Source of the DNA: Lachnospiraceae bacterium | Lineage (GTDB): Bacteria; Bacillota; Clostridia; Lachnospirales; Lachnospiraceae | Reading direction: 5' to 3' | Assembly (NCBI GenBank): GCA_030524635.1 | Contig: JAUNGG010000008.1 | Location: 17,817 to 81,816, forward strand | DNA length: 64,000 bases | Part shown: positions 1 to 64,000 of the stretch, piece by piece | Numbering within the stretch: the stretch's first letter is position 1 | Layout: each line of letters begins with the position of its first letter | Translations under genes and position numbers: made by a program | The notes under the pieces: generated by a model | Databases searched by the model: none | Told to the model about the DNA's origin: nothing | What the model saw: only the letters and a program-made list of their open reading frames with translations

Positions 1-1558
1 TCTGAAGCTCGAAGAATGCCTTCTTCTGAACTTCTGCATCTACTGATGCATTGGTTGCTGCAATCAGCTCATCCAGCTTCGGATCGCTTGGAGTATGAGA
101 GTTGATGGAGTAACCGGTTGCATATCTGTCATAGTACTCATGTAAGGATAATGCTGCATTTGCTGCGTAGCACATATCCCAGTCAACTGCACTTGGTCCG
201 TTAACCGGATCATCCGGAGCCTTCCACAGGATGGTTGCCAGATCGCCCTCTACCAGACGTGCGTTCATCTTAATGCCAACCTCTGCCAGGTACTGCTGAA
301 GGATTGCCATCAGGTCCTGCGTCATCTGATCGGTGTAGTAGTAAACCACATCCAGTTCGGTGTTCGGATCCCAGTTTGCTTCTGCTAAGAGAGCCTTAGC
401 CTTCTCCGGGTCATAATCGTAATTGTTCAGACCGTCTACCTTATCAGCGCCGTCCGGGGTCAGGCTGTTAGCCGGAAGAGCTGCGCCCTCAAAGATACCA
501 TCCAGGATGGACTGCATATCCAGAGCATATGCGATGGCCTGACGTACTCTCTGATCTGCTAAAGGAGCTGCGGAGCCGTCCTTCTTGTTGAACTTGTTTA
601 AGTACAGAAGACGGGTGTAACGAACATTTACGGTGTCGATGGTCAGACCAGGAGTTCCCTCCAGCGCCTTAACATCTGCAATGTTCTTGGTGTAAGCGTA
701 ATCCAGCTTTCCTGCCTTTGCATTGGTCACAAAGTTTGCATCGCTGTCGCCTGCACTTGGATTTAAGTGGATGGTGAAGGTAGCTGCACCGCCGTAGTAA
801 TTCTCAAATGGCTTTAAGATGGTGTAGTTGTTCATCTGAACCTCGTCTACCATGAATGGGCCGGAGCCGATCGGGCTCTGGAAGAACTTTGCCTGCTGTA
901 AGGAGATGGGGTCCGTGTCCTTTAAGTGCTTCATCGGAAGAGGTGCAAACTGGGTAAAGGTAAGCAGTGCATCCGGAGCAACCTTCTCAAAGGTTAAGGT
1001 GATCTTATTTCCGTCGATGGCGATACCGGAGATGTGCTCTGCGCTTCCATCCAGGTAAGCAGCAGCACCTTCCAGCGCCTCAAAGGTGGAACGGAATACG
1101 GAGTTTAATACGGTAGACTTCAGTGCATACTCAATGTTCCACTGGATCTCTTCTGCTGTGATCGGCTCGCCGTCATGCCAGGTAATGCCGTCCCGCAGCT
1201 CAAAGGTTAATGTGGTTCCATCCTCGCTCATCTCGTAGGACTTTGCTAAATCGCCCTCTCCGCTGACCGGTGCCAGGTTCTCATCTGCAAATAACAGATG
1301 TCCGTACAGAACCTTATTGTAGGTGTAGCTTCCCGGGTTCAGCCATGGGGTCTCGAAGAATTCGGTTGGACCGCCATTACTGTAAAGCACACCAGATTCT
1401 CCGCCGGCGGTTTCGGCTGGTGCTGCTTCTCCTGCTGCCTGAGTGCCGGCAGCTTCGCTTCCGGTATTAGCAGGTGCTGGATTTCCCGATCCGCATGCTG
1501 CCAGTGATACTGTCATTGCCAGCGCCAAGCCGAGTGATAAAACTTTTTTCAATTTCAT
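1..1558 (-). CDS. ABC transporter substrate-binding protein, family 5 (partial, C-terminus off the window)
   Basis: Lipoprotein binding component of an ABC importer. The visible 519 codons begin with a lipoprotein signal (MKLKK, hydrophobic stretch, lipobox LAACG at about residues 19-23), a Ser/Ala/Glu-rich linker, then the SBP family 5 fold with the typical signature in which a segment like LTFELRDGITWHDGEP is followed by an ITAEEIQ helix. The start is fixed by GGAGGAC eight bases upstream. Family 5 proteins usually bind oligopeptides, but members of the Sat type bind sialic acid. Because nanE, nanK and an RpiR regulator lie next door and its promoter resembles that of nanE, sialic acid is my preferred ligand; a peptide ligand remains possible. 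The permease and ATPase genes would be expected to the left, outside the window. Confidence 0.85.
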   Translation of the reverse strand, partial: MKLKKVLSLGLALAMTVSLAACGSGNPAPANTGSEAAGTQAAGEAAPAETAGGESGVLYSNGGPTEFFETPWLNPGSYTYNKVLYGHLLFADENLAPVSGEGDLAKSYEMSEDGTTLTFELRDGITWHDGEPITAEEIQWNIEYALKSTVLNSVFRSTFEALEGAAAYLDGSAEHISGIAIDGNKITLTFEKVAPDALLTFTQFAPLPMKHLKDTDPISLQQAKFFQSPIGSGPFMVDEVQMNNYTILKPFENYYGGAATFTIHLNPSAGDSDANFVTNAKAGKLDYAYTKNIADVKALEGTPGLTIDTVNVRYTRLLYLNKFNKKDGSAAPLADQRVRQAIAYALDMQSILDGIFEGAALPANSLTPDGADKVDGLNNYDYDPEKAKALLAEANWDPNTELDVVYYYTDQMTQDLMAILQQYLAEVGIKMNARLVEGDLATILWKAPDDPVNGPSAVDWDMCYAANAALSLHEYYDRYATGYSINSHTPSDPKLDELIAATNASVDAEVQKKAFFELQ

Positions 1559-1636
1559 TCCCTTGTCCTCCTTCTTATTTTAAAAAGACGCAATCAGAAT
1601 TTTCTCCAAGTCTGCCGCGTCATTGATGATAGTCTT

Positions 1637-1665
1637 ACTATAGCAAGAAAAATTATTTTTGTCAA
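1637..1665 (-). promoter_or_regulatory. Promoter of the binding-protein gene with operator-like A/T dyad
   Basis: On the minus strand TTGACA (1660-1665), a 17-base spacer and TATAGT (1637-1642) preceded by TGC, an extended -10. The spacer is an A5-TA-AT5-like near-palindrome that resembles the spacer of the nanE promoter at 5339-5367, so one repressor, probably the RpiR protein at 2744-3601, could cover both -35 regions. The promoter match is seen directly; the regulator assignment is inference. Confidence 0.65.
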
Positions 1666-1924
1666 TAATGTTTAGAAAAGAAATTTTTTCTTTTTAGTAT
1701 TTAGTTCTTTTTCTTTTCTTTTTTCATTCTTCCTTTTTCTTTCCTGGCCATTTTAGCGACTTTTCTGAATTTTTCCGGATTCCTTTTTACAGATTTACAG
1801 CCCTTCCTCCTCTCCTTCTTCCTTTTTGCCTTCTCCTCCCTTCCATAAAGATTTTCCCGATTATAGCATATAGAGAAAATATTTTCTTCCTTTTTTTGCA
1901 AAACAAAATTTATTTTCAATTTCA
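1666..1924. other. Gene-free stretch, purine/pyrimidine-biased, with a second promoter-like site
   Basis: No credible gene. The plus strand from about 1690 to 1850 is almost pure pyrimidine. At 1875-1886 lies the perfect palindrome GAAAATATTTTC, followed on the minus strand by TGC-TATAAT (the TATAAT is 1860-1865), the same arrangement as at the nanE promoter but with a poor -35. It may be a second regulated promoter or operator for the gene ending at 1. Confidence 0.4.
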
Positions 1925-1953
1925 TTGATTTCCCGGCAGGAAAATGCTATGAT
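1925..1953 (+). promoter_or_regulatory. Promoter of the SGNH esterase gene
   Basis: TTGATT (1925-1930), 17-base spacer, TATGAT (1948-1953) preceded by TGC. A strong AAGGAGG site follows at about 1999-2005, upstream of the ATG at 2016. Confidence 0.65.
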
Positions 1954-2015
1954 AAACGAAGAATGTTATGCTAATCATGAAGAATATAAATTTTACCTAA
2001 GGAGGCTCCTTTGCA

Positions 2016-2657
2016 ATGAAAAAACATATTGTATGCTTCGGCGATTCCAACACCCACGGTTACTCTGCTTATACAGACGGACGCTTCGACGAAAATGAGC
2101 GCTGGACCTGCCTGCTGGGCCGGAAGCTGGGAGAGGATTACCTGGTTTTAGAGGAAGGTCTGTCCGGCCGCACTACCTGCTACGACGATCCGATCCATGA
2201 GGGTTTGTCCGGCTTAAGCTACATCTATCCCTGTCTGATGAGCCATGAACCAGTGGATCTTCTGGTGATCATGCTGGGTACCAATGACACCAAGGAGCGC
2301 TTCGGCTCCTCCGCTGCCTGCATCGCCCTGGGTCTGAAGCGCCTGGTTGCCAAAGCCATTGCAACTACCGACTGCTGGAGGGATCATAAGCCTAATATCC
2401 TGATCGTAACTCCGAAGAATATTGATAAGGAATATGAAGAAACTGCAGTGGGCGCCACCATGGGACGAGGCTGTGCAGAGAAATCCCAGGGCTTAGCCGC
2501 TGAATATGCAAAGATCGCCCAGCTGATGGGCTGCCATTACTTCGATGCCAATACTGTGGTAAAGGAAAACAATCCCATCGATTACATGCACCTGACCCCA
2601 GAAGGCCATGAAGCCCTGGCTTCCGCCCTGGCAGAGCTGATCCCCGCGCTGTTCTGA
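2016..2657 (+). CDS. SGNH/GDSL-type hydrolase (arylesterase-like)
   Basis: Predicted 213-residue cytoplasmic esterase or acyltransferase with a flavodoxin-like SGNH fold. Block I is CFGDSNTHGY with the nucleophile Ser near residue 10, block III is MLGTNDTKERF, and block V is a D..H pair (DYMHLTPEGH) near the C-terminus, so the catalytic triad is complete. The pattern is closest to arylesterases of the kind that includes the Mycobacterium smegmatis acyltransferase. No signal peptide. It stands alone on the plus strand between minus-strand sialic acid genes; sialic acid O-deacetylation would fit that place but is only inference. Confidence 0.85.
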   Translation: MKKHIVCFGDSNTHGYSAYTDGRFDENERWTCLLGRKLGEDYLVLEEGLSGRTTCYDDPIHEGLSGLSYIYPCLMSHEPVDLLVIMLGTNDTKERFGSSAACIALGLKRLVAKAIATTDCWRDHKPNILIVTPKNIDKEYEETAVGATMGRGCAEKSQGLAAEYAKIAQLMGCHYFDANTVVKENNPIDYMHLTPEGHEALASALAELIPALF

Positions 2658-2672
2658 TCCCTGTATAACAAA

Positions 2673-2725
2673 ACAGGTGCACCAGAGGGCTTCCTTTATA
2701 AGGAAGCCCTCTGGCACACCTGTTT
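2673..2725. terminator. Bidirectional intrinsic terminator
   Basis: Nearly perfect inverted repeat of about 23 bases per arm (ACAGGTG...CTTCCTT / AAGGAAG...CACCTGT) with a TATA loop, lying between two convergent genes. T-rich sequence follows the plus-strand arm. Confidence 0.85.
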
Positions 2726-2743
2726 TCTTTCTGTTTTTGTCTT

Positions 2744-3601
2744 CTAACAAAGCTTTTCTAACACAGAAGCGCTGGTCTTCTCATTATTCCTGCTGCATCG
2801 GTCAAAATACCGCCGGTAATATTCCATGTACAGTAAGTCTACCAAAAACAGCTGGCTGATCTCTGCCGATGTGGAGCCGCCCTGAAGCGGCCCTTCATTC
2901 GCCCCGGAAAGAAGCACGATGTCCGCATAGGCCCGGAGAGGTGACTTGACGAACCGGGTCACACAGATGATCCTGGCTCCCGCCTTCTTCGCCACCTGCG
3001 CCACATGGATCGTATCCTTAGTCGCTCCGGAATAAGAGAACAGCACGGCCACGTCCTCACCTGACATGGTAGCTGCAGCCATAGCCTGCATATGGGTATC
3101 CTGGATTCCGAATACCTTATTTTCAATCCTCAGGAACTTATTCATGGCCTTCATCGCCGTCAGCATGCTGGCACCTACACCGAAAAAGAAGATCCTTCTG
3201 GCCTGATGGAGCATGTCGATGGCCTGGCTGAAATCTTCTTCCCGGATCAGCGAGTAGGTTTCCGTCAGCGCATTAATATTAGTATTTAAAACCTTTTTTG
3301 CAAGTTCCCCGAAGGAATCATCCAGAGATATATTATTTCCTGTAAACTGATCCAATTCCTCCTGGCCCTCGCTGATGCTTAAGGAAAGCATCATCTTAAA
3401 CTCCTGATAACCCTTCAGCTCCATGGTCTTGCAGAATCGGAATACGCTGGTGTCTCCCACGTCGCAGGCTTCTGCCAGATCCGTGATTGACATAAACAGT
3501 ACATCCTTTGGATTGGCAAGGATATAATCTGCCACCTTCTTCTCTGCCTTGGTCAACTGGTTATATGAGGAACGAATTCTTGTAATAAAATCCCCCTGCA
3601 T
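2744..3601 (-). CDS. RpiR/MurR family transcriptional regulator
   Basis: 285 residues. N-terminal helix-turn-helix of the RpiR type (residues about 1-75, with the typical segment LTKAEKKVADYIL and a DVGDTSVFRFCK recognition helix) followed by a sugar-phosphate-binding SIS domain (about 110-260, GVGASMLTAMKAMNKF, then LFSYSGATKDT). Start supported by AAAGGGGG seven bases upstream. Third gene of the operon nanE-nanK-rpiR with a 35-base gap to nanK. Known clostridial NanR proteins belong to this family and respond to N-acetylmannosamine-6-phosphate; that role is likely here but inferred from context. Confidence 0.9.
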   Translation of the reverse strand: MQGDFITRIRSSYNQLTKAEKKVADYILANPKDVLFMSITDLAEACDVGDTSVFRFCKTMELKGYQEFKMMLSLSISEGQEELDQFTGNNISLDDSFGELAKKVLNTNINALTETYSLIREEDFSQAIDMLHQARRIFFFGVGASMLTAMKAMNKFLRIENKVFGIQDTHMQAMAAATMSGEDVAVLFSYSGATKDTIHVAQVAKKAGARIICVTRFVKSPLRAYADIVLLSGANEGPLQGGSTSAEISQLFLVDLLYMEYYRRYFDRCSRNNEKTSASVLEKLC

Positions 3602-3636
3602 GAAGAACCCCCTTTATGTAATGATCTCGTAATTGC

Positions 3637-4518
3637 TTACCTTGTCAATAATCTTGCCCCCAGACTGGCAGCTCCTAAAAGTCCTGCTTGATTTCCAAGC
3701 TCTGCCTGCTTGATGTCAACATCCCGAAAGCTGGACATGATCCGTTTTTCGGCTTTCTGTCGTACCTGCTCCAAAATAAACGGCTGTGCCATCACACCTC
3801 CGCCCAGCACCACACAGGATGGGTTGAAAATGTGAATCAATGACACAAGCCCATGAACGATCTCATCGGTCCATCCATCCACAACTGCCAGAACTTCCGG
3901 CTCCCCGATCCGTTCAAATATCTTTCTTCCATTTACCAGGCTTTCGTCCAACTTTCTTGCACGTGCTACCAGTGCTGTGGTAGATGCATACTTCTCATAG
4001 CAGCCGCTGAATGGGTCTCCCTCGATCCGGTCCTCCGGATGAATCAGGATCCCGCCGAATTCACCAGCTGAAAAACTGCAGCCGCGGTAGATCTCCTTTC
4101 CGATTACCACTGCACCGCCTACACCCGTTCCGTAGGTAATGCATAAAAAGTCATCGTGGCCCTTGCCCGCACCAAACTGCCCTTCACCGATCGCTGCGGC
4201 ATTTACATCGTTTTCCACCGCCACCGGGACTGAAAATTCCTGTTCCAGAATATCCTTGATCCGCATGCCGGTATAACCCGGGATGTTCTCATTGGCATAA
4301 CGGATAAAGCCCTCTTCTGAATTCACCTGACCGGCTGTACTGACTCCGATCGCATCAAAGCTGCCGTAACTGCGCAGGATCTCCTTGGCACGCTCTACTA
4401 CATAAGCGCCGCCGTTTTTTGCATTGGTATCCTGCTCCCTCACATCCTCAGCGGGTCCTCCGGTCCAGATTCCCGACTTAATGGAAGTCCCTCCTATATC
4501 TAATGCCGCAATTCTCAC
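3637..4518 (-). CDS. nanK: ROK family kinase, probable N-acetylmannosamine kinase
   Basis: 293 residues. Phosphorylates ManNAc (or a related sugar) with ATP in sialic acid breakdown. ATP-binding motif near the N-terminus (AALDIGGTSIKSG), sugar-binding region with ENDVNAAAIGEG, a GTGVGGAVV phosphate-binding loop, and a C-terminal LGGGVMAQ segment. The cysteine-rich zinc motif usual in ROK proteins is poorly kept: after HPE only a lone Cys in FSGCYEKYAST is seen. I chose the GTG at 4518 because AGGAGG lies four bases before it; the ATG 27 bases upstream has no such site. It sits between nanE and the RpiR gene; glucokinase activity is the alternative. Confidence 0.85.
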   Translation of the reverse strand: MRIAALDIGGTSIKSGIWTGGPAEDVREQDTNAKNGGAYVVERAKEILRSYGSFDAIGVSTAGQVNSEEGFIRYANENIPGYTGMRIKDILEQEFSVPVAVENDVNAAAIGEGQFGAGKGHDDFLCITYGTGVGGAVVIGKEIYRGCSFSAGEFGGILIHPEDRIEGDPFSGCYEKYASTTALVARARKLDESLVNGRKIFERIGEPEVLAVVDGWTDEIVHGLVSLIHIFNPSCVVLGGGVMAQPFILEQVRQKAEKRIMSSFRDVDIKQAELGNQAGLLGAASLGARLLTR

Positions 4519-4578
4519 TGTAATCCTCCTGACCAGACGGCCCACAGCCGTCCAGATACCTTCCCTGCAGGAAACTGT

Positions 4579-5277
4579 TTAACGCATTCTTACTGCATTC
4601 ATAAACCGATTGGCAATCTCTAACGGTCTGGTGATGGCGCCGCCTACTACGATGGCATGAGCGCCGGCCTCCAGCACCTTTACGGCCTGATCCGGATAAT
4701 GGATCTTTCCTTCTCCGATCACCGGTACATCGATGGTTTCTGACAAACGGCGAACCAATTCATAATCTGGCTCATCCAGCTTTGGAGAATATGGAGTATA
4801 ACCACTCATGGTAGTTCCTACGATATCCATTCCTAACTTCCAGGCATTTACACCCTCCTCATAAGTGGAAATATCTGCCATCAGGATCGCATCTGGATAT
4901 TTTTCACGAACCTCAGTGATAAACTCATTTACTGTCTTGCCGTCGCCTCTCTGACGCAGCGTACAATCCAGAGCGATCACATCACTTCCTGCTGCCACCA
5001 GATCATCTACTTCCTTCATGGTCGGTGTGATATAGCTTTCAAAGCCAGGATACTGGATCTTTACCAGACCGATTACCGGAAGCCCTGTTTCCTCCTTAAT
5101 CGCAATCACGTCCCGGATGCTGCTGGTACGGATAGCCGGAGTACCTGCCATCTTACCTGCCCGAGCCATCAGATACATGATGGATTTCTCCTCCACATAT
5201 AATGGCTCCCCAGGCAGTGCCTGGCACGAAACGATGATCTGCCCTTTGATTTGCTCGAAAAATTCCTGCTTGTTCAC
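4579..5277 (-). CDS. nanE: N-acetylmannosamine-6-phosphate 2-epimerase
   Basis: 232 residues, a TIM-barrel enzyme converting ManNAc-6-P to GlcNAc-6-P. Recognisable landmarks are IIVSCQALPGEPL at the start, VIGLVK, ALDCTLRQR, LMADIST, GTTMSGYT and the phosphate-binding end VIGEGKIHYP with AIVVGGAITRP. The length is typical of the family. It starts with GTG, with AAGGAGG at good spacing. First gene of the operon and directly behind a strong promoter. The aldolase NanA is not in the window. Confidence 0.95.
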   Translation of the reverse strand: MNKQEFFEQIKGQIIVSCQALPGEPLYVEEKSIMYLMARAGKMAGTPAIRTSSIRDVIAIKEETGLPVIGLVKIQYPGFESYITPTMKEVDDLVAAGSDVIALDCTLRQRGDGKTVNEFITEVREKYPDAILMADISTYEEGVNAWKLGMDIVGTTMSGYTPYSPKLDEPDYELVRRLSETIDVPVIGEGKIHYPDQAVKVLEAGAHAIVVGGAITRPLEIANRFMNAVRMR

Positions 5278-5338
5278 TGCAAGTCCCTCCTTAATACAAT
5301 TTGCACAAAAATGATTTCAGGCTACGCTTGTTATCTCT

Positions 5339-5367
5339 AATATAGCATAAAGAAAATATTTTTTCAA
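5339..5367 (-). promoter_or_regulatory. nanE promoter with probable RpiR operator
   Basis: Minus strand TTGAAA (5362-5367), 17-base spacer, TATATT (5339-5344) preceded by TGC. The spacer contains AAAATATTTTC, which matches the palindrome at 1875-1886 and resembles the spacer at 1643-1659. The rest of the gap to 5579 is A/T-rich with no gene that I can support. Confidence 0.65.
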
Positions 5368-5579
5368 CTTTAAAATCGACGAAAAAAGTTTTTTTGTTTG
5401 ACAATATTGCCCTAATATGGGCGAAATGCCTGTCATTTTAAAAAATTGCCGCAACTGTTCAGTCCCTTCTTCTTTACAGATTTTCCAATGGAAACCGTCT
5501 TTTTTCATCCGATCTTTGCCATGGTTTCGGCTTTGTAAGAAATTCTTCACACAATTTTCAAATATAGCCGCCCAGGCTG

Positions 5580-5588
5580 TGCTATAAT
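5580..5588 (+). promoter_or_regulatory. Extended -10 promoter of the subtilase gene
   Basis: TGCTATAAT on the plus strand, 58 bases before the chosen start codon. No good -35 at 17 bases, which fits an extended -10 promoter. Confidence 0.5.
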
Positions 5589-5646
5589 GAGTAACATGTA
5601 ATGGTCTCATTACAATGATCTGTATTGATAGGAGTTTATTTTGTTT

Positions 5647-6969
5647 ATGAAAAAATACCATTTTTTTGGGGGGAGTATGGTTTCTGCCTGTCTTTTGGCG
5701 GCTGTTCTGCCATTATCCGTGTCAGCTGCTGAGGCTCAGGCGAATTGTTTTGAGGGAAATACTAAGACCGCTCTTTGTTCTGCTTCTGACCTGTCTGCCC
5801 TGGCCATCGGTCCTGGTATGCCCAATCTTTCTATCAATGACCGGTATGCGGACTATCAGTGGGGATTGAAAAATGACGGGGAGTTTCAGCTGGTTCAGAT
5901 GACTGCTTCCTTCCGTTCCCTGGATTCCATCTACGGGCAGCGGAAAGGGCGCTCTTCTTCCATCTCCCTTCCGGACCTGGAGCCAGGGATGCTGGAGTAT
6001 CAGTCAAAGGTGATCCAGGCGGTATCCGGAATCGACATCAATATTCTTCCTGCCTGGGACCAGTATGATGAAAAAGCACCTGAGGAAAAGCGGCAGGTGG
6101 TGGTGGCAGTGATCGACACCGGCATTGACTACAGCCATCCGGAGCTTCAGAATGCCATGTGGACCAATCCCGGGGAGATTCCAGGAGACGGCATTGACAA
6201 TGATGGGAATGGGTATATTGATGATATCCATGGCTGGAATTTCTATACCAACAGTCCCACCCTTTACAGCGGCACCGAGGACAGCCACGGCACCCATACC
6301 GCCGGCACTATCGCAGCAGCCAGAGGAACTGGCGGGGTAGCCGGAATCACAGATAATCAGTATGTGAAGCTGATGTGCCTGAAGGCGCTGGGCGGTCCTT
6401 TAGGAATCGGTTCCTCTGACTCTGTGATCCGGGCCATCCAGTATGCGGAGGCCAACGGCGCTTCCATCTGCAATTTAAGCCTGGGCACCTCTGCCTACAG
6501 TGAGGAACTGGCAGAAACCATTAAAAATTCCAGGATGCTCTTCGTCATTGCCAGCGGCAACGGGGATTCCAAGGGACAGGGCTACGATACGGATGTAAGT
6601 CCGATCTATCCCGCATCTCTTCCTTATGATAATGTGATCTCCGTAGCCAGTCTTCTTTTCGACGGAAATCTGGCTGCCAGCTCCAACTTCGGCGCCGTTT
6701 CCGTGGATATCGCCGCGCCTGGCTCTTATATCTTAAGCACGGCTCCCGGCGGCAGCTATGCCTTTATGAGCGGCACCTCCATGGCGGCTCCCATGGTGAC
6801 CGGGACGGCTGCCATGGTCTATTCCTACCGGACAGACCTGGCTCTAGGAGATGTAAAAACGGCGCTTCTTGCATCTGCAAAGCCTTTGGAATCTCTGAGC
6901 GGCAAGGTGGTATCCGGCGGTATGCTGGATGCGTATGGGGCATTAAACTATGGATTCAATCCGGAATGA
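5647..6969 (+). CDS. Secreted subtilisin-like serine protease (S8)
   Basis: 440 residues from the ATG at 5647; a TTG at 5641 is better spaced from AGGAG (5630-5634) and may be the true start. Signal peptide (MKKYHF, hydrophobic core, cleavage near VSAAEA). After a pro-like region of roughly 100 residues comes the S8 domain with the triad in order: Asp in VIDTGIDYSHPEL (about residue 157), His in DSHGTHTAGTIA (about 214) and Ser in SGTSMAAPMV (about 378). No wall anchor or repeats follow, so it is probably released or loosely bound. The next gene, 16 bases on, encodes a wall-binding protein, so the two are probably co-expressed at the cell surface. Confidence 0.9.
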   Translation: MKKYHFFGGSMVSACLLAAVLPLSVSAAEAQANCFEGNTKTALCSASDLSALAIGPGMPNLSINDRYADYQWGLKNDGEFQLVQMTASFRSLDSIYGQRKGRSSSISLPDLEPGMLEYQSKVIQAVSGIDINILPAWDQYDEKAPEEKRQVVVAVIDTGIDYSHPELQNAMWTNPGEIPGDGIDNDGNGYIDDIHGWNFYTNSPTLYSGTEDSHGTHTAGTIAAARGTGGVAGITDNQYVKLMCLKALGGPLGIGSSDSVIRAIQYAEANGASICNLSLGTSAYSEELAETIKNSRMLFVIASGNGDSKGQGYDTDVSPIYPASLPYDNVISVASLLFDGNLAASSNFGAVSVDIAAPGSYILSTAPGGSYAFMSGTSMAAPMVTGTAAMVYSYRTDLALGDVKTALLASAKPLESLSGKVVSGGMLDAYGALNYGFNPE

Positions 6970-6985
6970 CAAGGGGAATGATGAG

Positions 6986-8293
6986 ATGAAACAAAAAGCT
7001 GACACAAGCACAAAATATGCTGTGATCCGGGCACTTGCTGCGTTATTAACGCTTGCCGTGATGACGGCATGGACCTCTGTTATCGCATTTGCAGATGAAA
7101 AAATCGACAAAGTATCCATCACGGTCACCGATGCAGGCAGCCTGACTGCCGGCGCTTCCATCGGTGAGGTGACGGTCACCAGCTCAGACAGCCGTTACTA
7201 TGTGGACTCGGCCCGATTTCTCAATGATCACTCGATCTGGCAGCGGAATGAACGGCCGAAGGTACGGATCGAGCTTTACGCTGAAGACTCCTACCGCTTC
7301 TCCTACACTGCCAAAAGCCATTTTTCCGTAAATGGCTATGGAGCGTCCTTCTCCTTTGCCAGCATTATGGACAGCGGCTCCTACATGGAGCTGGACATTT
7401 ATCTGGACCGGATATCCGGGGAAGGCAGCTCCTCCCAATTGGACTTTAACCTGTCCTGGAGCGGCAATACCGCTGCCTGGGATAACCGCTACGAAACAGA
7501 AAGCTGCCAGGTCCGCCTGTACCGCTGGAACAGCAGCGGCTCCAGCAGTTCTGTCATCACCACCAAGAAAACCGATGAAGGCGAATATGACTTTACCAGC
7601 TATCTGACGAAAAGCGGCTACTACACCTTCCGGGTGCGGCCCTATGATGCCGGTTATGACACCGACCAGCTGTGGTCCGTCCATTCCCCTAAGCTATATG
7701 TCAGCAGCGATGATGCTTCCGATAACCGGGAGGATGACTTTGATTCCGATTACGGGTACCATGATTACAGCGGCGGGCCTGGCGGAGGCTCCAGCTACAG
7801 CTCCGGCGCTTACGGCTACAGCACCGGCGGGCCTGGCTATGATGGGTCCGGCAGCTCCTATGGCGGCGGGCCCGGTTATAATGGCTCCGGCACTTCCTCA
7901 GACGGCAATCCCATAAGCGGCTCCAGCAGCAGATGGATCTCCGATTCCAACGGCTGGTGGTATCAGTATGCAAACGGCGGCTGGCCCTTTTGCTCCTGGC
8001 AGATGATCAACGGCCGGTGGTACTATTTTAATGAACAGGGATATCTGCAGACCGGATGGATCGCTCTTAACAACACCTGGTATTACAGCTTCTCCGATGG
8101 CTCCATGGCGACCGGATGGCAGAAGATCGGCCCCTACTGGTATTATCTGGATAACAGCGGCGTGCTGCAGACGGGATGGACCCTGATCAACAGCGCCTGG
8201 TACTACTTAGATCCTGGCTCCGGCGCCATGTGGGCCGGATGCTTTACACCGGATGGGCATTATGTCAATGCCAATGGGGTAAGGCTTTACTGA
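6986..8293 (+). CDS. Secreted surface protein with C-terminal cell-wall (choline-type) binding repeats
   Basis: 435 residues. The start at 6986 has AAGGGG nine bases upstream; a longer frame opening inside the previous gene has no such support. Signal peptide (MKQKADTS..., core ALAALLTLAVMTAW, end IAFADEK). Residues about 25-230 form an unrecognised beta-rich domain, then comes a linker very rich in Gly, Ser and Tyr (about 240-310). The last 120 residues hold about five WYY-type cell-wall-binding repeats (for example GWWYQYANGGW, TGWIALNNTWYY, TGWQKIGPYWYYL, TGWTLINSAWYYL). Such repeats hold proteins non-covalently to teichoic acid or peptidoglycan. The function of the N-terminal domain is unknown. 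Confidence 0.85.
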   Translation: MKQKADTSTKYAVIRALAALLTLAVMTAWTSVIAFADEKIDKVSITVTDAGSLTAGASIGEVTVTSSDSRYYVDSARFLNDHSIWQRNERPKVRIELYAEDSYRFSYTAKSHFSVNGYGASFSFASIMDSGSYMELDIYLDRISGEGSSSQLDFNLSWSGNTAAWDNRYETESCQVRLYRWNSSGSSSSVITTKKTDEGEYDFTSYLTKSGYYTFRVRPYDAGYDTDQLWSVHSPKLYVSSDDASDNREDDFDSDYGYHDYSGGPGGGSSYSSGAYGYSTGGPGYDGSGSSYGGGPGYNGSGTSSDGNPISGSSSRWISDSNGWWYQYANGGWPFCSWQMINGRWYYFNEQGYLQTGWIALNNTWYYSFSDGSMATGWQKIGPYWYYLDNSGVLQTGWTLINSAWYYLDPGSGAMWAGCFTPDGHYVNANGVRLY

Positions 8294-8301
8294 TCGGTCG
8301 C

Positions 8302-9816
8302 CTATGACAGCCCGATCATAACGGCCAGCACCACTGCGATGGATGCAAACGCCACCAGCACGCCCTGGAACTTGATCTGGAACTTGGCCCACTGTCCCCA
8401 TTCCAGCTTTGCTGCCGCCAGTGCACCTAACAGACAGCCGGAGGTGGGAACGATAAAGTTGGTGAAGGCATCGCCTAACTGGAAGGCAAGCACGGCAACC
8501 TGCCGCTCTACCCCCACTAAGTCTGCCAGAGGCGCCATAACCGGCATGGTCAGCGCGGCCTGTCCGGAACCGGACACCACGAAGAAGTTAAATACCGACT
8601 GGAACACATACATCAGCCATGCGGAGATCACCGGCGGGAAGCCCTGCATGCCCTCGCTGATGCTGTGCAGGATCGTATTCAGCACCGTTCCGTCAGTGGC
8701 GCTGGTGCCGCCCAGGATAATGATAATTCCCTGCGCCATACCCACGCACATAGCGGCTCCCAGAAGGTCGGCTGCACCGCGGTCAAAGGATTTGGCGATA
8801 TCATTGACCCTCATATCATTTAAGTGGAACACAACACCGATAATGCCGGCAACCAGACCCATTACAAAAAACTGGGATGCAATCTCCGGGATATAGTAGC
8901 CCTGGGTCACCACGCCCCAGATGGTCCACACCATGCAGGCGGCAACTGTCAGGATCACCAGCTTATGGCCCAGGGTAAAGGGCAGCTCCTCCCTTCCCTT
9001 CTGGGAAAACTCATTCCGGTAGGCTTCGTCCGACTCATAGGCTACGGACAGTTTTGGATTTTTCTTGATCTTCATGGCATAGCGCATGGTAAATACGATG
9101 GTCAGGCCGGTAAAGAAGATCCACAGCGGGATCCGAAACCAGGCGCCGGACATTACGGGAACTCCTGCGATTCCCTGGGCAACTGCCAGGCCGAAGGGAT
9201 TCTGCCAGGAGGAGCCAAAACCGATCTGAGTGGATACATAGGAACACATGATTCCCACTACCGCGTCATATCCCATGGCAATGAACATAGGCACAAGGAT
9301 CATAACAAAGGGGATGGCCTCCTCACCCATACCGAACACTGCGCCTCCTAAGGAGAACAGCACCACCAAAATGGGAATCAGCAGGATCTCCTTTCCGTTG
9401 GTCAGCGCAATCACCCGCATGATGCCGCTCTCAATGGCTCCGGTCCGCAGCACCACACCGAAGGCTCCGCCTACTACCAGGATAAAGGCAATAATGCCCA
9501 CCGCTGTGCCGTACTTATCTCCAACTGTCATACCTTCAAACACATAATTCAAGATACCCTGGCCGCCGAAATCCTCGGTGCCAAATAAGGGAGCTACCTT
9601 GGTGATCTTATTTCCATTTTCATCCAGAACATATGCAAAGCTGTCTGGATCCAGAACGGTTCTGGTCTTCTCTTCCCCATTCTGCATATAGGTGATCTCT
9701 TTTGTTTCATACCGTCCCAATGGGATGAACATAGTCAATACCGCAGCGAATAAGATCACTAAGAAAATGATGATATACGTATGCGGCATCTGAATCTGTC
9801 GTTTCTTCTTTTCCAT
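8302..9816 (-). CDS. YfcC family membrane transporter
   Basis: 504-residue integral membrane protein of the YfcC/DcuC-like superfamily, with about twelve hydrophobic segments. After the first helix there is a soluble insert (residues about 33-85, rich in charged residues). Typical stretches are VGIIAFILVVGGAFGVV, FGMGEEAIPFVMI and FVVPTSG-like FIVPTSGCLLGALA near the end. Family members are annotated as amino acid or short-chain acid transporters without firm substrates. The gene follows iadA by 129 bases on the same strand, which suggests transport of aspartyl dipeptides or aspartate. Substrate is inference. Confidence 0.85.
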   Translation of the reverse strand: MEKKKRQIQMPHTYIIIFLVILFAAVLTMFIPLGRYETKEITYMQNGEEKTRTVLDPDSFAYVLDENGNKITKVAPLFGTEDFGGQGILNYVFEGMTVGDKYGTAVGIIAFILVVGGAFGVVLRTGAIESGIMRVIALTNGKEILLIPILVVLFSLGGAVFGMGEEAIPFVMILVPMFIAMGYDAVVGIMCSYVSTQIGFGSSWQNPFGLAVAQGIAGVPVMSGAWFRIPLWIFFTGLTIVFTMRYAMKIKKNPKLSVAYESDEAYRNEFSQKGREELPFTLGHKLVILTVAACMVWTIWGVVTQGYYIPEIASQFFVMGLVAGIIGVVFHLNDMRVNDIAKSFDRGAADLLGAAMCVGMAQGIIIILGGTSATDGTVLNTILHSISEGMQGFPPVISAWLMYVFQSVFNFFVVSGSGQAALTMPVMAPLADLVGVERQVAVLAFQLGDAFTNFIVPTSGCLLGALAAAKLEWGQWAKFQIKFQGVLVAFASIAVVLAVMIGLS

Positions 9817-9945
9817 CTGTCTGCCCTCTCAATTCCATGTCCTGCTGCGCTACTTTTTGCATTCTGCAGCCTTAGCTTTGTTTTATTTTTTAATTTTGGG
9901 GTTTTATTTTTGCGGTCTGCGCTGCTTTGTTTTTACTCTGCTCTG

Positions 9946-11118
9946 CTACCGCTCAAAGGTCCCCCTCACCACAGCCCTTCCGCCGGAGACCATCACCTGG
10001 CCCTTTGCGATCACGGTGTGGATCCTTAAAGTTCCTTCCTCTGCCAGCACAAGATCTGCATCTGCCTTCCGGGCGATCCTGCCCTTCCTCTCCAGCTTCA
10101 AAAGCTTTGCCGGGTTGGATGTTACTGCCTTTAATGCATCGGTCAGCAAAACGCCTTCCGTCAGCACTGCATCCCGCATCTCCTGGTACAGAGAAGTCAC
10201 CTTTCCTACTCCCAGTCCGGCGAAGCTGCCGTCCGGCCCAAAGATAGGAAGGCTTCCCTGCCCGTCTGAGGAGAAGGTCACATGCTCCGGGCTGACTCCG
10301 GCATCCAGCGCCATCTTAAGCCCTGTGCTGGCCTTTACCTCATCCGGCTCCAGATGCTCTGCATCAAAGCTGGTGGTCAGATCAATATAGCCTCCCAGCT
10401 CTTTCGCATAATCGATTCCATCCTGCATCAGAGAAATTTTCCGGTTGATATGGGTGGGAAGCATATTGGACGGCGAGATCTGTGTCTCCTCCAGAACATA
10501 CCGCAGAAACGCCAGCTGCTCCTTCCCATCTCCCATATGGATATTCACTAGACCGGCCTTGGCGGAAAGGATGCCGCCTACCCGGGTATCCGCCACGATC
10601 TTGGCGAATTCCTCCCTGGTCGGCTGAGAAGAGCGGTGATCTGCAATGGCAATCTCCCCCGTTCCCACTACCTTTTCCAGCAGAATGATATCATCCATAA
10701 TACTTCCAGTCAAAGTCCGCACCGGAACCTGGTAGGAGCCGGTGTAAACATAGGTGGTGATCCCTTCCTCCTCCAGTCCCTTTGCCTTAGCCAGCAGATT
10801 GGACATGGTTCTGGTGCAGCCGTCTGTTCCCAGACACCCTACCACAGTGGTGACACCTCCCATGGTGATATCCGTCAGCGTGATCTCCGGCGTCCGGGTC
10901 TTAGCTCCGCCCTCTCCGCCTCCGCCCAGGATATGAACATGGGCATCGATCAGTCCCGGCATCAGAACCATTCCGCTGCCGTCGATCACCTCCACATCAT
11001 AGGCCGGCTCCACCGGCAGATGCTCCCCGATTTTTAAAATCTGTCCTCCGCCGATCAGTACGTCCTGGATCCCCATATCCTCCGGGCCGTACAGATGGGC
11101 ATTCTGAATGATATACAT
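9946..11118 (-). CDS. iadA: Beta-aspartyl (isoaspartyl) dipeptidase
   Basis: 390 residues, an amidohydrolase-superfamily metalloenzyme that hydrolyses beta-aspartyl dipeptides from damaged proteins. The metal-binding HxH is in GLIDAHVHILGGGGE (His60, His62); further IadA hallmarks are TRTPEITL, GVTTVVGCLGTDG, YTGSYQVP, IADHRSSQP, VNIHMGDG, LPTHINR and the metal Asp in VTFSSDGQGSLP. The similarity to the E. coli enzyme runs the whole length. Its start is only four bases after the stop of the peroxiredoxin gene, so the two are cotranscribed. Confidence 0.93.
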   Translation of the reverse strand: MYIIQNAHLYGPEDMGIQDVLIGGGQILKIGEHLPVEPAYDVEVIDGSGMVLMPGLIDAHVHILGGGGEGGAKTRTPEITLTDITMGGVTTVVGCLGTDGCTRTMSNLLAKAKGLEEEGITTYVYTGSYQVPVRTLTGSIMDDIILLEKVVGTGEIAIADHRSSQPTREEFAKIVADTRVGGILSAKAGLVNIHMGDGKEQLAFLRYVLEETQISPSNMLPTHINRKISLMQDGIDYAKELGGYIDLTTSFDAEHLEPDEVKASTGLKMALDAGVSPEHVTFSSDGQGSLPIFGPDGSFAGLGVGKVTSLYQEMRDAVLTEGVLLTDALKAVTSNPAKLLKLERKGRIARKADADLVLAEEGTLRIHTVIAKGQVMVSGGRAVVRGTFER

Positions 11119-11122
11119 GGCT

Positions 11123-11602
11123 TCAGCTCTCCTTCTCTGTACCAGATTCCCGCAGATACTTCAGGATATCTTCCGCATTGGTGTCCGGCTTCACCTTCTC
11201 CATGGCCTTTTCGATCATTCCGTTTTCATCGATCAGGTAGGTGCTCCGCACCACACCCATGGAAACCTTCCCGTACATCTTCTTTTCCTTCCACACATCA
11301 TAGGCCTGGATCGCCTGAAGCTCCGGATCCGACAGCAGGATAAAGGGAAGCTGATTTTTAGCTGTAAAATTCTGATGGGATTTTACGCTGTCCTTGCTGA
11401 TGCCGATAACCGGCACATCCAGCTTTGTAAACTCCGAATAGGCTGCTGCAAAGGCACATGCCTGGCGGGTACAGCCTGGGGTGCTGTCCTTCGGGTAAAA
11501 ATAAACCACCACCTTTTTCCCTGCAAAGTCGGATAAGGCTACCTGCTTCCCCTCCTGATCGGATAAGGTAAACTCTGGTGCTTTTGTTCCTTCTGCTAAC
11601 AT
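11123..11602 (-). CDS. bcp: Thioredoxin-dependent thiol peroxidase (Bcp/PrxQ peroxiredoxin)
   Basis: 159 residues, reduces peroxides with thioredoxin as donor. The peroxidatic cysteine is Cys44 in STPGCTRQAC, with Cys49 five residues on as resolving cysteine, the PrxQ pattern. Typical start GTKAPEFTLSDQEGK and VVVYFYPKD. Lies between a Gfo/Idh/MocA oxidoreductase (14-base gap) and iadA (4-base gap). The pairing with iadA suggests a repair or stress context. Confidence 0.93.
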   Translation of the reverse strand: MLAEGTKAPEFTLSDQEGKQVALSDFAGKKVVVYFYPKDSTPGCTRQACAFAAAYSEFTKLDVPVIGISKDSVKSHQNFTAKNQLPFILLSDPELQAIQAYDVWKEKKMYGKVSMGVVRSTYLIDENGMIEKAMEKVKPDTNAEDILKYLRESGTEKES

Positions 11603-11616
11603 CTTAAAATTCCTCC

Positions 11617-12741
11617 TTACTGCTTCTGTTTTCCTTCCATTTCCTGCTTCTCCCTTAACTTTTCCAGATAAAGTGCTTCCTCTGCCGGCAGAGAAACCTT
11701 CTTTTCCAGCCAGGAGGAAAGGTAAGCTCCATTCATGATCCTGACCGCCTTCAGTCCTTCCTGTCCATCCGCAAACAATGGGGTTCCCTGCAGGATATGA
11801 TCGGCAAAGTTGGTGATCAGCTTCTGATATCCCATCTCATTCTTTTCCACCGGAATCTCACGAAGATGATGCTCCAGCCTGCCGTATACCTCCTGGTTTA
11901 CTCTGGCAAATTCATCTGTGGACATCACATTCTCATCCAGATAAAGGTGCTCTGTATTTTCAATGGTAAGCCGTCCCTTCGTCCCCCACAGCTCCAGCCG
12001 GTTTACACCGGGATTTTCTCCGCTGGCGGTGATAAAGGTTCCATGGATGCCGTTTCGGTAGAAGAACTGAATATCTGCGCTGTCATCTACATCAAAGTCA
12101 TTATACTTCCCATAATCCAGTGTAGCCAGAACACCGTCCGGCATTCCTACCAGCCACTGCCAGATATCCAGATAATGCTGGCTCTGATTGATCAGAAGAC
12201 CGCCGCACTCCCCATTCCAGGAGCTGCGCCACGGTGCCGAATGATGATAAGCCGGGGTCCGGTACCAGGTATTGCAGATCCAGATGGCTCTGGTGACCTT
12301 TCCCAAAACTCCCTGCTCCAGCAGCTCCTTGGCCTTCTGGAATACCGGGTTCATCCGCACATTAAAGATCATGCCGAAGCTGACGCCGGCTTTTTCTGCC
12401 GCCTCCACCAGCTCCCGCACTTCCCCGGCGCACACTCCCGCAGGCTTATCCATCAGGATATGCTTCCCTGCCTTCACCATCTTCATGCCGATCTCCACAT
12501 GGCTGGTGTGAGGCGTTACGATCAGCACTGCGTCAAACTCCTCCTTATGCTCCAGCATATCCTCAACATTCAGATAAATGGCCGTACCGGGATATTCCGT
12601 CCGCAGGATCTCCTGACCCCGGGCATTCCGGCAGCACACCCCAGCCAGAGTCATTCCCTTAATCTCACCGTCATAGATCATTTTTGCATATTTGCTTCCC
12701 ATCCCGCCGAATCCGATCACGGCTGCTCTTACCTGCTCCAT
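11617..12741 (-). CDS. Gfo/Idh/MocA family NAD(P)-dependent oxidoreductase
   Basis: 374 residues. N-terminal Rossmann domain opening with RAAVIGFGGMGSKYAK, the family motif MDKPAGV (EKP-like, with Lys contacting the nicotinamide), and a C-terminal alpha/beta domain with GGLLINQSQHYLDIWQWL, whose last His is the usual active-site residue. The start at 12741 has AAAGGAGG eight bases upstream; 17 codons further upstream is also open but lacks a site. Substrate unknown, probably a sugar or inositol-like polyol. First gene of the run toward yfcC and divergent from carB. Confidence 0.88.
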   Translation of the reverse strand: MEQVRAAVIGFGGMGSKYAKMIYDGEIKGMTLAGVCCRNARGQEILRTEYPGTAIYLNVEDMLEHKEEFDAVLIVTPHTSHVEIGMKMVKAGKHILMDKPAGVCAGEVRELVEAAEKAGVSFGMIFNVRMNPVFQKAKELLEQGVLGKVTRAIWICNTWYRTPAYHHSAPWRSSWNGECGGLLINQSQHYLDIWQWLVGMPDGVLATLDYGKYNDFDVDDSADIQFFYRNGIHGTFITASGENPGVNRLELWGTKGRLTIENTEHLYLDENVMSTDEFARVNQEVYGRLEHHLREIPVEKNEMGYQKLITNFADHILQGTPLFADGQEGLKAVRIMNGAYLSSWLEKKVSLPAEEALYLEKLREKQEMEGKQKQ

Positions 12742-12880
12742 GAAAACGACCTCCTTTGTCATTGACTCCCTTATAGATCCTTTGCCGGTCACTGCTGCAA
12801 TAGGTTCATCATACCATTGCTGTTACAAATCGTCAATCATACAGCCCTGGAAAGTTCCTGTTTTCTTCACCAAAAAGTGT

Positions 12881-12908
12881 TTGCTTTTTTTCGATTTCCT
12901 AATATAAT
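12881..12908 (+). promoter_or_regulatory. carB promoter
   Basis: TTGCTT (12881-12886), 16-base spacer, TATAAT (12903-12908), then AAGGAGG at about 12922 before the ATG at 12937. No leader hairpins or PyrR-type anti-antiterminator seen. Confidence 0.6.
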
Positions 12909-12936
12909 GGACTTAAAAAATAAGGAGGACAAATAA

Positions 12937-15900
12937 ATGCCCAAAAGAACTGATATCCATAAAGTACTTATCATCGGCTCCGGCCCGATCATTATCGGAC
13001 AAGCATGCGAATTTGACTACTCCGGCACCCAGGCCTGCAAGGCGCTGCGGAAGCTGGGCTACGAGATTGTTCTGGTGAATTCCAACCCAGCTACCATCAT
13101 GACTGACCCGGAAACTGCTGATGTGACTTATATCGAACCTTTAAATGTAGAACGTCTGGAGCAGATCATTGCCAAGGAGCGCCCGGACGCATTGCTGCCG
13201 AACCTGGGCGGCCAGTCCGGCTTAAACCTGTGTGCTGAGTTAAATAAGGCCGGCATCCTGGATAAATACCAGGTGAAGGTAATCGGTGTTCAGGTAGATG
13301 CCATCGAGCGGGGCGAGGACCGGATCGAGTTTAAGAAAGCTATGAATGCATTAGGCATCGAGATGGCACGCAGCGAGGTTGCCTACAGTGTAGAGGAGGC
13401 ATTAACCATAGCGGATCAGTTAGGCTATCCGGTGGTGCTTCGTCCTGCCTACACCATGGGAGGTGCCGGCGGCGGCCTGGTGTACAACCGGGAAGAATTA
13501 AAGACCGTCTGCGCCAGAGGTCTTCAGGCCAGCCTGGTAGGTCAGGTGCTGGTGGAGGAATCCATTCTCGGCTGGGAAGAGCTGGAATTAGAGGTGGTGC
13601 GTGACGCAGACAACAACATGATCACCGTCTGCTTCATTGAAAATATCGACCCCTTAGGCGTGCACACCGGCGACTCCTTCTGCTCCGCTCCTATGCTGAC
13701 CATCTCCCAGGAGTGCCAGAAGCGTCTTCAGGAGCAGGCATATAAGATCGTAGAGTCTGTTCAGGTAATCGGCGGAACCAACGTGCAGTTTGCCCATGAC
13801 CCGGTTACAGACCGTATTATCGTAATCGAGATCAATCCCCGTACCTCCCGCTCCTCTGCACTGGCTTCCAAGGCAACCGGCTTCCCGATTGCACTGGTTT
13901 CCGCCATGCTGGCAACTGGACTTACCTTAAAGGACATCCCCTGCGGCAAGTACGGCACCCTGGACAAGTACGTTCCGGACGGCGACTACGTAGTAATCAA
14001 GTTTGCCCGCTGGGCATTTGAAAAGTTCAAGGGCGTTGAGGACAAGCTGGGCACCCAGATGCGCGCCGTAGGCGAAGTTATGAGCATCGGCAAGACCTAC
14101 AAGGAAGCCTTCCAGAAGGCCATCCGCAGCCTGGAGACCGGCCGCTACGGATTAGGCCATGCAAAGAACTTTGATTCTCTCTCAAAGGAGCAGCTTCTGC
14201 AGATGCTGATCACCCCATCCAGCGAGCGGCATTTCATCATGTATGAGGCGCTCCGCAAAGGCGCTTCTGTGGAGGAGATCTATCAGATCACCAAGGTAAA
14301 GACCTGGTTCATCCAGCAGATGAAGGAGCTGGTTGAAGAGGAGGAAGCGCTGCTGGCTTCCAAGGGTTCCATGCCTTCCGATGAGCTGCTGATCCAGGCC
14401 AAGAAGGACGGCTTCTCCGATAAGTATATCAGCCAGCTTTTAGGAGTATCAGAGGAGGATATCCGCAATCACCGCATTGAGCTGGGCGTAGAGGAAGCCT
14501 GGGAGGGCGTTCATGTAAGCGGCACCGAAAACAGCGCTTACTACTACTCCACCTACAATGCACCGGACAAGAATCCTGTTTCCACTGATAAGCCAAAGAT
14601 CATGATCTTAGGCGGCGGCCCCAACCGGATCGGACAGGGTATCGAATTTGACTACTGCTGCGTACACGCTTCCCTGGCATTAAAGAAGCTGGGCTTTGAA
14701 ACCATTATCGTAAACTGCAATCCAGAGACGGTATCCACGGACTATGACACCTCCGATAAATTATACTTTGAGCCGCTGACGCTGGAGGATGTTCTCAGCA
14801 TCTACAAGAAGGAGAAGCCTCTGGGCGTGATCGCACAGTTCGGCGGACAGACCCCTCTGAACCTGGCATCGGAGCTGGAGAAAAACGGCGTAAAGATCCT
14901 GGGAACCTCTCCTTCCGTGATCGACCTGGCAGAGGACCGGGACCTGTTCCGCGCCATGATGGAAAAGCTGGAGATCCCAATGCCGGAATCCGGCATGGCC
15001 ACTACCGTAGAGGAAGCATTGGCCATCGCAGAGCGGATCGGCTACCCGGTTATGGTTCGTCCTTCCTATGTGCTGGGAGGCCGCGGCATGGAGGTGGTTT
15101 ACGATGACGAGAGCATGACCGGATACATGAAGGCTGCTGTAGGCGTAACCCCTGACCGTCCGATCCTGATCGACCGCTTCTTAAATCACGCTACCGAGTG
15201 CGAGGCCGATGCCATCAGCGACGGCACCCATGCCTTCGTGCCTGCTGTTATGGAGCACATTGAGCTGGCCGGCGTTCACTCCGGTGACTCCGCCTGCATC
15301 ATCCCATCCGCCCATATTTCTCCTGAAAATGTGCGGATCATCAAGGAATATACCAGAAAGATCGCAGAGGAGATGCATGTAAAGGGCCTGATGAACATGC
15401 AGTACGCCATCGAAAACGGCAAGGTATACGTGCTGGAGGCAAACCCGAGAGCATCCCGTACCGTTCCCCTGGTATCCAAGGTCTGCAACATCCGCATGGT
15501 GCCGCTGGCAACCGATATCATCACCTCCGAGCTGACCGGACGGCCATCACCAGTTCCGGAATTAAAGGAGCAGGATATCCCCAACTATGGTGTGAAGGAA
15601 GCGGTATTCCCATTCAACATGTTCCAGGAGGTAGACCCGCTCTTAGGACCGGAGATGCGCTCCACCGGCGAGGTGCTGGGATTATCCCGCTCCTACGGCG
15701 AAGCTTTCTACAAGGCCCAGGAGGCAACTCAGTCCAAGCTCCCCTTAGAGGGAACGGTGCTGATCTCCGTAAACCGCAAGGATAAGGCAGAGGTTGTTGA
15801 GGTAGCCCGCCGTTTCAGCCAGGACGGCTTTCACATTGTCGCCACCGGAGCCACCTGTGACCTTCTTTGCGAAGCCGGAATCCCGGCGGAGAAGGTGAAA

Positions 15901-16164
15901 AAGCTGTATGAGGGCCGCCCCAACATCCTGGATATGATCACCAACGGCAAGATCCAGCTGATCGTCAACTCCCCATCCGGCAAGGAAAGCATTCACGATG
16001 ACAGCTACCTGCGGAAGGCCGCCATCAAGGCGAAGGTACCTTATATGACCACCATCGCCGCCGCCAAGGCAACTGCCAGCGGAATCCATTATGTAAAGAC
16101 TCATGGACAGGGAGAGGTGAAGTCCCTGCAGCAGCTGCATAGTGAGATCCGGGATAAAGAATAA
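12937..16164 (+). CDS. carB: Carbamoyl-phosphate synthase large subunit
   Basis: 1075 residues, makes carbamoyl phosphate from bicarbonate, ATP and ammonia delivered by the small subunit, for pyrimidines and arginine. Two homologous ATP-grasp halves are visible: the first opens with KVLIIGSGPIIIGQACEFDY, the second with IMILGGGPNRIGQGIEFDY; each has its metal-binding ending (VIEINPRTSRSSALASKATG and VLEANPRASRTVPLVSKV). The last 130 residues are the MGS-like allosteric domain (VATGATCDLLCEAGI, GRPNILDMI). Full length and intact. carA is not adjacent: the upstream gene is divergent and unrelated, and the downstream gene is convergent. Confidence 0.97.
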   Translation: MPKRTDIHKVLIIGSGPIIIGQACEFDYSGTQACKALRKLGYEIVLVNSNPATIMTDPETADVTYIEPLNVERLEQIIAKERPDALLPNLGGQSGLNLCAELNKAGILDKYQVKVIGVQVDAIERGEDRIEFKKAMNALGIEMARSEVAYSVEEALTIADQLGYPVVLRPAYTMGGAGGGLVYNREELKTVCARGLQASLVGQVLVEESILGWEELELEVVRDADNNMITVCFIENIDPLGVHTGDSFCSAPMLTISQECQKRLQEQAYKIVESVQVIGGTNVQFAHDPVTDRIIVIEINPRTSRSSALASKATGFPIALVSAMLATGLTLKDIPCGKYGTLDKYVPDGDYVVIKFARWAFEKFKGVEDKLGTQMRAVGEVMSIGKTYKEAFQKAIRSLETGRYGLGHAKNFDSLSKEQLLQMLITPSSERHFIMYEALRKGASVEEIYQITKVKTWFIQQMKELVEEEEALLASKGSMPSDELLIQAKKDGFSDKYISQLLGVSEEDIRNHRIELGVEEAWEGVHVSGTENSAYYYSTYNAPDKNPVSTDKPKIMILGGGPNRIGQGIEFDYCCVHASLALKKLGFETIIVNCNPETVSTDYDTSDKLYFEPLTLEDVLSIYKKEKPLGVIAQFGGQTPLNLASELEKNGVKILGTSPSVIDLAEDRDLFRAMMEKLEIPMPESGMATTVEEALAIAERIGYPVMVRPSYVLGGRGMEVVYDDESMTGYMKAAVGVTPDRPILIDRFLNHATECEADAISDGTHAFVPAVMEHIELAGVHSGDSACIIPSAHISPENVRIIKEYTRKIAEEMHVKGLMNMQYAIENGKVYVLEANPRASRTVPLVSKVCNIRMVPLATDIITSELTGRPSPVPELKEQDIPNYGVKEAVFPFNMFQEVDPLLGPEMRSTGEVLGLSRSYGEAFYKAQEATQSKLPLEGTVLISVNRKDKAEVVEVARRFSQDGFHIVATGATCDLLCEAGIPAEKVKKLYEGRPNILDMITNGKIQLIVNSPSGKESIHDDSYLRKAAIKAKVPYMTTIAAAKATASGIHYVKTHGQGEVKSLQQLHSEIRDKE

Positions 16165-16180
16165 ATCATAACAAAAAAAC

Positions 16181-16220
16181 ACACTCCTGAAATTTACGTG
16201 ATGTAAACTTCAGGAGTGTT
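16181..16220. terminator. Bidirectional terminator between carB and the MATE gene
   Basis: Stem ACACTCCTGAA.TTTAC / GTAAA.TTCAGGAGTGT around a GTGAT loop, with T-run after the plus arm and A-run before it, suited to both convergent genes. Confidence 0.85.
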
Positions 16221-16224
16221 TTCC

Positions 16225-17673
16225 TTACTCCATTTTCAAGTCTCTGGCTTCCAGCCGCTTAAACAGCCGCAGCAGCACCACAAACGCCGCCGCTGCCAGC
16301 ACCACCTCCGCTGTAAACTGGGCGTAAGCCAGACCGTACAGAGGGAACAGATAATTCAACAGATACAGCGCCGGGATCTCCAGTATGATCTTTCTCATGA
16401 TCGCAAAGCACAGCGCTTCCCGTCCCATTCCCACAGCCTGGAATACGCCCACCGCCAGGAAATCGGCGCACAGAAAGGGCAGTCCCAGACAGAAGCCCCG
16501 CAGGAACCGGGTTCCATAGGCTATAATCGTTTCATTGTTCATAAACATCTGGATCAAACGCCCTGCGCCGATGTAATATCCCGCTGCAATCAACACCAGG
16601 AAGCTGATGCTTGCCTTTGCCGCAAAGACGATGGTTTCCTTCATCCGCTTCACATTTCCGCTGGAATAATTATAGCTGATCAGCGGCATGATTCCCTGGG
16701 ACAGTCCCATTGCCACATACATGGGCACCATATTGATCTTCTGGGAAATTCCCATGGCAGCCACCGCATCTGCCCCGAAGGAGGAGGTGAAATTATTTAG
16801 GATCGTCATGCCGGTTACATTTAACAGATTCTGGATGGATGCCGGGATGCCAACGCCGCAGATTCCCAGCACGATGGCCTTCCGGAAGCCGAACCGGTTC
16901 GGATTAATACAGACATAGGTGGTTTTTCGCCGTACAAACAGCAGGATAAAAAAGTAGATGCATGCCACACAGTTTGACAGGAAGGTTGCCAGCCCCGCTC
17001 CTGCCGCACCCATATGCAGCCCCTGGGGCAGAATGAAGATCGGGTCCAAAATAATGTTCAGCAGGCACCCGCTCATGGATCCGATGCTTGCATGAAGAGA
17101 TGCGCCCTCTGACCGGACCATATAGGCCAGCACTACATTTAAAATTGCCGGAACTGCGCCGCAGGTAACCGTCCATTTCATGTAAGCCGCAGTGGCGGCA
17201 GAGGTCTGGGCATCTGCTCCCAGAAGATTTAACAAGGGCTGCTTCCATACGGTGCAGAGCAGGGAAAAGATAATGCCGCAGAACAATGCACAGTAGAACC
17301 CGAAGGCAGAGCTTCTGGATACGGTATCATATTCCTTCCGCCCCAATGCCCGGCTCATCATACTGGAGCTGCCTACACCGAACAGATTATTCACTGCATT
17401 AAAGGCAAGGAGAACCGGCGCTGCCAGGGTCACCGCCGCGTTTTGGATGGGATCGTTGATCATTCCCACAAAATAGGTGTCCGCCAGATTGTAAATCACC
17501 ATGACCAGCGAGCTGATGATGGTGGGAATGGCAAGCTGGGCTACTGCCCTGGGCACAGGAGTATGCTCGAAAACTTCAATCTTTTTATCCTTTCCAGCTC
17601 TGCTTCTTTCTACCTGGTTGTCTTTTGTCTGATTCGCCTTTGCCTGATTGTCTTTTCTCTTATTATCCTGCAT
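16225..17673 (-). CDS. MATE family efflux transporter
   Basis: 482 residues with twelve hydrophobic segments in two homologous halves, a cation-coupled drug or metabolite exporter. The N-terminal 35 residues are a very hydrophilic Lys/Gln/Asn/Asp tail (MQDNKRKDNQAKANQ...), unusual for the family. The body begins TPVPRAVAQLAIPTIISSLV with YNLADTYFVG, the typical MATE entry. AGAGGAGAAGG precedes the ATG. Upstream on the same strand lies a 39-codon small ORF (17751-17870). Substrate unknown. Confidence 0.9.
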   Translation of the reverse strand: MQDNKRKDNQAKANQTKDNQVERSRAGKDKKIEVFEHTPVPRAVAQLAIPTIISSLVMVIYNLADTYFVGMINDPIQNAAVTLAAPVLLAFNAVNNLFGVGSSSMMSRALGRKEYDTVSRSSAFGFYCALFCGIIFSLLCTVWKQPLLNLLGADAQTSAATAAYMKWTVTCGAVPAILNVVLAYMVRSEGASLHASIGSMSGCLLNIILDPIFILPQGLHMGAAGAGLATFLSNCVACIYFFILLFVRRKTTYVCINPNRFGFRKAIVLGICGVGIPASIQNLLNVTGMTILNNFTSSFGADAVAAMGISQKINMVPMYVAMGLSQGIMPLISYNYSSGNVKRMKETIVFAAKASISFLVLIAAGYYIGAGRLIQMFMNNETIIAYGTRFLRGFCLGLPFLCADFLAVGVFQAVGMGREALCFAIMRKIILEIPALYLLNYLFPLYGLAYAQFTAEVVLAAAAFVVLLRLFKRLEARDLKME

Positions 17674-17750
17674 GCTTTCCTTCTCCTCTTTCTGTAACTG
17701 CGGAATCTTTTCAGCCGCAAAGCTGTAATTGCTGTAAATTAGCTGAATTA

Positions 17751-17870
17751 TTACAAGACCGCAGCAAACAATGCAGTTTTATTATACCGCTGTTTAATAG
17801 CAGACACCAGTGAAATAATTCTAAAATACAAAGCTTCCCGCCTGAACCGAATATTCAGTTTCTCCATCAT
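17751..17870 (-). CDS. Small ORF of 39 codons upstream of the MATE gene (possible leader peptide)
   Basis: Begins with two ATG codons, the first preceded by AAGGAGG with a five-base gap, and reads MMEKLNIRFRREALY..., ending LFAAVL with TAA. The peptide is basic with a mildly amphipathic middle (FRIISLVSAIKQRY). It fills a gap between the antitoxin terminator and the MATE gene, which starts 77 bases downstream on the same strand. I recognise no family. It could be a leader peptide for the transporter or a chance ORF; the strong ribosome site is the main support. Confidence 0.4.
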   Translation of the reverse strand: MMEKLNIRFRREALYFRIISLVSAIKQRYNKTALFAAVL

Positions 17871-17943
17871 GCCATCCTCCTTATTCTATTTATCCTTCCT
17901 CGTAGATCGATCTCTTTATTTTTAATAACTATATCATTTTATG

Positions 17944-17979
17944 AAAAATAGCGGCTTCCGATTCACCACCAGAAGCCGC
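17944..17979 (-). terminator. Terminator of the toxin-antitoxin operon
   Basis: Stem GCGGCTTC/GAAGCCGC (arms 17951-17958 and 17972-17979) with a 13-base loop, followed on the minus strand by TATTTTTC; 18 bases after the antitoxin stop codon. Confidence 0.8.
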
Positions 17980-17996
17980 AAGATACTTTGTTTTTG

Positions 17997-19001
17997 CTAA
18001 TTCAATTGAATATCTTTTGCATAGGCATAAGAAATAATCTCGCCCTTCTTTGTAGAACTGTAGCCCTTTTCTTTATGGGAATAATTAGAAATATCAACAG
18101 ATCCGAAATCCGCAAACTTCGCATATATTCGTTCCAGAACATCTAATTCTTCAGCAGTGAGAATCCCTTCAGGAATATCGCATTCTGGAATAACCTGATG
18201 TTTCTCATATCCATTATCATAAAATACTTCAATATGAGCTATATGATCTGCAGCCATTGTTCCAAAAAGAATATCAAAGTTTTCTGGAACCGGACCATAC
18301 GGCAAATGTACATATCTTGCACCCGAAATAGAAATTCCATTTTCTTTATAGAAAATCATATCTGAATAATTCAGAAGCTTCATAAGCTTTGTTTTAAGCA
18401 ATTCACTGCTTTTATGCGCAAAAAATAGAACCATGGCACAGAATTTATCATAATCGAATGCTTTAAATCCATTTTCTTCACATGGAACATTCGTGAAAAA
18501 CAGATGAAAGAATCTGCGTCCGATGCGGTATTCTCTGTCCTGTTCAAGCTGATCTACCGTATCAAGAAGCTTTGCCATCTGCCGTTCATCCAGTGCAGCT
18601 TCATTTTCTGTCAGATATGTCCTCATATTCTTCGGTTCTCGCAAGAAAAGCAGCAAACTGTTATGTGCTTTATCCTGAATAGAACCATTCTCATATCTGA
18701 AAATCGTCTTATCTCCCCAGTTAAGGAGTTTTGCAAAGCTTCTCTGACTCAGGCCATACTGTACTCGGATCTTTCTAATTTCTTCTGGCAGTAAAAGCTT
18801 ATGTTTTCTGCGGTATTTATTATATGCGTTGATCAATGTTGCATTATCTAATTCTTCGCAATAAAATTCCTCGCCACACTCTGCACATACAAGAATCTGT
18901 GCTTCTACTTCAATTGCCTCACCACAAACATCATAAGACTCTCTTTTTATAATTATTTTTGTTTCAACTTCTCTTCCACATTCTTCACAATATTTCTTCA
19001 T
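17997..19001 (-). CDS. Composite antitoxin: zinc-ribbon (MqsA-type) + HTH + Panacea (DUF4065)
   Basis: 334 residues. Residues 1-50 form a zinc ribbon with two CxxC pairs (Cys5/Cys8 and Cys39/Cys42), residues about 75-108 an XRE-type helix-turn-helix (YGLSQRSFAKLLNWGDKTIFRYENG), and residues about 155-320 match the Panacea/SocA-like DUF4065 domain (FDYDKFCAMVLFFAHKS, TKLMKLLNYSDMIFY, ARYVHLPYGPVPENFDIL). Panacea is known as a widely used toxin-neutralising domain. The start is ATG at 19001 because AGGAGG overlaps the GTG nine bases upstream. Second gene after the toxin, 19 bases away. It probably both neutralises the toxin and represses the operon. Confidence 0.85.
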   Translation of the reverse strand: MKKYCEECGREVETKIIIKRESYDVCGEAIEVEAQILVCAECGEEFYCEELDNATLINAYNKYRRKHKLLLPEEIRKIRVQYGLSQRSFAKLLNWGDKTIFRYENGSIQDKAHNSLLLFLREPKNMRTYLTENEAALDERQMAKLLDTVDQLEQDREYRIGRRFFHLFFTNVPCEENGFKAFDYDKFCAMVLFFAHKSSELLKTKLMKLLNYSDMIFYKENGISISGARYVHLPYGPVPENFDILFGTMAADHIAHIEVFYDNGYEKHQVIPECDIPEGILTAEELDVLERIYAKFADFGSVDISNYSHKEKGYSSTKKGEIISYAYAKDIQLN

Positions 19002-19020
19002 TGACGCCACCTCCTATAGC

Positions 19021-19365
19021 CTAAGCAAAATCATCTTCATGGAATCCAAGACACTTAAGGATATCTTCTCCATTCTCTTGTACGATCTTAACTTTTACAT
19101 AGAACTGAGATCCATCTACTTCCTTCTTAAATTCCCAAACATATCCAGCTCTATTAGGATCCAAATCCTGCTTAGGTCCTTTATAGTAATCGCCAACAAC
19201 AAGCCCCAATATCTCAGCCTTCGCATCTGCAATTGTAAGACCATGATGAGCTAATGCCTGCATATTTTTCCTTCTCGGAACAAAATCATATTTTCCTGCA
19301 GATATCAATTTTTTCATTTTTTCAAGAAATGAAGTGATATCTGTTGTGCTAGCTTGATTACTCAC
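19021..19365 (-). CDS. MqsR-like toxin (type II toxin-antitoxin)
   Basis: 114 residues. Matches the MqsR pattern: an N-terminal helix (ITSFLEKMKKLISAGKYDFV), a middle helix ending ILGLVVGDYYKGPKQDLDP, and a beta-sheet core VWEFKKEV..QFYVKVKI.....DILKCLGFHED. MqsR is a RelE-fold mRNA interferase. It precedes its antitoxin, as in E. coli mqsRA. AGGTGA lies just before the start. A separate A/T-rich base composition suggests acquisition by transfer. The catalytic residues were not verified individually. Confidence 0.8.
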   Translation of the reverse strand: MSNQASTTDITSFLEKMKKLISAGKYDFVPRRKNMQALAHHGLTIADAKAEILGLVVGDYYKGPKQDLDPNRAGYVWEFKKEVDGSQFYVKVKIVQENGEDILKCLGFHEDDFA

Positions 19366-19388
19366 TAAGTCACCTCCGTGTACTTTAT

Positions 19389-19416
19389 ATTATATTCAAT
19401 TTTTATCGATTGTCAA
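19389..19416 (-). promoter_or_regulatory. Promoter of the toxin-antitoxin operon
   Basis: Minus strand TTGACA (19411-19416), 16-base spacer, TATAAT (19389-19394); both boxes are consensus, so strong expression is expected unless repressed by the antitoxin. Confidence 0.8.
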
Positions 19417-19417
19417 G

Positions 19418-19445
19418 AAAAATGCGGTCACATGACCGCATTTTT
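19418..19445. repeat. Perfect palindromic element abutting the -35 box
   Basis: Two 13-base arms (AAAAATGCGGTCA / TGACCGCATTTTT) around CA. It begins one base upstream of the -35 box of the toxin-antitoxin promoter. Either an operator for the HTH antitoxin or, given the flanking A and T runs, a bidirectional terminator. Both readings fit. Confidence 0.6.
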
Positions 19446-19642
19446 CTGCCTGGCATTATTCATTATACTAATAAGTCACTTATATCGATTAACAAATATC
19501 ATAATTATTATCGGACACAAGGAGAACCCTTTTTCTGCACAATCGATTCCAACGCATCATATCCTAAGATATCGGTTTGATAACAGGTACCCTGCTTTTC
19601 CACATCATAGCAGCCTGCCTGTGCAGAAAGGAGTCTTCTTCC

Positions 19643-21496
19643 ATGTGCGGAATTTCCGGTTTTTATTGTCCAAAGCAAGATCTCACCTTAAAAACACCTT
19701 ATTATACATCCATCTTAAATTCCATGAATCAGGTTCAGAAGCACCGCGGTCCTGATGACCAGGGCACTTATCTCTCACCTCATTTCGGGCTCTCCCATGT
19801 CCGTCTGTCCATTGTTGACCTGATAAACGGGCGCCAGCCTATGCTGAAAACAATGAATGGCCACACCTGGGGCATCGTTTATAACGGTGAGCTTTACAAT
19901 ACCGAAGAGCTGCGCCAGGGCTTATCTTCCCTGGGACATTCCTTTGAAACCACCAGCGATACCGAGGTGATCCTCACCGCCTACCTGGAATATGGACCGG
20001 ATTTTGTAGAACTGCTGAATGGCATCTTTGCCTTTGCCATCATGGATCCGGTTCGTGACTGCCTGATGCTGTGCCGTGACCGTGCCGGTGTAAAACCCTT
20101 ATTTTTCTTCCCTCAGGAGGATACCGTCGTCTTTTCCTCTGAGATCAAGGGCCTGCTCTGCTGGCCAAAGCTTCAGCCAGTCTTGGACCGCGCCGGACTT
20201 AATGAAATATTCAGCATTGGCCCCGCCAGAACAAATGGCTGCGGCGTATTCCAGGGCATTCATGAGGTACTGCCCGGCCACTATCTTCTCTGCTCTGGTA
20301 ACGGCATCCGCCAGGAATGCTACTGGAAGCTGGAAAGTCATCCTCACGAGGACAGCTACCTGGATACCATTGAAAAAACAGCTTTTCTGGTAGAGGATTC
20401 CATCCGGCGGCAGATGGTATCCGATGTTCCCATCTGCACCTTCCTGTCCGGCGGAGTGGATTCCAGCCTGGTATCCTCCATCTGCGCCAAAGAATTGAAA
20501 AAGAAAAACAAGCAGCTTCAAACCTTCTCCTTTGATTTCGTGGGAAATCGGGAGAATTTCCAGGCCAACTCCTTCCAGCCCTCTCAGGACCGTCCCTATG
20601 TGGAGCAAATGGTGGAATTTCTTCATTCTGACCATCATTACCTGGAATGCAGCACCCAGTCCCAGGCAGACCTTCTGGAGGCTTCCGTTCTGGCCCACGA
20701 CCTGCCTGCCATGGCAGATGTGGACTCCTCCATGCTGTACTTCTGTTCCCTGGTCCAGCCCCACTGCAAGGTGACGCTGACCGGAGAATGCGCCGACGAA
20801 ATCTTCGGCGGCTATCCCTGGTTCCACCGGGAAGAATGCTTTCATGCCCATACCTTCCCCTGGACCATGGATTTAAAGGCACGCCAGGTCCTCCTGTCGG
20901 ATGAGTTTCTGGCAGAGCTTCACATGGAGGATTACGTGCAGGATACCTATGAAGCTTCCCTGTCCCAGGTTCCCACCCTGCCCGGCGAATCTCCCACGGA
21001 GGTCCGGAGAAGGGAGATCTCCTACTTAAACCTTCGCTGGTTCATGCAGACCTTATTAAACCGGATGGACCGTGCCAGCATGTACAGCGGGCTGGAGGCC
21101 AGAGTTCCCTTTGCCGACCACCGGATTATCGAATACCTCTGGAATATTCCCTGGGAAATGAAAGCAAAGGACGGCGTGATAAAAAATCTGCTCCGGCAGG
21201 CCGGCCGCGGCATGCTGCCCGATGAAATCTTATTCCGCAGGAAATCCCCTTATCCGAAAACCTATGATAAAGGCTACGAAGCATTGTTAGCCGGGAAGGT
21301 GCGGCAGATCATGGAAGATTCCTCGTCTCCGGTGCTGCAGTTTCTGGATGCCCGAAAGGTGGAAAAATTTTTGTCCAGCCCCTCCGACTATGGCAAGCCC
21401 TGGTATGGGCAGCTGATGGCAGCGCCCCAGATGATGGCTTATGTGATACAGATTGATTTCTGGCTGCAAAGGTATCGGCCGGAGATTCGGATGTGA
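19643..21496 (+). CDS. asnB: Asparagine synthase, glutamine-hydrolysing
   Basis: 617 residues, makes asparagine from aspartate, ATP and glutamine. The start at 19643 leaves Cys2 as N-terminal nucleophile (MCGISGFY) and has AAAGGAG nine bases upstream; the frame is open 22 codons further but that would destroy the Ntn-hydrolase function. Class II amidotransferase domain (residues 1-200, with HRGPDDQG, YNGELYN, DTEVILTAY) and synthetase domain with the PP-loop FLSGGVDSSLVSS (about 260) and LTGECADEIFGGY. Intact. No T-box leader was seen. It stands between the toxin-antitoxin operon and the ThrE-type genes. Confidence 0.95.
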   Translation: MCGISGFYCPKQDLTLKTPYYTSILNSMNQVQKHRGPDDQGTYLSPHFGLSHVRLSIVDLINGRQPMLKTMNGHTWGIVYNGELYNTEELRQGLSSLGHSFETTSDTEVILTAYLEYGPDFVELLNGIFAFAIMDPVRDCLMLCRDRAGVKPLFFFPQEDTVVFSSEIKGLLCWPKLQPVLDRAGLNEIFSIGPARTNGCGVFQGIHEVLPGHYLLCSGNGIRQECYWKLESHPHEDSYLDTIEKTAFLVEDSIRRQMVSDVPICTFLSGGVDSSLVSSICAKELKKKNKQLQTFSFDFVGNRENFQANSFQPSQDRPYVEQMVEFLHSDHHYLECSTQSQADLLEASVLAHDLPAMADVDSSMLYFCSLVQPHCKVTLTGECADEIFGGYPWFHREECFHAHTFPWTMDLKARQVLLSDEFLAELHMEDYVQDTYEASLSQVPTLPGESPTEVRRREISYLNLRWFMQTLLNRMDRASMYSGLEARVPFADHRIIEYLWNIPWEMKAKDGVIKNLLRQAGRGMLPDEILFRRKSPYPKTYDKGYEALLAGKVRQIMEDSSSPVLQFLDARKVEKFLSSPSDYGKPWYGQLMAAPQMMAYVIQIDFWLQRYRPEIRM

Positions 21497-21524
21497 TTGG
21501 AGGACGTATTTTAGAATAATTATT

Positions 21525-21989
21525 TTAATTTCCTCTCCGTTTCTTTTTTGCACCGCTCCCGCTCATCAGCACCGAAACTACAATGATACCAGCCGCAATT
21601 CCCAGCGCCGCTTCACAGGCGCTGCTTAAATAGGAAAATGCCAGCCGGTTATTCTTCATCACCACATTACTCATGGCATAATACAGTCCGCCTCCAGGCA
21701 CCAGAGGTATCAGGCAGGGCAAAAGCAGAACTACCACCGGAGCCTTCAGTTTTCTTGCCATCAGCTCCGAATAAGCGGTGGCAAACAGAGAGGCCGCAAT
21801 ATTGCTCAGAAAAATATTGCCCGTTGCCATATGCATAATGCTGTACAAAAACCATCCGGCACCACCCCCTGCTGCCACAAACGGCAGCCGCCTGGCCTTT
21901 ACCTTGTACACAATTCCAAAGGCCAATGATCCTAGCCCGGTGATCACCGTTTCAAATAAAAGCTTCATCCAGATCTCCATCATTTCCAT
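21525..21989 (-). CDS. ThrE-type exporter, small subunit (YjjB/DUF3815)
   Basis: 154 residues from the ATG at 21989, chosen because GGGGGAG lies seven bases before it; the frame is open 12 codons further upstream inside the preceding gene. About five membrane segments. Characteristic DUF3815 stretch: LPCLIPLVPGGGLYYAMSNVV. In actinobacterial ThrE this domain is fused to the DUF1212 domain; here the two are separate, adjacent genes. Probable role: export of threonine, serine or another small solute together with its partner. Its start lies one base after the stop of the partner gene, so translation is coupled. Confidence 0.85.
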   Translation of the reverse strand: MEMMEIWMKLLFETVITGLGSLAFGIVYKVKARRLPFVAAGGGAGWFLYSIMHMATGNIFLSNIAASLFATAYSELMARKLKAPVVVLLLPCLIPLVPGGGLYYAMSNVVMKNNRLAFSYLSSACEAALGIAAGIIVVSVLMSGSGAKKKRRGN

Positions 21990-21990
21990 C

Positions 21991-22833
21991 TCACATCTCC
22001 CCCAAAAGCAGCAGCGGCACTGCAAATCCTACTGCAATCGCCCCAGCCGTCAAAATCACATCCAGACAGCTGAACAGACCATTGATCTCATTGTTGCTGA
22101 GCATATCCCGCATGGAATTCATAAAGGCCATTCCCGGAATCAAAAGCATGATCGTCCCAATCATGATCTTATCCGGCCGAAAGCCAAGTCCCAGACATCC
22201 CCAGAATTCTCCGCAAAATCCCAGCACAGCGGAGACCAGCACAATATAGACCAGACGCTGAGGGCACCGCTTCGCCAGCTTCTGATCCATGATAAACAAA
22301 AGCAGGCCCAGCACGGCCCCTGCCGCTCCGTCCCGCAGCCGCCCGCCGAAAAAACAGGCAAAGGAAAAGGCGGCCAGCATATACCCCAGAAGCGTTTCCT
22401 TTCTGGTCACGCTTCTGGCCTTGCGGCACTTTTCCAGAAGATCCGCGATCTCCTCCAGATCCGGCAATTCGGCACAGATCAAACGAGATGCCTGATTGAA
22501 CTCCTCCAGCTTTCCCATATGGATCCCAACCTCATAGATCCGCTTGGAATTATTGTAAAGTTTTCCCTCCCCATCCTTGACGCTCAGTATGATCAGAGAA
22601 CGGATCGCGAAAATTTCGATCTCCTTCATGCCATATGCGGTGCACAGCCGGAAAATGGTGTCTTCCACCCGATAAACCTCCGCCCCTGCTTCCAGCATCG
22701 ATTTTCCCATCTCAAGAAACAGATCCAGATAACGGCTCATGTCCTTTATTGCCTCAGCTGCATTTTGCTCCTCATCTCTGTTCTGATTCTTATCTGTCCT
22801 TTTATTTGTATTTCTCTTTGCATCCATAGCCAT
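21991..22833 (-). CDS. ThrE-type exporter, large subunit (YjjP/DUF1212)
   Basis: 280 residues. Cytoplasmic N-terminal part (after a Lys/Asn-rich start, residues about 30-150, with GKSMLEAGAEVYRVEDTI, the DUF1212 signature) followed by about five membrane helices. AAGAGG stands ten bases before the ATG. Works with the following gene as the two halves of a ThrE-like exporter; substrate in this organism unknown. Confidence 0.87.
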   Translation of the reverse strand: MAMDAKRNTNKRTDKNQNRDEEQNAAEAIKDMSRYLDLFLEMGKSMLEAGAEVYRVEDTIFRLCTAYGMKEIEIFAIRSLIILSVKDGEGKLYNNSKRIYEVGIHMGKLEEFNQASRLICAELPDLEEIADLLEKCRKARSVTRKETLLGYMLAAFSFACFFGGRLRDGAAGAVLGLLLFIMDQKLAKRCPQRLVYIVLVSAVLGFCGEFWGCLGLGFRPDKIMIGTIMLLIPGMAFMNSMRDMLSNNEINGLFSCLDVILTAGAIAVGFAVPLLLLGEM

Positions 22834-22898
22834 ATCTGAAATACCTCTTCTCCTGTTGACTCCTGTGGAATAAACCTTCTGACTTTTTTCGGCGCACA

Positions 22899-22931
22899 GA
22901 AAAGAGGAATATCCTCTGATACCCCTCTTTC
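22899..22931. terminator. Hairpin, possible terminator of the sugar operon
   Basis: Imperfect stem GAAAAGAGGAATATC / GATACCCCTCTTTC about 115 bases after the last gene of the minus-strand operon. The T residues are within the stem, so the call is tentative. The rest of 22834-23046 shows nothing else. Confidence 0.35.
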
Positions 22932-23046
22932 CTTATTGCAGTGAACAAGCCGCCTTCGGTCTATTCCATGATGTCTGAATGATTTTCTGTCTATTATCTG
23001 TTAATTATCTGCTTGCTGCTGATCCGCTGTTTTTCTGCCTTTTGGC

Positions 23047-24765
23047 CTACTTTACACTCTCAAGTCTCTTCTGCAGCCGGTCATAAGCTGCCTGCTTAAT
23101 CTCGATTGCACGGCTGATATTCATCTTCTGGATCGTTTCTGCAAACTTATCATAGTTGTCAATGGATTCCGATCCTAAAATAAAGCGGATCACATTCTCA
23201 TCTCGATAGGTAGTGATATCGCTCATGATTCCTGCCAGCTCAGAGCTTTCTTCCGGAGTCAGGCTGACGGTCGGCGGATAGCGGTAGGTGAAGTCGGTTT
23301 CATTCCAAATACGGGAAGCCTCCTCCTGTGCCGGATAGACCCACATACGGATCGCTTCTGCCCGGTGATCCTTGGCAAATGCCTCCAGCTGAGATACCAT
23401 CGCATATTTTCCTAATGCTACGTCTGCAGACAGGCCGTCTGGATTATGCAGGATCTCATCTGTAAACTGGGGCAGACCATTCTCATCCAGTTCATAGCTG
23501 ACGCCTTCAATTCCCCAGTTTAACAGACGATTTCCTTCCTCGCTGTAGTGATAATCCAGCCACTTGCAGGCTGCCTCCACATCCTGGCACTTGGTGCTGA
23601 TGGCAGTTCCAAAGCCTACGAACGGATAATTATCCAGGGAAGTATACTTTGGCGTATCACCTTCTGCTGCTACTGGGAATTTCACGCCGGAAATCTTGCT
23701 GTCATCGCCGCCCAGAGCAGTAATGTAAACACCCATACCGGCTCCCAGTCCAAAGAACCAGGCTCCCGCCTGATTGGTGGTGATCATAGCGTCTACTTCC
23801 TTACCAGTAATGGTAGAGAACTCAGAAGCAATCAGCCCCTCCTCATACCACTGGTTCATAGTTGCCAGATAATCCTTAAATGCAGGCTCGATCGGTCCGA
23901 ATTTTACCACGCCGTTATCTACATAGAAATCATAGTCCAGGCCTCCCCATGCATTTGCAAAGGTACGGACCATACTGGTCTTCTCAGACAGTTTTCTGGA
24001 TACCATAGGTACGATGGGATTTCCATCCTCATTGGTTCCTTTATTCTTAAATGCAGTTAAAACCGTATGCCACTCGTCAATCGTCTCCGGTGCTTCCAGT
24101 CCCAGCTCATCCAGCCAATCCTGTCGGATCTGATATCCGCGGTTGCAGACCACCAGGGTATCATCCTCAAAATAAGGGTATACGTTGGGGAAGCAGTAAA
24201 TATTTCCTTTATCCGTGGTCATAGTCGCCTTGATCTCCGGATACTTCTCCAGGAATGCCTTCAGATTCGGGCAATTCTGTTCGATCAGGTCACTCAGTTC
24301 CAGAATCACACCTTCTTCAATCGCCTTGTCCGGTCCTCCGGCCACTGCATTGCCCCAGTCATAATGAATCATATCCGGATACTCACCGCCGGCGATCAGC
24401 AGACTGAAGGAATCACTCTCCTGACCTGTGGGCGGATGGATGAACTGTACATCTACACCGGTATTTTTTGCGATCTCCTGGTAACACTGGATGGTTCCGA
24501 AATTATCAGTGGTCGGGCCGATCTTGGTGGCATCCATCTTTACCCAGCAGGTCAGTTTGGAACCGCTTCCGGCTCCGCTGCTGCCGTCAGAGTCACTGCT
24601 GTCCCCTGCCTGGCCAGAAGTGCTGCTGTTATCAGCAGGCTGACTGGCAGTACTGCTGCCATTATCCGATGTGCCGGATCCGCCGCATCCTGCCAGGCTT
24701 CCCATTGCCAGTCCAACTGCCAGAGAAAGGCTTACTGCTTTTCTTATGAAAGTCCGTTTTTTCAT
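23047..24765 (-). CDS. Sugar ABC transporter substrate-binding lipoprotein (second copy)
   Basis: 572 residues. Lipobox LAGCG near residue 27, then a Ser/Gly/Asp-rich linker and an extracellular solute-binding fold of the large LplA/YtcQ type (opening LTCWVKMDATKIGPTTDNFGTI). It is a close paralogue of the protein at 29822-31495: long stretches such as QIRQDWLDELGLEAPETIDE and AYDRLQ are identical. Last gene of the operon, 51 bases after the aldo/keto reductase. Its distance from the permease genes and the existence of the copy suggest a second ligand specificity for the same permease pair. Confidence 0.9.
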   Translation of the reverse strand: MKKRTFIRKAVSLSLAVGLAMGSLAGCGGSGTSDNGSSTASQPADNSSTSGQAGDSSDSDGSSGAGSGSKLTCWVKMDATKIGPTTDNFGTIQCYQEIAKNTGVDVQFIHPPTGQESDSFSLLIAGGEYPDMIHYDWGNAVAGGPDKAIEEGVILELSDLIEQNCPNLKAFLEKYPEIKATMTTDKGNIYCFPNVYPYFEDDTLVVCNRGYQIRQDWLDELGLEAPETIDEWHTVLTAFKNKGTNEDGNPIVPMVSRKLSEKTSMVRTFANAWGGLDYDFYVDNGVVKFGPIEPAFKDYLATMNQWYEEGLIASEFSTITGKEVDAMITTNQAGAWFFGLGAGMGVYITALGGDDSKISGVKFPVAAEGDTPKYTSLDNYPFVGFGTAISTKCQDVEAACKWLDYHYSEEGNRLLNWGIEGVSYELDENGLPQFTDEILHNPDGLSADVALGKYAMVSQLEAFAKDHRAEAIRMWVYPAQEEASRIWNETDFTYRYPPTVSLTPEESSELAGIMSDITTYRDENVIRFILGSESIDNYDKFAETIQKMNISRAIEIKQAAYDRLQKRLESVK

Positions 24766-24816
24766 CTTATCTGATTCCTTTCCATTCCATTTCCATCATA
24801 TCCTGCCTGCTGTTTT

Positions 24817-25797
24817 TTACTTATCCAGCTTTTCAGCCAGCTCTCTCATCCACTGGATATCATCCTTCTCCAGCTCTAACTCAGCGGCTCTTACATTCTC
24901 CCGGATTTCCTTCTCTGCGCAGGCACCGCTTAAGATCGTGATAGAATCCCCCTGAGCCAGAACCCATGCCAATGCCAGACTCGGAATGGTGCAGTGATAC
25001 TTGTCACAAAGAGCCTTCCATGCATCCAGCATGTCGATTACCTTCTCCATATTTCCTGCCTGGAACCACTTCTTATTGCACTGTGCACCCTGAGGCTTAT
25101 AAGCCTTGGTATAGGTTCCGCTTAACAGACCCTGCTCTAATGGAGAATATGCCTGAAGCACGATTCCATTCTCTTTACAGATCGGAAGCAGCTCCTCCTC
25201 CGTCTGACGATCCAGAACACTGTACTTTGCCTGAACGATATCCAGATCGCCGTACTTTAAGTACTCCTTGATGTGCTCCGGAGTTACGTTGGCTGCACCG
25301 ATGGCGCGGATCTTTCCTTCCTCCTTCAGGCGATTCAGTACCTCCATGGTTTCTCCGATTGGAGTAAAGTAAGGCTCTACCGACTGCCAGTGGGTCATAT
25401 ATACATCTACATAGTCGGTTCCCAGGCGCTCCAGGCTTAAATCGATCTCCTCCAGGATGGATTCCTTGCTTAAGTTCTTGTAAAGCTGGGTATCGCCCAC
25501 TTTGTTAAATAAGCTTCCCTGACGGGTCCACACGATACCGCACTTGGTAATAACATGGATCTTTTCACGGTCCATCTGAGAAAGGGCCTTGCCCAGAATC
25601 CGCTCACTCTGGCCGAAGTTGTATCCAGGAGCTGTATCTACCAGGTTGATTCCCAGTTCCGGGCAGCTTGCGATGGTATCGATGCACTGCTGCAGATCCT
25701 TATCTCCTCCCCATGCAGGACCGCCGCCGATGGCCCAGGTTCCTAATCCCATTCTCGTGATTTCCATTCCGGATTTTCCAAGCTTTATTTTTTTCAT
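24817..25797 (-). CDS. Aldo/keto reductase
   Basis: 326 residues, NAD(P)H-dependent TIM-barrel oxidoreductase. Starts MKKIKLGKSGMEITRMGLGTWAIGG; catalytic Asp and Tyr lie in NLVDTAPGYNFGQSE, Lys in HVITKCG, His in VYMTHWQS. Cofactor-binding end: TILSGACAEKEIREN. Its start overlaps the stop of the PfkB gene by four bases. Probably reduces or oxidises an intermediate of the sugar or polyol handled by this operon. Confidence 0.9.
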   Translation of the reverse strand: MKKIKLGKSGMEITRMGLGTWAIGGGPAWGGDKDLQQCIDTIASCPELGINLVDTAPGYNFGQSERILGKALSQMDREKIHVITKCGIVWTRQGSLFNKVGDTQLYKNLSKESILEEIDLSLERLGTDYVDVYMTHWQSVEPYFTPIGETMEVLNRLKEEGKIRAIGAANVTPEHIKEYLKYGDLDIVQAKYSVLDRQTEEELLPICKENGIVLQAYSPLEQGLLSGTYTKAYKPQGAQCNKKWFQAGNMEKVIDMLDAWKALCDKYHCTIPSLALAWVLAQGDSITILSGACAEKEIRENVRAAELELEKDDIQWMRELAEKLDK

Positions 25798-26759
25798 ACT
25801 GTTTCCTTTCCCTCATATATCTTTACATATTCCTGATAACGAGCTTCTGCCTTTTCCCGGCTGGTCACACCGGTTGTGGCCCCCACATACTCTACCGATA
25901 CGGAAGCTACTGCATTGGCATACCTGCCGCAGGTAACCAGATCATTTCCTTTTAAAAATGCACTGATGAATCCGGAAGCAAAGTTATCCCCAGCACCGGT
26001 GGTATCAATACAGTTTGCCTTCGGATAAGCTGGAACCACGATGGCTTCCTGATTGTTCTTGATCAGACAGCCGGATTTTCCGGTCTTTACGATCACGTTC
26101 TTTACCCCATAGGAAAGGAAGGTGTCTGCAATCTCATTGACATCCGTCTTACCGGTCATCAGGCTTGCCTCTGAATAGTTTGGGAAGAAATAGTCCACAT
26201 AGGATAATGCCTCTCGAATATCCTCGATGGTCTCTCCTAATCGGGGCTTAACCATATCAGCAAAAATAGTCATCCCTGCTTCTTTTGCCCGGCGAAAGAT
26301 CGAAACCAGCTTTTCACCGGTAAACAGCGGATTATTGAAAATGCTGGCAAAGGATAGTACCTTAGCCTGTTCAAACACAGCCATATCTACATCTGCATCG
26401 GAAAACTTCCACAGACTTCCCTGGCGGTTGGTGACAAATGTCCGCTCCCCATCCTCCGTTACCAATCCTACATTAATGGAAGTGGAAATGTCATCCCGCA
26501 CCTTTACATAAGAGGTATCCACACCGTTGTTCTGAAAGTACTCCATAATGTACCGGCCAGGCACATCATCTCCCACACAGCCGGCCAGACATACCTTATG
26601 GCCAAGCCTGGTAATGATGGTTGCTTCATTTGCGGCATCTCCGCCGATGGTCATGCCGATCCCATCTACCGGATAGGAGTCTACATCAAACACTTCCTTG
26701 CTTACCGGGCGCAGCAAAAGATCTACGATTGCTGCGCCGATGATTACGATATCATACAT
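25794..26759 (-). CDS. PfkB family carbohydrate kinase
   Basis: 321 residues, ribokinase fold. N-terminal GAAIVDLLLRPV, the substrate-binding GGDAANEATIITRLG (first PfkB signature) and the C-terminal signature DTTGAGDNFASGFIS with the catalytic Asp and anion hole. Phosphorylates a sugar, probably the keto-sugar made by the two dehydrogenases, before cleavage by the aldolase encoded just upstream (15-base gap). Confidence 0.9.
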   Translation of the reverse strand: MYDIVIIGAAIVDLLLRPVSKEVFDVDSYPVDGIGMTIGGDAANEATIITRLGHKVCLAGCVGDDVPGRYIMEYFQNNGVDTSYVKVRDDISTSINVGLVTEDGERTFVTNRQGSLWKFSDADVDMAVFEQAKVLSFASIFNNPLFTGEKLVSIFRRAKEAGMTIFADMVKPRLGETIEDIREALSYVDYFFPNYSEASLMTGKTDVNEIADTFLSYGVKNVIVKTGKSGCLIKNNQEAIVVPAYPKANCIDTTGAGDNFASGFISAFLKGNDLVTCGRYANAVASVSVEYVGATTGVTSREKAEARYQEYVKIYEGKETV

Positions 26760-26774
26760 GCGATCACCTGATTT

Positions 26775-27608
26775 TTAAGCCTTTCCATCGGTACCAAACA
26801 GCAGGATCTTCTCCATTGCACGCTGCTTAATCGCCTGTCTCACATAACGCTGCATCTCCAGGAAGGAATCATTCACATGCTCTGCAACAGCAGTCATAGC
26901 CGCCTGGCATAACTCAGTGTGAATGTTGATCTTGGTGATACCTAAAGAGATGGCCGTGCGGATATCGTCATCGCCGATACCAGATGCGCCGTGGAGTACT
27001 AACGGTACGCTTACTGCATCCCGAACCTTCTCTACCACTTCAAAGTTCAGCTTCGGCTCAGAGGTATAAACACCGTGCTGGTTTCCAATGGCAACTGCCA
27101 GAGAGTCACAGCCGGTTCTCTCTACGAATTCTGCAGCCTGGCTGGGATCCGTATACTTGTAATTTGCCAGAGCTTCCTCATAGATGGTCTCATTTCCCAC
27201 ATGTCCTAACTCTGCCTCAACCGGGATTCCCAGTGGATGGAAATAGTCAACCACTTCCTTCGTCAAACGGATATTCTCCTCGAAATCAAAAGCAGAAGCA
27301 TCTCTCATAACAGAATTCATGCCGTGATTGTATGCATTTAACACAATCTCCATGCTTCTGCCGTGATCCCAGTGAGTGATAACCGGAACGGTAGCCTTCT
27401 TTGCCATGGAAACCATCATGTGGCTGAAATCCTCAAAGGAGGTATTTCCCACAAATCCGGTACCGAAGGAGATGATAACCGGTGCGCGAAGCTCCTCTGC
27501 CGCATCCATAACACCCATCAGCATCTCTGCATTCCATACGTTAAAATGCGGAATCGCATATTTCCCAAGTTTCGCTTTTTCTTCCCAATATTTGATATTT
27601 GCAAGCAT
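26775..27608 (-). CDS. Class II (zinc) ketose-bisphosphate aldolase
   Basis: 277 residues, cleaves a ketose 1,6-bisphosphate to two triose phosphates. Starts LANIKYWEEKAKLGKYAIPHFNVWN; zinc and catalytic residues in VITHWDHGRSME (Asp-His), VEAELGHVG (Glu), LVLHGASGIGDDDI (His) and the GITKINIHTE phosphate site. Length fits tagatose- or fructose-bisphosphate aldolases of the GatY/FbaA type. Upstream of the PfkB kinase in the same operon. Confidence 0.92.
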   Translation of the reverse strand: MLANIKYWEEKAKLGKYAIPHFNVWNAEMLMGVMDAAEELRAPVIISFGTGFVGNTSFEDFSHMMVSMAKKATVPVITHWDHGRSMEIVLNAYNHGMNSVMRDASAFDFEENIRLTKEVVDYFHPLGIPVEAELGHVGNETIYEEALANYKYTDPSQAAEFVERTGCDSLAVAIGNQHGVYTSEPKLNFEVVEKVRDAVSVPLVLHGASGIGDDDIRTAISLGITKINIHTELCQAAMTAVAEHVNDSFLEMQRYVRQAIKQRAMEKILLFGTDGKA

Positions 27609-27655
27609 GTTTAAACTCCTCCTATATGTTTTCTTTATTTATAACGAAACCACTC

Positions 27656-28696
27656 TTAATCGATCTTAATGACACCCTTGATAATCTCCGCCTTCCGGCT
27701 TAAGGATTCCTCAAATGCCCGCTGTACATCCTCATAATCATAGACATCGGTCACCATAGACTTCACATCGATCTTGCCGGATGAGATGGCATCGATGGTC
27801 ATCGGATAATTATTGGCATAGCGGAATACCGTCTGGATCTTTACCTCACGGTTGATCTTTAAGAAGTTGATGGGGGTATCGCCGGAAATCGTTCCCACGA
27901 TCATGATCCGTCCGCCTCTCATTACCAGATTAACTGCCTGAGATGCTGTTTTTGGTGAGCCTGCAGTCTCAAATACGATATCTGCGCCCCAGTCTCCCAG
28001 AAGTTCCTTTACCCGCGTTTCGGTATCCTCTGTCATACCATTAATCACAGCGGCAGCACCAAGCTTTTTCGCCATCTGAAGACGCTTTTCCAGCACATCC
28101 ACCACCACGATCTCCGATGCTCCCATTGCACGGCACGCCTGTAAGGTCATCAAGCCGATGCAGCCGGCGCCCAGGATCACGATCTTATCCCCAGGCCGTA
28201 CCTGCGCCTCAGCCGCCGCATGCATACCAACCGCAGCCGGCTCTACCAGAGCGCCCTCCATCAGATCCATGTTGTCCGGCAGACGGTAGGTCATATTCTC
28301 CGGATGAACCAGATAATTGGTCAGCGCACCTCTGTAATTTGGCTGGGTCGCCATAAAGTCTACATCTGGACAGATATTGTACTTGCCCGCTCTGCAGTAA
28401 CGGCAGGTTCCGCAGGGAACCCCCGGCTCGATATTCACCCGGTCGCCGATCTTAATCTTCTTTACCTTCTCTCCTACTGCCACCACCGTTCCGGCACACT
28501 CATGTCCTAGTCCGATCTTCTGGTTGGGATCCTTAGGCGGAATAAACGGACCGCACTCAAAGCCGTGTACATCAGAGCCGCAGATTCCCACATACTCTAC
28601 CTTCAATAACACCTCATCATCCTTCGGCACCGGGAAGGCTGCCTCCAGAATCTCCATCCGACCAGGATGGATCAGGATTGCTTCTGTATTCTTCAT
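27656..28696 (-). CDS. Zinc-dependent medium-chain polyol dehydrogenase (sorbitol/xylitol type)
   Basis: 346 residues, MDR superfamily. Catalytic zinc residues in CGSDVHGFECG and GLGHECAGTV, structural-zinc cysteines in CGTCRYCRAGKYNIC, Rossmann motif VILGAGCIGLMTLQAC. The closest pattern is sorbitol or xylitol dehydrogenase, oxidising a polyol to a ketose with NAD. Follows another Zn dehydrogenase by 15 bases. Confidence 0.9.
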   Translation of the reverse strand: MKNTEAILIHPGRMEILEAAFPVPKDDEVLLKVEYVGICGSDVHGFECGPFIPPKDPNQKIGLGHECAGTVVAVGEKVKKIKIGDRVNIEPGVPCGTCRYCRAGKYNICPDVDFMATQPNYRGALTNYLVHPENMTYRLPDNMDLMEGALVEPAAVGMHAAAEAQVRPGDKIVILGAGCIGLMTLQACRAMGASEIVVVDVLEKRLQMAKKLGAAAVINGMTEDTETRVKELLGDWGADIVFETAGSPKTASQAVNLVMRGGRIMIVGTISGDTPINFLKINREVKIQTVFRYANNYPMTIDAISSGKIDVKSMVTDVYDYEDVQRAFEESLSRKAEIIKGVIKID

Positions 28697-28711
28697 GGAA
28701 ATCCTCCTTCA

Positions 28712-29788
28712 TTAGTCCTCAAAATCATAAGTCATAATAACCTTGATGGCTTCCTTATCTGCCATAGCCTGGAAGCCCTTCTCCCACTCCGATAAGCCGA
28801 TCCGGTGTGTGATCATCGGCTGTACCTTGATCTCACCCTTCTGAAGCAGACGGATCGCATTTCTCCAGGATGTGGAATCATATGCCATATGCCCGATAAT
28901 GCTCTTGTTCCAAGCAGTGATATCATTAATCGAGAAATCTAATGGCTTAAAGCCCATACCAACACGAACGACCTCGCCGTTTGGACGCAGCATTTCAATC
29001 GACTGCTTTAACGCAATGTTTGCGCCGGAGCACTCAATGACTAATCCTAAATTCTCCTTGCCGCAGATCTCCTGGCAGCGCTCTACTACGTTCTCACGGC
29101 TGGCATTTACCACATGGGTAGCGCCTAATTCCTGAGCCACTGCAAAGCGTACCTTGGTATCCTCCTCCAGACCAACCATAACGATATTAACAGCACCCAT
29201 GATGCGGGCGATCTGTACAGCAAATAAGCCTAATGGACCCGTACCGAACACTACTACATCCTGCCCTGGGAGGAAATGGGACTGCTGCGCCATTGCCTTG
29301 TAGGAGTTGCAGATCGGATCTAATACGGCTGCTTCCTCATATGCAACACCCTCCGGGATCTCCCACAGTGCATGCTTGTGGATCCGTAAGATCTCACCAG
29401 GCACCTTGCAGTACTTGGAGAAGCCGCCGCCCCAGGTATTATTATCCAGTCCTAAATTTACCTTCTCCAGGCAGCAGAGGAAGTCACCCATCTCACATGC
29501 CGGGCAGGTGCCGCATACATGTGCGCTGTTGTCAGAAACTACTCTCTGGCCGACCTTCCAGTCCGTTACCTTCTGACCTACCTGAACGATCTGTCCTGCA
29601 AACTCATGTCCTCTTACGGAGTTAAATTCATCGGAGCCGTTCTCTACCTTAAAGTGCTTCATATCTGCGCCGCAGATAGCTGCTGCCTTAATCTCGATGA
29701 TCACATCTTCCGGTCCGCATACCGGCTCCGGTACGTCGATCAGGCGGTATCCGCCAAATGCTTTTCCATATCTTGCTAATGCTTTCAT
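28712..29788 (-). CDS. Zinc-dependent medium-chain dehydrogenase
   Basis: 358 residues. Catalytic zinc ligands in AAICGADMKHF and RGHEFAGQI, structural cysteines in CGTCPACEMGDFLCC, cofactor loop VVFGTGPLGLFAVQIARIMG. Distinct from the neighbour dehydrogenase (low similarity outside the motifs), so the operon carries two successive oxidation steps or acts on two substrates. Located directly after the first binding-protein gene. Confidence 0.9.
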   Translation of the reverse strand: MKALARYGKAFGGYRLIDVPEPVCGPEDVIIEIKAAAICGADMKHFKVENGSDEFNSVRGHEFAGQIVQVGQKVTDWKVGQRVVSDNSAHVCGTCPACEMGDFLCCLEKVNLGLDNNTWGGGFSKYCKVPGEILRIHKHALWEIPEGVAYEEAAVLDPICNSYKAMAQQSHFLPGQDVVVFGTGPLGLFAVQIARIMGAVNIVMVGLEEDTKVRFAVAQELGATHVVNASRENVVERCQEICGKENLGLVIECSGANIALKQSIEMLRPNGEVVRVGMGFKPLDFSINDITAWNKSIIGHMAYDSTSWRNAIRLLQKGEIKVQPMITHRIGLSEWEKGFQAMADKEAIKVIMTYDFED

Positions 29789-29821
29789 AATTGCCCTCCA
29801 TTTATTTGTCCTTCATTTCCC

Positions 29822-31495
29822 TTACTGCGCTGCCTTTAATCTTTCCTGCAGTCTGTCATATGCTGCCTGCTTGATCTCGATCGCACGATCAATATTCATC
29901 TTCTTGATGGTTTCTGCGAACTTCTCATAATTGTCCAACGGCTCTGTTCCCAGAATGAATCGGATCACATTCTCATCACGGTAGGTGGTGATATCACTTA
30001 AAATACTTGCCAGCTCAGAGCTTTCATCAGGAGTCAGGCTGACGGTCGGCGGATAACGGAAGCTGAAGTCTGTCTCATTCCAGGTCTTAGATGCTGCTTC
30101 CTGTGCATCATAATTCCACATACGAATCGCTTCTGCACGGTCATCCTTCGCAAATGCCTCAAGCTGAGATACCATTGCATACTTTCCTAAAGCAACATCT
30201 ACAGATAATCCTTCTGGATTCTTCATAATCTCATCGGTAAACTGCGGCTCGCCATTTTCATCCAGCTCGTAGCTGACACCCTCAATACCCCAGTTTAACA
30301 GGCGGCTGCCTTCCTCGCTGTAGTGGTAATCCAGCCACTTGCAGGCTGCCTTCACATCTTTACAGTTGGAGGTAATGGCAATGCCTAAACCGATAAACGG
30401 ATAATTATCTGCGGAAGTATATTTGGGGGTATCACCTTTTTCCTTTACCGGGAACTTAATTCCGGTAATCTTGCTGTCATCGCCGCCTAATGCAGTGATG
30501 TAAACACCCATGCCTGCACCTAAACCGGATAACCATGCTCCAGCCTGATTGGTGGTGATCAGGGCATCATGCTCCTTGCCGCTATAGGTAGAGAAATCGG
30601 CTGCAATCAGGCCTTCTTCATACCACTGGTTCATCGTTGCCAGATACTCCTTAAATGCCGGCTCGATAGGACCGAACTTAACAACACCGTTCTCTAAATA
30701 GAAATCATAATCCATACCGTTCCATGCGTTGGCAAAGGTACGAACTAAGCTGGTCTTCTCAGACATCTTTCTGGAAACCATCGGCACGATTGGACTTCCA
30801 TCTTCTGTGGTTCCCATTCCCTTAAATGCAGTCAGAACGGTGTGCCACTCATCAATCGTTTCCGGTGCTTCCAGTCCCAGCTCATCCAGCCAGTCCTGAC
30901 GAATCTGAACACCGCGATTGCATTTTACTGCAGTATCTTCCTTGTAGTATGGATATACATTCGGGAAGCAGTAAATCTTTCCGCTGTCGGTAGTCATGGC
31001 TGCCTTAATCTCCGGATACTCGGCCAGGAATGCCTTCAGGTTCGGACAATTTTCTTCAATCAGATCGGTTAACTCTAAGATTACGCCTTCCTCTATGGCC
31101 TTGTCCGGACCACCGGATACAGCATTGCCCCAATCATAGTGAACCAGATCCGGATACTCGCCGCCGGAGATCATCAGGCTGAAGGAGTCGCTTTCCTGCC
31201 CTACCGGAGGATGAATAAATTCTACTTCAATGCCGGTATTCTCCATCATTTGCTTGTAGCACTGGATCGTACCATAATTATCTGTGGTAGGTGCAATCTT
31301 GGAAGAATCCATCTTTACCCAGTAAGTCAGCTTTGGAGTTCCGCTGCTTTCTGCGCTCTCTCCAGATGCAGCACCGCTTTCTGCGCTGCCTGCCGGCTCA
31401 GAAGACTTTTCTCCACAGCCTGCCAGTGTTCCGGCTGCCAATGCAGCTGCCAGACTCAGGCTTAGCGCTTTTCTTGCAAAATTTTTCTTTTTCAT
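29822..31495 (-). CDS. Sugar ABC transporter substrate-binding lipoprotein (first copy)
   Basis: 557 residues. Signal with lipobox LAGCG near residue 27, Ser/Ala/Glu-rich linker, then the large LplA/YtcQ-type binding domain (LTYWVKMDSSKIAPTTDNYG). Follows the two permease genes, the usual place for the cognate binding protein. Near-duplicate of the protein at 23047-24765, the two differing most in the linker and in scattered residues of the mature domain. No ATPase gene is in the operon; a shared MsmK-type ATPase encoded elsewhere is expected. Confidence 0.92.
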   Translation of the reverse strand: MKKKNFARKALSLSLAAALAAGTLAGCGEKSSEPAGSAESGAASGESAESSGTPKLTYWVKMDSSKIAPTTDNYGTIQCYKQMMENTGIEVEFIHPPVGQESDSFSLMISGGEYPDLVHYDWGNAVSGGPDKAIEEGVILELTDLIEENCPNLKAFLAEYPEIKAAMTTDSGKIYCFPNVYPYYKEDTAVKCNRGVQIRQDWLDELGLEAPETIDEWHTVLTAFKGMGTTEDGSPIVPMVSRKMSEKTSLVRTFANAWNGMDYDFYLENGVVKFGPIEPAFKEYLATMNQWYEEGLIAADFSTYSGKEHDALITTNQAGAWLSGLGAGMGVYITALGGDDSKITGIKFPVKEKGDTPKYTSADNYPFIGLGIAITSNCKDVKAACKWLDYHYSEEGSRLLNWGIEGVSYELDENGEPQFTDEIMKNPEGLSVDVALGKYAMVSQLEAFAKDDRAEAIRMWNYDAQEAASKTWNETDFSFRYPPTVSLTPDESSELASILSDITTYRDENVIRFILGTEPLDNYEKFAETIKKMNIDRAIEIKQAAYDRLQERLKAAQ

Positions 31496-31563
31496 GTTAC
31501 ATTTCCTCCTTTATTTCTTCATGAAATGCAGCGCATCCCATACTGCTTCAAAATAAAATCGAT

Positions 31564-32439
31564 CTAACCCTTTACAGCACCTACCATAACACCCTTTACA
31601 AAATGCTTTTGAAGCATCGGGTAAATGGTCAGAATCGGCAGTGTAGATACCACGATGGTTGCATACTTGATTACTTCACCAATAACGGCGCTCTCACCAG
31701 ATGAATCAACACCTCCAGCTGCCATGCTCTCAGTAGAGTTTCCGATCAGGATCTCTCTCAGCACCAGCTGAAGAGGATATTTATCGCGGCTCTGCACATA
31801 CATCAATGCCTGATACCACTGATTCCAGTGAGCAACTCCGTAGTAGAGCACCAGAACTGCAATGGTGGACTTGATCAAAGGCATTACGATCCGGAACAGG
31901 ATATCGAAATCATTCGCACCCTCTAACAGAGCTGCCTCCTCCAGGCTGTCTGGAAGAGCTTCAATCGCAGTACGCATGATAACCAGGTTGAATACGTTGA
32001 TTGCTGTGGGCAGGATCATGGAAAGACGGCTGTCATACAATCCTAAGGACTTAACGACCAGGAATCTGGGGATGATACCGCTGTTAAAGAACATGGTAAA
32101 CACAATCATAATAACGATCGGCTTCTTTAACATAAAATCCTTTCGAGATACTGCATAAGCTGCCAGCAGGGTCAGAACGATATTAATCGAGGTTCCTGCA
32201 AACAGATTGATCAGCGTTGTGATATATCCGGTCAGGATCGACCGGTTGCTGAGCACTGCCTTGTACCCGCTTAAGGAAAAGCCCAGCGGTCCAATCAGCA
32301 GACCCTTATGCTTTACAAGCTCCCATGGCTCACTGAAGGATGCAAATACCACATATAAAAACGGATATAAGCAAATAAGCATCAGCAACGATAAAATAAT
32401 GGTATTGATCACATCAAACGGTTTGATTTTATTCTTCAT
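31564..32439 (-). CDS. Carbohydrate ABC transporter permease (YtcP/LplC type)
   Basis: 291 residues, six membrane segments. The EAA loop that contacts the ATPase reads LEEAALLEGANDFDILFRIVMPL (EAA...G). C-terminal MLQKHFVKGVMVGAVKG is typical of the YtcP family. Forms the heterodimeric channel with the gene immediately upstream (12-base gap). Confidence 0.93.
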   Translation of the reverse strand: MKNKIKPFDVINTIILSLLMLICLYPFLYVVFASFSEPWELVKHKGLLIGPLGFSLSGYKAVLSNRSILTGYITTLINLFAGTSINIVLTLLAAYAVSRKDFMLKKPIVIMIVFTMFFNSGIIPRFLVVKSLGLYDSRLSMILPTAINVFNLVIMRTAIEALPDSLEEAALLEGANDFDILFRIVMPLIKSTIAVLVLYYGVAHWNQWYQALMYVQSRDKYPLQLVLREILIGNSTESMAAGGVDSSGESAVIGEVIKYATIVVSTLPILTIYPMLQKHFVKGVMVGAVKG

Positions 32440-32451
32440 ATTCCCATCTCC

Positions 32452-33402
32452 TTACCATAAGCCATTGCCGCTTATCTTTTTGCAAAGTTTATTCGCAACT
32501 ACCAGAAGACCACAGTTGACAACGGAGTTTACTAAATCTACGGCTGCGGAATAGCTGTAATTCTGCTCCAAAAGTCCTTTTCTGTATACGAAGGTAGAAA
32601 TGATATCAGAGGTTGCATATGTACTTTCATTGTACATCAGAAGCACTTTATCTGCTCCTACTGTCATCATCTTACCAACACGCATGATAAACATTACAGT
32701 GATGGTGGCTGCGATACAGGGAAGTGTCACATACAAAATCTTCTGAAATCTTCCTGCACCATCAATCTCTGCTGCCTCATAGAGAGTCGAGTCAATTCCG
32801 GTGATTGCAGACAGATATACAATAGAACCCCATCCGATCTCCTGCCAGATACCAGAACCTACATACAGCGGTCGGAACATCTCCTCCTTCATAAAGAAGT
32901 TTACGCTGCTGCCGAAGATCTGGTTTACGATACCATCCACTGCGAAAAAGTTACGAAGCAGTGCACAGACGATAACGATTGAAATAAAGTGCGGCAGGTA
33001 GGTTACGGTTTGAACCACTCTCTTAAAAGTCATGTTCTGTACTTCATTGATCAGGATCGCCAGAATGATCGGTGCCGGGAAACCAAATAAAATATTATAG
33101 GCACTTAAGATCACCGTGTTTTTAAGCAGACGTACAAAGTAATAGCTGTGGAAGTAATCAATAAAGTGCTTAAAGCCTACCCATTTACTTCCCATAATTC
33201 CCTTGGAAATACTAAAATCCTTAAATGCAATCTGCGCGCCAAACATAGGCACATAATGAAAGATAATGAAATATAAAATTACCGGAATCAGCATGATATA
33301 AATATATCGATGCTTCACGATATCCCGCTTCAGCAGCTCAAAAAATCCCATTTGTCTGCTGGTACTTGCCTTCGGCTGATTTACTTTACTTTTCTTAACC
33401 AC
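32452..33402 (-). CDS. Carbohydrate ABC transporter permease (LplB type)
   Basis: 316 residues from the GTG at 33402, which has AGGAGG nine bases upstream; ATG codons up to 36 bases further lack a site. Six membrane segments, beginning RYIYIMLIPVILYFIIFHYVPMFGAQIAFKD, characteristic of LplB. EAA loop: LYEAAEIDGAGRFQKILYVTLP. First gene of the nine-gene operon that ends at 23047. Confidence 0.92.
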   Translation of the reverse strand: MVKKSKVNQPKASTSRQMGFFELLKRDIVKHRYIYIMLIPVILYFIIFHYVPMFGAQIAFKDFSISKGIMGSKWVGFKHFIDYFHSYYFVRLLKNTVILSAYNILFGFPAPIILAILINEVQNMTFKRVVQTVTYLPHFISIVIVCALLRNFFAVDGIVNQIFGSSVNFFMKEEMFRPLYVGSGIWQEIGWGSIVYLSAITGIDSTLYEAAEIDGAGRFQKILYVTLPCIAATITVMFIMRVGKMMTVGADKVLLMYNESTYATSDIISTFVYRKGLLEQNYSYSAAVDLVNSVVNCGLLVVANKLCKKISGNGLW

Positions 33403-33601
33403 CGAATTTCCCCTCCTTTTCTGCATTTGACCGGACACCCCGATCTTTCATTCCCCGTTTGTTCACTGCTCCTCCTCCCTGTGCGTAATTAAGGCCCGGA
33501 TCACTATCATTTTTCAAAATCAGTTGTTTTTCCGGTTTCCGTTCTATCTGGAAAAGCGTCCGTTCGCTTTTAGCACCTTGCTTTATTTTTCCTTCATGGC
33601 C

Positions 33602-33670
33602 ATAGTATAACATAAGCAAAAAGCATAAAAAAATAAATCATTTTTCTTTAATATATTAATATTTTCTATA
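33602..33670 (-). promoter_or_regulatory. Promoter module of the sugar operon, shared with the 5-oxoprolinase operon
   Basis: Matches 38985-39053 without gaps at 52 of 69 positions. On the minus strand the order is an A/T palindromic block (AATATTAATATATT, from 33650 to 33663), a less conserved middle, and an extended -10 TGTTATACT with no fair -35. The palindrome centres about 60 bases before the expected transcription start, the place where LysR-type activators bind. Confidence 0.55.
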
Positions 33671-33726
33671 TTTTCTTTTTGATAATTTTTGTGTTTTTAT
33701 ACACTTTCAACACATTCAGAAGATTG

Positions 33727-33765
33727 AAAAAGAGAGGCCTGCGGACAGGTCTGCAAACCCCTCTT
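33727..33765 (-). terminator. Terminator of the 5-oxoprolinase/symporter operon
   Basis: Hairpin with arms AGAGGGG.TTGC and GCAGGCCTCTCT (several G:U pairs) followed on the minus strand by TTTTTC, eleven bases after the symporter stop codon. Confidence 0.7.
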
Positions 33766-33776
33766 CTCGATTCCTT

Positions 33777-35132
33777 CTATTGGTTATATACTGCTTTCTT
33801 GATCTCCTTTTCCTTTGCGTTGACAATCACATTTGTAGCCGCATCACCGATAACATTCAGCGGAAGCAAGGCCATCTCCACCGGACGGTTGATGGCAACT
33901 ACCAGGGCATAACCAATCAGACAGGCCTCTGTCGTCCATCCCATACCAGACAGCACAGTAAAGATCATCGTCGTTCCGGCAATGGGAATTGCAGGCGTGC
34001 CGGCTGCAGCACAGATGGACAGAAATGCCATTACGACCAGATTCGCCGGCGTCACCTCAATACCTGCTGAGGTAGCGATAAAAGTAACTGCAAACATATG
34101 CATAACTGTCGTTCCATTCATATTAATGGTCATACCAGTTGGAAGAACAAAGCTGGTAATCTCCTCGCTGCATCCCAGTTCATCAATGCAGGTTCTGGTG
34201 TTGAGTGGAAGACATGCTGCGGAAGAGTTAGTGGAAAATCCAAACACACCCACCTTGGCGATCTTCTTTAAGAATTTCCACGGATTCAACCCTGTACTCA
34301 GATAAATACCCGCCGGATACAGGACAATAGTCAGTGCAAACAGTGTCACCATGGCGGAGATCACATAAGCCGCTGCCGGAGCCAGATATTCCACCCCGTA
34401 AATGGCAAAGGTCCTGGAGATCAAACAAAATATAGCCACCGGGCCTACTTTGTTAATCAAGAAGGTCAGATACATCTGAATCACTTCATTAGCACTTTCC
34501 AGTACCTGCTTTAACGGCTCAGCCTTATTCCCCAGCTGATTTAAGCACAATCCAATAACAATCGCCACCACTACTACAGCCAGAATACTGTTATTGGTGC
34601 TGAACGCACTGGTGATATTAGACGGAACTGCATTCACGATTACAGCAAGTGGATTGAATGCCTCGATCGTCTGGGCATCCATAACTGCTTCACTTGGCAA
34701 AGTGACATTGAAAAATCCCATTGACTTGACCATATATGCAATGGCACATCCAAAGAATGCACCGAACACATAGAATGCCAGAAAGCCCGCCAGTGAACGG
34801 CCTGCGATCCGTCCAAGCTTTGTGGAATTCGAAATGCTGCACATAGCAAGACTTAAGGACACTAATACCAACGGCACGATAGCAAGCTGAAGGCCTCTCA
34901 TAAAGATCTGTCCCACGATGTAGAAAATGCCAATCGCCCCCACACCGGCCGGCACTGTAATATCCTGGAACAAAAGCTTATTGATCAGCTCCCAGCTTCC
35001 CTCCTGCCCAGAAGCTACCAACTGCTCCCGTAAAAACAAAAATCCAATTCCGACAACTAATCCTCCGACCAGGGCAATCATCATTTTTTTGACCACCGAC
35101 ATCGGTTCCTTCTTTATCCCTTGATTACTCAT
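33777..35132 (-). CDS. Dicarboxylate/amino acid:cation symporter (DAACS, GltP/GltT type)
   Basis: 451 residues from the ATG at 35132; the frame is open 39 codons further upstream (to 35249), but those residues are not membrane-protein-like and the family is normally 420-450 long, so I prefer the inner start although its ribosome site is weak. Sodium- or proton-coupled glutamate/aspartate/dicarboxylate uptake. Landmarks: the serine-rich hairpin FSTNSSAACLPLNTR and the substrate motif TGMTINMNGTT (NMDGT in most members, here Asn for Asp). Last gene of the pxp operon; would import or recycle glutamate made from 5-oxoproline. Confidence 0.87.
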   Translation of the reverse strand: MSNQGIKKEPMSVVKKMMIALVGGLVVGIGFLFLREQLVASGQEGSWELINKLLFQDITVPAGVGAIGIFYIVGQIFMRGLQLAIVPLVLVSLSLAMCSISNSTKLGRIAGRSLAGFLAFYVFGAFFGCAIAYMVKSMGFFNVTLPSEAVMDAQTIEAFNPLAVIVNAVPSNITSAFSTNNSILAVVVVAIVIGLCLNQLGNKAEPLKQVLESANEVIQMYLTFLINKVGPVAIFCLISRTFAIYGVEYLAPAAAYVISAMVTLFALTIVLYPAGIYLSTGLNPWKFLKKIAKVGVFGFSTNSSAACLPLNTRTCIDELGCSEEITSFVLPTGMTINMNGTTVMHMFAVTFIATSAGIEVTPANLVVMAFLSICAAAGTPAIPIAGTTMIFTVLSGMGWTTEACLIGYALVVAINRPVEMALLPLNVIGDAATNVIVNAKEKEIKKAVYNQ

Positions 35133-35290
35133 CTTGTTACCCCAAACATTTTCTTCCTGCAGGTATCCCTCTGCAGGCTGCCATTCCCTATCAGTTCCCC
35201 ATACTTTTCTTATTTTTGTGCCTTCTATCAGCTTCCCAAATTTTCTCATTCATTCCGCCACCGCAATCTTTTGAAGATCACGGTATCTGC

Positions 35291-36046
35291 CTACAGATGA
35301 CGGATCTCGATGCCTTCTGCCGCAAAGGTTTCACGAATCCGCTTGACAAATGCCAGTGCCTTTGGCCCATCCCCATGAACGCAAAGGGTATCACCTTTAA
35401 TGTCAAGCTCCTTGCCATTAATGGAAGTTACCTTTCCTTCTTTGATCATGCGAACACAGCGCCGGATCGCCACATCCTCGTCTGTGATCATGGATCCTTC
35501 CATCTTTCTCGGCACTAAGGACAGATCATCCATATAAGCCCGGTCTGCAAAGATCTCAGAAGCAGTCCGAAGCCCCTTGCTCTCTGCGATCTGGCCCAGC
35601 ACAGCACCGGCACAGTAATAGATAATCAGGTCCTTATCGAATTCGGAAACTGCCTCTACGATGGCAGAAGAGATCTCCTCATCATATTGGCACTGATTTC
35701 CCATTGCCCCATGAGGTGCCACATGCTGCAGCTTCATCCCGCAGCTCTGAGTAAATGCCGACAGTGCTCCGATCTGGTACTTCACATAGTTCTTTACCTC
35801 CTGATAGGACAGCACCATCTTTCTCCGGCCAAAGCCCATCAGATCCGGATAGCCTGGGTGAGCGCCTACCATAACGCCCCGCTCCTTTGCCATGCGGACT
35901 ACCTTGTCCATAACCATAGGGTCACCTGCATGCCAGCCGCAGGCAACATTTGCCGTGGTCACATACTGAATAATGTCTTCATCTCCGCCCAGCTTATATG
36001 CGCCGAAGCTTTCTCCCATATCACTGTTCAGATCTACATGATACAT
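35291..36046 (-). CDS. pxpA: 5-oxoprolinase subunit A (LamB/YcsF family)
   Basis: 251 residues. One of the three subunits of the prokaryotic ATP-dependent 5-oxoprolinase that opens pyroglutamate to glutamate. Family start YHVDLNSDMGESFGAYKLG, then TTANVACGWHAGDP, GVMVGAHPGYPDLMGFGRR, VAPHGAMGN and LCVHGDGPKALAF near the end. In transcription order it comes after the hydroxyacid dehydrogenase gene, by 102 bases. Confidence 0.95.
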   Translation of the reverse strand: MYHVDLNSDMGESFGAYKLGGDEDIIQYVTTANVACGWHAGDPMVMDKVVRMAKERGVMVGAHPGYPDLMGFGRRKMVLSYQEVKNYVKYQIGALSAFTQSCGMKLQHVAPHGAMGNQCQYDEEISSAIVEAVSEFDKDLIIYYCAGAVLGQIAESKGLRTASEIFADRAYMDDLSLVPRKMEGSMITDEDVAIRRCVRMIKEGKVTSINGKELDIKGDTLCVHGDGPKALAFVKRIRETFAAEGIEIRHL

Positions 36047-36148
36047 AATTCCCTCTCCTCCTGTTTCTTTTTATGATTCATTATCTTTCACCTGCCATCC
36101 AGCAGCCTGCCGCACCGGCGGCGCATGAAATATAACTGATCTCTCTAT

Positions 36149-37108
36149 TTACGCATTTACAATATTCTGAGGCTTGCCCTCCACAAAGTTCTTCAGGTTT
36201 GCAACTGCGATATCCATCAGCCTCTGACGGGACTCCTTCGGCGCCCAGGCAATATGCGGAGTCAGGATCACATTCTTAGCACCCAGAAGCGGATTATCCA
36301 TGCGGATCGGCTCGGTGGAAACAACGTCTAATGCAGCTCCTGCTACCTTTCCGCTGTTTAATGCATCCCGAAGATCCTCTTCCACGATCAGAGGACCTCT
36401 GGAATCATTGATAATCATCACGCCGTCCTTCATCTTGGCAATGGTATCCTTATTGATGATCCCCTCGGTAGATGGGAATAATGGGCAGTGCAGGGAGATC
36501 ACATCAGACTGTGCCAGCAGCTCATCCAGCTCTGCATAATGGCAGGTTTCGCTTTCCAGAAGGGGATTTTTATATGCATCATAAGCAAGAATGTTCATAC
36601 CAAGCGCCTGTGCAATCTTGGCTGTATCCTGTCCAATCCTTCCGAAGCCGATAATACCCATAGTCTTTCCGGCCAGCTCCACAAGAGGATGCTTCCAGAA
36701 GCACCAGTCTGCATTGCTGCTCCACTCTCCAGCCTTTACTGCATCGGAGTGCTCTCCGATATGGTGGCATAATTCCAGAAGCAGCGCGATGGCAAACTGA
36801 GCCACAGCAGCCGTGCCGTAAGTTGGGATATTTGCTACCGGAATCTGCTTTTCCTTCGCCGCTTCCACATCAACTACATTGTAGCCAGTTGCCAGCACGC
36901 CGATGAAACGAATGTTGGTGCACTGGTCCAGAGTCTCCCTGGTGATGGGGGTCTTGTTGGTATAGATCACCTCTGCATCCCCGATCCGCGCTGCGATCTC
37001 CTCCTTCGGAGTGCGGTCATATACGGTTACCTCTCCCAGCGCCTCCAGTCCTTCCCAGCTGATATCGCCAGGATTCAATGTGTAACCATCCAGTACTACG
37101 ATTTTCAT
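36149..37108 (-). CDS. D-isomer-specific 2-hydroxyacid dehydrogenase
   Basis: 319 residues. NAD-binding GxGxxG in KTMGIIGFGRIGQDTAKIA, and the catalytic Arg-Glu-His set (VMIINDSRGPLIVEEDL, STEPIRMDNPL, LTPHIAWAPKESR). Most like glycerate or hydroxypyruvate-type enzymes. It interrupts the pxpBC and pxpA genes within one operon, so it may reduce or oxidise a product linked to pyroglutamate or glutamate metabolism; substrate unknown. Confidence 0.9.
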   Translation of the reverse strand: MKIVVLDGYTLNPGDISWEGLEALGEVTVYDRTPKEEIAARIGDAEVIYTNKTPITRETLDQCTNIRFIGVLATGYNVVDVEAAKEKQIPVANIPTYGTAAVAQFAIALLLELCHHIGEHSDAVKAGEWSSNADWCFWKHPLVELAGKTMGIIGFGRIGQDTAKIAQALGMNILAYDAYKNPLLESETCHYAELDELLAQSDVISLHCPLFPSTEGIINKDTIAKMKDGVMIINDSRGPLIVEEDLRDALNSGKVAGAALDVVSTEPIRMDNPLLGAKNVILTPHIAWAPKESRQRLMDIAVANLKNFVEGKPQNIVNA

Positions 37109-37181
37109 GTTGAAATCTCCCTTCTTTGTATCTTGATCTGCTGCCTTTCCTGCAGCATTTATAGATTTTAAAATTACAGAA

Positions 37182-38132
37182 TCAATTTCCCAGCCGTTTT
37201 TCCAACGCTTCCAGTTCCCTGATCCGCTTCACATACAGTTCCTGCGCCAGTCCAATACTGACCTGAACGAACCGTACCTTATATCCGGCCAGGCTCTGTG
37301 CCAGTTTCGGCAGGTCCACCGAAATGACCGTTCCGATCTTACTATATCCACCTGTGCTCTGCCGGTCAGCCAGCATGATGATCGGCTGTCCATTCGGCGG
37401 AACCTGAATGGAACCAAACGCAATCCCATCGGTAATAATATTTCCATCTCCAATGTGATGCAGCGGCTCCTCCCGCTTCAGCCGGCATCCCATCCGGTCA
37501 AATTCATTGGTGATCTCTGCTCCGTACCAGAAGAACCGCCTCAGCTCCTCCATGGAAAAATCTGTATCCTGCGGCCCGGTTACCACCCGCAGAACGATCT
37601 CCTTATCCAGGAACATCTCCTGTTCCAGCTTGCGCTGCTCCATATTGGGAAGCTCTGCCTTCGGCGCCAAGAAGCCAATCTGATCACCCTTTTCCAGCTT
37701 TCTTCCGCTGATTCCACCCAGCTCATTCCGCATCAAAGTGGATTTGCTTCCCATCACCAGCGGTACATCCAGGCCTCCGGCAAACGCCAGGTAGCCGCGG
37801 CACCCGTTTCCATGCATCATACCGAAGGAAAGTACGTCTCCCTTGCGGACCAGAAGCGCCTGATACATAGCTGCCGGTTCACCATTGATGCAGGGCGACA
37901 AATCTCCGCCAGTAATGGCAATCACATTATCCTCATCAAACCGCAGAGACGGCCCGGAGAAGGTCATCTCCAGCAGACCTTCATTTCTTGGATTCCCCAC
38001 CAGGATATTGGCCAGATAAAAGGATTTCGTATCCATAGGGCCTGCCGGAGATACGCCGAACTGCTGATATCCAAACCGTCCCTCATCCTGCACGGTTGTC
38101 AGAATGCCAGGAGTTTCTACTGTGATTCCCAT
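37182..38132 (-). CDS. pxpC: 5-oxoprolinase subunit C (KipA/biotin-dependent carboxyltransferase-like)
   Basis: 316 residues. Family landmarks: ITVETPGILTTVQDEGRFGYQQFGVSPAGPMD at the start, ANILVGNPRNEGLLEMTFSGP, then ITGGDLSPCINGEP and a late segment QVPPNGQPIIMLADRQSTGGY with IGTVISVDLPKLAQ. Follows pxpB by four bases. PxpB and PxpC form the ATP-using part of the enzyme. Confidence 0.95.
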   Translation of the reverse strand: MGITVETPGILTTVQDEGRFGYQQFGVSPAGPMDTKSFYLANILVGNPRNEGLLEMTFSGPSLRFDEDNVIAITGGDLSPCINGEPAAMYQALLVRKGDVLSFGMMHGNGCRGYLAFAGGLDVPLVMGSKSTLMRNELGGISGRKLEKGDQIGFLAPKAELPNMEQRKLEQEMFLDKEIVLRVVTGPQDTDFSMEELRRFFWYGAEITNEFDRMGCRLKREEPLHHIGDGNIITDGIAFGSIQVPPNGQPIIMLADRQSTGGYSKIGTVISVDLPKLAQSLAGYKVRFVQVSIGLAQELYVKRIRELEALEKRLGN

Positions 38133-38136
38133 GATC

Positions 38137-38871
38137 TCACCGTCCTTTCACATTTTTTGTATATGTTTTCAGACGATAGGTACCTTTTCTCACATCTTCC
38201 TTGATCGTCTCATATTCCTGCAGAGATACCGGTACATACCGGATCCAGTCTCCTGCGTGAACCAGGAACGGATCGTCCTTGCTGTAGTCGCAGATCGTCA
38301 ATGGCGTTCCGCCGATGATATTCCATCCGCACGGCTGATCAAACGGGATCAGGTTGGAAAGATTCAGTTGAACCACAATAGCACCGCCTGAAATCCGTAC
38401 CCGGGGCGTGTCCCTTCTCTTAAAATGAAACGGCTCCTCAAACCGTGCCATATACGCATGTCCCGGTGCAAACCCCAGCATATAGGAATAATACTCATGC
38501 TCTGAATGCATCCGGATAAACTCCTGCTCCGACACCTTCTCAAACGCCGCGCAGTCCGCCAGATCCGGTCCCAGCTCGCCGCCATAGCAGATCGGAATCT
38601 CCTTCACCAGGCAGGACTCCTCATCAGCCTGCTCCATATCCTCCATCCTCATCAGGATCTGGGCCTTCAATTCCTCAAACCGAATCACCTCCGGCCGGTA
38701 ATGAACCATCAATGCTGCATACGTCGGAACCATCTCCCGGATACCCTCCACCGGATGATGGGTCAGACTGAGGTACAGCATGCGCACCAGCCGGTTTACC
38801 TCAAGGCTGATCTCGTCTCCCATCTGAACTGACAGTGAGCTGTCTCCTGTCAATAAAAATTTTGCTTCCAT
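38137..38871 (-). CDS. pxpB: 5-oxoprolinase subunit B (KipI-like)
   Basis: 244 residues. KipI/PxpB landmarks: LTGDSSLSVQMGDEISLEVNRLV, the GIREMVPTYAALMVHYRP segment, ICYGGELGPDLADCA, and HSEHEYYSYMLGFAPGHAYM with a later RVRISGGAIVVQ. First gene of the operon pxpB-pxpC-dehydrogenase-pxpA-symporter. Confidence 0.95.
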   Translation of the reverse strand: MEAKFLLTGDSSLSVQMGDEISLEVNRLVRMLYLSLTHHPVEGIREMVPTYAALMVHYRPEVIRFEELKAQILMRMEDMEQADEESCLVKEIPICYGGELGPDLADCAAFEKVSEQEFIRMHSEHEYYSYMLGFAPGHAYMARFEEPFHFKRRDTPRVRISGGAIVVQLNLSNLIPFDQPCGWNIIGGTPLTICDYSKDDPFLVHAGDWIRYVPVSLQEYETIKEDVRKGTYRLKTYTKNVKGR

Positions 38872-38984
38872 CTGTCCCCTCCTTTTCTGTCCGCAGATCC
38901 CTGCAGCTCATGCTCTGCTCTCTCTGCAGTTCCTTTCCTGCAATTATCGACTTTCTTTTCCCTCTACGATTTTCTTTATTGTTT

Positions 38985-39053
38985 ATAGTTTAACATAAGT
39001 GAGTTATTTATAAAAATGAATTATTTAACTATAATATATTAATATTTTAAATA
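38985..39053 (-). promoter_or_regulatory. Promoter module of the pxp operon, shared with the sugar operon
   Basis: Same arrangement as 33602-33670: palindromic AATATTAATATATT on the minus strand (39033-39046 region), then an extended -10 TGTTAAACT at the far end and a poor -35. The LysR gene next door is the obvious candidate activator. Seen: the sequence match. Inferred: the regulator. Confidence 0.55.
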
Positions 39054-39072
39054 TTAATTTCAGCATTTCCAC

Positions 39073-39117
39073 AAAAAAATCGGAGGATTTTACAGCTCTC
39101 CCTGTAAAATCCTCCGA
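39073..39117 (-). terminator. Terminator of the LysR gene
   Basis: Perfect 16-base stem TCGGAGGATTTTACAG / CTGTAAAATCCTCCGA with a CTCTCC-side loop, followed on the minus strand by seven T residues; 18 bases after the stop codon. Confidence 0.92.
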
Positions 39118-39135
39118 ATCTTCAAAAGCTTATCT

Positions 39136-40080
39136 TTAATTGTTTTCTTCTATCTTCTTATCTGACAAGCTGCCAGCCACATATCCCCAATCCTTTTGGA
39201 CAATATACTCTTCCATCTTTTCCTCAAAGACTCGAACCGCCTTCAAAGTAGCTTCATTTGGATACTTGTGCTTGATCTTATAAGTGACCCGCTCCGGCGG
39301 CTTCACCTTATTCCCGATCCTGCTGATCGTCACCGGCCGCAGACTGCTGATCCGCTCTGCCACGGAAACCGGCACGATCGCCCACATATTCTCTTTGGAA
39401 AGAAGGTGGAGCAGCAATTCAAAGGTATCCACCTGGATCCTGGGGGTATGCTCCTTTCCTACCCACTGATTATGCCAGATCTGGTAATTTGCTTCCCAGC
39501 TCATGAAAATTTCACGGTTAATATCCAGATCATCTGTATGGATTACCGGCTTAACCACCTCTGCATTCTTTGACTGAATAATATACATTCGTTCCCGGAG
39601 CACAGGCTCCACGATCACATTTTTATAATGCAGGTAATGATACACAAATCCCAGATCAATGTCATGCCGCTCTAAGAGACTGTATATTTCATGAGAATAG
39701 TGAGTCTTCACCTTCAGATTCATAATCTGTTTTTCCTCATCCAGCATGCTGCGATATAAATCAAATAAGATCGCACTATTTAAGGTATCCGTGCATCCTA
39801 TAGTCAGATACAGCTTTTCCTGCTTATCCTTCAGCATCTGCATCTCCTGCCAAATGGAGATCCAGCGCTCCGCAATGGGAATAAATTCCTCTCCCTGCGT
39901 GGTCAACTCGATCTGCTTATATCCCTTCTTTCTGGAAATCAGCTTCACTCCCAGCTCATCTTCTAAAAGCTTCAGTCGATGGCTTACGGTGGGCTGTGAT
40001 AAAAACAGATTGTCTGCTGTTTTTGTAATATTTTTTGTTTTCACGATCATTAAAAAAGTTTCGATTTCCGATAAATTCAT
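39136..40080 (-). CDS. LysR family transcriptional regulator
   Basis: 314 residues from the ATG at 40080 (a GTG twelve bases upstream is also possible; GGGGGAG is close to the ATG). N-terminal winged helix (residues about 1-65: LSEIETFLMIVKTKNITKTADNLFLSQPTVSHRLKLLE) and a C-terminal periplasmic-binding-like effector domain (about 90-300). Divergent from the aminotransferase-fold gene at 40230 and directly upstream of the pxp operon, with which it shares a strand but from which it is separated by a strong terminator. Likely regulates one or both. Confidence 0.9.
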   Translation of the reverse strand: MNLSEIETFLMIVKTKNITKTADNLFLSQPTVSHRLKLLEDELGVKLISRKKGYKQIELTTQGEEFIPIAERWISIWQEMQMLKDKQEKLYLTIGCTDTLNSAILFDLYRSMLDEEKQIMNLKVKTHYSHEIYSLLERHDIDLGFVYHYLHYKNVIVEPVLRERMYIIQSKNAEVVKPVIHTDDLDINREIFMSWEANYQIWHNQWVGKEHTPRIQVDTFELLLHLLSKENMWAIVPVSVAERISSLRPVTISRIGNKVKPPERVTYKIKHKYPNEATLKAVRVFEEKMEEYIVQKDWGYVAGSLSDKKIEENN

Positions 40081-40127
40081 AAGCTCCCCCACATTTGACT
40101 TTGTTTACCTATTTTAAATATAGATTT

Positions 40128-40140
40128 TATTAATATTATA
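40128..40140. promoter_or_regulatory. Possible LysR binding site in the divergent region
   Basis: TATTAATATTATA resembles the palindromic block of the two promoter modules at 33650 and 39033 and lies about 60 bases before the expected start of transcription of the gene at 40230. Confidence 0.35.
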
Positions 40141-40156
40141 CAATACAATTATTGAT

Positions 40157-40185
40157 TTTTCAATTTTCATTTCCTATGCTATGAT
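40157..40185 (+). promoter_or_regulatory. Promoter of the class V aminotransferase-fold gene
   Basis: TTTTCA (40157-40162), 17-base spacer, TATGAT (40180-40185) preceded by TGC. Confidence 0.5.
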
Positions 40186-40229
40186 AAAAATACGAAAAAG
40201 CAATCAGCTTTATGATACGGAGGTAGGTT

Positions 40230-41516
40230 ATGGATAACAAATATGGGATTTTATTTTCGGATGAATTCCAGAAAAGTCTGAAGGCACAGTTCTGCTTTGG
40301 TGATGCAGATCCCGAGTACGGCGAGCGGCTTTTCTTCGAGAATTCAGGTGGTTCCTTACGTCTGCGGAGCGCAGTGGAAGCGAAATGTGCATTAGAAGAG
40401 TTCCCGGACTGCCCGGAGCGTGTACGAGGCAGAGGTCTTGACCTGGCTGCTTATGTGAAAAACGGCACCCAGGAGATCTTAGAGATCGTATTCGGTGCAA
40501 AGAGCGGCGCACTGATCACCGAGCTTTCCGCTTCTCAGACCATGTTCCACGCAGTCGGAACCATCATGGAGCATGTAACCTGGGGAACCAATGCTGTTAC
40601 TTCCTCTCTGGAGCATCCGTCTGCACACGATGCAGTGGAGTACTACTGCAACCGGACCGGCCGTGAATTCCGCGTAGTTCCGGCAAACAAGGTGACCGGC
40701 GGCATTGACCCGGATGAAGTAATGAAATATGTAGACAAAGATACCTGTCTGTTAAGCATCATGGCAGCATCCAACATTTCCGGCAATATCATGAACATCA
40801 AGGAGATCGCCCGCAGAGCAAAAGAGATCAATCCGGACATTTACATTGTCAGCGATGCAGTACAGCATGCTCCTCACGCTGTTGTTGACGTGGAGGACTG
40901 GGGCGTTGATGTGGCAAACTTCGCTCCCTACAAGTTCTTCGGTGTACGTGGATGCGGCTTTGCTTATGTATCTGACCGTGTTGCAAAGATGCCTCACCGC
41001 AAGCTGATCCAGAAGGACGCCGACGTATGGGCACTGGGAACTCCAACACCCGGCAACTTTGCCGCTATGATGGCGGTTATCCAGTATGTATGCGATATTG
41101 GCGCACACTTCATTGACAGCACAGACAAGCGCACCTTATATGTAGAAGGCATGCACCGTATCCACATGCAGGAACGTGCTCTTCTGTACCGGATGCTGGA
41201 AGGAACAGAGGAAGTTCCAGGCTTACGTCACATCAAGAATGTTGAAGTATATGTGGATATGGAAGATCTGACCTGTAAGGATCTGATCATTGCTATGGGC
41301 ATCAAAGGAATCGAGTACTCCGAATGTGTTCAGAAATATCTGGAGCATGGTGTAACCGTCTTTGAGCGGCTGCGGAGCAGCATGTACTCCAAGCGAATCG
41401 TTGAGGCCCTTGGATTAGACGGCGCCATCCGCGTATCCCCGCTCCACTGCCATGGAACCGATGATATTGATAAATTCTTAAAGATCACAAAGGAGATCGC
41501 TGAGTCGGCAGAATAA
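40230..41516 (+). CDS. Class V aminotransferase-fold PLP enzyme (cysteine desulfurase-like)
   Basis: 428 residues. PLP fold type I; the Schiff-base lysine is probably Lys235 in ANFAPYKFFGVRGCG, with the cofactor-contacting DAVQHAPHAVVDV just before and SSLEHPSAHDAVEYY near residue 130. It lacks an obvious IscS-type catalytic cysteine loop, so desulfurase activity is uncertain; other family members are epimerases, lyases or transaminases. Divergent from the LysR gene and close to the pxp operon. AGGAGGT? is not perfect, but GGAGGTAGGTT stands before the ATG. Confidence 0.82.
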   Translation: MDNKYGILFSDEFQKSLKAQFCFGDADPEYGERLFFENSGGSLRLRSAVEAKCALEEFPDCPERVRGRGLDLAAYVKNGTQEILEIVFGAKSGALITELSASQTMFHAVGTIMEHVTWGTNAVTSSLEHPSAHDAVEYYCNRTGREFRVVPANKVTGGIDPDEVMKYVDKDTCLLSIMAASNISGNIMNIKEIARRAKEINPDIYIVSDAVQHAPHAVVDVEDWGVDVANFAPYKFFGVRGCGFAYVSDRVAKMPHRKLIQKDADVWALGTPTPGNFAAMMAVIQYVCDIGAHFIDSTDKRTLYVEGMHRIHMQERALLYRMLEGTEEVPGLRHIKNVEVYVDMEDLTCKDLIIAMGIKGIEYSECVQKYLEHGVTVFERLRSSMYSKRIVEALGLDGAIRVSPLHCHGTDDIDKFLKITKEIAESAE

Positions 41517-41560
41517 GTTACCAGCAACAGTAACAGGCAAAATTAATACACAAAATGATT

Positions 41561-41584
41561 AGGCAGGTCATAAATGACCTGCCT
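41561..41584. terminator. Terminator between convergent genes
   Basis: Perfect 11-base stem AGGCAGGTCAT / ATGACCTGCCT with a two-base centre, followed by GTTTGAT; 44 bases after the stop codon of the plus-strand gene. Confidence 0.75.
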
Positions 41585-41645
41585 GTTTGATATCCTGATA
41601 TATTCTATTACAAGATCCTATTCTATGATTCCTTCAATCCATTCC

Positions 41646-42449
41646 TTACAAAACCGACTTCAGATACTTCATAGAGCTGGTAAAGTCCTCATCCAGATGG
41701 GGCTCACACTTTGCTTCCAACGTGATCGTGCCGGTGTAGCCGTCGGCTTTCAGAGTTTCAATCTGTCCCTTGATGTCCGTCACACCAACGCCCAGATGCT
41801 GCCAGTGCATATGTCCATCGATGAAACGTCCATCCTTCAGATGCACATTGCGGATATACGGTTTCAGCTTCTCATAGCCTGCCCGGAAATGGGTCTGCTC
41901 TGCCTCATAGAAATTTCCGGTATCCCAGACACAGCCGAAATTCGGATGATTCACGGCTTCCATAAGCTTTAAGCAGTTGTCGCTGGTGTCAGCCCAGGTG
42001 CCCGGCAGATTCTCAAGCTGTACCGTAAAGCCGCGGGCTGCCGCCTGCTCTACCGCTTCACGCATCAGCTCTGCCACCCGTAAAAAGTCCTCCGGCTTAT
42101 CCTTCGGGTCACGCTCAACGCCAAAAATGATCAGGGTCTTTACGCCGATGGCGTCCGCCAGATCCATACTCATAGGAACCAGATACTTTCTGTGGAGCGG
42201 CATCAGATCACTGTAGAGACTTGGCTTAAAAAGGCCAGGGGATACAGCAGAAAAGGTGATGCCATATTCCTTACCATACTTTTTCAGCCGGTCCCAGGCA
42301 GACGCTTCTGAAAGCGGGAAACGCTTCGCCTCAACCATACGGATCTCAAAATTCCTTACCCCTTCTCCGATCGCGGTCTGGAAAATCCGCGGAATCGCTG
42401 CCGATGACCGATCCGGCAATACTTCATCAGTAACTGTCGATAATATCAT
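41646..42449 (-). CDS. Sugar phosphate isomerase/epimerase (xylose isomerase-like TIM barrel)
   Basis: 267 residues of the AP-endonuclease-2/xylose isomerase-like fold. Metal-binding residues are suggested by QLENLPGT (Glu), CVWDTGNFYEA (Asp), VHLKDGRFIDGHMHWQHLGVG (His, His) and TLEAKCEP (Glu). Function could be ketose epimerase, inosose dehydratase or similar. Single gene; a 79-base gap separates it from the MerR gene. Confidence 0.85.
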   Translation of the reverse strand: MILSTVTDEVLPDRSSAAIPRIFQTAIGEGVRNFEIRMVEAKRFPLSEASAWDRLKKYGKEYGITFSAVSPGLFKPSLYSDLMPLHRKYLVPMSMDLADAIGVKTLIIFGVERDPKDKPEDFLRVAELMREAVEQAAARGFTVQLENLPGTWADTSDNCLKLMEAVNHPNFGCVWDTGNFYEAEQTHFRAGYEKLKPYIRNVHLKDGRFIDGHMHWQHLGVGVTDIKGQIETLKADGYTGTITLEAKCEPHLDEDFTSSMKYLKSVL

Positions 42450-42528
42450 ATGATTCCTTCCTCCCTTTTATGTGATATCTTTACTATATCACAGCTCGGT
42501 ATGGTAAGGATAATTGATTTTTTTGTTA

Positions 42529-43455
42529 TTAATTATTAACTATTTCTATTTTTGCATCTGCCTGCTCCACCGGAATCTGAATTTCTGTCACAAACTGTGA
42601 AACATCATCGGTAATCCCATAATCGATCATTGTGATCTCCTTGGAAAATCCGCTGATACGGTACCCCTGCTCCCGGATATACTGTATCAGCTTCTCATAG
42701 TATCCTTCCGCCTGCTCATGACCTCCCTGGAACCGGATCATTACACAAGTCTCCTCCGGCAGCGTAATGGTCTTTCCCCGGAAGCAGTCCTCCTCATCCA
42801 GCAGGATAAACACAATCTCATAGGGGCGGTACACCTGTGCCTCCAGCCGCTCCCTGGAGATTCCGATTCCCACCTTCCCCAAAAAGGTCACTGCAGTTTC
42901 CTCATTCTGCTCCAGTTCCCGGATGGAATGCTCCAGATCCAGATAGGATCTTGGCAGCAGATCCTTCTTTAACAGCGCCAGCCTCCTGGCAGGCTTTTTC
43001 TCCACCGTGATGATATCCAGCCTGGAGCTTTGGGCATCCAGAAGCTGATTCAGACGATTCTCAATCTTTCGCTCGATCCGCGCCAGCTCCTTCTGGCGGA
43101 TCCGCACATTTTCCCTCTGCTTTTCCAGCATAGACTGGATCTGCTGAATATTCCGGTTCTTCACAAACACTGCGATTTCATCCAGCGGCACATCCAAAGC
43201 CCTGAGATACCGAATGGTATTCAAACACTCAAACTGCCTTGTGCTGTAATAGCGGTAGCCTGTGTCCGGATCCTTATACTCCGGCTGGAGAAGCCCGATC
43301 TTATCGTAATGCCGCAGGATGCTGATGCTGATATGGAACAGCTTCGATACCTCGCCAATTTGAAACAATTCCTGGGTAGGAAGCGGCTCATATATCGGCA
43401 GCGATTCCTGCTCTGACTGCGGCACATTTGCTGACAACGGCTCACGCATGTGCTG
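42529..43455 (-). CDS. MerR family regulator with GyrI-like effector domain (BmrR-type)
   Basis: 308 residues from the ATG at 43455, with AAAGGA ten bases upstream; this start overlaps the MATE stop by 14 bases, while the frame is open 81 bases further into the MATE gene. MerR winged helix at about residues 31-100 (LFQIGEVSKLFHISISILRHYDKIGL), a coiled-coil dimer helix (about 100-145), and a C-terminal GyrI/BmrR-like ligand-binding domain (about 150-300). Together with the MATE exporter gene it forms a two-gene drug-responsive operon whose promoter has the long MerR spacer. Confidence 0.9.
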   Translation of the reverse strand, partial: QHMREPLSANVPQSEQESLPIYEPLPTQELFQIGEVSKLFHISISILRHYDKIGLLQPEYKDPDTGYRYYSTRQFECLNTIRYLRALDVPLDEIAVFVKNRNIQQIQSMLEKQRENVRIRQKELARIERKIENRLNQLLDAQSSRLDIITVEKKPARRLALLKKDLLPRSYLDLEHSIRELEQNEETAVTFLGKVGIGISRERLEAQVYRPYEIVFILLDEEDCFRGKTITLPEETCVMIRFQGGHEQAEGYYEKLIQYIREQGYRISGFSKEITMIDYGITDDVSQFVTEIQIPVEQADAKIEIVNN

Positions 43456-44845
43456 CATTTCGCTGCTGTCCTTTATGGTTTCTCTCTTGTTTTCCGTCTT
43501 GTTTTTCCTTTTTCTTTCCATCCTGCTTTCCCTCATAGATCACATAAGCTAATGTATAGCAGGCCATAATCCCGGACACGGTGGGGGCGATCCGCCCCAG
43601 CATGCCTAAATCATCTGCAAAATACGTTCCAAACAAATACACCATAGGGATCCGCAGAAGCAGCGCCCCTGCACTGCAGCTTATCATCGTCCAGACTGTT
43701 TTCTGCCGTCCGTTCAGGTATCCATTCAGGCAGAATACGATGGTAACCAGAACATAGTCATAGCTGCAGGACCGGAAAAATGGAATGCCGGCTGCGATCA
43801 CATTATCATCCTGGGAGAATACCCGGATCATGGACTGAGGGCTTACCTGAGCCCAAATCCAGAACAAGCAGGAAACAAACAAGGCAAAGCTTAAGCCGTA
43901 CCAAAGGGATCTTCTGGCCCGCTCCAGCTTTCCCGCTCCCATGTTCTGGGCGGTGATGGCGGCCAGGGCATTGGCCATGGAGGTGGCAGTCAGCATGGCA
44001 AACACGTCATACTTGCTGCTGATCCCCACCACCGATGCCGCATACACGCCGCAGCGGTTCATCACCGTCATCAGATACAGGAAGGAGATCCGCACCATCA
44101 GCTCCTGGAAGGAAATCGGAATTCCCACTCTGGCCAGCTTCTTCACCACCGCCCAGACAGGACGGAAGGAAGGCAGCTTAAAATCAAAGATAAAATTCTT
44201 CTGTTTCAGATAAATGATGGCGATGACCATGCTGACCGCCTGGGATATCACAGTCGCCAGGGCCGTTCCGCTGACTCCCATCCCCCAGTATTTCACCAGC
44301 ACAAAATCCAGAATAATATTGATGGTGCAGGAAAGCCCCACAAACATCATGGGACGGGTAGAATCCCCGTATCCCCGCAGAATGGCGCTGATGGCATTGT
44401 ATCCGCAGATAAACAGGTTGCCCGCCGAACAGACAGCTACATATTCCATCGTCAGCCCAAAGGATTCCTCCGGTGTCTTCAGCAGCATCAAAAGCGGCCG
44501 CTCAAACCCCAGCATAAGCGCTGTCAGACAAAGCGCCACAATGGCAAACACCGTCAGCGTGGTTCCGATGGTCTGCTTCACCAGATCATACCGCTGGCTT
44601 CCCATCCCCTCCCCAATCAATATGGTGCTTCCCAGAGTCAAACCAGTGATCAGGCTGGTAACGATCTGGGTCACCTGGGTTCCCGTAGATACTGCCGCCA
44701 CGCTCTCCGCATTGCAGTATTGCCCCACTACAAACAGATCTACTGCTCCGTACAGGGACTGCAGGATATTGGCAATTAAAAACGGTACTGCGAAGGTAAG
44801 CAGCGTCTTTAATAAATTTCCTTCTGTCAGATTGTTCTCCTTCAT
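43442..44845 (-). CDS. MATE family efflux transporter (MerR-regulated)
   Basis: 467 residues, twelve membrane segments, opening LLKTLLTFAVPFLIANILQSLYGAVDLFVVGQY. The last 25 residues are a hydrophilic Lys/Gln/Asp/Glu/Asn tail (DGKKKEKQDGKQERNHKG). Cation-coupled export of toxic cations is the family role; the GyrI-like MerR partner suggests planar hydrophobic drugs as inducers. Unlike the MATE protein at 16225 the charged tail is at the C-terminus. Confidence 0.92.
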   Translation of the reverse strand: MKENNLTEGNLLKTLLTFAVPFLIANILQSLYGAVDLFVVGQYCNAESVAAVSTGTQVTQIVTSLITGLTLGSTILIGEGMGSQRYDLVKQTIGTTLTVFAIVALCLTALMLGFERPLLMLLKTPEESFGLTMEYVAVCSAGNLFICGYNAISAILRGYGDSTRPMMFVGLSCTINIILDFVLVKYWGMGVSGTALATVISQAVSMVIAIIYLKQKNFIFDFKLPSFRPVWAVVKKLARVGIPISFQELMVRISFLYLMTVMNRCGVYAASVVGISSKYDVFAMLTATSMANALAAITAQNMGAGKLERARRSLWYGLSFALFVSCLFWIWAQVSPQSMIRVFSQDDNVIAAGIPFFRSCSYDYVLVTIVFCLNGYLNGRQKTVWTMISCSAGALLLRIPMVYLFGTYFADDLGMLGRIAPTVSGIMACYTLAYVIYEGKQDGKKKEKQDGKQERNHKGQQRNAAHA

Positions 44846-44910
44846 CTCTCATCCACCTTTTCTTTGATTGTCATCTGATTTCTGTCCATTTTCCGAATCA
44901 GCTGGATATT

Positions 44911-44941
44911 AGGATAAACCCTACAACAATTGTAGAGTCAA
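44911..44941 (-). promoter_or_regulatory. MerR-type promoter of the MATE-MerR operon
   Basis: Minus strand TTGACT (44936-44941), a 19-base spacer and TATCCT (44911-44916). The spacer holds the perfect dyad CTACAA-TTG-TTGTAG (44921-44935). A 19-base spacer with a central dyad is the hallmark of promoters twisted into shape by MerR proteins. The gap from here to 45014 shows nothing else. Confidence 0.88.
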
Positions 44942-45014
44942 GAGACTCTGTACTTTTTGTGAATGCGAAGATGCCAAACAACTGCAATCCTTCTTTTATT
45001 TTTATTCTGGCCTG

Positions 45015-46425
45015 TTACCAGCCGCCGTACTGATCCGGTGCTGCTCCTTTGCTTCGGACTACCAACGGTTTCAAAGTCCTGCCTTCCACAATCCGAAGCA
45101 CCTTGCACTGGAATGTCCATTCATCCCCAAAATCAAATATATATTTAAATTTCATTTCCTTATGCAGACCGACCTGGTCTAATCGATACCGATCCGTTGT
45201 CCGATCATTCTTTTCAAGCCCCTTTGCATAATAACAATCCCATTGACTCCATGCTTGATTGTCCATAAAAAAGCGTGGGCATGATCATCCATAAAATCAA
45301 AGGCATCCAAAATTGCTGCATGCAGTTCAAATAATGTGCTGCTGCAGGAAATTTGTATATGACGATAACAGCCGGAGCCCAGAGAAACACTGATGATATA
45401 AGACTGATCTGACAATGCTTTGGAATCCGCCCGCTGACTTCCCGCTTCATCATCCATCTGCAGCATTTCATCTAAAATATTCATCATATTCTCCGGAACC
45501 TCTTCATCCATATCAAAATGCTCCAACAATGAAAATTCCGCCTCATCCAATACCGGCAATTCCGGCTCAATACTAACTGTAATTTTCAGCTTGCCGCAAA
45601 ATGCTTTTGCAAATGCATAAGTGCGCTGGTCCCGTACCTTCAATTCGGCCGGACAAATTTTATGCTGCAAAAGAGCGTCCATAAACTGATCCAGCAGTTC
45701 CTCCGGATTATCCTCATAATAGGCAACCGGAAAAACCGGCAAAACATATCCCTCAGACGCTTCCACTGCCAGAAAAAGGACCGGAAAAACCGGAATCTCC
45801 TCCGGTGCATTTTGGACCGGCTGGTGATGCCGGATGATCTCACACTCCCACACACCTGTCCGTTTCATTTTTTTCAGTTTTGCAATGCTGATATCATTAT
45901 GTACCTCCGGAGCAGGCCATTGCTTTTCTCTTTTCTTCGGGATCGGCCTCCCCCAGCACATATGCACCATCCTGACGCTCCAGCATAAGAACCTTCTTCG
46001 TTTTTTCTGTAACCGCCTTCAGTCCCAGCTCATAAGGCATCTTCTCTTCAATCCGCCCTGCCAGTTCGACAGCCGCAGCCAGAGCCTCGCAAAGATCCTC
46101 CTGTTCCTGTTCCGTCTGCAAATACCATGGATAGCAATTCGCCTGATATTTGACAAACTGGGGATACGCATGCTTCCCGGCAATCCGGATCTTGTGAGAA
46201 CGAGCATACCGCTTTACCTCCTCCCGTTCCGCCTCAGACAACGCATCCTTACTTTCAAACACACATTGCAGACAATTCTGCTGCATCAGCCGCTCCCATA
46301 ATGCTGATAAAGCCAATTCTGCCGCCGGACAGCCTGACTGCAAATATCTCTGTGTCCCGCAAGGTTTCCCAAAGCTTGGTTTTCTTGTACGCAAAAGCAA
46401 GTGTGTATAATTGATCAGAAATCAT
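45015..46425 (-). pseudogene. pRiA4b ORF-3 family gene, broken by at least three frame changes
   Basis: Three pieces of one protein are read in shifting frames. The true start is ATG at 46425 (GGAGGATAAT before it), giving MISDQLYTLAFAYKKTKLWE...RIGFISIMG, then TGA; the reading continues in the frame of QQNCLQCVFESKDAL to KRKAMACSGGT (45897), then in a third frame from about PIPKKREKQWPAPEV to about 45266, and finally in the frame ending FDFGDEWTFQCKVL and DQYGGW (45015). The last part is the pRiA4b ORF-3 (IS1096 passenger-like) domain. The breaks fall near A-runs at about 45930 and 45262 and at about 46290, where a segment also seems deleted. Function of the family is unknown. Confidence 0.75.
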
Positions 46426-46447
46426 ATTATCCTCCCATTCCTATAGC

Positions 46448-47041
46448 CTATGAGAAGCTGTCGATTGGGAACGATTGCCCCATCTCCTGCGCCACTTCCC
46501 TGTACTTTTCCAGTATCCCTGCAAAATCCGCCTTCGCCTCATCCATCTTGGCCGGATCACGCAGGATCGCAGACGGATGATACACCGCTGTCAGCCACGT
46601 ATTCTTCCGGTAAAGGAACATTCCATGTTCTCTGGTAATCCGATAATCGTCACGGATAATACGCTGAGCCGCCGTCCGGCCAAGACATACGATAATCCTC
46701 GGCCTGATCAGCAAGGTTTCATGCTTTAAATAGACAATACAAGCCTCCTTCTCCTCCGGCAGCGGATCCCGGTTCCTGGGAGGATGGCATTTCACAATAT
46801 TCGTCAGGTAAATATCCTGCCGGTTCATTCCAATGCCCTCCAAAAGCTGATCAAAAACACCTCCTGAGGGTCCGGTAAAGGGAATGCCGTCCCGGTCCTC
46901 ACTGCTTCCCGGCGCCTCCGCCACAAACATAATTGGAGATTTCAGATTTCCCTTTCCCATGACAGCTTTTCCCCGCGTATGGGAGAGAGGACATCTGGAA
47001 CAATTATCTACAAATTTTTTTAATTCCTCATGGGTGTACAT
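46448..47041 (-). CDS. Uracil-DNA glycosylase, family 4/5 (iron-sulfur)
   Basis: 197 residues from the ATG at 47041, which has AAGGAAACC upstream; the frame is open 15 codons further. Removes uracil from DNA. Iron-sulfur ligands are the CSRC pair near the N-terminus and two later cysteines (IVKCHPPRNRDPL and EACIVYL). Active-site motif I reads VAEAPGSSEDRDGIPFTGPSG (GEAPG in most members) and motif II reads TAVYHPSAILRDP with the catalytic His. A complete, intact repair enzyme lying between a pseudogene and the defence island. Confidence 0.9.
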   Translation of the reverse strand: MYTHEELKKFVDNCSRCPLSHTRGKAVMGKGNLKSPIMFVAEAPGSSEDRDGIPFTGPSGGVFDQLLEGIGMNRQDIYLTNIVKCHPPRNRDPLPEEKEACIVYLKHETLLIRPRIIVCLGRTAAQRIIRDDYRITREHGMFLYRKNTWLTAVYHPSAILRDPAKMDEAKADFAGILEKYREVAQEMGQSFPIDSFS

Positions 47042-47113
47042 TGATGGTTTCCTTCCTGCTTTTTCTAAGAAGCAAGTATATATCATCGATCCAAAATCAC
47101 ATTTTTTCCTTCA

Positions 47114-48073
47114 TCAGATTTTTTCATTTACAGAAAACATATATTCAAGATCTATGTAAGGAGTATCCTTTATTCCCTTTTCTTGAAGCCGTAAAACCAA
47201 TCCATCCAGGCATTTCTTCCAAAATACCTGGAATAATTCTTTATCCCCAAACTGCTTTACAAGAGCAGGGCTGACTGCATAATATATTTTTATAAAAATA
47301 CGCCCAATCCGCCTTTTTGCAAGCTTATCATCCCGAAATCTGCGCAGCGTCCAAACTTGCGGGCAATCATAGGAGCCATAGATACAGGTTGCAATATAGC
47401 ATCCCCTCTTCTCCCTTGATTGTGTCGCATCTGTCAGAGAAGATGGATTGGGCATTTCTGCCTTTATTATCTCTTCTGGCGCTTTTTTCTCCTTTTCTTT
47501 TATAAAATGATGAACCCGGTTCACTGGTGATGCAAGCGTTTCTGTGATCCGCTTTTTTATATATTCCTGATTGACTCCATAGAATGTCCACAATTTGATA
47601 ATCGGTATTCCAGCCTCCTCGCATATATTGGAAACCTTTTTATCCCTCTCCCGCCTTTCTTCTGTAAAATGGGTCTGATCATTAATCTCTATTACCAGCA
47701 AAGGCTTGTATAATAAATCTGTAATAAGGAAGTCAACATTCCGATATAGTTCATTCTGAAATCTTGCGCCATCCGTTCTTACAATAAAAGAAGCCAAATT
47801 GGCTTGTGCCTGAATCAAACAGTTTTCCGGTAGTACTCCTTTGATCGCATTTAAATATTTCATTTCCGTTGCCGTCACTAAATAGGGCCTTAATTCATAG
47901 AGAAATTTTTCTTTCTCCCCCACAATCGCTTTTTCTTCTGCACAGGGCATATTCGTATAATGCCATTTTTGACATTTCGGACACTTTATAATTTCACCGG
48001 TCTCTTTTTTCTTATTGCATTCCCTGCATAAAGGATATTTTCCGCTTTCAGCACCACAAACTTGGCATTTCAT
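47114..48073 (-). CDS. DUF2726 + CFI-box C-terminal domain protein, possible nuclease
   Basis: 319 residues. Residues 1-50 carry several CxxC/CxxxC pairs (two zinc ribbons, MKCQVCGAE...CRECN, KCPKCQKW). Residues about 75-185 match DUF2726, a predicted restriction-endonuclease-like fold (VDFLITDLLYKPLLVIEINDQTHF, then RRERDKKVSNICEEAGIPIIKLW). The last 95 residues form the CFI-box domain (CYIATCIYGSYDCPQVWTLRRFRDDKL...). AGGAGGTGATTTT precedes the ATG. It starts 88 bases after rdrB on the same strand and may be carried with the RADAR operon. Function not established. Confidence 0.75.
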   Translation of the reverse strand: MKCQVCGAESGKYPLCRECNKKKETGEIIKCPKCQKWHYTNMPCAEEKAIVGEKEKFLYELRPYLVTATEMKYLNAIKGVLPENCLIQAQANLASFIVRTDGARFQNELYRNVDFLITDLLYKPLLVIEINDQTHFTEERRERDKKVSNICEEAGIPIIKLWTFYGVNQEYIKKRITETLASPVNRVHHFIKEKEKKAPEEIIKAEMPNPSSLTDATQSREKRGCYIATCIYGSYDCPQVWTLRRFRDDKLAKRRIGRIFIKIYYAVSPALVKQFGDKELFQVFWKKCLDGLVLRLQEKGIKDTPYIDLEYMFSVNEKI

Positions 48074-48161
48074 AAAATCACCTCCTGGTTTCTACTTCAT
48101 TTACAACATCGCTTATCACGTTGATTTCTGTTCCATTGGCGTCACGGAATAATCGCCATAT

Positions 48162-51098
48162 TCACCCCAATTCCGGATCCAATCGATCTAATATTTTCCC
48201 TAACTCCTCCAGAAGCACGGCTGTGGATTTTACCGTCTGCACAAAGCTGGCATTCATACCATTCTGGCGAATCTTATCTATCCAGTTCAGGATATCCTCT
48301 TTTGCATAACCGCTGTACTCTGCCGCATAGTAAATGTAAGCCAGTTCATTTTCTACATTTGTGTTGAATACAGCCGGATCATCAGAGTTAACGGTAACCA
48401 GCACATGATGCTGTTTTCCGGACTGCGACTGTGCATTCAGACGGAAAATCGGATGTTCCCGGATATCGGAAAACTCACCTATTGTGAGATTGGAGGTTGG
48501 ATTCGTTTCTACATAGATTCCACGACGCTCCACCTTTTCCAATACGATTTCCTGCAACGCCTGATACAATGCGGCATTGGAGGCTGATATAGGAACCAGG
48601 ATGATTTCCCTGTACTTTTCCTCAAATGCCGGGCAATAAAGGGTACTGAGAAGCCGGTCGGCAGTCCACTGAGTGGGATAGAGACGGCATTTCTGCTTGC
48701 TATACCGGCAATGTACCCCATGCTTCTTTCTGTGCTTTGCCTCCCCGGCTTCTTTTAACAGCCCGTTCAGGATCGATTCATGGTTTGTCAAAAACTTTCC
48801 TTTATATGCCTTATAAAGCATCCTTACAGTAATCCCTTCTGTATGGGGATAAATCGCTTCTGCATTTCTTAAGATTTCCTCCTCCAGCCGCTCCAACTGA
48901 ACCGGAAGCTGGAATTCCTTACAAACTGCCAGTCCCCAAACCCACAGCAGATTATCCATATATTCCTGGCGCGGCATTGGAAGAATTTCATTATCAGAAA
49001 TCCATTTTTCGATATCAATTCCCAGGGCAATGCCGTGGCCTAAGCGGTCCCCGGGCTTATAATGAAATTCCTCTATCACCTCATCAATATGCCGCAGCCC
49101 TGACAGGATGTGACGGAAGTCCTCACCAACGTGATAGGTAAAGCCCAGATTCTGGATTAATTCGAACCGGCATCCATCCTGCGTAGGAATTGCCAGAACT
49201 GGCCGTGTCGTTTCCCTGGAACGAATCAGATTATAAACAGGAGAAAGCATCCAGGGTTCCATTGCATTTTCATCAGAAGCGGCGTCGATTCCCACAATAT
49301 AGGTATTCAATTCTGGAATTTCTGACCGGATCTCCTCGATTACCCTTGCAGCATGTATCATTTTCTGACGCATCGCTAACCGATGATTCGTATAGTCCAG
49401 CGTATTCCCCTCCAGACATCTCCAGCAATAATAACCGGATACATTATCCAGGCTTTCCTGCTTTATAAAATGAAACACAATTCCAAGTGTAGGGACACGA
49501 TAATCTTCTTCCAGTCCTCCAGGTTTTACGCAAAGCTCATAAAACAAATCCAGGTAAGAAAAATTCTTTTGAAATTTATGTCTTTTTTCTTCTTCCAGCC
49601 AGCGTCTTGCCTCTTTAACACCCAAAATATCCTCCAGAATGTATCTACGGTATAGGAACAGAAATGAGAACAACTGCTTTTTCAGCTGAAAAGTGATGAT
49701 TTCCCTACTGCCCTCGGCGTCAAAACAGTTCTGCATATTCGAATAGCCCTGAGGTGTAATCCGCACTTCTAACTTTTTTAAACTGGTAATTTTAGCCTGG
49801 GAGCGAAAGACATCCAGAGTCAGCCCTTCCCAGCCGGAGGCCCATACTTTTTTCGCTCTTGCAGTTCCAAAATACTGCTGAAAATGCCGCAAGCCAGGAA
49901 CGAGAAAGCGTTGCTGCATATGATAAAAAAAACGATTTTTAATCCGAAGGTATTGAAGAAAGCACCTGGCAAATGCAGTATCCCAGGGCCGATCCTTTAA
50001 ATAAGAACAGACATCATACAAAAAGAGGAATTCAGATGAGGTTTTCAACTCTACATACCCATCATAAACGGATGCCAGCAGGAAATCCGCTTCCTCCAGG
50101 GCAGAGGTTCCCTCCCAGATATCCCAAAACATATTCGGAATCAGATAGACCGTTTTCTCATCAAAAGTACCGGTATACAGATCCCGGATGCATTTCTCCA
50201 GAGTTCCGCTCCACTGGTCTGCAACCCAATGCTGAAACAAAACTGTTTTCCAGGCGCTTCCCTGGAGGAAAAGAGCTCCCAAGCAGCGGAATATGGCTGC
50301 CTGGCATAGATAAAGCTCCTCCGGGCTTTTGGGTGCAGCATACTGGCTACCGTCCCATTTTCCAACATGCACAGCCTGAATCCACAACATTTCATAGTCA
50401 AAGCCTGCGTTAAAATGAAGATGGTTTTCAGCCACTCCCTTGCTCAATATCTGGATCAGCAACTTATCCGCTAGGGAAATATTGGGTTTTTGTTCATATA
50501 ACGCTGATTTATCCCAGCCGCTATTGATGATAAAAATGACCACCAGAATATCCGGAATCATAAATCGGCACAGGATATTCCAAACTTCTATCTTATTATA
50601 GACATAGTTGGTATGGAAGATATCCTCGCCCAATTCATTTTTGTCATTATTCCAGGTTCGAATCGCCATTACTCCGTCACGGTAGGTCAAAAGGGAATTG
50701 GCAATTTTTTGCAGGTTTTTCAGATAAAACAAAGCAATGTTTTCTTCCACATCAGATTGATTTCCATTCGCCTGCTTCATCTCCTGTATTTCGGACATAA
50801 ATCGTTCCAGAGGAAGCAGCGGAAAGTAAAAATCGCACAGCCGCAGGATATCATCATACGACTTGACCCGTCCCTGATTTCGTGAGAAAAGGTAATTCAT
50901 CAATTCCTGATCTGCATTCCTGTAGTCCGAACTTTTTTCATATTTTTCCTCGGCCACAGAGGAATCGTCTAAATTCAGGCTCAAAAACCGTTGATAAGCC
51001 AGATGCTTATTCAGCAGAACATCCCTTTTCTGCAATCCCGGATCACAGTAGGGAAACAGCAGAACCTCCATAATCTGGTTAATGCGAAACCGATTCAT
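48162..51098 (-). CDS. rdrB: RADAR defence system deaminase RdrB
   Basis: 978 residues. A large protein with a divergent adenosine-deaminase barrel: the HxH metal motif ENHLHFNAG (His226, His228), the catalytic-Glu motif YHVGEDF (His656, Glu659), DRLGHGIALG (His688), a VETNPTSNLTIG strand and the metal Asp in VNSDDPAVF (Asp906, Asp907). About 400 residues separate HxH from the next motif, so there is a large insertion. In RADAR, RdrB works with the ATPase RdrA and deaminates adenine nucleotides (first reported on RNA) during phage infection. The gene overlaps the end of rdrA by 20 bases and has AAAGGGG before its ATG, so the two are translationally coupled. Confidence 0.87.
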   Translation of the reverse strand: MNRFRINQIMEVLLFPYCDPGLQKRDVLLNKHLAYQRFLSLNLDDSSVAEEKYEKSSDYRNADQELMNYLFSRNQGRVKSYDDILRLCDFYFPLLPLERFMSEIQEMKQANGNQSDVEENIALFYLKNLQKIANSLLTYRDGVMAIRTWNNDKNELGEDIFHTNYVYNKIEVWNILCRFMIPDILVVIFIINSGWDKSALYEQKPNISLADKLLIQILSKGVAENHLHFNAGFDYEMLWIQAVHVGKWDGSQYAAPKSPEELYLCQAAIFRCLGALFLQGSAWKTVLFQHWVADQWSGTLEKCIRDLYTGTFDEKTVYLIPNMFWDIWEGTSALEEADFLLASVYDGYVELKTSSEFLFLYDVCSYLKDRPWDTAFARCFLQYLRIKNRFFYHMQQRFLVPGLRHFQQYFGTARAKKVWASGWEGLTLDVFRSQAKITSLKKLEVRITPQGYSNMQNCFDAEGSREIITFQLKKQLFSFLFLYRRYILEDILGVKEARRWLEEEKRHKFQKNFSYLDLFYELCVKPGGLEEDYRVPTLGIVFHFIKQESLDNVSGYYCWRCLEGNTLDYTNHRLAMRQKMIHAARVIEEIRSEIPELNTYIVGIDAASDENAMEPWMLSPVYNLIRSRETTRPVLAIPTQDGCRFELIQNLGFTYHVGEDFRHILSGLRHIDEVIEEFHYKPGDRLGHGIALGIDIEKWISDNEILPMPRQEYMDNLLWVWGLAVCKEFQLPVQLERLEEEILRNAEAIYPHTEGITVRMLYKAYKGKFLTNHESILNGLLKEAGEAKHRKKHGVHCRYSKQKCRLYPTQWTADRLLSTLYCPAFEEKYREIILVPISASNAALYQALQEIVLEKVERRGIYVETNPTSNLTIGEFSDIREHPIFRLNAQSQSGKQHHVLVTVNSDDPAVFNTNVENELAYIYYAAEYSGYAKEDILNWIDKIRQNGMNASFVQTVKSTAVLLEELGKILDRLDPELG

Positions 51099-54000
51099 TC
51101 TGTACCCCTTTCAGCAGCTGGCTAATATAAGCATTCCGTCCCTTGGATGCACACCGATTCGCATAGGATTTCATAAGCGAAAGTCCCTGAAGCAATTCCT
51201 CCGCTATGGTTTGGATATTTTTTTCCGCACTATCTTCTTCCAGCAATGTCTCTTTTCTTTGGCTTTCGATTTGTACGAAAATTTCCTCCGGAATGATAGA
51301 TTCGCTGATTAACTTCTGAATGATCTGATAAAAACCATAATAGTAGGTTTGCAGACTATGCTCCTTTGAAGGATGCTCCTTCGGTGATTCTATTTCCTGA
51401 AGTCCTGCCGATGACATGCGGTAGTTATGTGAAAAGCCTTCTTTAATGGATTGGTACAAATAAATATTTTGAATTCGTTTTGCCAGCTGTACACTTAGCC
51501 CAACAATAACAGCGGCCTCCAATTCATTTGCCTTTTCCAGATTCACGGTTGCATCAAAGGCTTGCAGCATTTTCTTTTTGAGGGTGTGCAGACGATTAAC
51601 GACGTCGCGTGAGATGTTTTCACGAAGGCAGCTATCATCAATCAATATCAGCTCATCCTTTACTTCCCGGTACATGAGATCGACAAGCAGATCGGAGTCG
51701 ACACTTACCATTTCTGCCCAGTCTGCAAGACTGCTATATATGCTGAAGGACTCGTATATATTGCCAATTTGATAGGAGGCATTCAAGAATTTGGTGATAT
51801 CCTTGATCATAAGAGAATGCTCGCGGTAATCCCATTGTTCAATCGTCTCATACAAAACCTTCAGGATCAGCGCAAGATCTGTTTTATGGCCAATTCCTGC
51901 ATAAAGCCGGTCTCTTATATTGTAGAAAAGGTAAGGCGGACATTTGCCCAGCACATTTGCTAAGGTATCTTCCCTGCACTCAGTGTCAATTGTCTGAATC
52001 AGGTCTGTCATAGGGCAATTCCCCTGGAGTTTCGCATATTGATTATTCACCTTCTCCATAACCTTGCCGTGGTCCAGATCCGGGTGTTCTGCCTGTACCT
52101 GCTCTTTGATATCCTGCATGCGCCGTTTTCTCAGCGTTCTCTTGATTTTTCGGCAAAAGCTGTCAAAGTGCTTGCCTTCTGAATAATCAAGTTCGATTGG
52201 TAAATGCGAAATCTCATCATACGCGATTTCTTTTAGATTCGGCTGATCCAGGCAGTTCCGAAAGCCTTCCTGAAGCAGATAATAAATTGCACTTTGATAC
52301 CTGCATAAATTCTCGTCTGCGCGATAGGGTGAGCACACTGCCGCCTCATTACTGCCGATCAGATACAGATTGCTGTACACCAAAGTCGTGAGCTCCGCCA
52401 TCTCGGCAAACCATTCCCGGTCTTCTTTAAATAAGCGGTAAATGGAAAACAAATTCAATTCCGATTCCTGATAGGAGACATGAGCGAGACAGTGGAAGTA
52501 TTCTACATGAAACCTTTCTGGATTCTGTTCATAGCTTATCATATAGCTGATTTTGTCAAACAAATTTTCATAATGTGCAAAAAAATCGTTGGGATCCAGA
52601 TTGCTCCGAAACAGATGCATTCCGTGAAATACGTTTTTGGAAATAAAATCTGTAAACAGAGAAATTCCGTATACCTGCTTTCGATTTTCTAAAAGACAGA
52701 TGATATTTTCCGCAAAAAGCAGCAGCGAATATAACTCCATCACAATCTTAAGAATCGACTTGAGATCTTCACCGTTCTTTTTCTGAATTTTTTCCTTCAA
52801 AAAGTCTTCTAAAAAAGCATAATCAATATACATCGGCCATCCATTATGCTCGAAAAGAAAGATATCGTCAATAAATGCCTCCTTGCGTTCAATATCATCT
52901 GCCAGGTCATGGTTGGCGCTGATCGCTAACTGGAAGAAATGTCGAAAGCTGTAGAAAATCTGATTTCTGTATACAGAGATGTCCAATTGTCCTGCCTGAT
53001 ATGCTTGCAAAGCTCTCAACAGTGAATCAATTAATTTCTGTATGCCAAAATAGGTGTTGGCAATCTGGCGGGAGGTATCACCAAAAAAGTAAAAGTAAAA
53101 CCCAATAGGACGATCGTCATTCCACAAAAAATTTTTCCGACCGCCGCAGTTTTTGCAGTCTTCGTCAGCAGAATTCAGACACTTCTGACAGGAAGAGCAG
53201 ATTTGGCTGCGAAACTGTTCAATCAGCACATTCACAGCCTGTCCAAGGTTTTTATCATCCATATAAAAATTAAGCTTTCTGTTAACATCTGAAAACAGGC
53301 TCAGATAATATCGGGTAGAGGTAGGCATCACCTTGCCCAAATACAACCGGGCTGTTTGAGAAATCAAGTCTGATTTACTCTTTATGAAGCTCTGGGAAGA
53401 ATTTATGCCATAGGCCTTGGGTTGAAGATAAAGCCGCCATTCCTTGGGCAGCCGGCCAATATTTTTATCCAGATTATTTTCAATTACCTCCAAAAACATC
53501 TCTTCATCAGCAGTTGTCAGTACAATTACGTTCGGGTGAGACAGATATTTTATGATAATGGAAAGCAGCTCACTGACCTTCTCAGGCGCCAGATCTACAT
53601 CATCAAAAATAAAGTAAATCAAAGGACGTTTTCGGCGCTCCGGATCCGAAAATCCATTTTCCTGGCTTTCCTGGCGCTTCTGAATAATCGTAATCCAATC
53701 ATTCCAGAGAGAAGTAATCATTTGTGAGAATTCGTAATAGTTCTGGGTCTGCCGACTAGAATTTCCTACCGCCAGATGAAAGGCGGACTCTGAGGCAGGA
53801 TTGTACTTACCGGCAAAATATGTTTTAATCAGGTTGTCAACCTTTTGGGACAGGCTGGCTGATTTTCCACCAATCCCGGCTTTACAGTTACTCCAATCAT
53901 GGCAGGCTCCATTTCCAAGATCGAAGGTGTTCTGATTGGTTTCGTTTTCAAACTCCTGAACTCTCTGTTTCACGATGGCCAGCATCCAGCCCAGGACACT

Positions 54001-54351
54001 GCAATCAGAAGGAATCACTTCCGGTATAATGATTGGCATCACGATATCGTATGGATGTTGTTCATCTTCTTCGATTAAATTCCGCAAAGTAAAGGCAACG
54101 GAGGTTTTTCCGGTGCCTCTTTTCCCCAGAATAGAAAAGACATTATCATACATAAGATTGTACTGATAATGTCCCTGCTCCGGATCATCTAGTTTTATGT
54201 CCTGAATCCGATCTCGATGGGTTTCAATTTTACCGAGCAAATTTTTATAATCAGGGAATACATTCTCTAACTGGGTTTTACTGAAAATTCTGATTCCTAC
54301 TTTATGCGTCGGCGTAATTTTCTTTATCATATTCTCGTCCATTCCCATCAT
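51079..54351 (-). CDS. rdrA: RADAR defence system ATPase RdrA
   Basis: 1090 residues. Walker A is LGKRGTGKTSVAF (Gly76-Ser84), Walker B is YFIFDDVDL (Asp250-Asp253) followed by a sensor-like VIVLTTADEEMF. A cysteine cluster at residues 385-402 (CSSCQKC...CKNC) forms a probable zinc knuckle inserted in the ATPase part. The C-terminal 650 residues are helical without further recognised domains. RdrA of known systems is a STAND/AAA-like ATPase that assembles in rings and activates or feeds RdrB. GGGGAGG lies before the first of two ATG codons. An intrinsic terminator-like hairpin ends 18 bases upstream. Confidence 0.85.
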   Translation of the reverse strand: MMGMDENMIKKITPTHKVGIRIFSKTQLENVFPDYKNLLGKIETHRDRIQDIKLDDPEQGHYQYNLMYDNVFSILGKRGTGKTSVAFTLRNLIEEDEQHPYDIVMPIIIPEVIPSDCSVLGWMLAIVKQRVQEFENETNQNTFDLGNGACHDWSNCKAGIGGKSASLSQKVDNLIKTYFAGKYNPASESAFHLAVGNSSRQTQNYYEFSQMITSLWNDWITIIQKRQESQENGFSDPERRKRPLIYFIFDDVDLAPEKVSELLSIIIKYLSHPNVIVLTTADEEMFLEVIENNLDKNIGRLPKEWRLYLQPKAYGINSSQSFIKSKSDLISQTARLYLGKVMPTSTRYYLSLFSDVNRKLNFYMDDKNLGQAVNVLIEQFRSQICSSCQKCLNSADEDCKNCGGRKNFLWNDDRPIGFYFYFFGDTSRQIANTYFGIQKLIDSLLRALQAYQAGQLDISVYRNQIFYSFRHFFQLAISANHDLADDIERKEAFIDDIFLFEHNGWPMYIDYAFLEDFLKEKIQKKNGEDLKSILKIVMELYSLLLFAENIICLLENRKQVYGISLFTDFISKNVFHGMHLFRSNLDPNDFFAHYENLFDKISYMISYEQNPERFHVEYFHCLAHVSYQESELNLFSIYRLFKEDREWFAEMAELTTLVYSNLYLIGSNEAAVCSPYRADENLCRYQSAIYYLLQEGFRNCLDQPNLKEIAYDEISHLPIELDYSEGKHFDSFCRKIKRTLRKRRMQDIKEQVQAEHPDLDHGKVMEKVNNQYAKLQGNCPMTDLIQTIDTECREDTLANVLGKCPPYLFYNIRDRLYAGIGHKTDLALILKVLYETIEQWDYREHSLMIKDITKFLNASYQIGNIYESFSIYSSLADWAEMVSVDSDLLVDLMYREVKDELILIDDSCLRENISRDVVNRLHTLKKKMLQAFDATVNLEKANELEAAVIVGLSVQLAKRIQNIYLYQSIKEGFSHNYRMSSAGLQEIESPKEHPSKEHSLQTYYYGFYQIIQKLISESIIPEEIFVQIESQRKETLLEEDSAEKNIQTIAEELLQGLSLMKSYANRCASKGRNAYISQLLKGVQNESVSH

Positions 54352-54369
54352 TTTCCTCCCCGCTTTTGT

Positions 54370-54405
54370 AAAAAAGCCGGTTGAGGATTACCCCAAACTC
54401 CGGCT
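54370..54405 (-). terminator. Intrinsic terminator or attenuator between the 89-codon gene and rdrA
   Basis: Minus strand stem AGCCGG/CCGGCT with additional inner pairing (GTTTGGGG with CCTCAAC), followed by TTTTTT. The arms overlap the last codons and stop of the upstream small gene and end about 18 bases before the rdrA start codon. Confidence 0.75.
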
Positions 54406-54657
54406 TATTCTTAAAAATGCTTCCTTATCCTCTCGTCTGCTGACTGCCACTGTACCGTAGGCTTTATCATAGGCATCCTGATACTCTTCGAGCTTTTCTC
54501 TGACTTGGTGATAATGCTGACGTTTTGTCGAAGCAGGAGCAATGTGTGCTGCAACCAATGGCAGCTTTCCCATATTCGCTATGCCATTCGAGGATACTGC
54601 TTCCGTCAGCGGTACTAATTTTCGCCTTTTCCCATCATAAACCTCAACAATTACCAT
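54388..54657 (-). CDS. Small protein of unknown function leading the RADAR operon
   Basis: 89 residues, no recognised family. The sequence is soluble and mixed: a short beta-like start (MVIVEVYDGKRRKLVPL), a middle GNIANMGKLPLVAAHIAP-like region, and a basic helical C-terminal half (REKLEEYQDAYDKAYG, VSRREDKEAFLRISRSLG). AGGAGGTGATTC precedes the ATG and a near-consensus promoter lies 73 bases upstream, so it is very likely translated. It ends inside a terminator hairpin directly before rdrA, a place that suggests a regulator, sensor or toxin-like accessory of RADAR. Confidence 0.6.
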   Translation of the reverse strand: MVIVEVYDGKRRKLVPLTEAVSSNGIANMGKLPLVAAHIAPASTKRQHYHQVREKLEEYQDAYDKAYGTVAVSRREDKEAFLRISRSLG

Positions 54658-54729
54658 AACGAATCACCTCCTGAACGTATAAATATTATTTCATATATTT
54701 GCCATATAAAGACGCGCTCCAGCACCTCT

Positions 54730-54758
54730 ATCATAGCAAAAAAATATGCAAATGTAAA
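54730..54758 (-). promoter_or_regulatory. Promoter of the small gene and RADAR operon
   Basis: Minus strand TTTACA (54753-54758), 17-base spacer, TATGAT (54730-54735) preceded by TGC (extended -10). Confidence 0.75.
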
Positions 54759-54855
54759 CGGCTTCTGAAAAAGCTTAGTAAAAACTTTACAAGAGTAACG
54801 CAAAAGAGTGCATGATACTGCACCGCCCGCCATATGCCGCATTAGCATCCTGTTA

Positions 54856-55440
54856 TTAATCAATATATTCATCCAGTGTTTTCATGTTGTCAGCAAAACG
54901 ATTCATATTATCCTCATAAATAGATAAAATGCGTTCCATAAACAGCTTTTCTTTCTCCTGAGATGTGGCTGCCTGCCTATAGACAGCCACATCATAAAGG
55001 AAGAGAATGATCTCTTGCCGGTATTTTTCTGCCGTAATTCTATGGCGCACCCAAGTCTGGCCATATCGACGCAGCTTCAGACGTTTCGTTTCAAAATGGC
55101 GGAAGCCTGCAACGGCTAAAGCTGCCACCCACAGAACGGCAAGCACCACGGTAAGGCCCCATTTCACCTGATCTGCAGTAGGAAAAACGGCCAAACAATA
55201 GGCTGCAATTGCCGTTATGGCAGCCATTCCATTAACAGGCAAAACCTTCTTCATAATCTCTTCTGCCTTGTCAGCGCCAGTACTGATTGCCTTAATCTGT
55301 ATAAGCTTTTGATTGCAGGAAAAATAATTTTCCTTATTTGTTTTTGCATGCTGTTCGTTGTAGGTTACCCAATTTTTGACAAGATTGAAAAAATCTTTAT
55401 TGCTTAATTTCGTTTCTAATTGATTTAGTAGTTGATCCAT
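54856..55440 (-). CDS. SLATT-type two-helix membrane protein
   Basis: 194 residues from the ATG at 55440 (GAGGGGAG nine bases before it). N-terminal amphipathic helical part (1-65), two membrane helices (about 70-87 and 93-113, MAAITAIAAYCLAVF and WGLTVVLAVLWVAALAV) separated by a short loop, and a long charged C-terminal helical tail (115-194) rich in Arg/Lys/Glu. This is the SLATT/DUF4231 layout, proposed as a pore-forming effector of nucleotide-signalled immunity. SLATT genes have been reported as optional parts of RADAR loci. It has its own intergenic regions on both sides. Confidence 0.75.
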   Translation of the reverse strand: MDQLLNQLETKLSNKDFFNLVKNWVTYNEQHAKTNKENYFSCNQKLIQIKAISTGADKAEEIMKKVLPVNGMAAITAIAAYCLAVFPTADQVKWGLTVVLAVLWVAALAVAGFRHFETKRLKLRRYGQTWVRHRITAEKYRQEIILFLYDVAVYRQAATSQEKEKLFMERILSIYEDNMNRFADNMKTLDEYID

Positions 55441-55563
55441 AGCGTTTTCTCCCCTCATTGAGTTTTATTATGCTCGATCGCTGCGTTTGTGGTTGCCATC
55501 TTGTTGATGACTTGGATAAGCGTGAACTTATTATACATGATTGTGCGGGGGAGTCCGAATGCA

Positions 55564-56082
55564 CTATGAAATAAATTTCCCTACTTCAAAGGAATACAGC
55601 ATAACCTCCAGACATTGTTTATCAACATTTCTATATTTTAAATGGTAGTTAATATGTTGTAAAAATTTTAAGAATTCGGCTTCCTTGTCTGAACTCAAGG
55701 GTTCTGTTTCCTCCGGAACTAGAAGCTCATGTGCAATAAAGGTAGTGGCAAAGCCTTCATTCGCAAAGACCAGTTTAGAATCGGAGGATTCGCTTTGGAT
55801 CTGCAGCGGTTTCCGCCTTAATATCCAAAACACTTCGTATGCAACAATTTTCGTAATATTAATATGCTCAATCTTATGGAATTCCTTCAATCGGTAGACA
55901 TCGGTAAAGTAATCCATTACTAATTGCTGCAGAATATCCTCATTGACCACAAGCTTTCCCTGCTGACTGCGTTCGTTAATGTATTCCTGCATTTTATCAT
56001 ATAAATACTTAAAACGCTCCTGAATCGTTTCTGTGCCAAAATAATTGACCACTGTATCATAACTCAACGCATTTTCCTGCAT
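55564..56082 (-). CDS. Unknown protein, third gene of the synthetase operon
   Basis: 172 residues from the ATG at 56082, chosen because GGAGGAAGAGG directly precedes it; it overlaps the preceding gene by 26 bases. Mostly helical, acidic, no membrane segment or metal motif: ERFKYLYDKMQEYINERSQQ, EDILQQLVMDYFTDVYRLKEFHKIEH, then FWILRRKPLQIQ and a C-terminal YHLKYRNVDKQCLEVMLYSFE. I recognise no family. Co-expression with a nucleotide synthetase suggests an antitoxin, sensor or adaptor. Confidence 0.65.
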   Translation of the reverse strand: MQENALSYDTVVNYFGTETIQERFKYLYDKMQEYINERSQQGKLVVNEDILQQLVMDYFTDVYRLKEFHKIEHINITKIVAYEVFWILRRKPLQIQSESSDSKLVFANEGFATTFIAHELLVPEETEPLSSDKEAEFLKFLQHINYHLKYRNVDKQCLEVMLYSFEVGKFIS

Positions 56083-56314
56083 CCTCTTCCTCCAACATAT
56101 GAATAACTTTTTTCCCATTTGCAGATTTCAAGAAATCACAATATGAAATATAATCCTTTTCTTCCAATTCACCTGAAAATTTTGCATAACTGTTCGGCAG
56201 TACATCCATAGCCAGGCTGCCGTTAGATATCTTTTCCATCAGGCGCTCGGCCCCTTTTTCTGCTTTGATTGAATTTAAGATTCGGGATTTTCCCCAAAAG
56301 CTGTTCATGTTCAT
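56057..56314 (-). CDS. Small unknown protein, second gene of the synthetase operon
   Basis: 85 residues; AAGGAG seven bases before the ATG. Starts MNMNSFWGKSRILNSIKAEKG and has an acidic C-terminal half (SGELEEKDYISYCDFLKSANG, MLEEEDAGKCVEL). It begins 15 bases after the synthetase stop codon and overlaps the next gene. No family recognised. Its position resembles that of antitoxins for toxic small alarmone synthetases. Confidence 0.6.
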   Translation of the reverse strand: MNMNSFWGKSRILNSIKAEKGAERLMEKISNGSLAMDVLPNSYAKFSGELEEKDYISYCDFLKSANGKKVIHMLEEEDAGKCVEL

Positions 56315-56328
56315 TTCTGCTCTCCTTA

Positions 56329-57261
56329 TCAGAATAATACTCTCATCTTAGCATGTAAATCAGGCTCACATTTTATATGATCTGTCGAGATCGTCTGTGG
56401 TTCCTTTTTCTCAACGCCTTTTTTCATAAAATTCTCCTGCTGAAAAGCTGATTCTTCATAAAAAGAAATCAACCGGTCGGCAGCCACTGCTAAGCTGCTT
56501 AAAATCCCTATATATTCCTGCTTTTGTCGATTATTCTGATCATAGGGATACTTGATGCGATGGTCAAATTCCAGCCAGCCCTCTTCAAAAAGAGTTCTTA
56601 CCTGAATTTCAAAATAAACAGTCGCATACCGTATAATATAATGTACAGAACGATAGTGGGATTTAGAATTATCAATCCTTAAATTCTCATCCCAATACAA
56701 TTCACGATCTTCTTCTGAGGTAATGTAAACCACAGGTTTTTCAGCATGATAACTGTTTTCCAAAAATTTCCGCTTGATATTTGCTTCATCACTGTATTTG
56801 TCATAATTCGTGATAATATCTTCCGGAATTGTGACATAACGTTCCGGTAAATTGCGGAATATCCGCAATAAACTATTATGCACATCCCGCCAGTCGCGTT
56901 TATCTAATATGATAATCCGAACGCCGATCAAATCTGTTATGATTTTATTGTAATTGTCTGCATTGATTGATTTGTATTTATCTGGATTTTTATTCACATT
57001 TCGAATAATTTTTTCAATCAAATGATCCGGATCCTTTACTCTGCATCGAATCGAATGTATCTTACCAGTAAGCTCTTCATTTAATGTCGAAAGAATTTCT
57101 GCTCTGATTTTATCCAATCGCGGACCGCTGGACTGAAAATCATGATATATTTTTTCTAATTCATGCTCATCAATTTGAGAATTATCAATACTTTTCTGCG
57201 AAATATCAAATGCCTTCTGAATTCTCTTCAAATCAAATTCTTTGTCAAATTCAAATGCCAT
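56329..57261 (-). CDS. RelA/SpoT-type nucleotide pyrophosphokinase domain protein
   Basis: 310 residues, a stand-alone synthetase domain without hydrolase, TGS or ACT parts. Conserved synthetase motifs are present: IHSIRCRVKDPDHLIEKI near residue 75, ITDLIGVRIII (Asp110, Arg115), the G-loop SHYRSVHYII (Tyr203-His207), FEIQVRT (Glu218-Thr223) and EGWLEFDH. It would transfer pyrophosphate from ATP to a nucleotide or, like some toxic relatives, to tRNA. GAGGAAAA stands before the ATG and a good promoter lies upstream. First of three overlapping or tightly spaced genes followed by the SLATT gene, which suggests a defence or toxin-antitoxin role rather than housekeeping stringent response. Confidence 0.85.
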   Translation of the reverse strand: MAFEFDKEFDLKRIQKAFDISQKSIDNSQIDEHELEKIYHDFQSSGPRLDKIRAEILSTLNEELTGKIHSIRCRVKDPDHLIEKIIRNVNKNPDKYKSINADNYNKIITDLIGVRIIILDKRDWRDVHNSLLRIFRNLPERYVTIPEDIITNYDKYSDEANIKRKFLENSYHAEKPVVYITSEEDRELYWDENLRIDNSKSHYRSVHYIIRYATVYFEIQVRTLFEEGWLEFDHRIKYPYDQNNRQKQEYIGILSSLAVAADRLISFYEESAFQQENFMKKGVEKKEPQTISTDHIKCEPDLHAKMRVLF

Positions 57262-57293
57262 ATTGTTTTCCTCTGTAATCTGGTGGTATGTTT

Positions 57294-57322
57294 ATCATAC
57301 TATTAGTTGATTGATTTTTCAA
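57294..57322 (-). promoter_or_regulatory. Promoter of the RelA/SpoT-type operon
   Basis: Minus strand TTGAAA (57317-57322), 17-base spacer, TATGAT (57294-57299), about 33 bases before the start codon. Confidence 0.75.
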
Positions 57323-57573
57323 TGTTTTTTGCTGTATATTTCGGATAAGATGATTGCTCGTTACTGTTCAGGACGCAATGTCATTTAGTTTAGATCAGGC
57401 GAAAGAAGAAGCATTCCAGTAAATGGAAATCTAACTTTCGAAATAAAGGTGATTTAGACGGCTGATACGGGATTGGTTCAACAGGAATTGTTTTGGAGAG
57501 TTTTCGTTGCATGACAAATAAGCAGATTTACATCTGCTTCAAAAAAAACATAATAGTTGTTGATGAAACTGTC
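57323..57573. other. Gene-free junction between defence island and mobile remnants
   Basis: No supported gene, repeat or RNA seen. It separates the outermost promoter of the defence island from the IS4 fragment. Confidence 0.5.
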
Positions 57574-57958
57574 TTATGCTGCGCGATATATGAAATATCG
57601 CGGCTTTCGGAAGGGCGCCGTTTGGAGCCGGGGATACTTCCGGTCATTCCTGATAGGAATCAATTCATTTTTGGAGCAGTGACATCACATCTATTGGGTC
57701 TTTCTTCGTGTTTAGGCTGAGAAAGCCCCTGCAAATATAGGCGGCCGCACTAAAATTCACTTTATATTCATGTTTCGTTTCTCCCCGCGTTATAACCGTA
57801 TAATTGATAAGAGTTTCTGTTATGTTGTACGCAATTAGTTTCGCCCATATTTCCTGCTTGATGTAATCTGGCTTGTAAGCATGGAAGTTACTCAGTCCGA
57901 TTGCATATTTCAGCTTATGGAAAGACCCCTCGATGTTCCATCTGGTATAGTATAGAAG
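57574..57958 (-). pseudogene. C-terminal remnant of an IS4-family transposase
   Basis: The minus strand reads LYYTRWNIEGSFHKLKYAIG, then NFHAYKPDYIKQEIWAKLIAYN and YICRGFLSL, and after a frame change IRNDRKYPR...FIYRAA, stop. The Tyr-Arg and Glu-Lys residues of the YREK signature of IS4 transposases are there (the R..E..K region), but everything upstream is missing and the end is frameshifted. Not functional. Confidence 0.75.
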
Positions 57959-57987
57959 TTTGATACTTCAGACGGGAATTCTCCAGA

Positions 57988-58292
57988 TGGAAGATTCGTC
58001 ACAATGCATTCATAAGAACCGTCAAAAATTACAGGCAGAGCAGGAAAAGGTGCAGCGGGAAATCCGCCAGTTGGAGAACCGCCAGAAAATCCTGCTGAAC
58101 AAGCAGACTGACGCAGAGCGCAGGGCGAGGACACGCCGCCTGATCGAGCATGGAGCGATTCTGGAAAGTATTTTCCCCGCTCTTGCCGATTTGTCCGGCG
58201 AGGAAGTCAATGCGTTTCTACTGGCCGTTTCCCGCCTGCCGGGAGTGCCGAAACTGCCGCAGGACAAGCAACCAATCCCAGATGTGGAGTAA
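57988..58292 (+). CDS. DUF3847 family protein, probably truncated
   Basis: 101 residues from the ATG at 57988, which lacks a clear ribosome site; the N-terminus was probably cut by the neighbouring IS remnant. Coiled-coil Gln/Arg/Glu-rich core (AEQEKVQREIRQLENRQKIL), then RTRRLIEHGAILESIFP, the DUF3847 signature. Such genes stand immediately upstream of MobA/MobL relaxase genes in clostridial mobilisable elements, as here. Role unknown, possibly an accessory of relaxosome or copy control. Confidence 0.65.
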
Positions 58293-58304
58293 CTATGCAG
58301 ATTC

Positions 58305-58336
58305 CAATGGCGCACTTATGCACCGTTACCGGTGCT
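58305..58336 (-). other. oriT: Putative origin of transfer (MobQ-type oriT)
   Basis: Minus strand: inverted repeat GCACCG-GTAA-CGGTGC (58320-58335) followed at once by ATAAGTGCGCC (58308-58318). A hairpin followed by TAAGTGCGCC is the nick-region layout of RSF1010/R1162 and of pIP501- and pSK41-type oriT, which are served by MobQ relaxases. It lies 150 bases upstream of a MobA/MobL gene. Confidence 0.75.
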
Positions 58337-58416
58337 GTGTGTCCTGCCAGGGGCTGTTACGTACTTCGTCCGCGATGGTGAGCTACACTCCCCAAATCCC
58401 TTGTGCGCTCCGCGCA

Positions 58417-58445
58417 GAGGGACACCCGCCTTGCGGCTATCCCTC
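58417..58445. repeat. Inverted repeat upstream of the relaxase gene
   Basis: GAGGGA.ACCCGC / GCGGCT.TCCCTC with a short centre, 43 bases before the relaxase start. Could be a terminator-like or regulatory hairpin; a T-run is lacking. Confidence 0.4.
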
Positions 58446-58488
58446 TCCACGGAGCCTATATATCCCCGCCCGAAAGGAGGTCTGACCT

Positions 58489-59646
58489 ATGGCGATATAT
58501 CGCTGTACCGTTAAGATATTTCAGCGCAGCAAGGGCCGGTCTGCTGTGGCCGGATCCGCCTATCGCAGCGGCATGAAGCTGACAAACGAATGGGACGGAC
58601 AGACCCATGATTTTACCCGCAAGCGCGGTATTGTTCACACCGAGATCATGCTGCCGCCCCATGCCCCGCTGGAATTTTCTGACCGCTCTACTCTCTGGAA
58701 CAGTGTGGAGCAAATCGAGAAAGCAAAGGACGGCCCCCACACCCATATCATGCTGACAATCCGCCCACTGAAAGAATCCGGCGAATGGGGAGCCAAGTGC
58801 CGCAAGGTCTATGATCTGGACGAGCGCGGTCAGCGCATCCCGGACGGAAAAGGCGGCTGGAAAAACCACAGGGAAGATACAATCGACTGGAATGATAGAG
58901 GAAATGTGGAATTATGGCGCAAAGCGTGGGCGGACTATACCAATCGGGCACTGATTGCCGCTAATCAGCAGGAGCTGGTAGACCATCGCAGCTATAAACG
59001 TCAGGGCATTGATAAAATTCCCACCGCCCACATGGGCGTTGCTGCAACCCAGATGGAAAAGCGCGGCGTTCAGACCCGAAAGGGAGATTTGAACCGTCAG
59101 ATTGCCGCAGACAATAAGCTGCTGAAAGAGATCAAAGCCCGCATTACCCAACTTTACAACTGGTCGAAGGAAGAGGCCGCCAAGCCGCAGGGCAAGGACA
59201 GCATTATGAATCAGCTATGGCAGGCACAGCATGAAATGAACCACAGCGCCGCCTGCTCTAACTATGACAAAGCGAAAGCCTTGAAGCAGAGTGCCGCCCT
59301 GTTCAATTTCCTGCATGGCAACGGCATCACTTCCATGCAGCAGCTTCACGAAAAAATCTCCGCCATGAACGGCACTTACTATGACCTGCGCGGCCAGATT
59401 GTCAGCGGGGAGCGCCGGTTGAAAGTGCTGGACGAGCATTTGAAGATGTGGGCGCAATATGAAAAACACAAAGGAACCCGCCGCCCGGTATCTGGAAAAT
59501 CTGAAAGCCAGCGGCGAGCTAATCACGCCGAAGAAATGGCAGGCCGAGGCCGAAAAGCTGACCGCACAGAAAGATTTACAGTATCGGCAGATGAAAGCCA
59601 TGCGGGAGGAAATCAAGGCTGTGGAGAGCTTACGGAAAGCGGCTGA
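58489..59646 (+). CDS. MobA/MobL (MobQ) relaxase, internally deleted and frameshifted
   Basis: 385 residues. Nicks oriT and leads conjugative transfer when intact. Start MAIYRCTVKIFQRSKGRSAVAGSAYRSG and MAFGT-like AAGG site before the ATG are normal. But about 40 residues usually found between VEQIEKAK and the HUH histidine motif (here DGPHTHIMLTIRP) are missing, and after YEKHKGT (about 59480) the frame shifts, so the last 55 residues (RRPVSGKSESQ...) are out of frame. The catalytic Tyr region at the start and the HTH histidines remain. Probably inactive. Confidence 0.8.
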   Translation: MAIYRCTVKIFQRSKGRSAVAGSAYRSGMKLTNEWDGQTHDFTRKRGIVHTEIMLPPHAPLEFSDRSTLWNSVEQIEKAKDGPHTHIMLTIRPLKESGEWGAKCRKVYDLDERGQRIPDGKGGWKNHREDTIDWNDRGNVELWRKAWADYTNRALIAANQQELVDHRSYKRQGIDKIPTAHMGVAATQMEKRGVQTRKGDLNRQIAADNKLLKEIKARITQLYNWSKEEAAKPQGKDSIMNQLWQAQHEMNHSAACSNYDKAKALKQSAALFNFLHGNGITSMQQLHEKISAMNGTYYDLRGQIVSGERRLKVLDEHLKMWAQYEKHKGTRRPVSGKSESQRRANHAEEMAGRGRKADRTERFTVSADESHAGGNQGCGELTESG

Positions 59647-59698
59647 ACAGCTTGCCAAGACCGAGCAGACCACGAAAAAGGAGGAACACGAGTTATAA
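59459..59698 (+). pseudogene. Frame-shifted C-terminus of the relaxase
   Basis: Carries the natural relaxase ending in another frame: AARYLENLKASGELITPKKW, EAEKLTAQKDLQYRQMKAM and a Lys/Glu-rich end. It overlaps the main ORF, and together they represent one original gene with a deletion at about 59480. Confidence 0.7.
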
Positions 59699-59752
59699 GC
59701 ACAGAAACGCCGCCGTACAGAAAAACTTCCTATGCGGCGGCCAGAATCTTTG

Positions 59753-60043
59753 CTATTTACCGAACAAGTCGCTGTGTGTTCCAGTGCGGGCTAAGGTCAG
59801 CACCAGTACATCATCCTCAATGCGGTAGACCAGCAGCCAATCCGGGAGGATATGACACTCACGGTGTCCCACCCAATTCCCGGACAAGGCGTGATCTTTG
59901 TTCTTTTCCGGGAGCGGTTCGCCCATTGCAAGAGCAGCAACCACATCCTCTAACAGCCCAATTTTTAATCCGCGCTTCATTGCCAGCTTGTAGTCTTTTT
60001 TGAATTGCGTGGTGGGCTTAACAGTGTACTTTGTTTTCCTCAT
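59753..60043 (-). CDS. yafQ: YafQ/RelE-type mRNA interferase toxin
   Basis: 96 residues. RelE-superfamily toxin that cleaves mRNA on the ribosome. Family landmarks: VKPTTQFKKDYKLAMKRG, EPLPEKNKDHALSGNWVGHRECHILPDWLLVYRI and LTLARTGTHSDLF, with the catalytic histidines of YafQ (HALSG, HREC, THSDLF). It follows its antitoxin with a four-base overlap, the usual order. Intact. Confidence 0.92.
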   Translation of the reverse strand: MRKTKYTVKPTTQFKKDYKLAMKRGLKIGLLEDVVAALAMGEPLPEKNKDHALSGNWVGHRECHILPDWLLVYRIEDDVLVLTLARTGTHSDLFGK

Positions 60044-60318
60044 GCTTTCAGGTCTGCGAACAGCTCATCCAGATCGGTATATCCTTTCACAGACGGATCT
60101 TTCGCAATCCTTTCCGCTTCCAACATGGCGGCAATCGTTTCCTTGTTGGGCTGATTCAAAGAAATGTCAAAAGGAATCCTGCCCTCACGGAGCGACTGGC
60201 GGACAAAGATATTGAACGCTGTGGACAGGTTCATACCGAGTTCTCCAAACAGGGCATCGGCCTGCGCTTTCAAATCCGAATCCATGCGGATGCTGATATT
60301 TGTGGTAGAGCCAGCCAT
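60040..60318 (-). CDS. dinJ: DinJ/RelB-type antitoxin
   Basis: 92 residues from the ATG at 60318 (AAAGGAGATGG before it). Ribbon-helix-helix N-terminus (TTNISIRMDSDLKAQADALFGELGMNLSTAFNIFVRQSL) and an acidic C-terminal toxin-binding tail (TDLDELFADLKA). Neutralises YafQ and represses the pair. Stabilises the mobile element in which it lies. Confidence 0.92.
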   Translation of the reverse strand: MAGSTTNISIRMDSDLKAQADALFGELGMNLSTAFNIFVRQSLREGRIPFDISLNQPNKETIAAMLEAERIAKDPSVKGYTDLDELFADLKA

Positions 60319-60424
60319 ATAACCATCTCCTTTCGTGCTGGTGATTATAGTATATGCCATCTGCACGAAAAACGCAATGCTTTGCACGAAAAATCAACAG
60401 CAAATTTATTTTCAAGGAGGCAAA

Positions 60425-60601
60425 ATGCAGAAATTGATTTTAACAATCTCGATTACCATACAAATCCCGGAGCCGCCTATGCCGCCCACGCCAGCCAGTG
60501 CAAAAAAGCCGGAGCCGGTTTTTGCAAAGCAGCAGCCGCCTGTGTGCCGCCACCATGAAGCGAATCAAGGCTGCCGAGCGCAAGCGGAAACAAAGGGCTA
60601 A
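60425..60601 (+). other. Small possibly broken ORF of the mobile element
   Basis: AAGGAGG five bases before an ATG opens MQKLILTISITIQIP..., a Pro-rich 58-codon frame. One base off, the same DNA reads DFNNLDYHTNPGAAYAAHAS and QCKKAGAGFCKAAAACVPP, which looks more protein-like and would follow from one missing base after the third codon. I suspect a small element gene with a frameshift; no family recognised. Confidence 0.3.
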
Positions 60602-60646
60602 ATGTCACGCTTTAGGGGCTGAAAAAGCTGATGTGATATAAAAAAG

Positions 60647-60676
60647 TTGACAGCTTATTCTCAAGGATTTCATAAT
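60647..60676 (+). promoter_or_regulatory. IS3 promoter with a hairpin over the orfA ribosome site
   Basis: TTGACA (60647-60652), 18-base spacer, CATAAT (60671-60676). CTTATTCTC (60654-60662) pairs with GAGAATAAG (60685-60693), which abuts the GGAGG of orfA; readthrough transcripts from outside could thus hide the ribosome site. Confidence 0.5.
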
Positions 60677-60705
60677 AAAATCAAGAGAATAAGGAGGTAC
60701 TCAAA

Positions 60706-61038
60706 GTGGCACGTAAATATGATCATGAATACAAAGTACAGGCTGTAAAACTGGCAAAAGAAATCGGTGGCGCTAAGGCTGCTAAAGAATTGGGGATTCC
60801 GGAAGGAACCATCCATACATGGCTCAAAGCGGTCAGAGCCGGTAAGTTGGACATCGGTGAAGGAGCCCATACTCCCACCAGCGCAATGAGCCTGGCAGAA
60901 GAGATTACGATGCTTCATAAACGTGTCAAGGAGCAGGATAAAGAAATCCGTCGCTTAAAAGAGGAAAACGAGTTTCTGGAGGAAGTCAGCACTTTTTTCG
61001 CAGCCAGCCGTCGGAAGTCAGTAAAAACCAGAGAATGA
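60706..61038 (+). CDS. IS3-family transposase OrfA
   Basis: 110 residues beginning with GTG (AAGGAGG upstream). Helix-turn-helix (DHEYKVQAVKLAKEIGGAKAAKELGIPEGTIHTWLKA) followed by a leucine-zipper-like coiled coil (SLAEEITMLHKRVKEQDKEIRRLKEENEFLEEV). Its stop overlaps the orfB start as ATGA. Intact. Confidence 0.9.
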   Translation: MARKYDHEYKVQAVKLAKEIGGAKAAKELGIPEGTIHTWLKAVRAGKLDIGEGAHTPTSAMSLAEEITMLHKRVKEQDKEIRRLKEENEFLEEVSTFFAASRRKSVKTRE

Positions 61039-61809
61039 TGTTTCTCGCTCTCAAGACAGAGGCTGGCAGGATCAAAGGGAAAATTGCATTCTATTGCTGC
61101 ATGCTTGGTGTCAGCTGTCAGGGATTCTATAAATATTTCGCCAATAAAGACCGCCCATGGAAGTATCAGGGTCTGCTCATAAAGCAGCCGGATGGGATCC
61201 ATATTCCCAGCGAACGGACTGTGTACAGAGTCGTGGATCAGATTGGTCTTAGCCATCGTCCAAAACACAAACCAAACGGAATTACAAAAGCCAACCGGGA
61301 AGCGATGAAATCTGATGATCTTTTAAGGAAAGATATTCACTCCGATGCCCCGCTGGAAAAATGCGTCACAGAGATCACAGAGATCAAGGCAGCGGATGGG
61401 AAGCTATATGTATCAGCAATTTTTGATTGCTTTGATCTTGGCGTCCTCGGTCTTGCGATGGAGACGAATATGAAAGCTGTTGTGTATCCATACATTAGAG
61501 AACGCACTGACTGCCTATCCGTCTTTGAAAGGGGCCACTATCCATAGTGACCGTGGAGCGCAGTATACCAGCGAGATTTACCGTCAGGCCATTAGCAAGC
61601 ACGGTATCTGCCAGAGCATGAACAGTGCCGGAGGTCGGTGCCATGATAATGCACGCTGCGAAAGTATGTGGGCACGGACGAAGACCGAACTCCTATACGA
61701 TCGCTACGATACAGAGCAAATGACAGTAGAAGAATTGAAGGTACTGGTATGGCGCTACTTCATTAGCTACTGGAATAACCGGAGGATACCGCCGAAAATC
61801 CCATGCTGA
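61035..61809 (+). pseudogene. IS3-family transposase OrfB, broken
   Basis: DDE integrase reading in two frames. Frame one runs MMFLALKTEAGRIKGKIAFY to about 61480; after a one-base change near 61479 the second frame continues CIHTLENALTAYPSLKGATIHSDRGAQYTS to RYFISYWNNRR. About 25 residues are missing after RPWKYQ, the first catalytic Asp is Glu (VTEITEI where the family has TDITEI), and the C-terminus is cut. Inactive. Confidence 0.85.
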
Positions 61810-61850
61810 TAAGCAACGATACATGAGAATGTCGAAAGATATCCAAACGT

Positions 61851-62036
61851 TTGGATTTTTTTCGGCATAGTCATGCCAGTCTGCTTATTGAGATGGGATT
61901 TAATGTACTGGAAATATCTGAACGGTTGGGACACGAATCTGTTAAGACCACGCTCGATACTTATTCGCATCTGTATCCAGACAAGGATCAACATCTTGCC
62001 GGAGCATTGAACCGGTTGCGCCGCCCAGAGCCTTAA
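61851..62036 (+). pseudogene. C-terminal fragment of a tyrosine recombinase (phage/ICE integrase)
   Basis: 62 codons: RHSHASLLIEMGFNVLEISERLGH and TTLDTYSHLYPDKD contain the Arg-x-x-His (RHSH), LGH and catalytic Tyr motifs. The core and N-terminal domains are missing because the IS3 sequence precedes it. Left over from an integrative element. Confidence 0.8.
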
Positions 62037-62248
62037 AATATCACAATGATTCAGAAGAGCCAAAAGGTTGCAAAAGGGGCATTTTTTTTCGTAACATCAC
62101 ATTAACATCACAAGCAAAAATGAAAAGCCGAAAACCCTTGAAAATGCAAGGCTTCGATAAGGATGGTTGAAGAAATCAAGTAAAATCAAGGCTTTGTGGA
62201 CAGTGACAGACAATGCAATCATCCAAAACTGAATAAGTTTACAGAGCA
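62037..62248. other. Non-coding region after the integrase stub
   Basis: A/T-rich, with short repeats such as ATCACATTAACATCACA and TTGAAAATGCAAGGCTT; a possible former attachment-site region, but no pair could be found inside the window. Confidence 0.3.
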
Positions 62249-62280
62249 GGGATACCGTTTTCCATGATGGTATCCCTTTT
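62249..62280. terminator. Terminator-like hairpin
   Basis: GGGATACC (62249-62256) / GGTATCCC (62269-62276) followed by TTTT. Confidence 0.65.
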
Positions 62281-62318
62281 CTGCTGTTTCTGCCCCATAA
62301 GCAGGATCATCACGCGCA

Positions 62319-62351
62319 CGCCGTAGGCATGAAAACCTATGGCGTTTTTTT
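62319..62351 (+). terminator. Terminator-like hairpin before the conjugative element genes
   Basis: CGCCGTAGG (62319-62327) / CCTATGGCG (62336-62344, two G:U pairs) followed by seven T residues. Being directly upstream of a ribosome site and gene it may act as an attenuator. Confidence 0.6.
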
Positions 62352-62380
62352 ATGCCCATTTTTGGAAAGGAGCGGGATCA

Positions 62381-62902
62381 ATGAAGCTGAATGAAGCGGA
62401 AATGAGGATGGCGTATCAGATCGAGGCTACCAGCCAGAGCGCCGCCCTGAATGAGATTTACATGACCTGGCGCTATGCGCCCAACCGGGAGACGAAGGAC
62501 ACGGCGGAAAGTCTTTTGAAGAAGCTGCGCCCTCTCTCGGATAAGGAGTGCATGGACGTGATCCGGGAGGTGCAGGCGAATTACCGTCTGCCCGGCAAGG
62601 CGCGGACCGTTGGGGAAATGCTGGCGGAGGCCAGGCAGCAGTCCGGGGCGGCAAAGCTGGCCGGGCATGACATTATGGCCCTGGAGCGGTTCGCCCCGGA
62701 TACCCGCCACATGATCGTCTTTGACGTCCTCTCCCAGGATTCCCCCATGGGCTGGAAGGGAGACAAAATGCGGCTGTTCCTGACAGACGCCGGATACAGC
62801 AAGGCCCTGGAGAACCAGGACAAGGGATTTATCAGGATCAGGAACCATGCGAAGGTGCGCTCCGGCCACCTCCACTACGACCACAAGGACCGGGAGTTAT
62901 AG
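62381..62902 (+). CDS. Hypothetical protein of a Tn1549-like element
   Basis: 173 residues from the ATG at 62381 (AAAGGAG ten bases upstream). Helical, soluble (KLNEAEMRMAYQIEATSQSAALNEIYMTWRYAP, ECMDVIREVQANYRLPGKARTVGEMLAEARQ), with a basic C-terminus ending HLHYDHKDREL. Codon use is G/C-richer than in the defence island. I do not recognise a named domain; its place before a DUF6017-like gene matches accessory genes of Tn1549-type elements. Confidence 0.65.
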   Translation: MKLNEAEMRMAYQIEATSQSAALNEIYMTWRYAPNRETKDTAESLLKKLRPLSDKECMDVIREVQANYRLPGKARTVGEMLAEARQQSGAAKLAGHDIMALERFAPDTRHMIVFDVLSQDSPMGWKGDKMRLFLTDAGYSKALENQDKGFIRIRNHAKVRSGHLHYDHKDREL

Positions 62903-63075
62903 GGGCCTTCAAAAAATGTATCAAAATGGGTGGGAAATCCCCTGTTTTTCCTTCCGTGAGCGGCTTTTGCAAGGCCGCCTATATCTTTTCCCATCCGGGT
63001 ACGGAAGGATGATCCAGAGGGGCGTTTTTCACGAAAACCAACACTTTTCAATCTATGAGGAAGGAGGTCATCGGC

Positions 63076-63978
63076 ATGGCAGTTTTCCGTATCGAAAAGA
63101 CCAGAGATTACACGGTCATGTCAAACCACCATCTGCGGGATATGTCGCTGTCGCTGAAAGCGAAGGGGCTTCTCTCCCTTATGCTCTCCCTGCCGGAGGA
63201 ATGGGACTACACCATGAAGGGCCTTGCCCGTATCTGCAAGGATGGCGTGGACAGTATCAGCGGCGGCATCCGGGAGCTGGAGGCGCGGGGGTATCTGATC
63301 CGGGAGCGCGTCCGGGGCGCAAACGGGCAGCTTGGGTCTATCGAGTACACGATCCTGGAGCAGCCTAAAGAGCCCGCGCCTGTGCAGGAAAAACCTATAC
63401 GGGAAAATCCCGTACAGGCAAATCCAACATTGGACGCCCCTGTGCAGGAAGAACCCGCACAATTAAATAAAGAAGGATCAAGTAAAGAAAAATCAAAAAA
63501 AGAATTATCAAGTACGGAGCCATCAAATCCTATCCGATCAAATCCCCAGCCCCTTACGGGCACGCCTCCGGCGGAGGAAAGGATAGGAACGGACCGGATG
63601 GGAGCCAGAGAAGTATATCGGGAGATCATCCTTGACAACATCGGGTATGAGTATCTGATCCAGGACAGTCACATCGACCGGGAGCAGCTTGACGAGATCG
63701 CGGAGCTCATCGTGGACACCGTATGCACCGCCAGAAAGACGGTCCGCATTGCCGGGGATGATTACCCGGCGGAAGTAGTCAAATCCCGGTTTATGAAGCT
63801 GGACAGCTCCCATGTGCAGTATGTCATGGGGTGTATGCGGGAGAACACCACCTATGTCCGCAATATCAAGAAATACCTTCTGGCGGCCCTGTATAACGCC
63901 CCGGTCACCATCAGCAATTACTATTCCTCCCTGGTGCAGCACGATATGTACGGGGACGGGCAAAGGGGGCGGGGCTAA
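63076..63978 (+). CDS. Helix-turn-helix/DUF6017-like protein of a conjugative element
   Basis: 300 residues from the ATG at 63076 (AAGGAGG nine bases upstream). N-terminal winged helix of replication-initiator type (VFRIEKTRDYTVMSNHHLRDMSLSLKAKGLLSLMLSLPEEWDYT, GLARICKDGVDSISGGIRELEARGYL), a variable Pro/Glu/Ser-rich linker (about 100-180), and a C-terminal helical domain (EVYREIILDNIGYEYLIQ...YVRNIKKYLLAALYNAP) typical of the DUF6017 proteins near the start of Tn1549/CTn-type elements. Probably controls or initiates element replication. Confidence 0.82.
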   Translation: MAVFRIEKTRDYTVMSNHHLRDMSLSLKAKGLLSLMLSLPEEWDYTMKGLARICKDGVDSISGGIRELEARGYLIRERVRGANGQLGSIEYTILEQPKEPAPVQEKPIRENPVQANPTLDAPVQEEPAQLNKEGSSKEKSKKELSSTEPSNPIRSNPQPLTGTPPAEERIGTDRMGAREVYREIILDNIGYEYLIQDSHIDREQLDEIAELIVDTVCTARKTVRIAGDDYPAEVVKSRFMKLDSSHVQYVMGCMRENTTYVRNIKKYLLAALYNAPVTISNYYSSLVQHDMYGDGQRGRG

Positions 63979-64000
63979 ATGCAGGAGGAAGTAACCCAGG
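63979..64000 (+). CDS. Start of the next element gene (partial)
   Basis: ATG directly after the stop codon of the preceding gene reads MQEEVTQ and runs off the window. In Tn1549-like elements a DnaC-like replication protein gene commonly follows; this is only a guess. Confidence 0.3.

Follow-up and report, generated by a model that had tools for sequence, protein, structure and literature searches.

According to excerpts of the respective sources, toxSAS enzymes are restrained by small structured antitoxins, residues 1-73 of ATfaRel2 having been crystallised, and the FaRel operon is unusual in carrying an antitoxin gene on either side, two in all (PMC11782079); in Panacea, one antitoxin domain (PanA, DUF4065) pairs with either toxSAS or membrane-depolarising toxins (PMC8832971); the Fic motif reads HPFx[D/E]GN[G/K]R and is lacking in the Fido-fold protein AvrB (PMC2686095); and RADAR has a described SLATT-associated subtype, rdrABCD (PMC7699616). 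The cassette reported here shares with toxSAS systems (FaRel2-ATfaRel2, FaRel, CapRel, PhRel2) a stand-alone RelA/SpoT synthetase beside a small partner gene, but it has two partners, s85 and s172, neither of which Pfam, PADLOC or NCBIfam matched with confidence, and the family profile matched no PDB chain at E 0.01, while the closest folds to the modelled enzyme appear to be those of RelQ/RelP-type, i.e. housekeeping SAS enzymes. Judged from the excerpted account, Panacea is the closest precedent for the exchange of effectors described below. However, the s172 of the window drew no Pfam match even with E allowed to reach 1, and hence none to DUF4065, and in the cassette a separate small protein, s85, switches between soluble and membrane-anchored forms along with the effector. 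As in Phd-Doc, a small gene precedes a gene whose modelled product ranks Doc first in fold searches, but the Fic motif and any profile similarity to Doc are missing. In the passages retrieved from the literature searched (including PMC11559606, PMC9994260 and PMC7159879), we found no description of the three-gene arrangement.

The four ORFs that an initial annotation had proposed as one module are real minus-strand frames, all located in the window, i.e. the whole 64,000-nucleotide stretch of DNA analysed (Table 1). The tight spacing of the first three was borne out for the 26-base overlap between s85 and s172, whereas the gap between synthetase and s85, given earlier as 15 bases, measured 14. 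The SLATT gene indeed follows downstream, 105 bases after s172 on the same strand, and a site scan found no clear terminator between the two; its family matches (NCBIfam SLATT_1, E 4.6e-5; Pfam DUF4231, E 2.8e-4) fall under the curated cut-offs. For s172, an alternative frame of 184 aa starts at 56118; the start at 56082 is preferred because most listed homologues are 170-175 aa long and align from there. The scanned stretch contained 23 promoter-like sites against a shuffle mean of 11.0, so that single sites are weak. The same applies to the promoter-like site upstream of the 89-aa ORF (54758-54730) and to a terminator-like site (54824-54807), as such matches were frequent in shuffles. The 89-aa ORF had no confident family match in Pfam, PADLOC or NCBIfam and no homologue in loci L001-L068.

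Table 1. Features of the cassette and of the neighbouring operon in the window.
Feature	Coordinates	Strand	Remarks
Candidate cassette promoter, TTGAAA-17-TATGAT	57294..57322	-	Consensus scan, 10/12 matches; weak
Synthetase, RelA/SpoT-type, 310 aa	57261-56329	-	Pfam RelA_SpoT; predicted toxic effector of the cassette
s85, 85 aa	56314-56057	-	Predicted adaptor or antitoxin
s172, 172 aa	56082-55564	-	Predicted regulator; Doc-like modelled fold, Fic motif absent
SLATT-like membrane protein, 200 aa	55458-54856	-	Grouped with the RADAR operon, outside the cassette
89-aa ORF between SLATT and RdrA	54388..54657	-	May not be a real gene
Divergent RdrA-like ATPase, 1090 aa	54351-51079	-	Neighbouring RADAR-type operon
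Divergent RdrB-like adenosine deaminase, 978 aa	51098-48162	-	Neighbouring RADAR-type operon

A genome scan with the s172 alignment as seed gave 66 loci. The synthetase adjoins s172 in 48 of these (split in L029, partial in L032), which is the conserved adjacency to a partner gene characteristic of toxSAS enzymes; since the scan was seeded with s172, it gives the frequency of the synthetase among s172 loci and not the reverse. By position, 47 of these 48 have an ORF where s85 is expected, and the 48th (L017, where the long s172 frame proved to be an out-of-frame extension) showed one on re-inspection. These ORFs were chosen by position, not similarity; with the window s85 as phmmer query, 16/48 were found. 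Because the identical order synthetase-s85-s172 recurs in 48 other loci, a chance arrangement is ruled out, and we conclude that the three genes are a genuine conserved stand-alone module. Pairwise protein distances correlate among synthetase, s85 and s172 (r = 0.92, 0.85 and 0.92; 41 full trios) with 0/999 permutations as high, a pattern that shared descent alone could produce. The synthetase loci belong to Bacillota in 47 of 48 cases, with one unassigned. Family-wide, s172 was found in 20/397 genomes, in 16 of which, the window genome included, the synthetase adjoins it; the other four are a variant (L085), a fragment of 56 aa (L088) and two copies that are truncated (L086) and degraded (L087), respectively. 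Phylum-wide, 2/398 genomes carried s172, one being the window genome. Two loci show an order variant, with an s85-like ORF upstream of the synthetase and s172 downstream (L083:313-570, L084:2942-3133), and in another a shortened s85 continues in frame into s172 (L078:1225-2031), either as a naturally fused gene or as a copy in decay.

The synthetase scored 52.3 bits against Pfam RelA_SpoT (cut-off 27), its sole Pfam match above cut-off. Like toxSAS enzymes it is a RelA/SpoT synthetase free of a hydrolase domain, and its model matches SAS folds. Residues R72/R74/K76, D110, YRSxH (203-207), E218/Q220/R222, W229 and D233/H234 are invariant in an alignment of 24 close relatives. From alignment to solved SAS enzymes, we take these to be the catalytic motifs. 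The window genome encodes five other RelA_SpoT proteins, one of them a 779-aa frame, and the window synthetase is therefore accessory. A second related synthetase (39% identity) lies elsewhere in the same genome (G000:C49:24022-24756, L002); the 3.7 kb retrieved there contained no s172.

The synthetase is missing from 18 of the 66 s172 loci, two of which (L010, L019) end at a contig edge. In ten loci (L036, L038, L039, L042, L043, L044, L049, L056, L058 and L064) a small protein predicted to span the membrane 2-4 times comes first, then a TM-anchored partner and then s172; a phylum search added an eleventh case (L090). The membrane proteins in the synthetase's place are 151-181 aa long in these ten loci and L090. 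One locus (L054) has the TM partner only, and five (L006, L011, L023, L059, L067) have neither synthetase nor membrane set. In 63 loci the sequence extended 1 kb or more upstream of s172, and an effector gene was found in 57 of these (47 synthetase, 10 membrane). Spirochaetota, Synergistota and Thermodesulfobacteriota each contribute one of the ten membrane loci. On the s172 tree (69 rows) the two effector types require at least two changes; there may have been a single switch between them.

The partner changes together with the effector. The profiles of soluble s85 and of the TM partners are related (hhalign 95.9%, E 5.5e-9, 68 columns), whereas the same comparison between s85 and the membrane proteins gave 0.1%, and the s85 HMM found 6/11 TM partners at E < 0.001 and not the other five. 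By a simple hydropathy scan, a TM segment was present in none of the 48 synthetase-paired s85 proteins (47 plus that of the window) and in 11/15 s85-type ORFs of synthetase-less loci, the exceptions being L085 and L091-L093; all 11 TM partners scanned had one, a set that includes L054 and L090 and leaves out L049. The YXXY motif, by which pZFD antitoxins (ATfaRel2, CapRel) block the ATP site, occurred in 16/48 synthetase-paired s85 proteins (shuffles: mean 5.8, maximum 15) and also in 5/11 TM partners. In a variant cassette (L085:1471-2597), a 111-aa ORF that contains a hydrophobic stretch accompanies an s85-like ORF of 63 aa and an s172 of divergent sequence.

By comparison, s172 varies little across effector types: fourteen residues are identical in 35/35 rows covering both, and 11 of the 14 are still invariant when L085 and the viral-collection copies are brought in, in a broader set of 17 rows. 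In a fold search with the modelled s172, Doc entries ranked first and second and a Fic protein third, as would fit a Doc-like fold. However, the Fic motif, searched as HxFxxxNxR, was found in 0/69 s172 sequences, hhalign against an alignment of nine Doc relatives gave no signal, and neither Foldseek against PDB nor a BFVD fold search gave a match below E 1. A PHROG match was to a virion protein (E 5e-4), and no s172 match was found in GenBank phages and plasmids. A solitary s172 (L059:2392-2937) lies between frames reading as fusA and tuf.

We consider that the cassette is a toxin-antitoxin-type growth switch, in which the synthetase is toxic and s85 and s172 restrain it, with a probability of about 0.6. 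A device of this type fits best because the effector is exchangeable, the adaptor matches it and the gatekeeper stays the same. The synthetase would be the predicted toxic effector, held off by s85 and s172. Once freed, it would move pyrophosphate from ATP onto a nucleotide or onto tRNA ends, and growth would stop. s85 would serve as the effector socket, soluble with a soluble effector and membrane-anchored with a membrane effector, while s172, with a putative Doc-like fold and invariant residues of its own, would be the shared gatekeeper, holding the complex inactive and letting it go upon a trigger, e.g. phage infection. Which of the small proteins neutralises, what triggers release and that phages are the target are points that we infer. 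The alternative offered by the initial annotation, in which a small toxic synthetase and its antitoxin lie beside a SLATT gene associated with RADAR, agrees with gene order and distribution as far as sequence can tell.

Pairs without an effector were found as well. Viral-collection contigs L091-L093 carry s85 and then s172 with no recognised effector alongside; by our reading of the sequences, the pair precedes HNH and terminase genes in L093 and portal and protease genes in L092, and the surroundings of L091 look bacterial or plasmid. A viral scan for the synthetase gave eight loci, with no contig in common with those carrying s172. The effector-less pairs fit an antidote carried off by phages, or a self-sufficient pair. 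A fuller version of the growth-switch reading would be a new toxin architecture in three parts, in which a Doc-fold s172 with a rebuilt active site universally gatekeeps interchangeable killers (in some bacteria an alarmone-type enzyme, in others a membrane protein) via a matching s85, soluble or membrane-anchored, and phages carry off the killer-less pair as antidote; this version is tentative and less likely than not.

A different explanation is that s85 and s172 are a core toxin-antitoxin pair in phd-doc layout, with a small antidote ahead of a Doc-fold toxin, to which the synthetase or membrane gene has been added as effector or modulator. We regard this as unlikely, in that none of 69 s172 sequences has the Fic motif, s172 shows no relation to the Doc alignment by hhalign, and 57 of the 63 loci that extend 1 kb or more upstream have an effector gene. 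Less probable still is a role of the cassette in stress signalling, as an alarmone synthetase under allosteric control by s85 and s172 and without toxin function. The closest folds to the modelled synthetase, those of housekeeping SAS enzymes, would speak for this, and so does the diversity of the cassette neighbours, among which no defence partner recurs: few of the 152 neighbours (at least 100 aa) match defence models and no listed family occurs in more than four, in counts taken on the cassette neighbours alone. Among the families listed, DpdF, RmrA, PsyrT, Gabija and some candidate PDC families were each found in 1-2 proteins and generic mad3/mad8 matches in 2-3. Against it stand the patchy spread (20/397 family genomes) and the five other RelA_SpoT proteins with which the window genome is already equipped, and a role as alarmone regulator leaves the membrane protein found in the same slot elsewhere unexplained.

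If the growth-switch reading is right, a tripartite branch would be added to the toxSAS field, built on two families that searches of Pfam, NCBIfam and PADLOC did not confidently match. Related regulator pairs adjoining either a soluble enzyme or a membrane protein would constitute a natural experiment, in which the action of one antitoxin on unrelated toxins is testable by exchanging three small genes, and the phage-like contigs with an s85-s172 pair would supply candidates for counter-defence.

The SLATT gene had been included in the module by the initial annotation, and this did not survive the neighbourhood survey. A SLATT homologue was found in 0/66 s172 loci (at least 1 kb downstream of s172 was available in 42 of the 48 synthetase loci), and by phmmer the window SLATT matched only its own copy among L001-L068; the four genes thus do not co-occur in the other loci surveyed, and what is conserved is the three-gene operon. 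Instead, SLATT tracked RdrB: among 299 family genomes SLATT homologues occurred in four, all of them among the 11 RdrB-positive genomes (p = 1e-6; p = 2.7e-5 without the window genome). In the other three, none of which is among the 20 genomes with s172, SLATT is part of the RdrB operon: it immediately follows RdrB in L133 and L134, and in L135 it is followed by a gene of 425 aa, a large ATPase-like ORF in the position of RdrA, and then RdrB. The window SLATT lies before RdrA, as in L135. The large ORFs of L133-L135 are named RdrA by place and size, and the window RdrA had no phmmer match to them. A candidate module of synthetase, s85, s172 and SLATT was rejected on the 0/66 count and the SLATT-RdrB linkage. 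That these four form one CBASS-like alarmone-to-pore system, as first proposed, is very improbable: its one favourable sign is adjacency in the window, with a 105-base gap on the same strand and no clear terminator, and it fails because SLATT is absent from s172 loci and tracks RADAR.

We assign the window SLATT, from these comparisons of gene content, to the neighbouring RADAR-type operon, outside the cassette, instead of to a new signalling system. As in SLATT-associated RADAR, RdrA- and RdrB-like genes appear with SLATT in one operon, with comparable operons in three genomes, although the matches are below the NCBIfam cut-offs: RdrA gave E 5e-7 with PADLOC and 29.4 bits with NCBIfam (cut-off 600 bits), and RdrB E 6.2e-37 with PADLOC and E 1e-57, 196 bits, with NCBIfam (cut-off 800 bits). 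A homologue of the window RdrA was found in one of the 66 s172 loci, L047, on whose contig (G028:C32) the synthetase cassette is followed after ~6 kb by an RdrA-RdrB pair, where no SLATT was observed. RdrB was present in 4/14 s172-positive versus 7/285 other genomes (p = 0.0008; 0.0066 without the window genome), assuming that genomes numbered above G298 are outside the 299-genome set.

Several further features of the surroundings were observed. A gene of 425-458 aa precedes the ATPase at the RdrA place in L132, L133, L134 and L135 and is absent from the window. A 33%-identical RdrB lies on a Cetobacterium plasmid (L089), preceded by a gene of 1027-aa size. In the window, a protein with DUF2726 and a CFI-box (47114-48073), encoded 88 bases downstream of RdrB and in the same orientation, is a possible further RADAR accessory. 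Beyond the cassette, the ORFs of 58489-61809 read as a mobile-element side, with frames that resemble a MobA/MobL relaxase (at 58489) and IS3 transposases (60706-61809), and between them a YafQ/DinJ-like pair (59753-60387).
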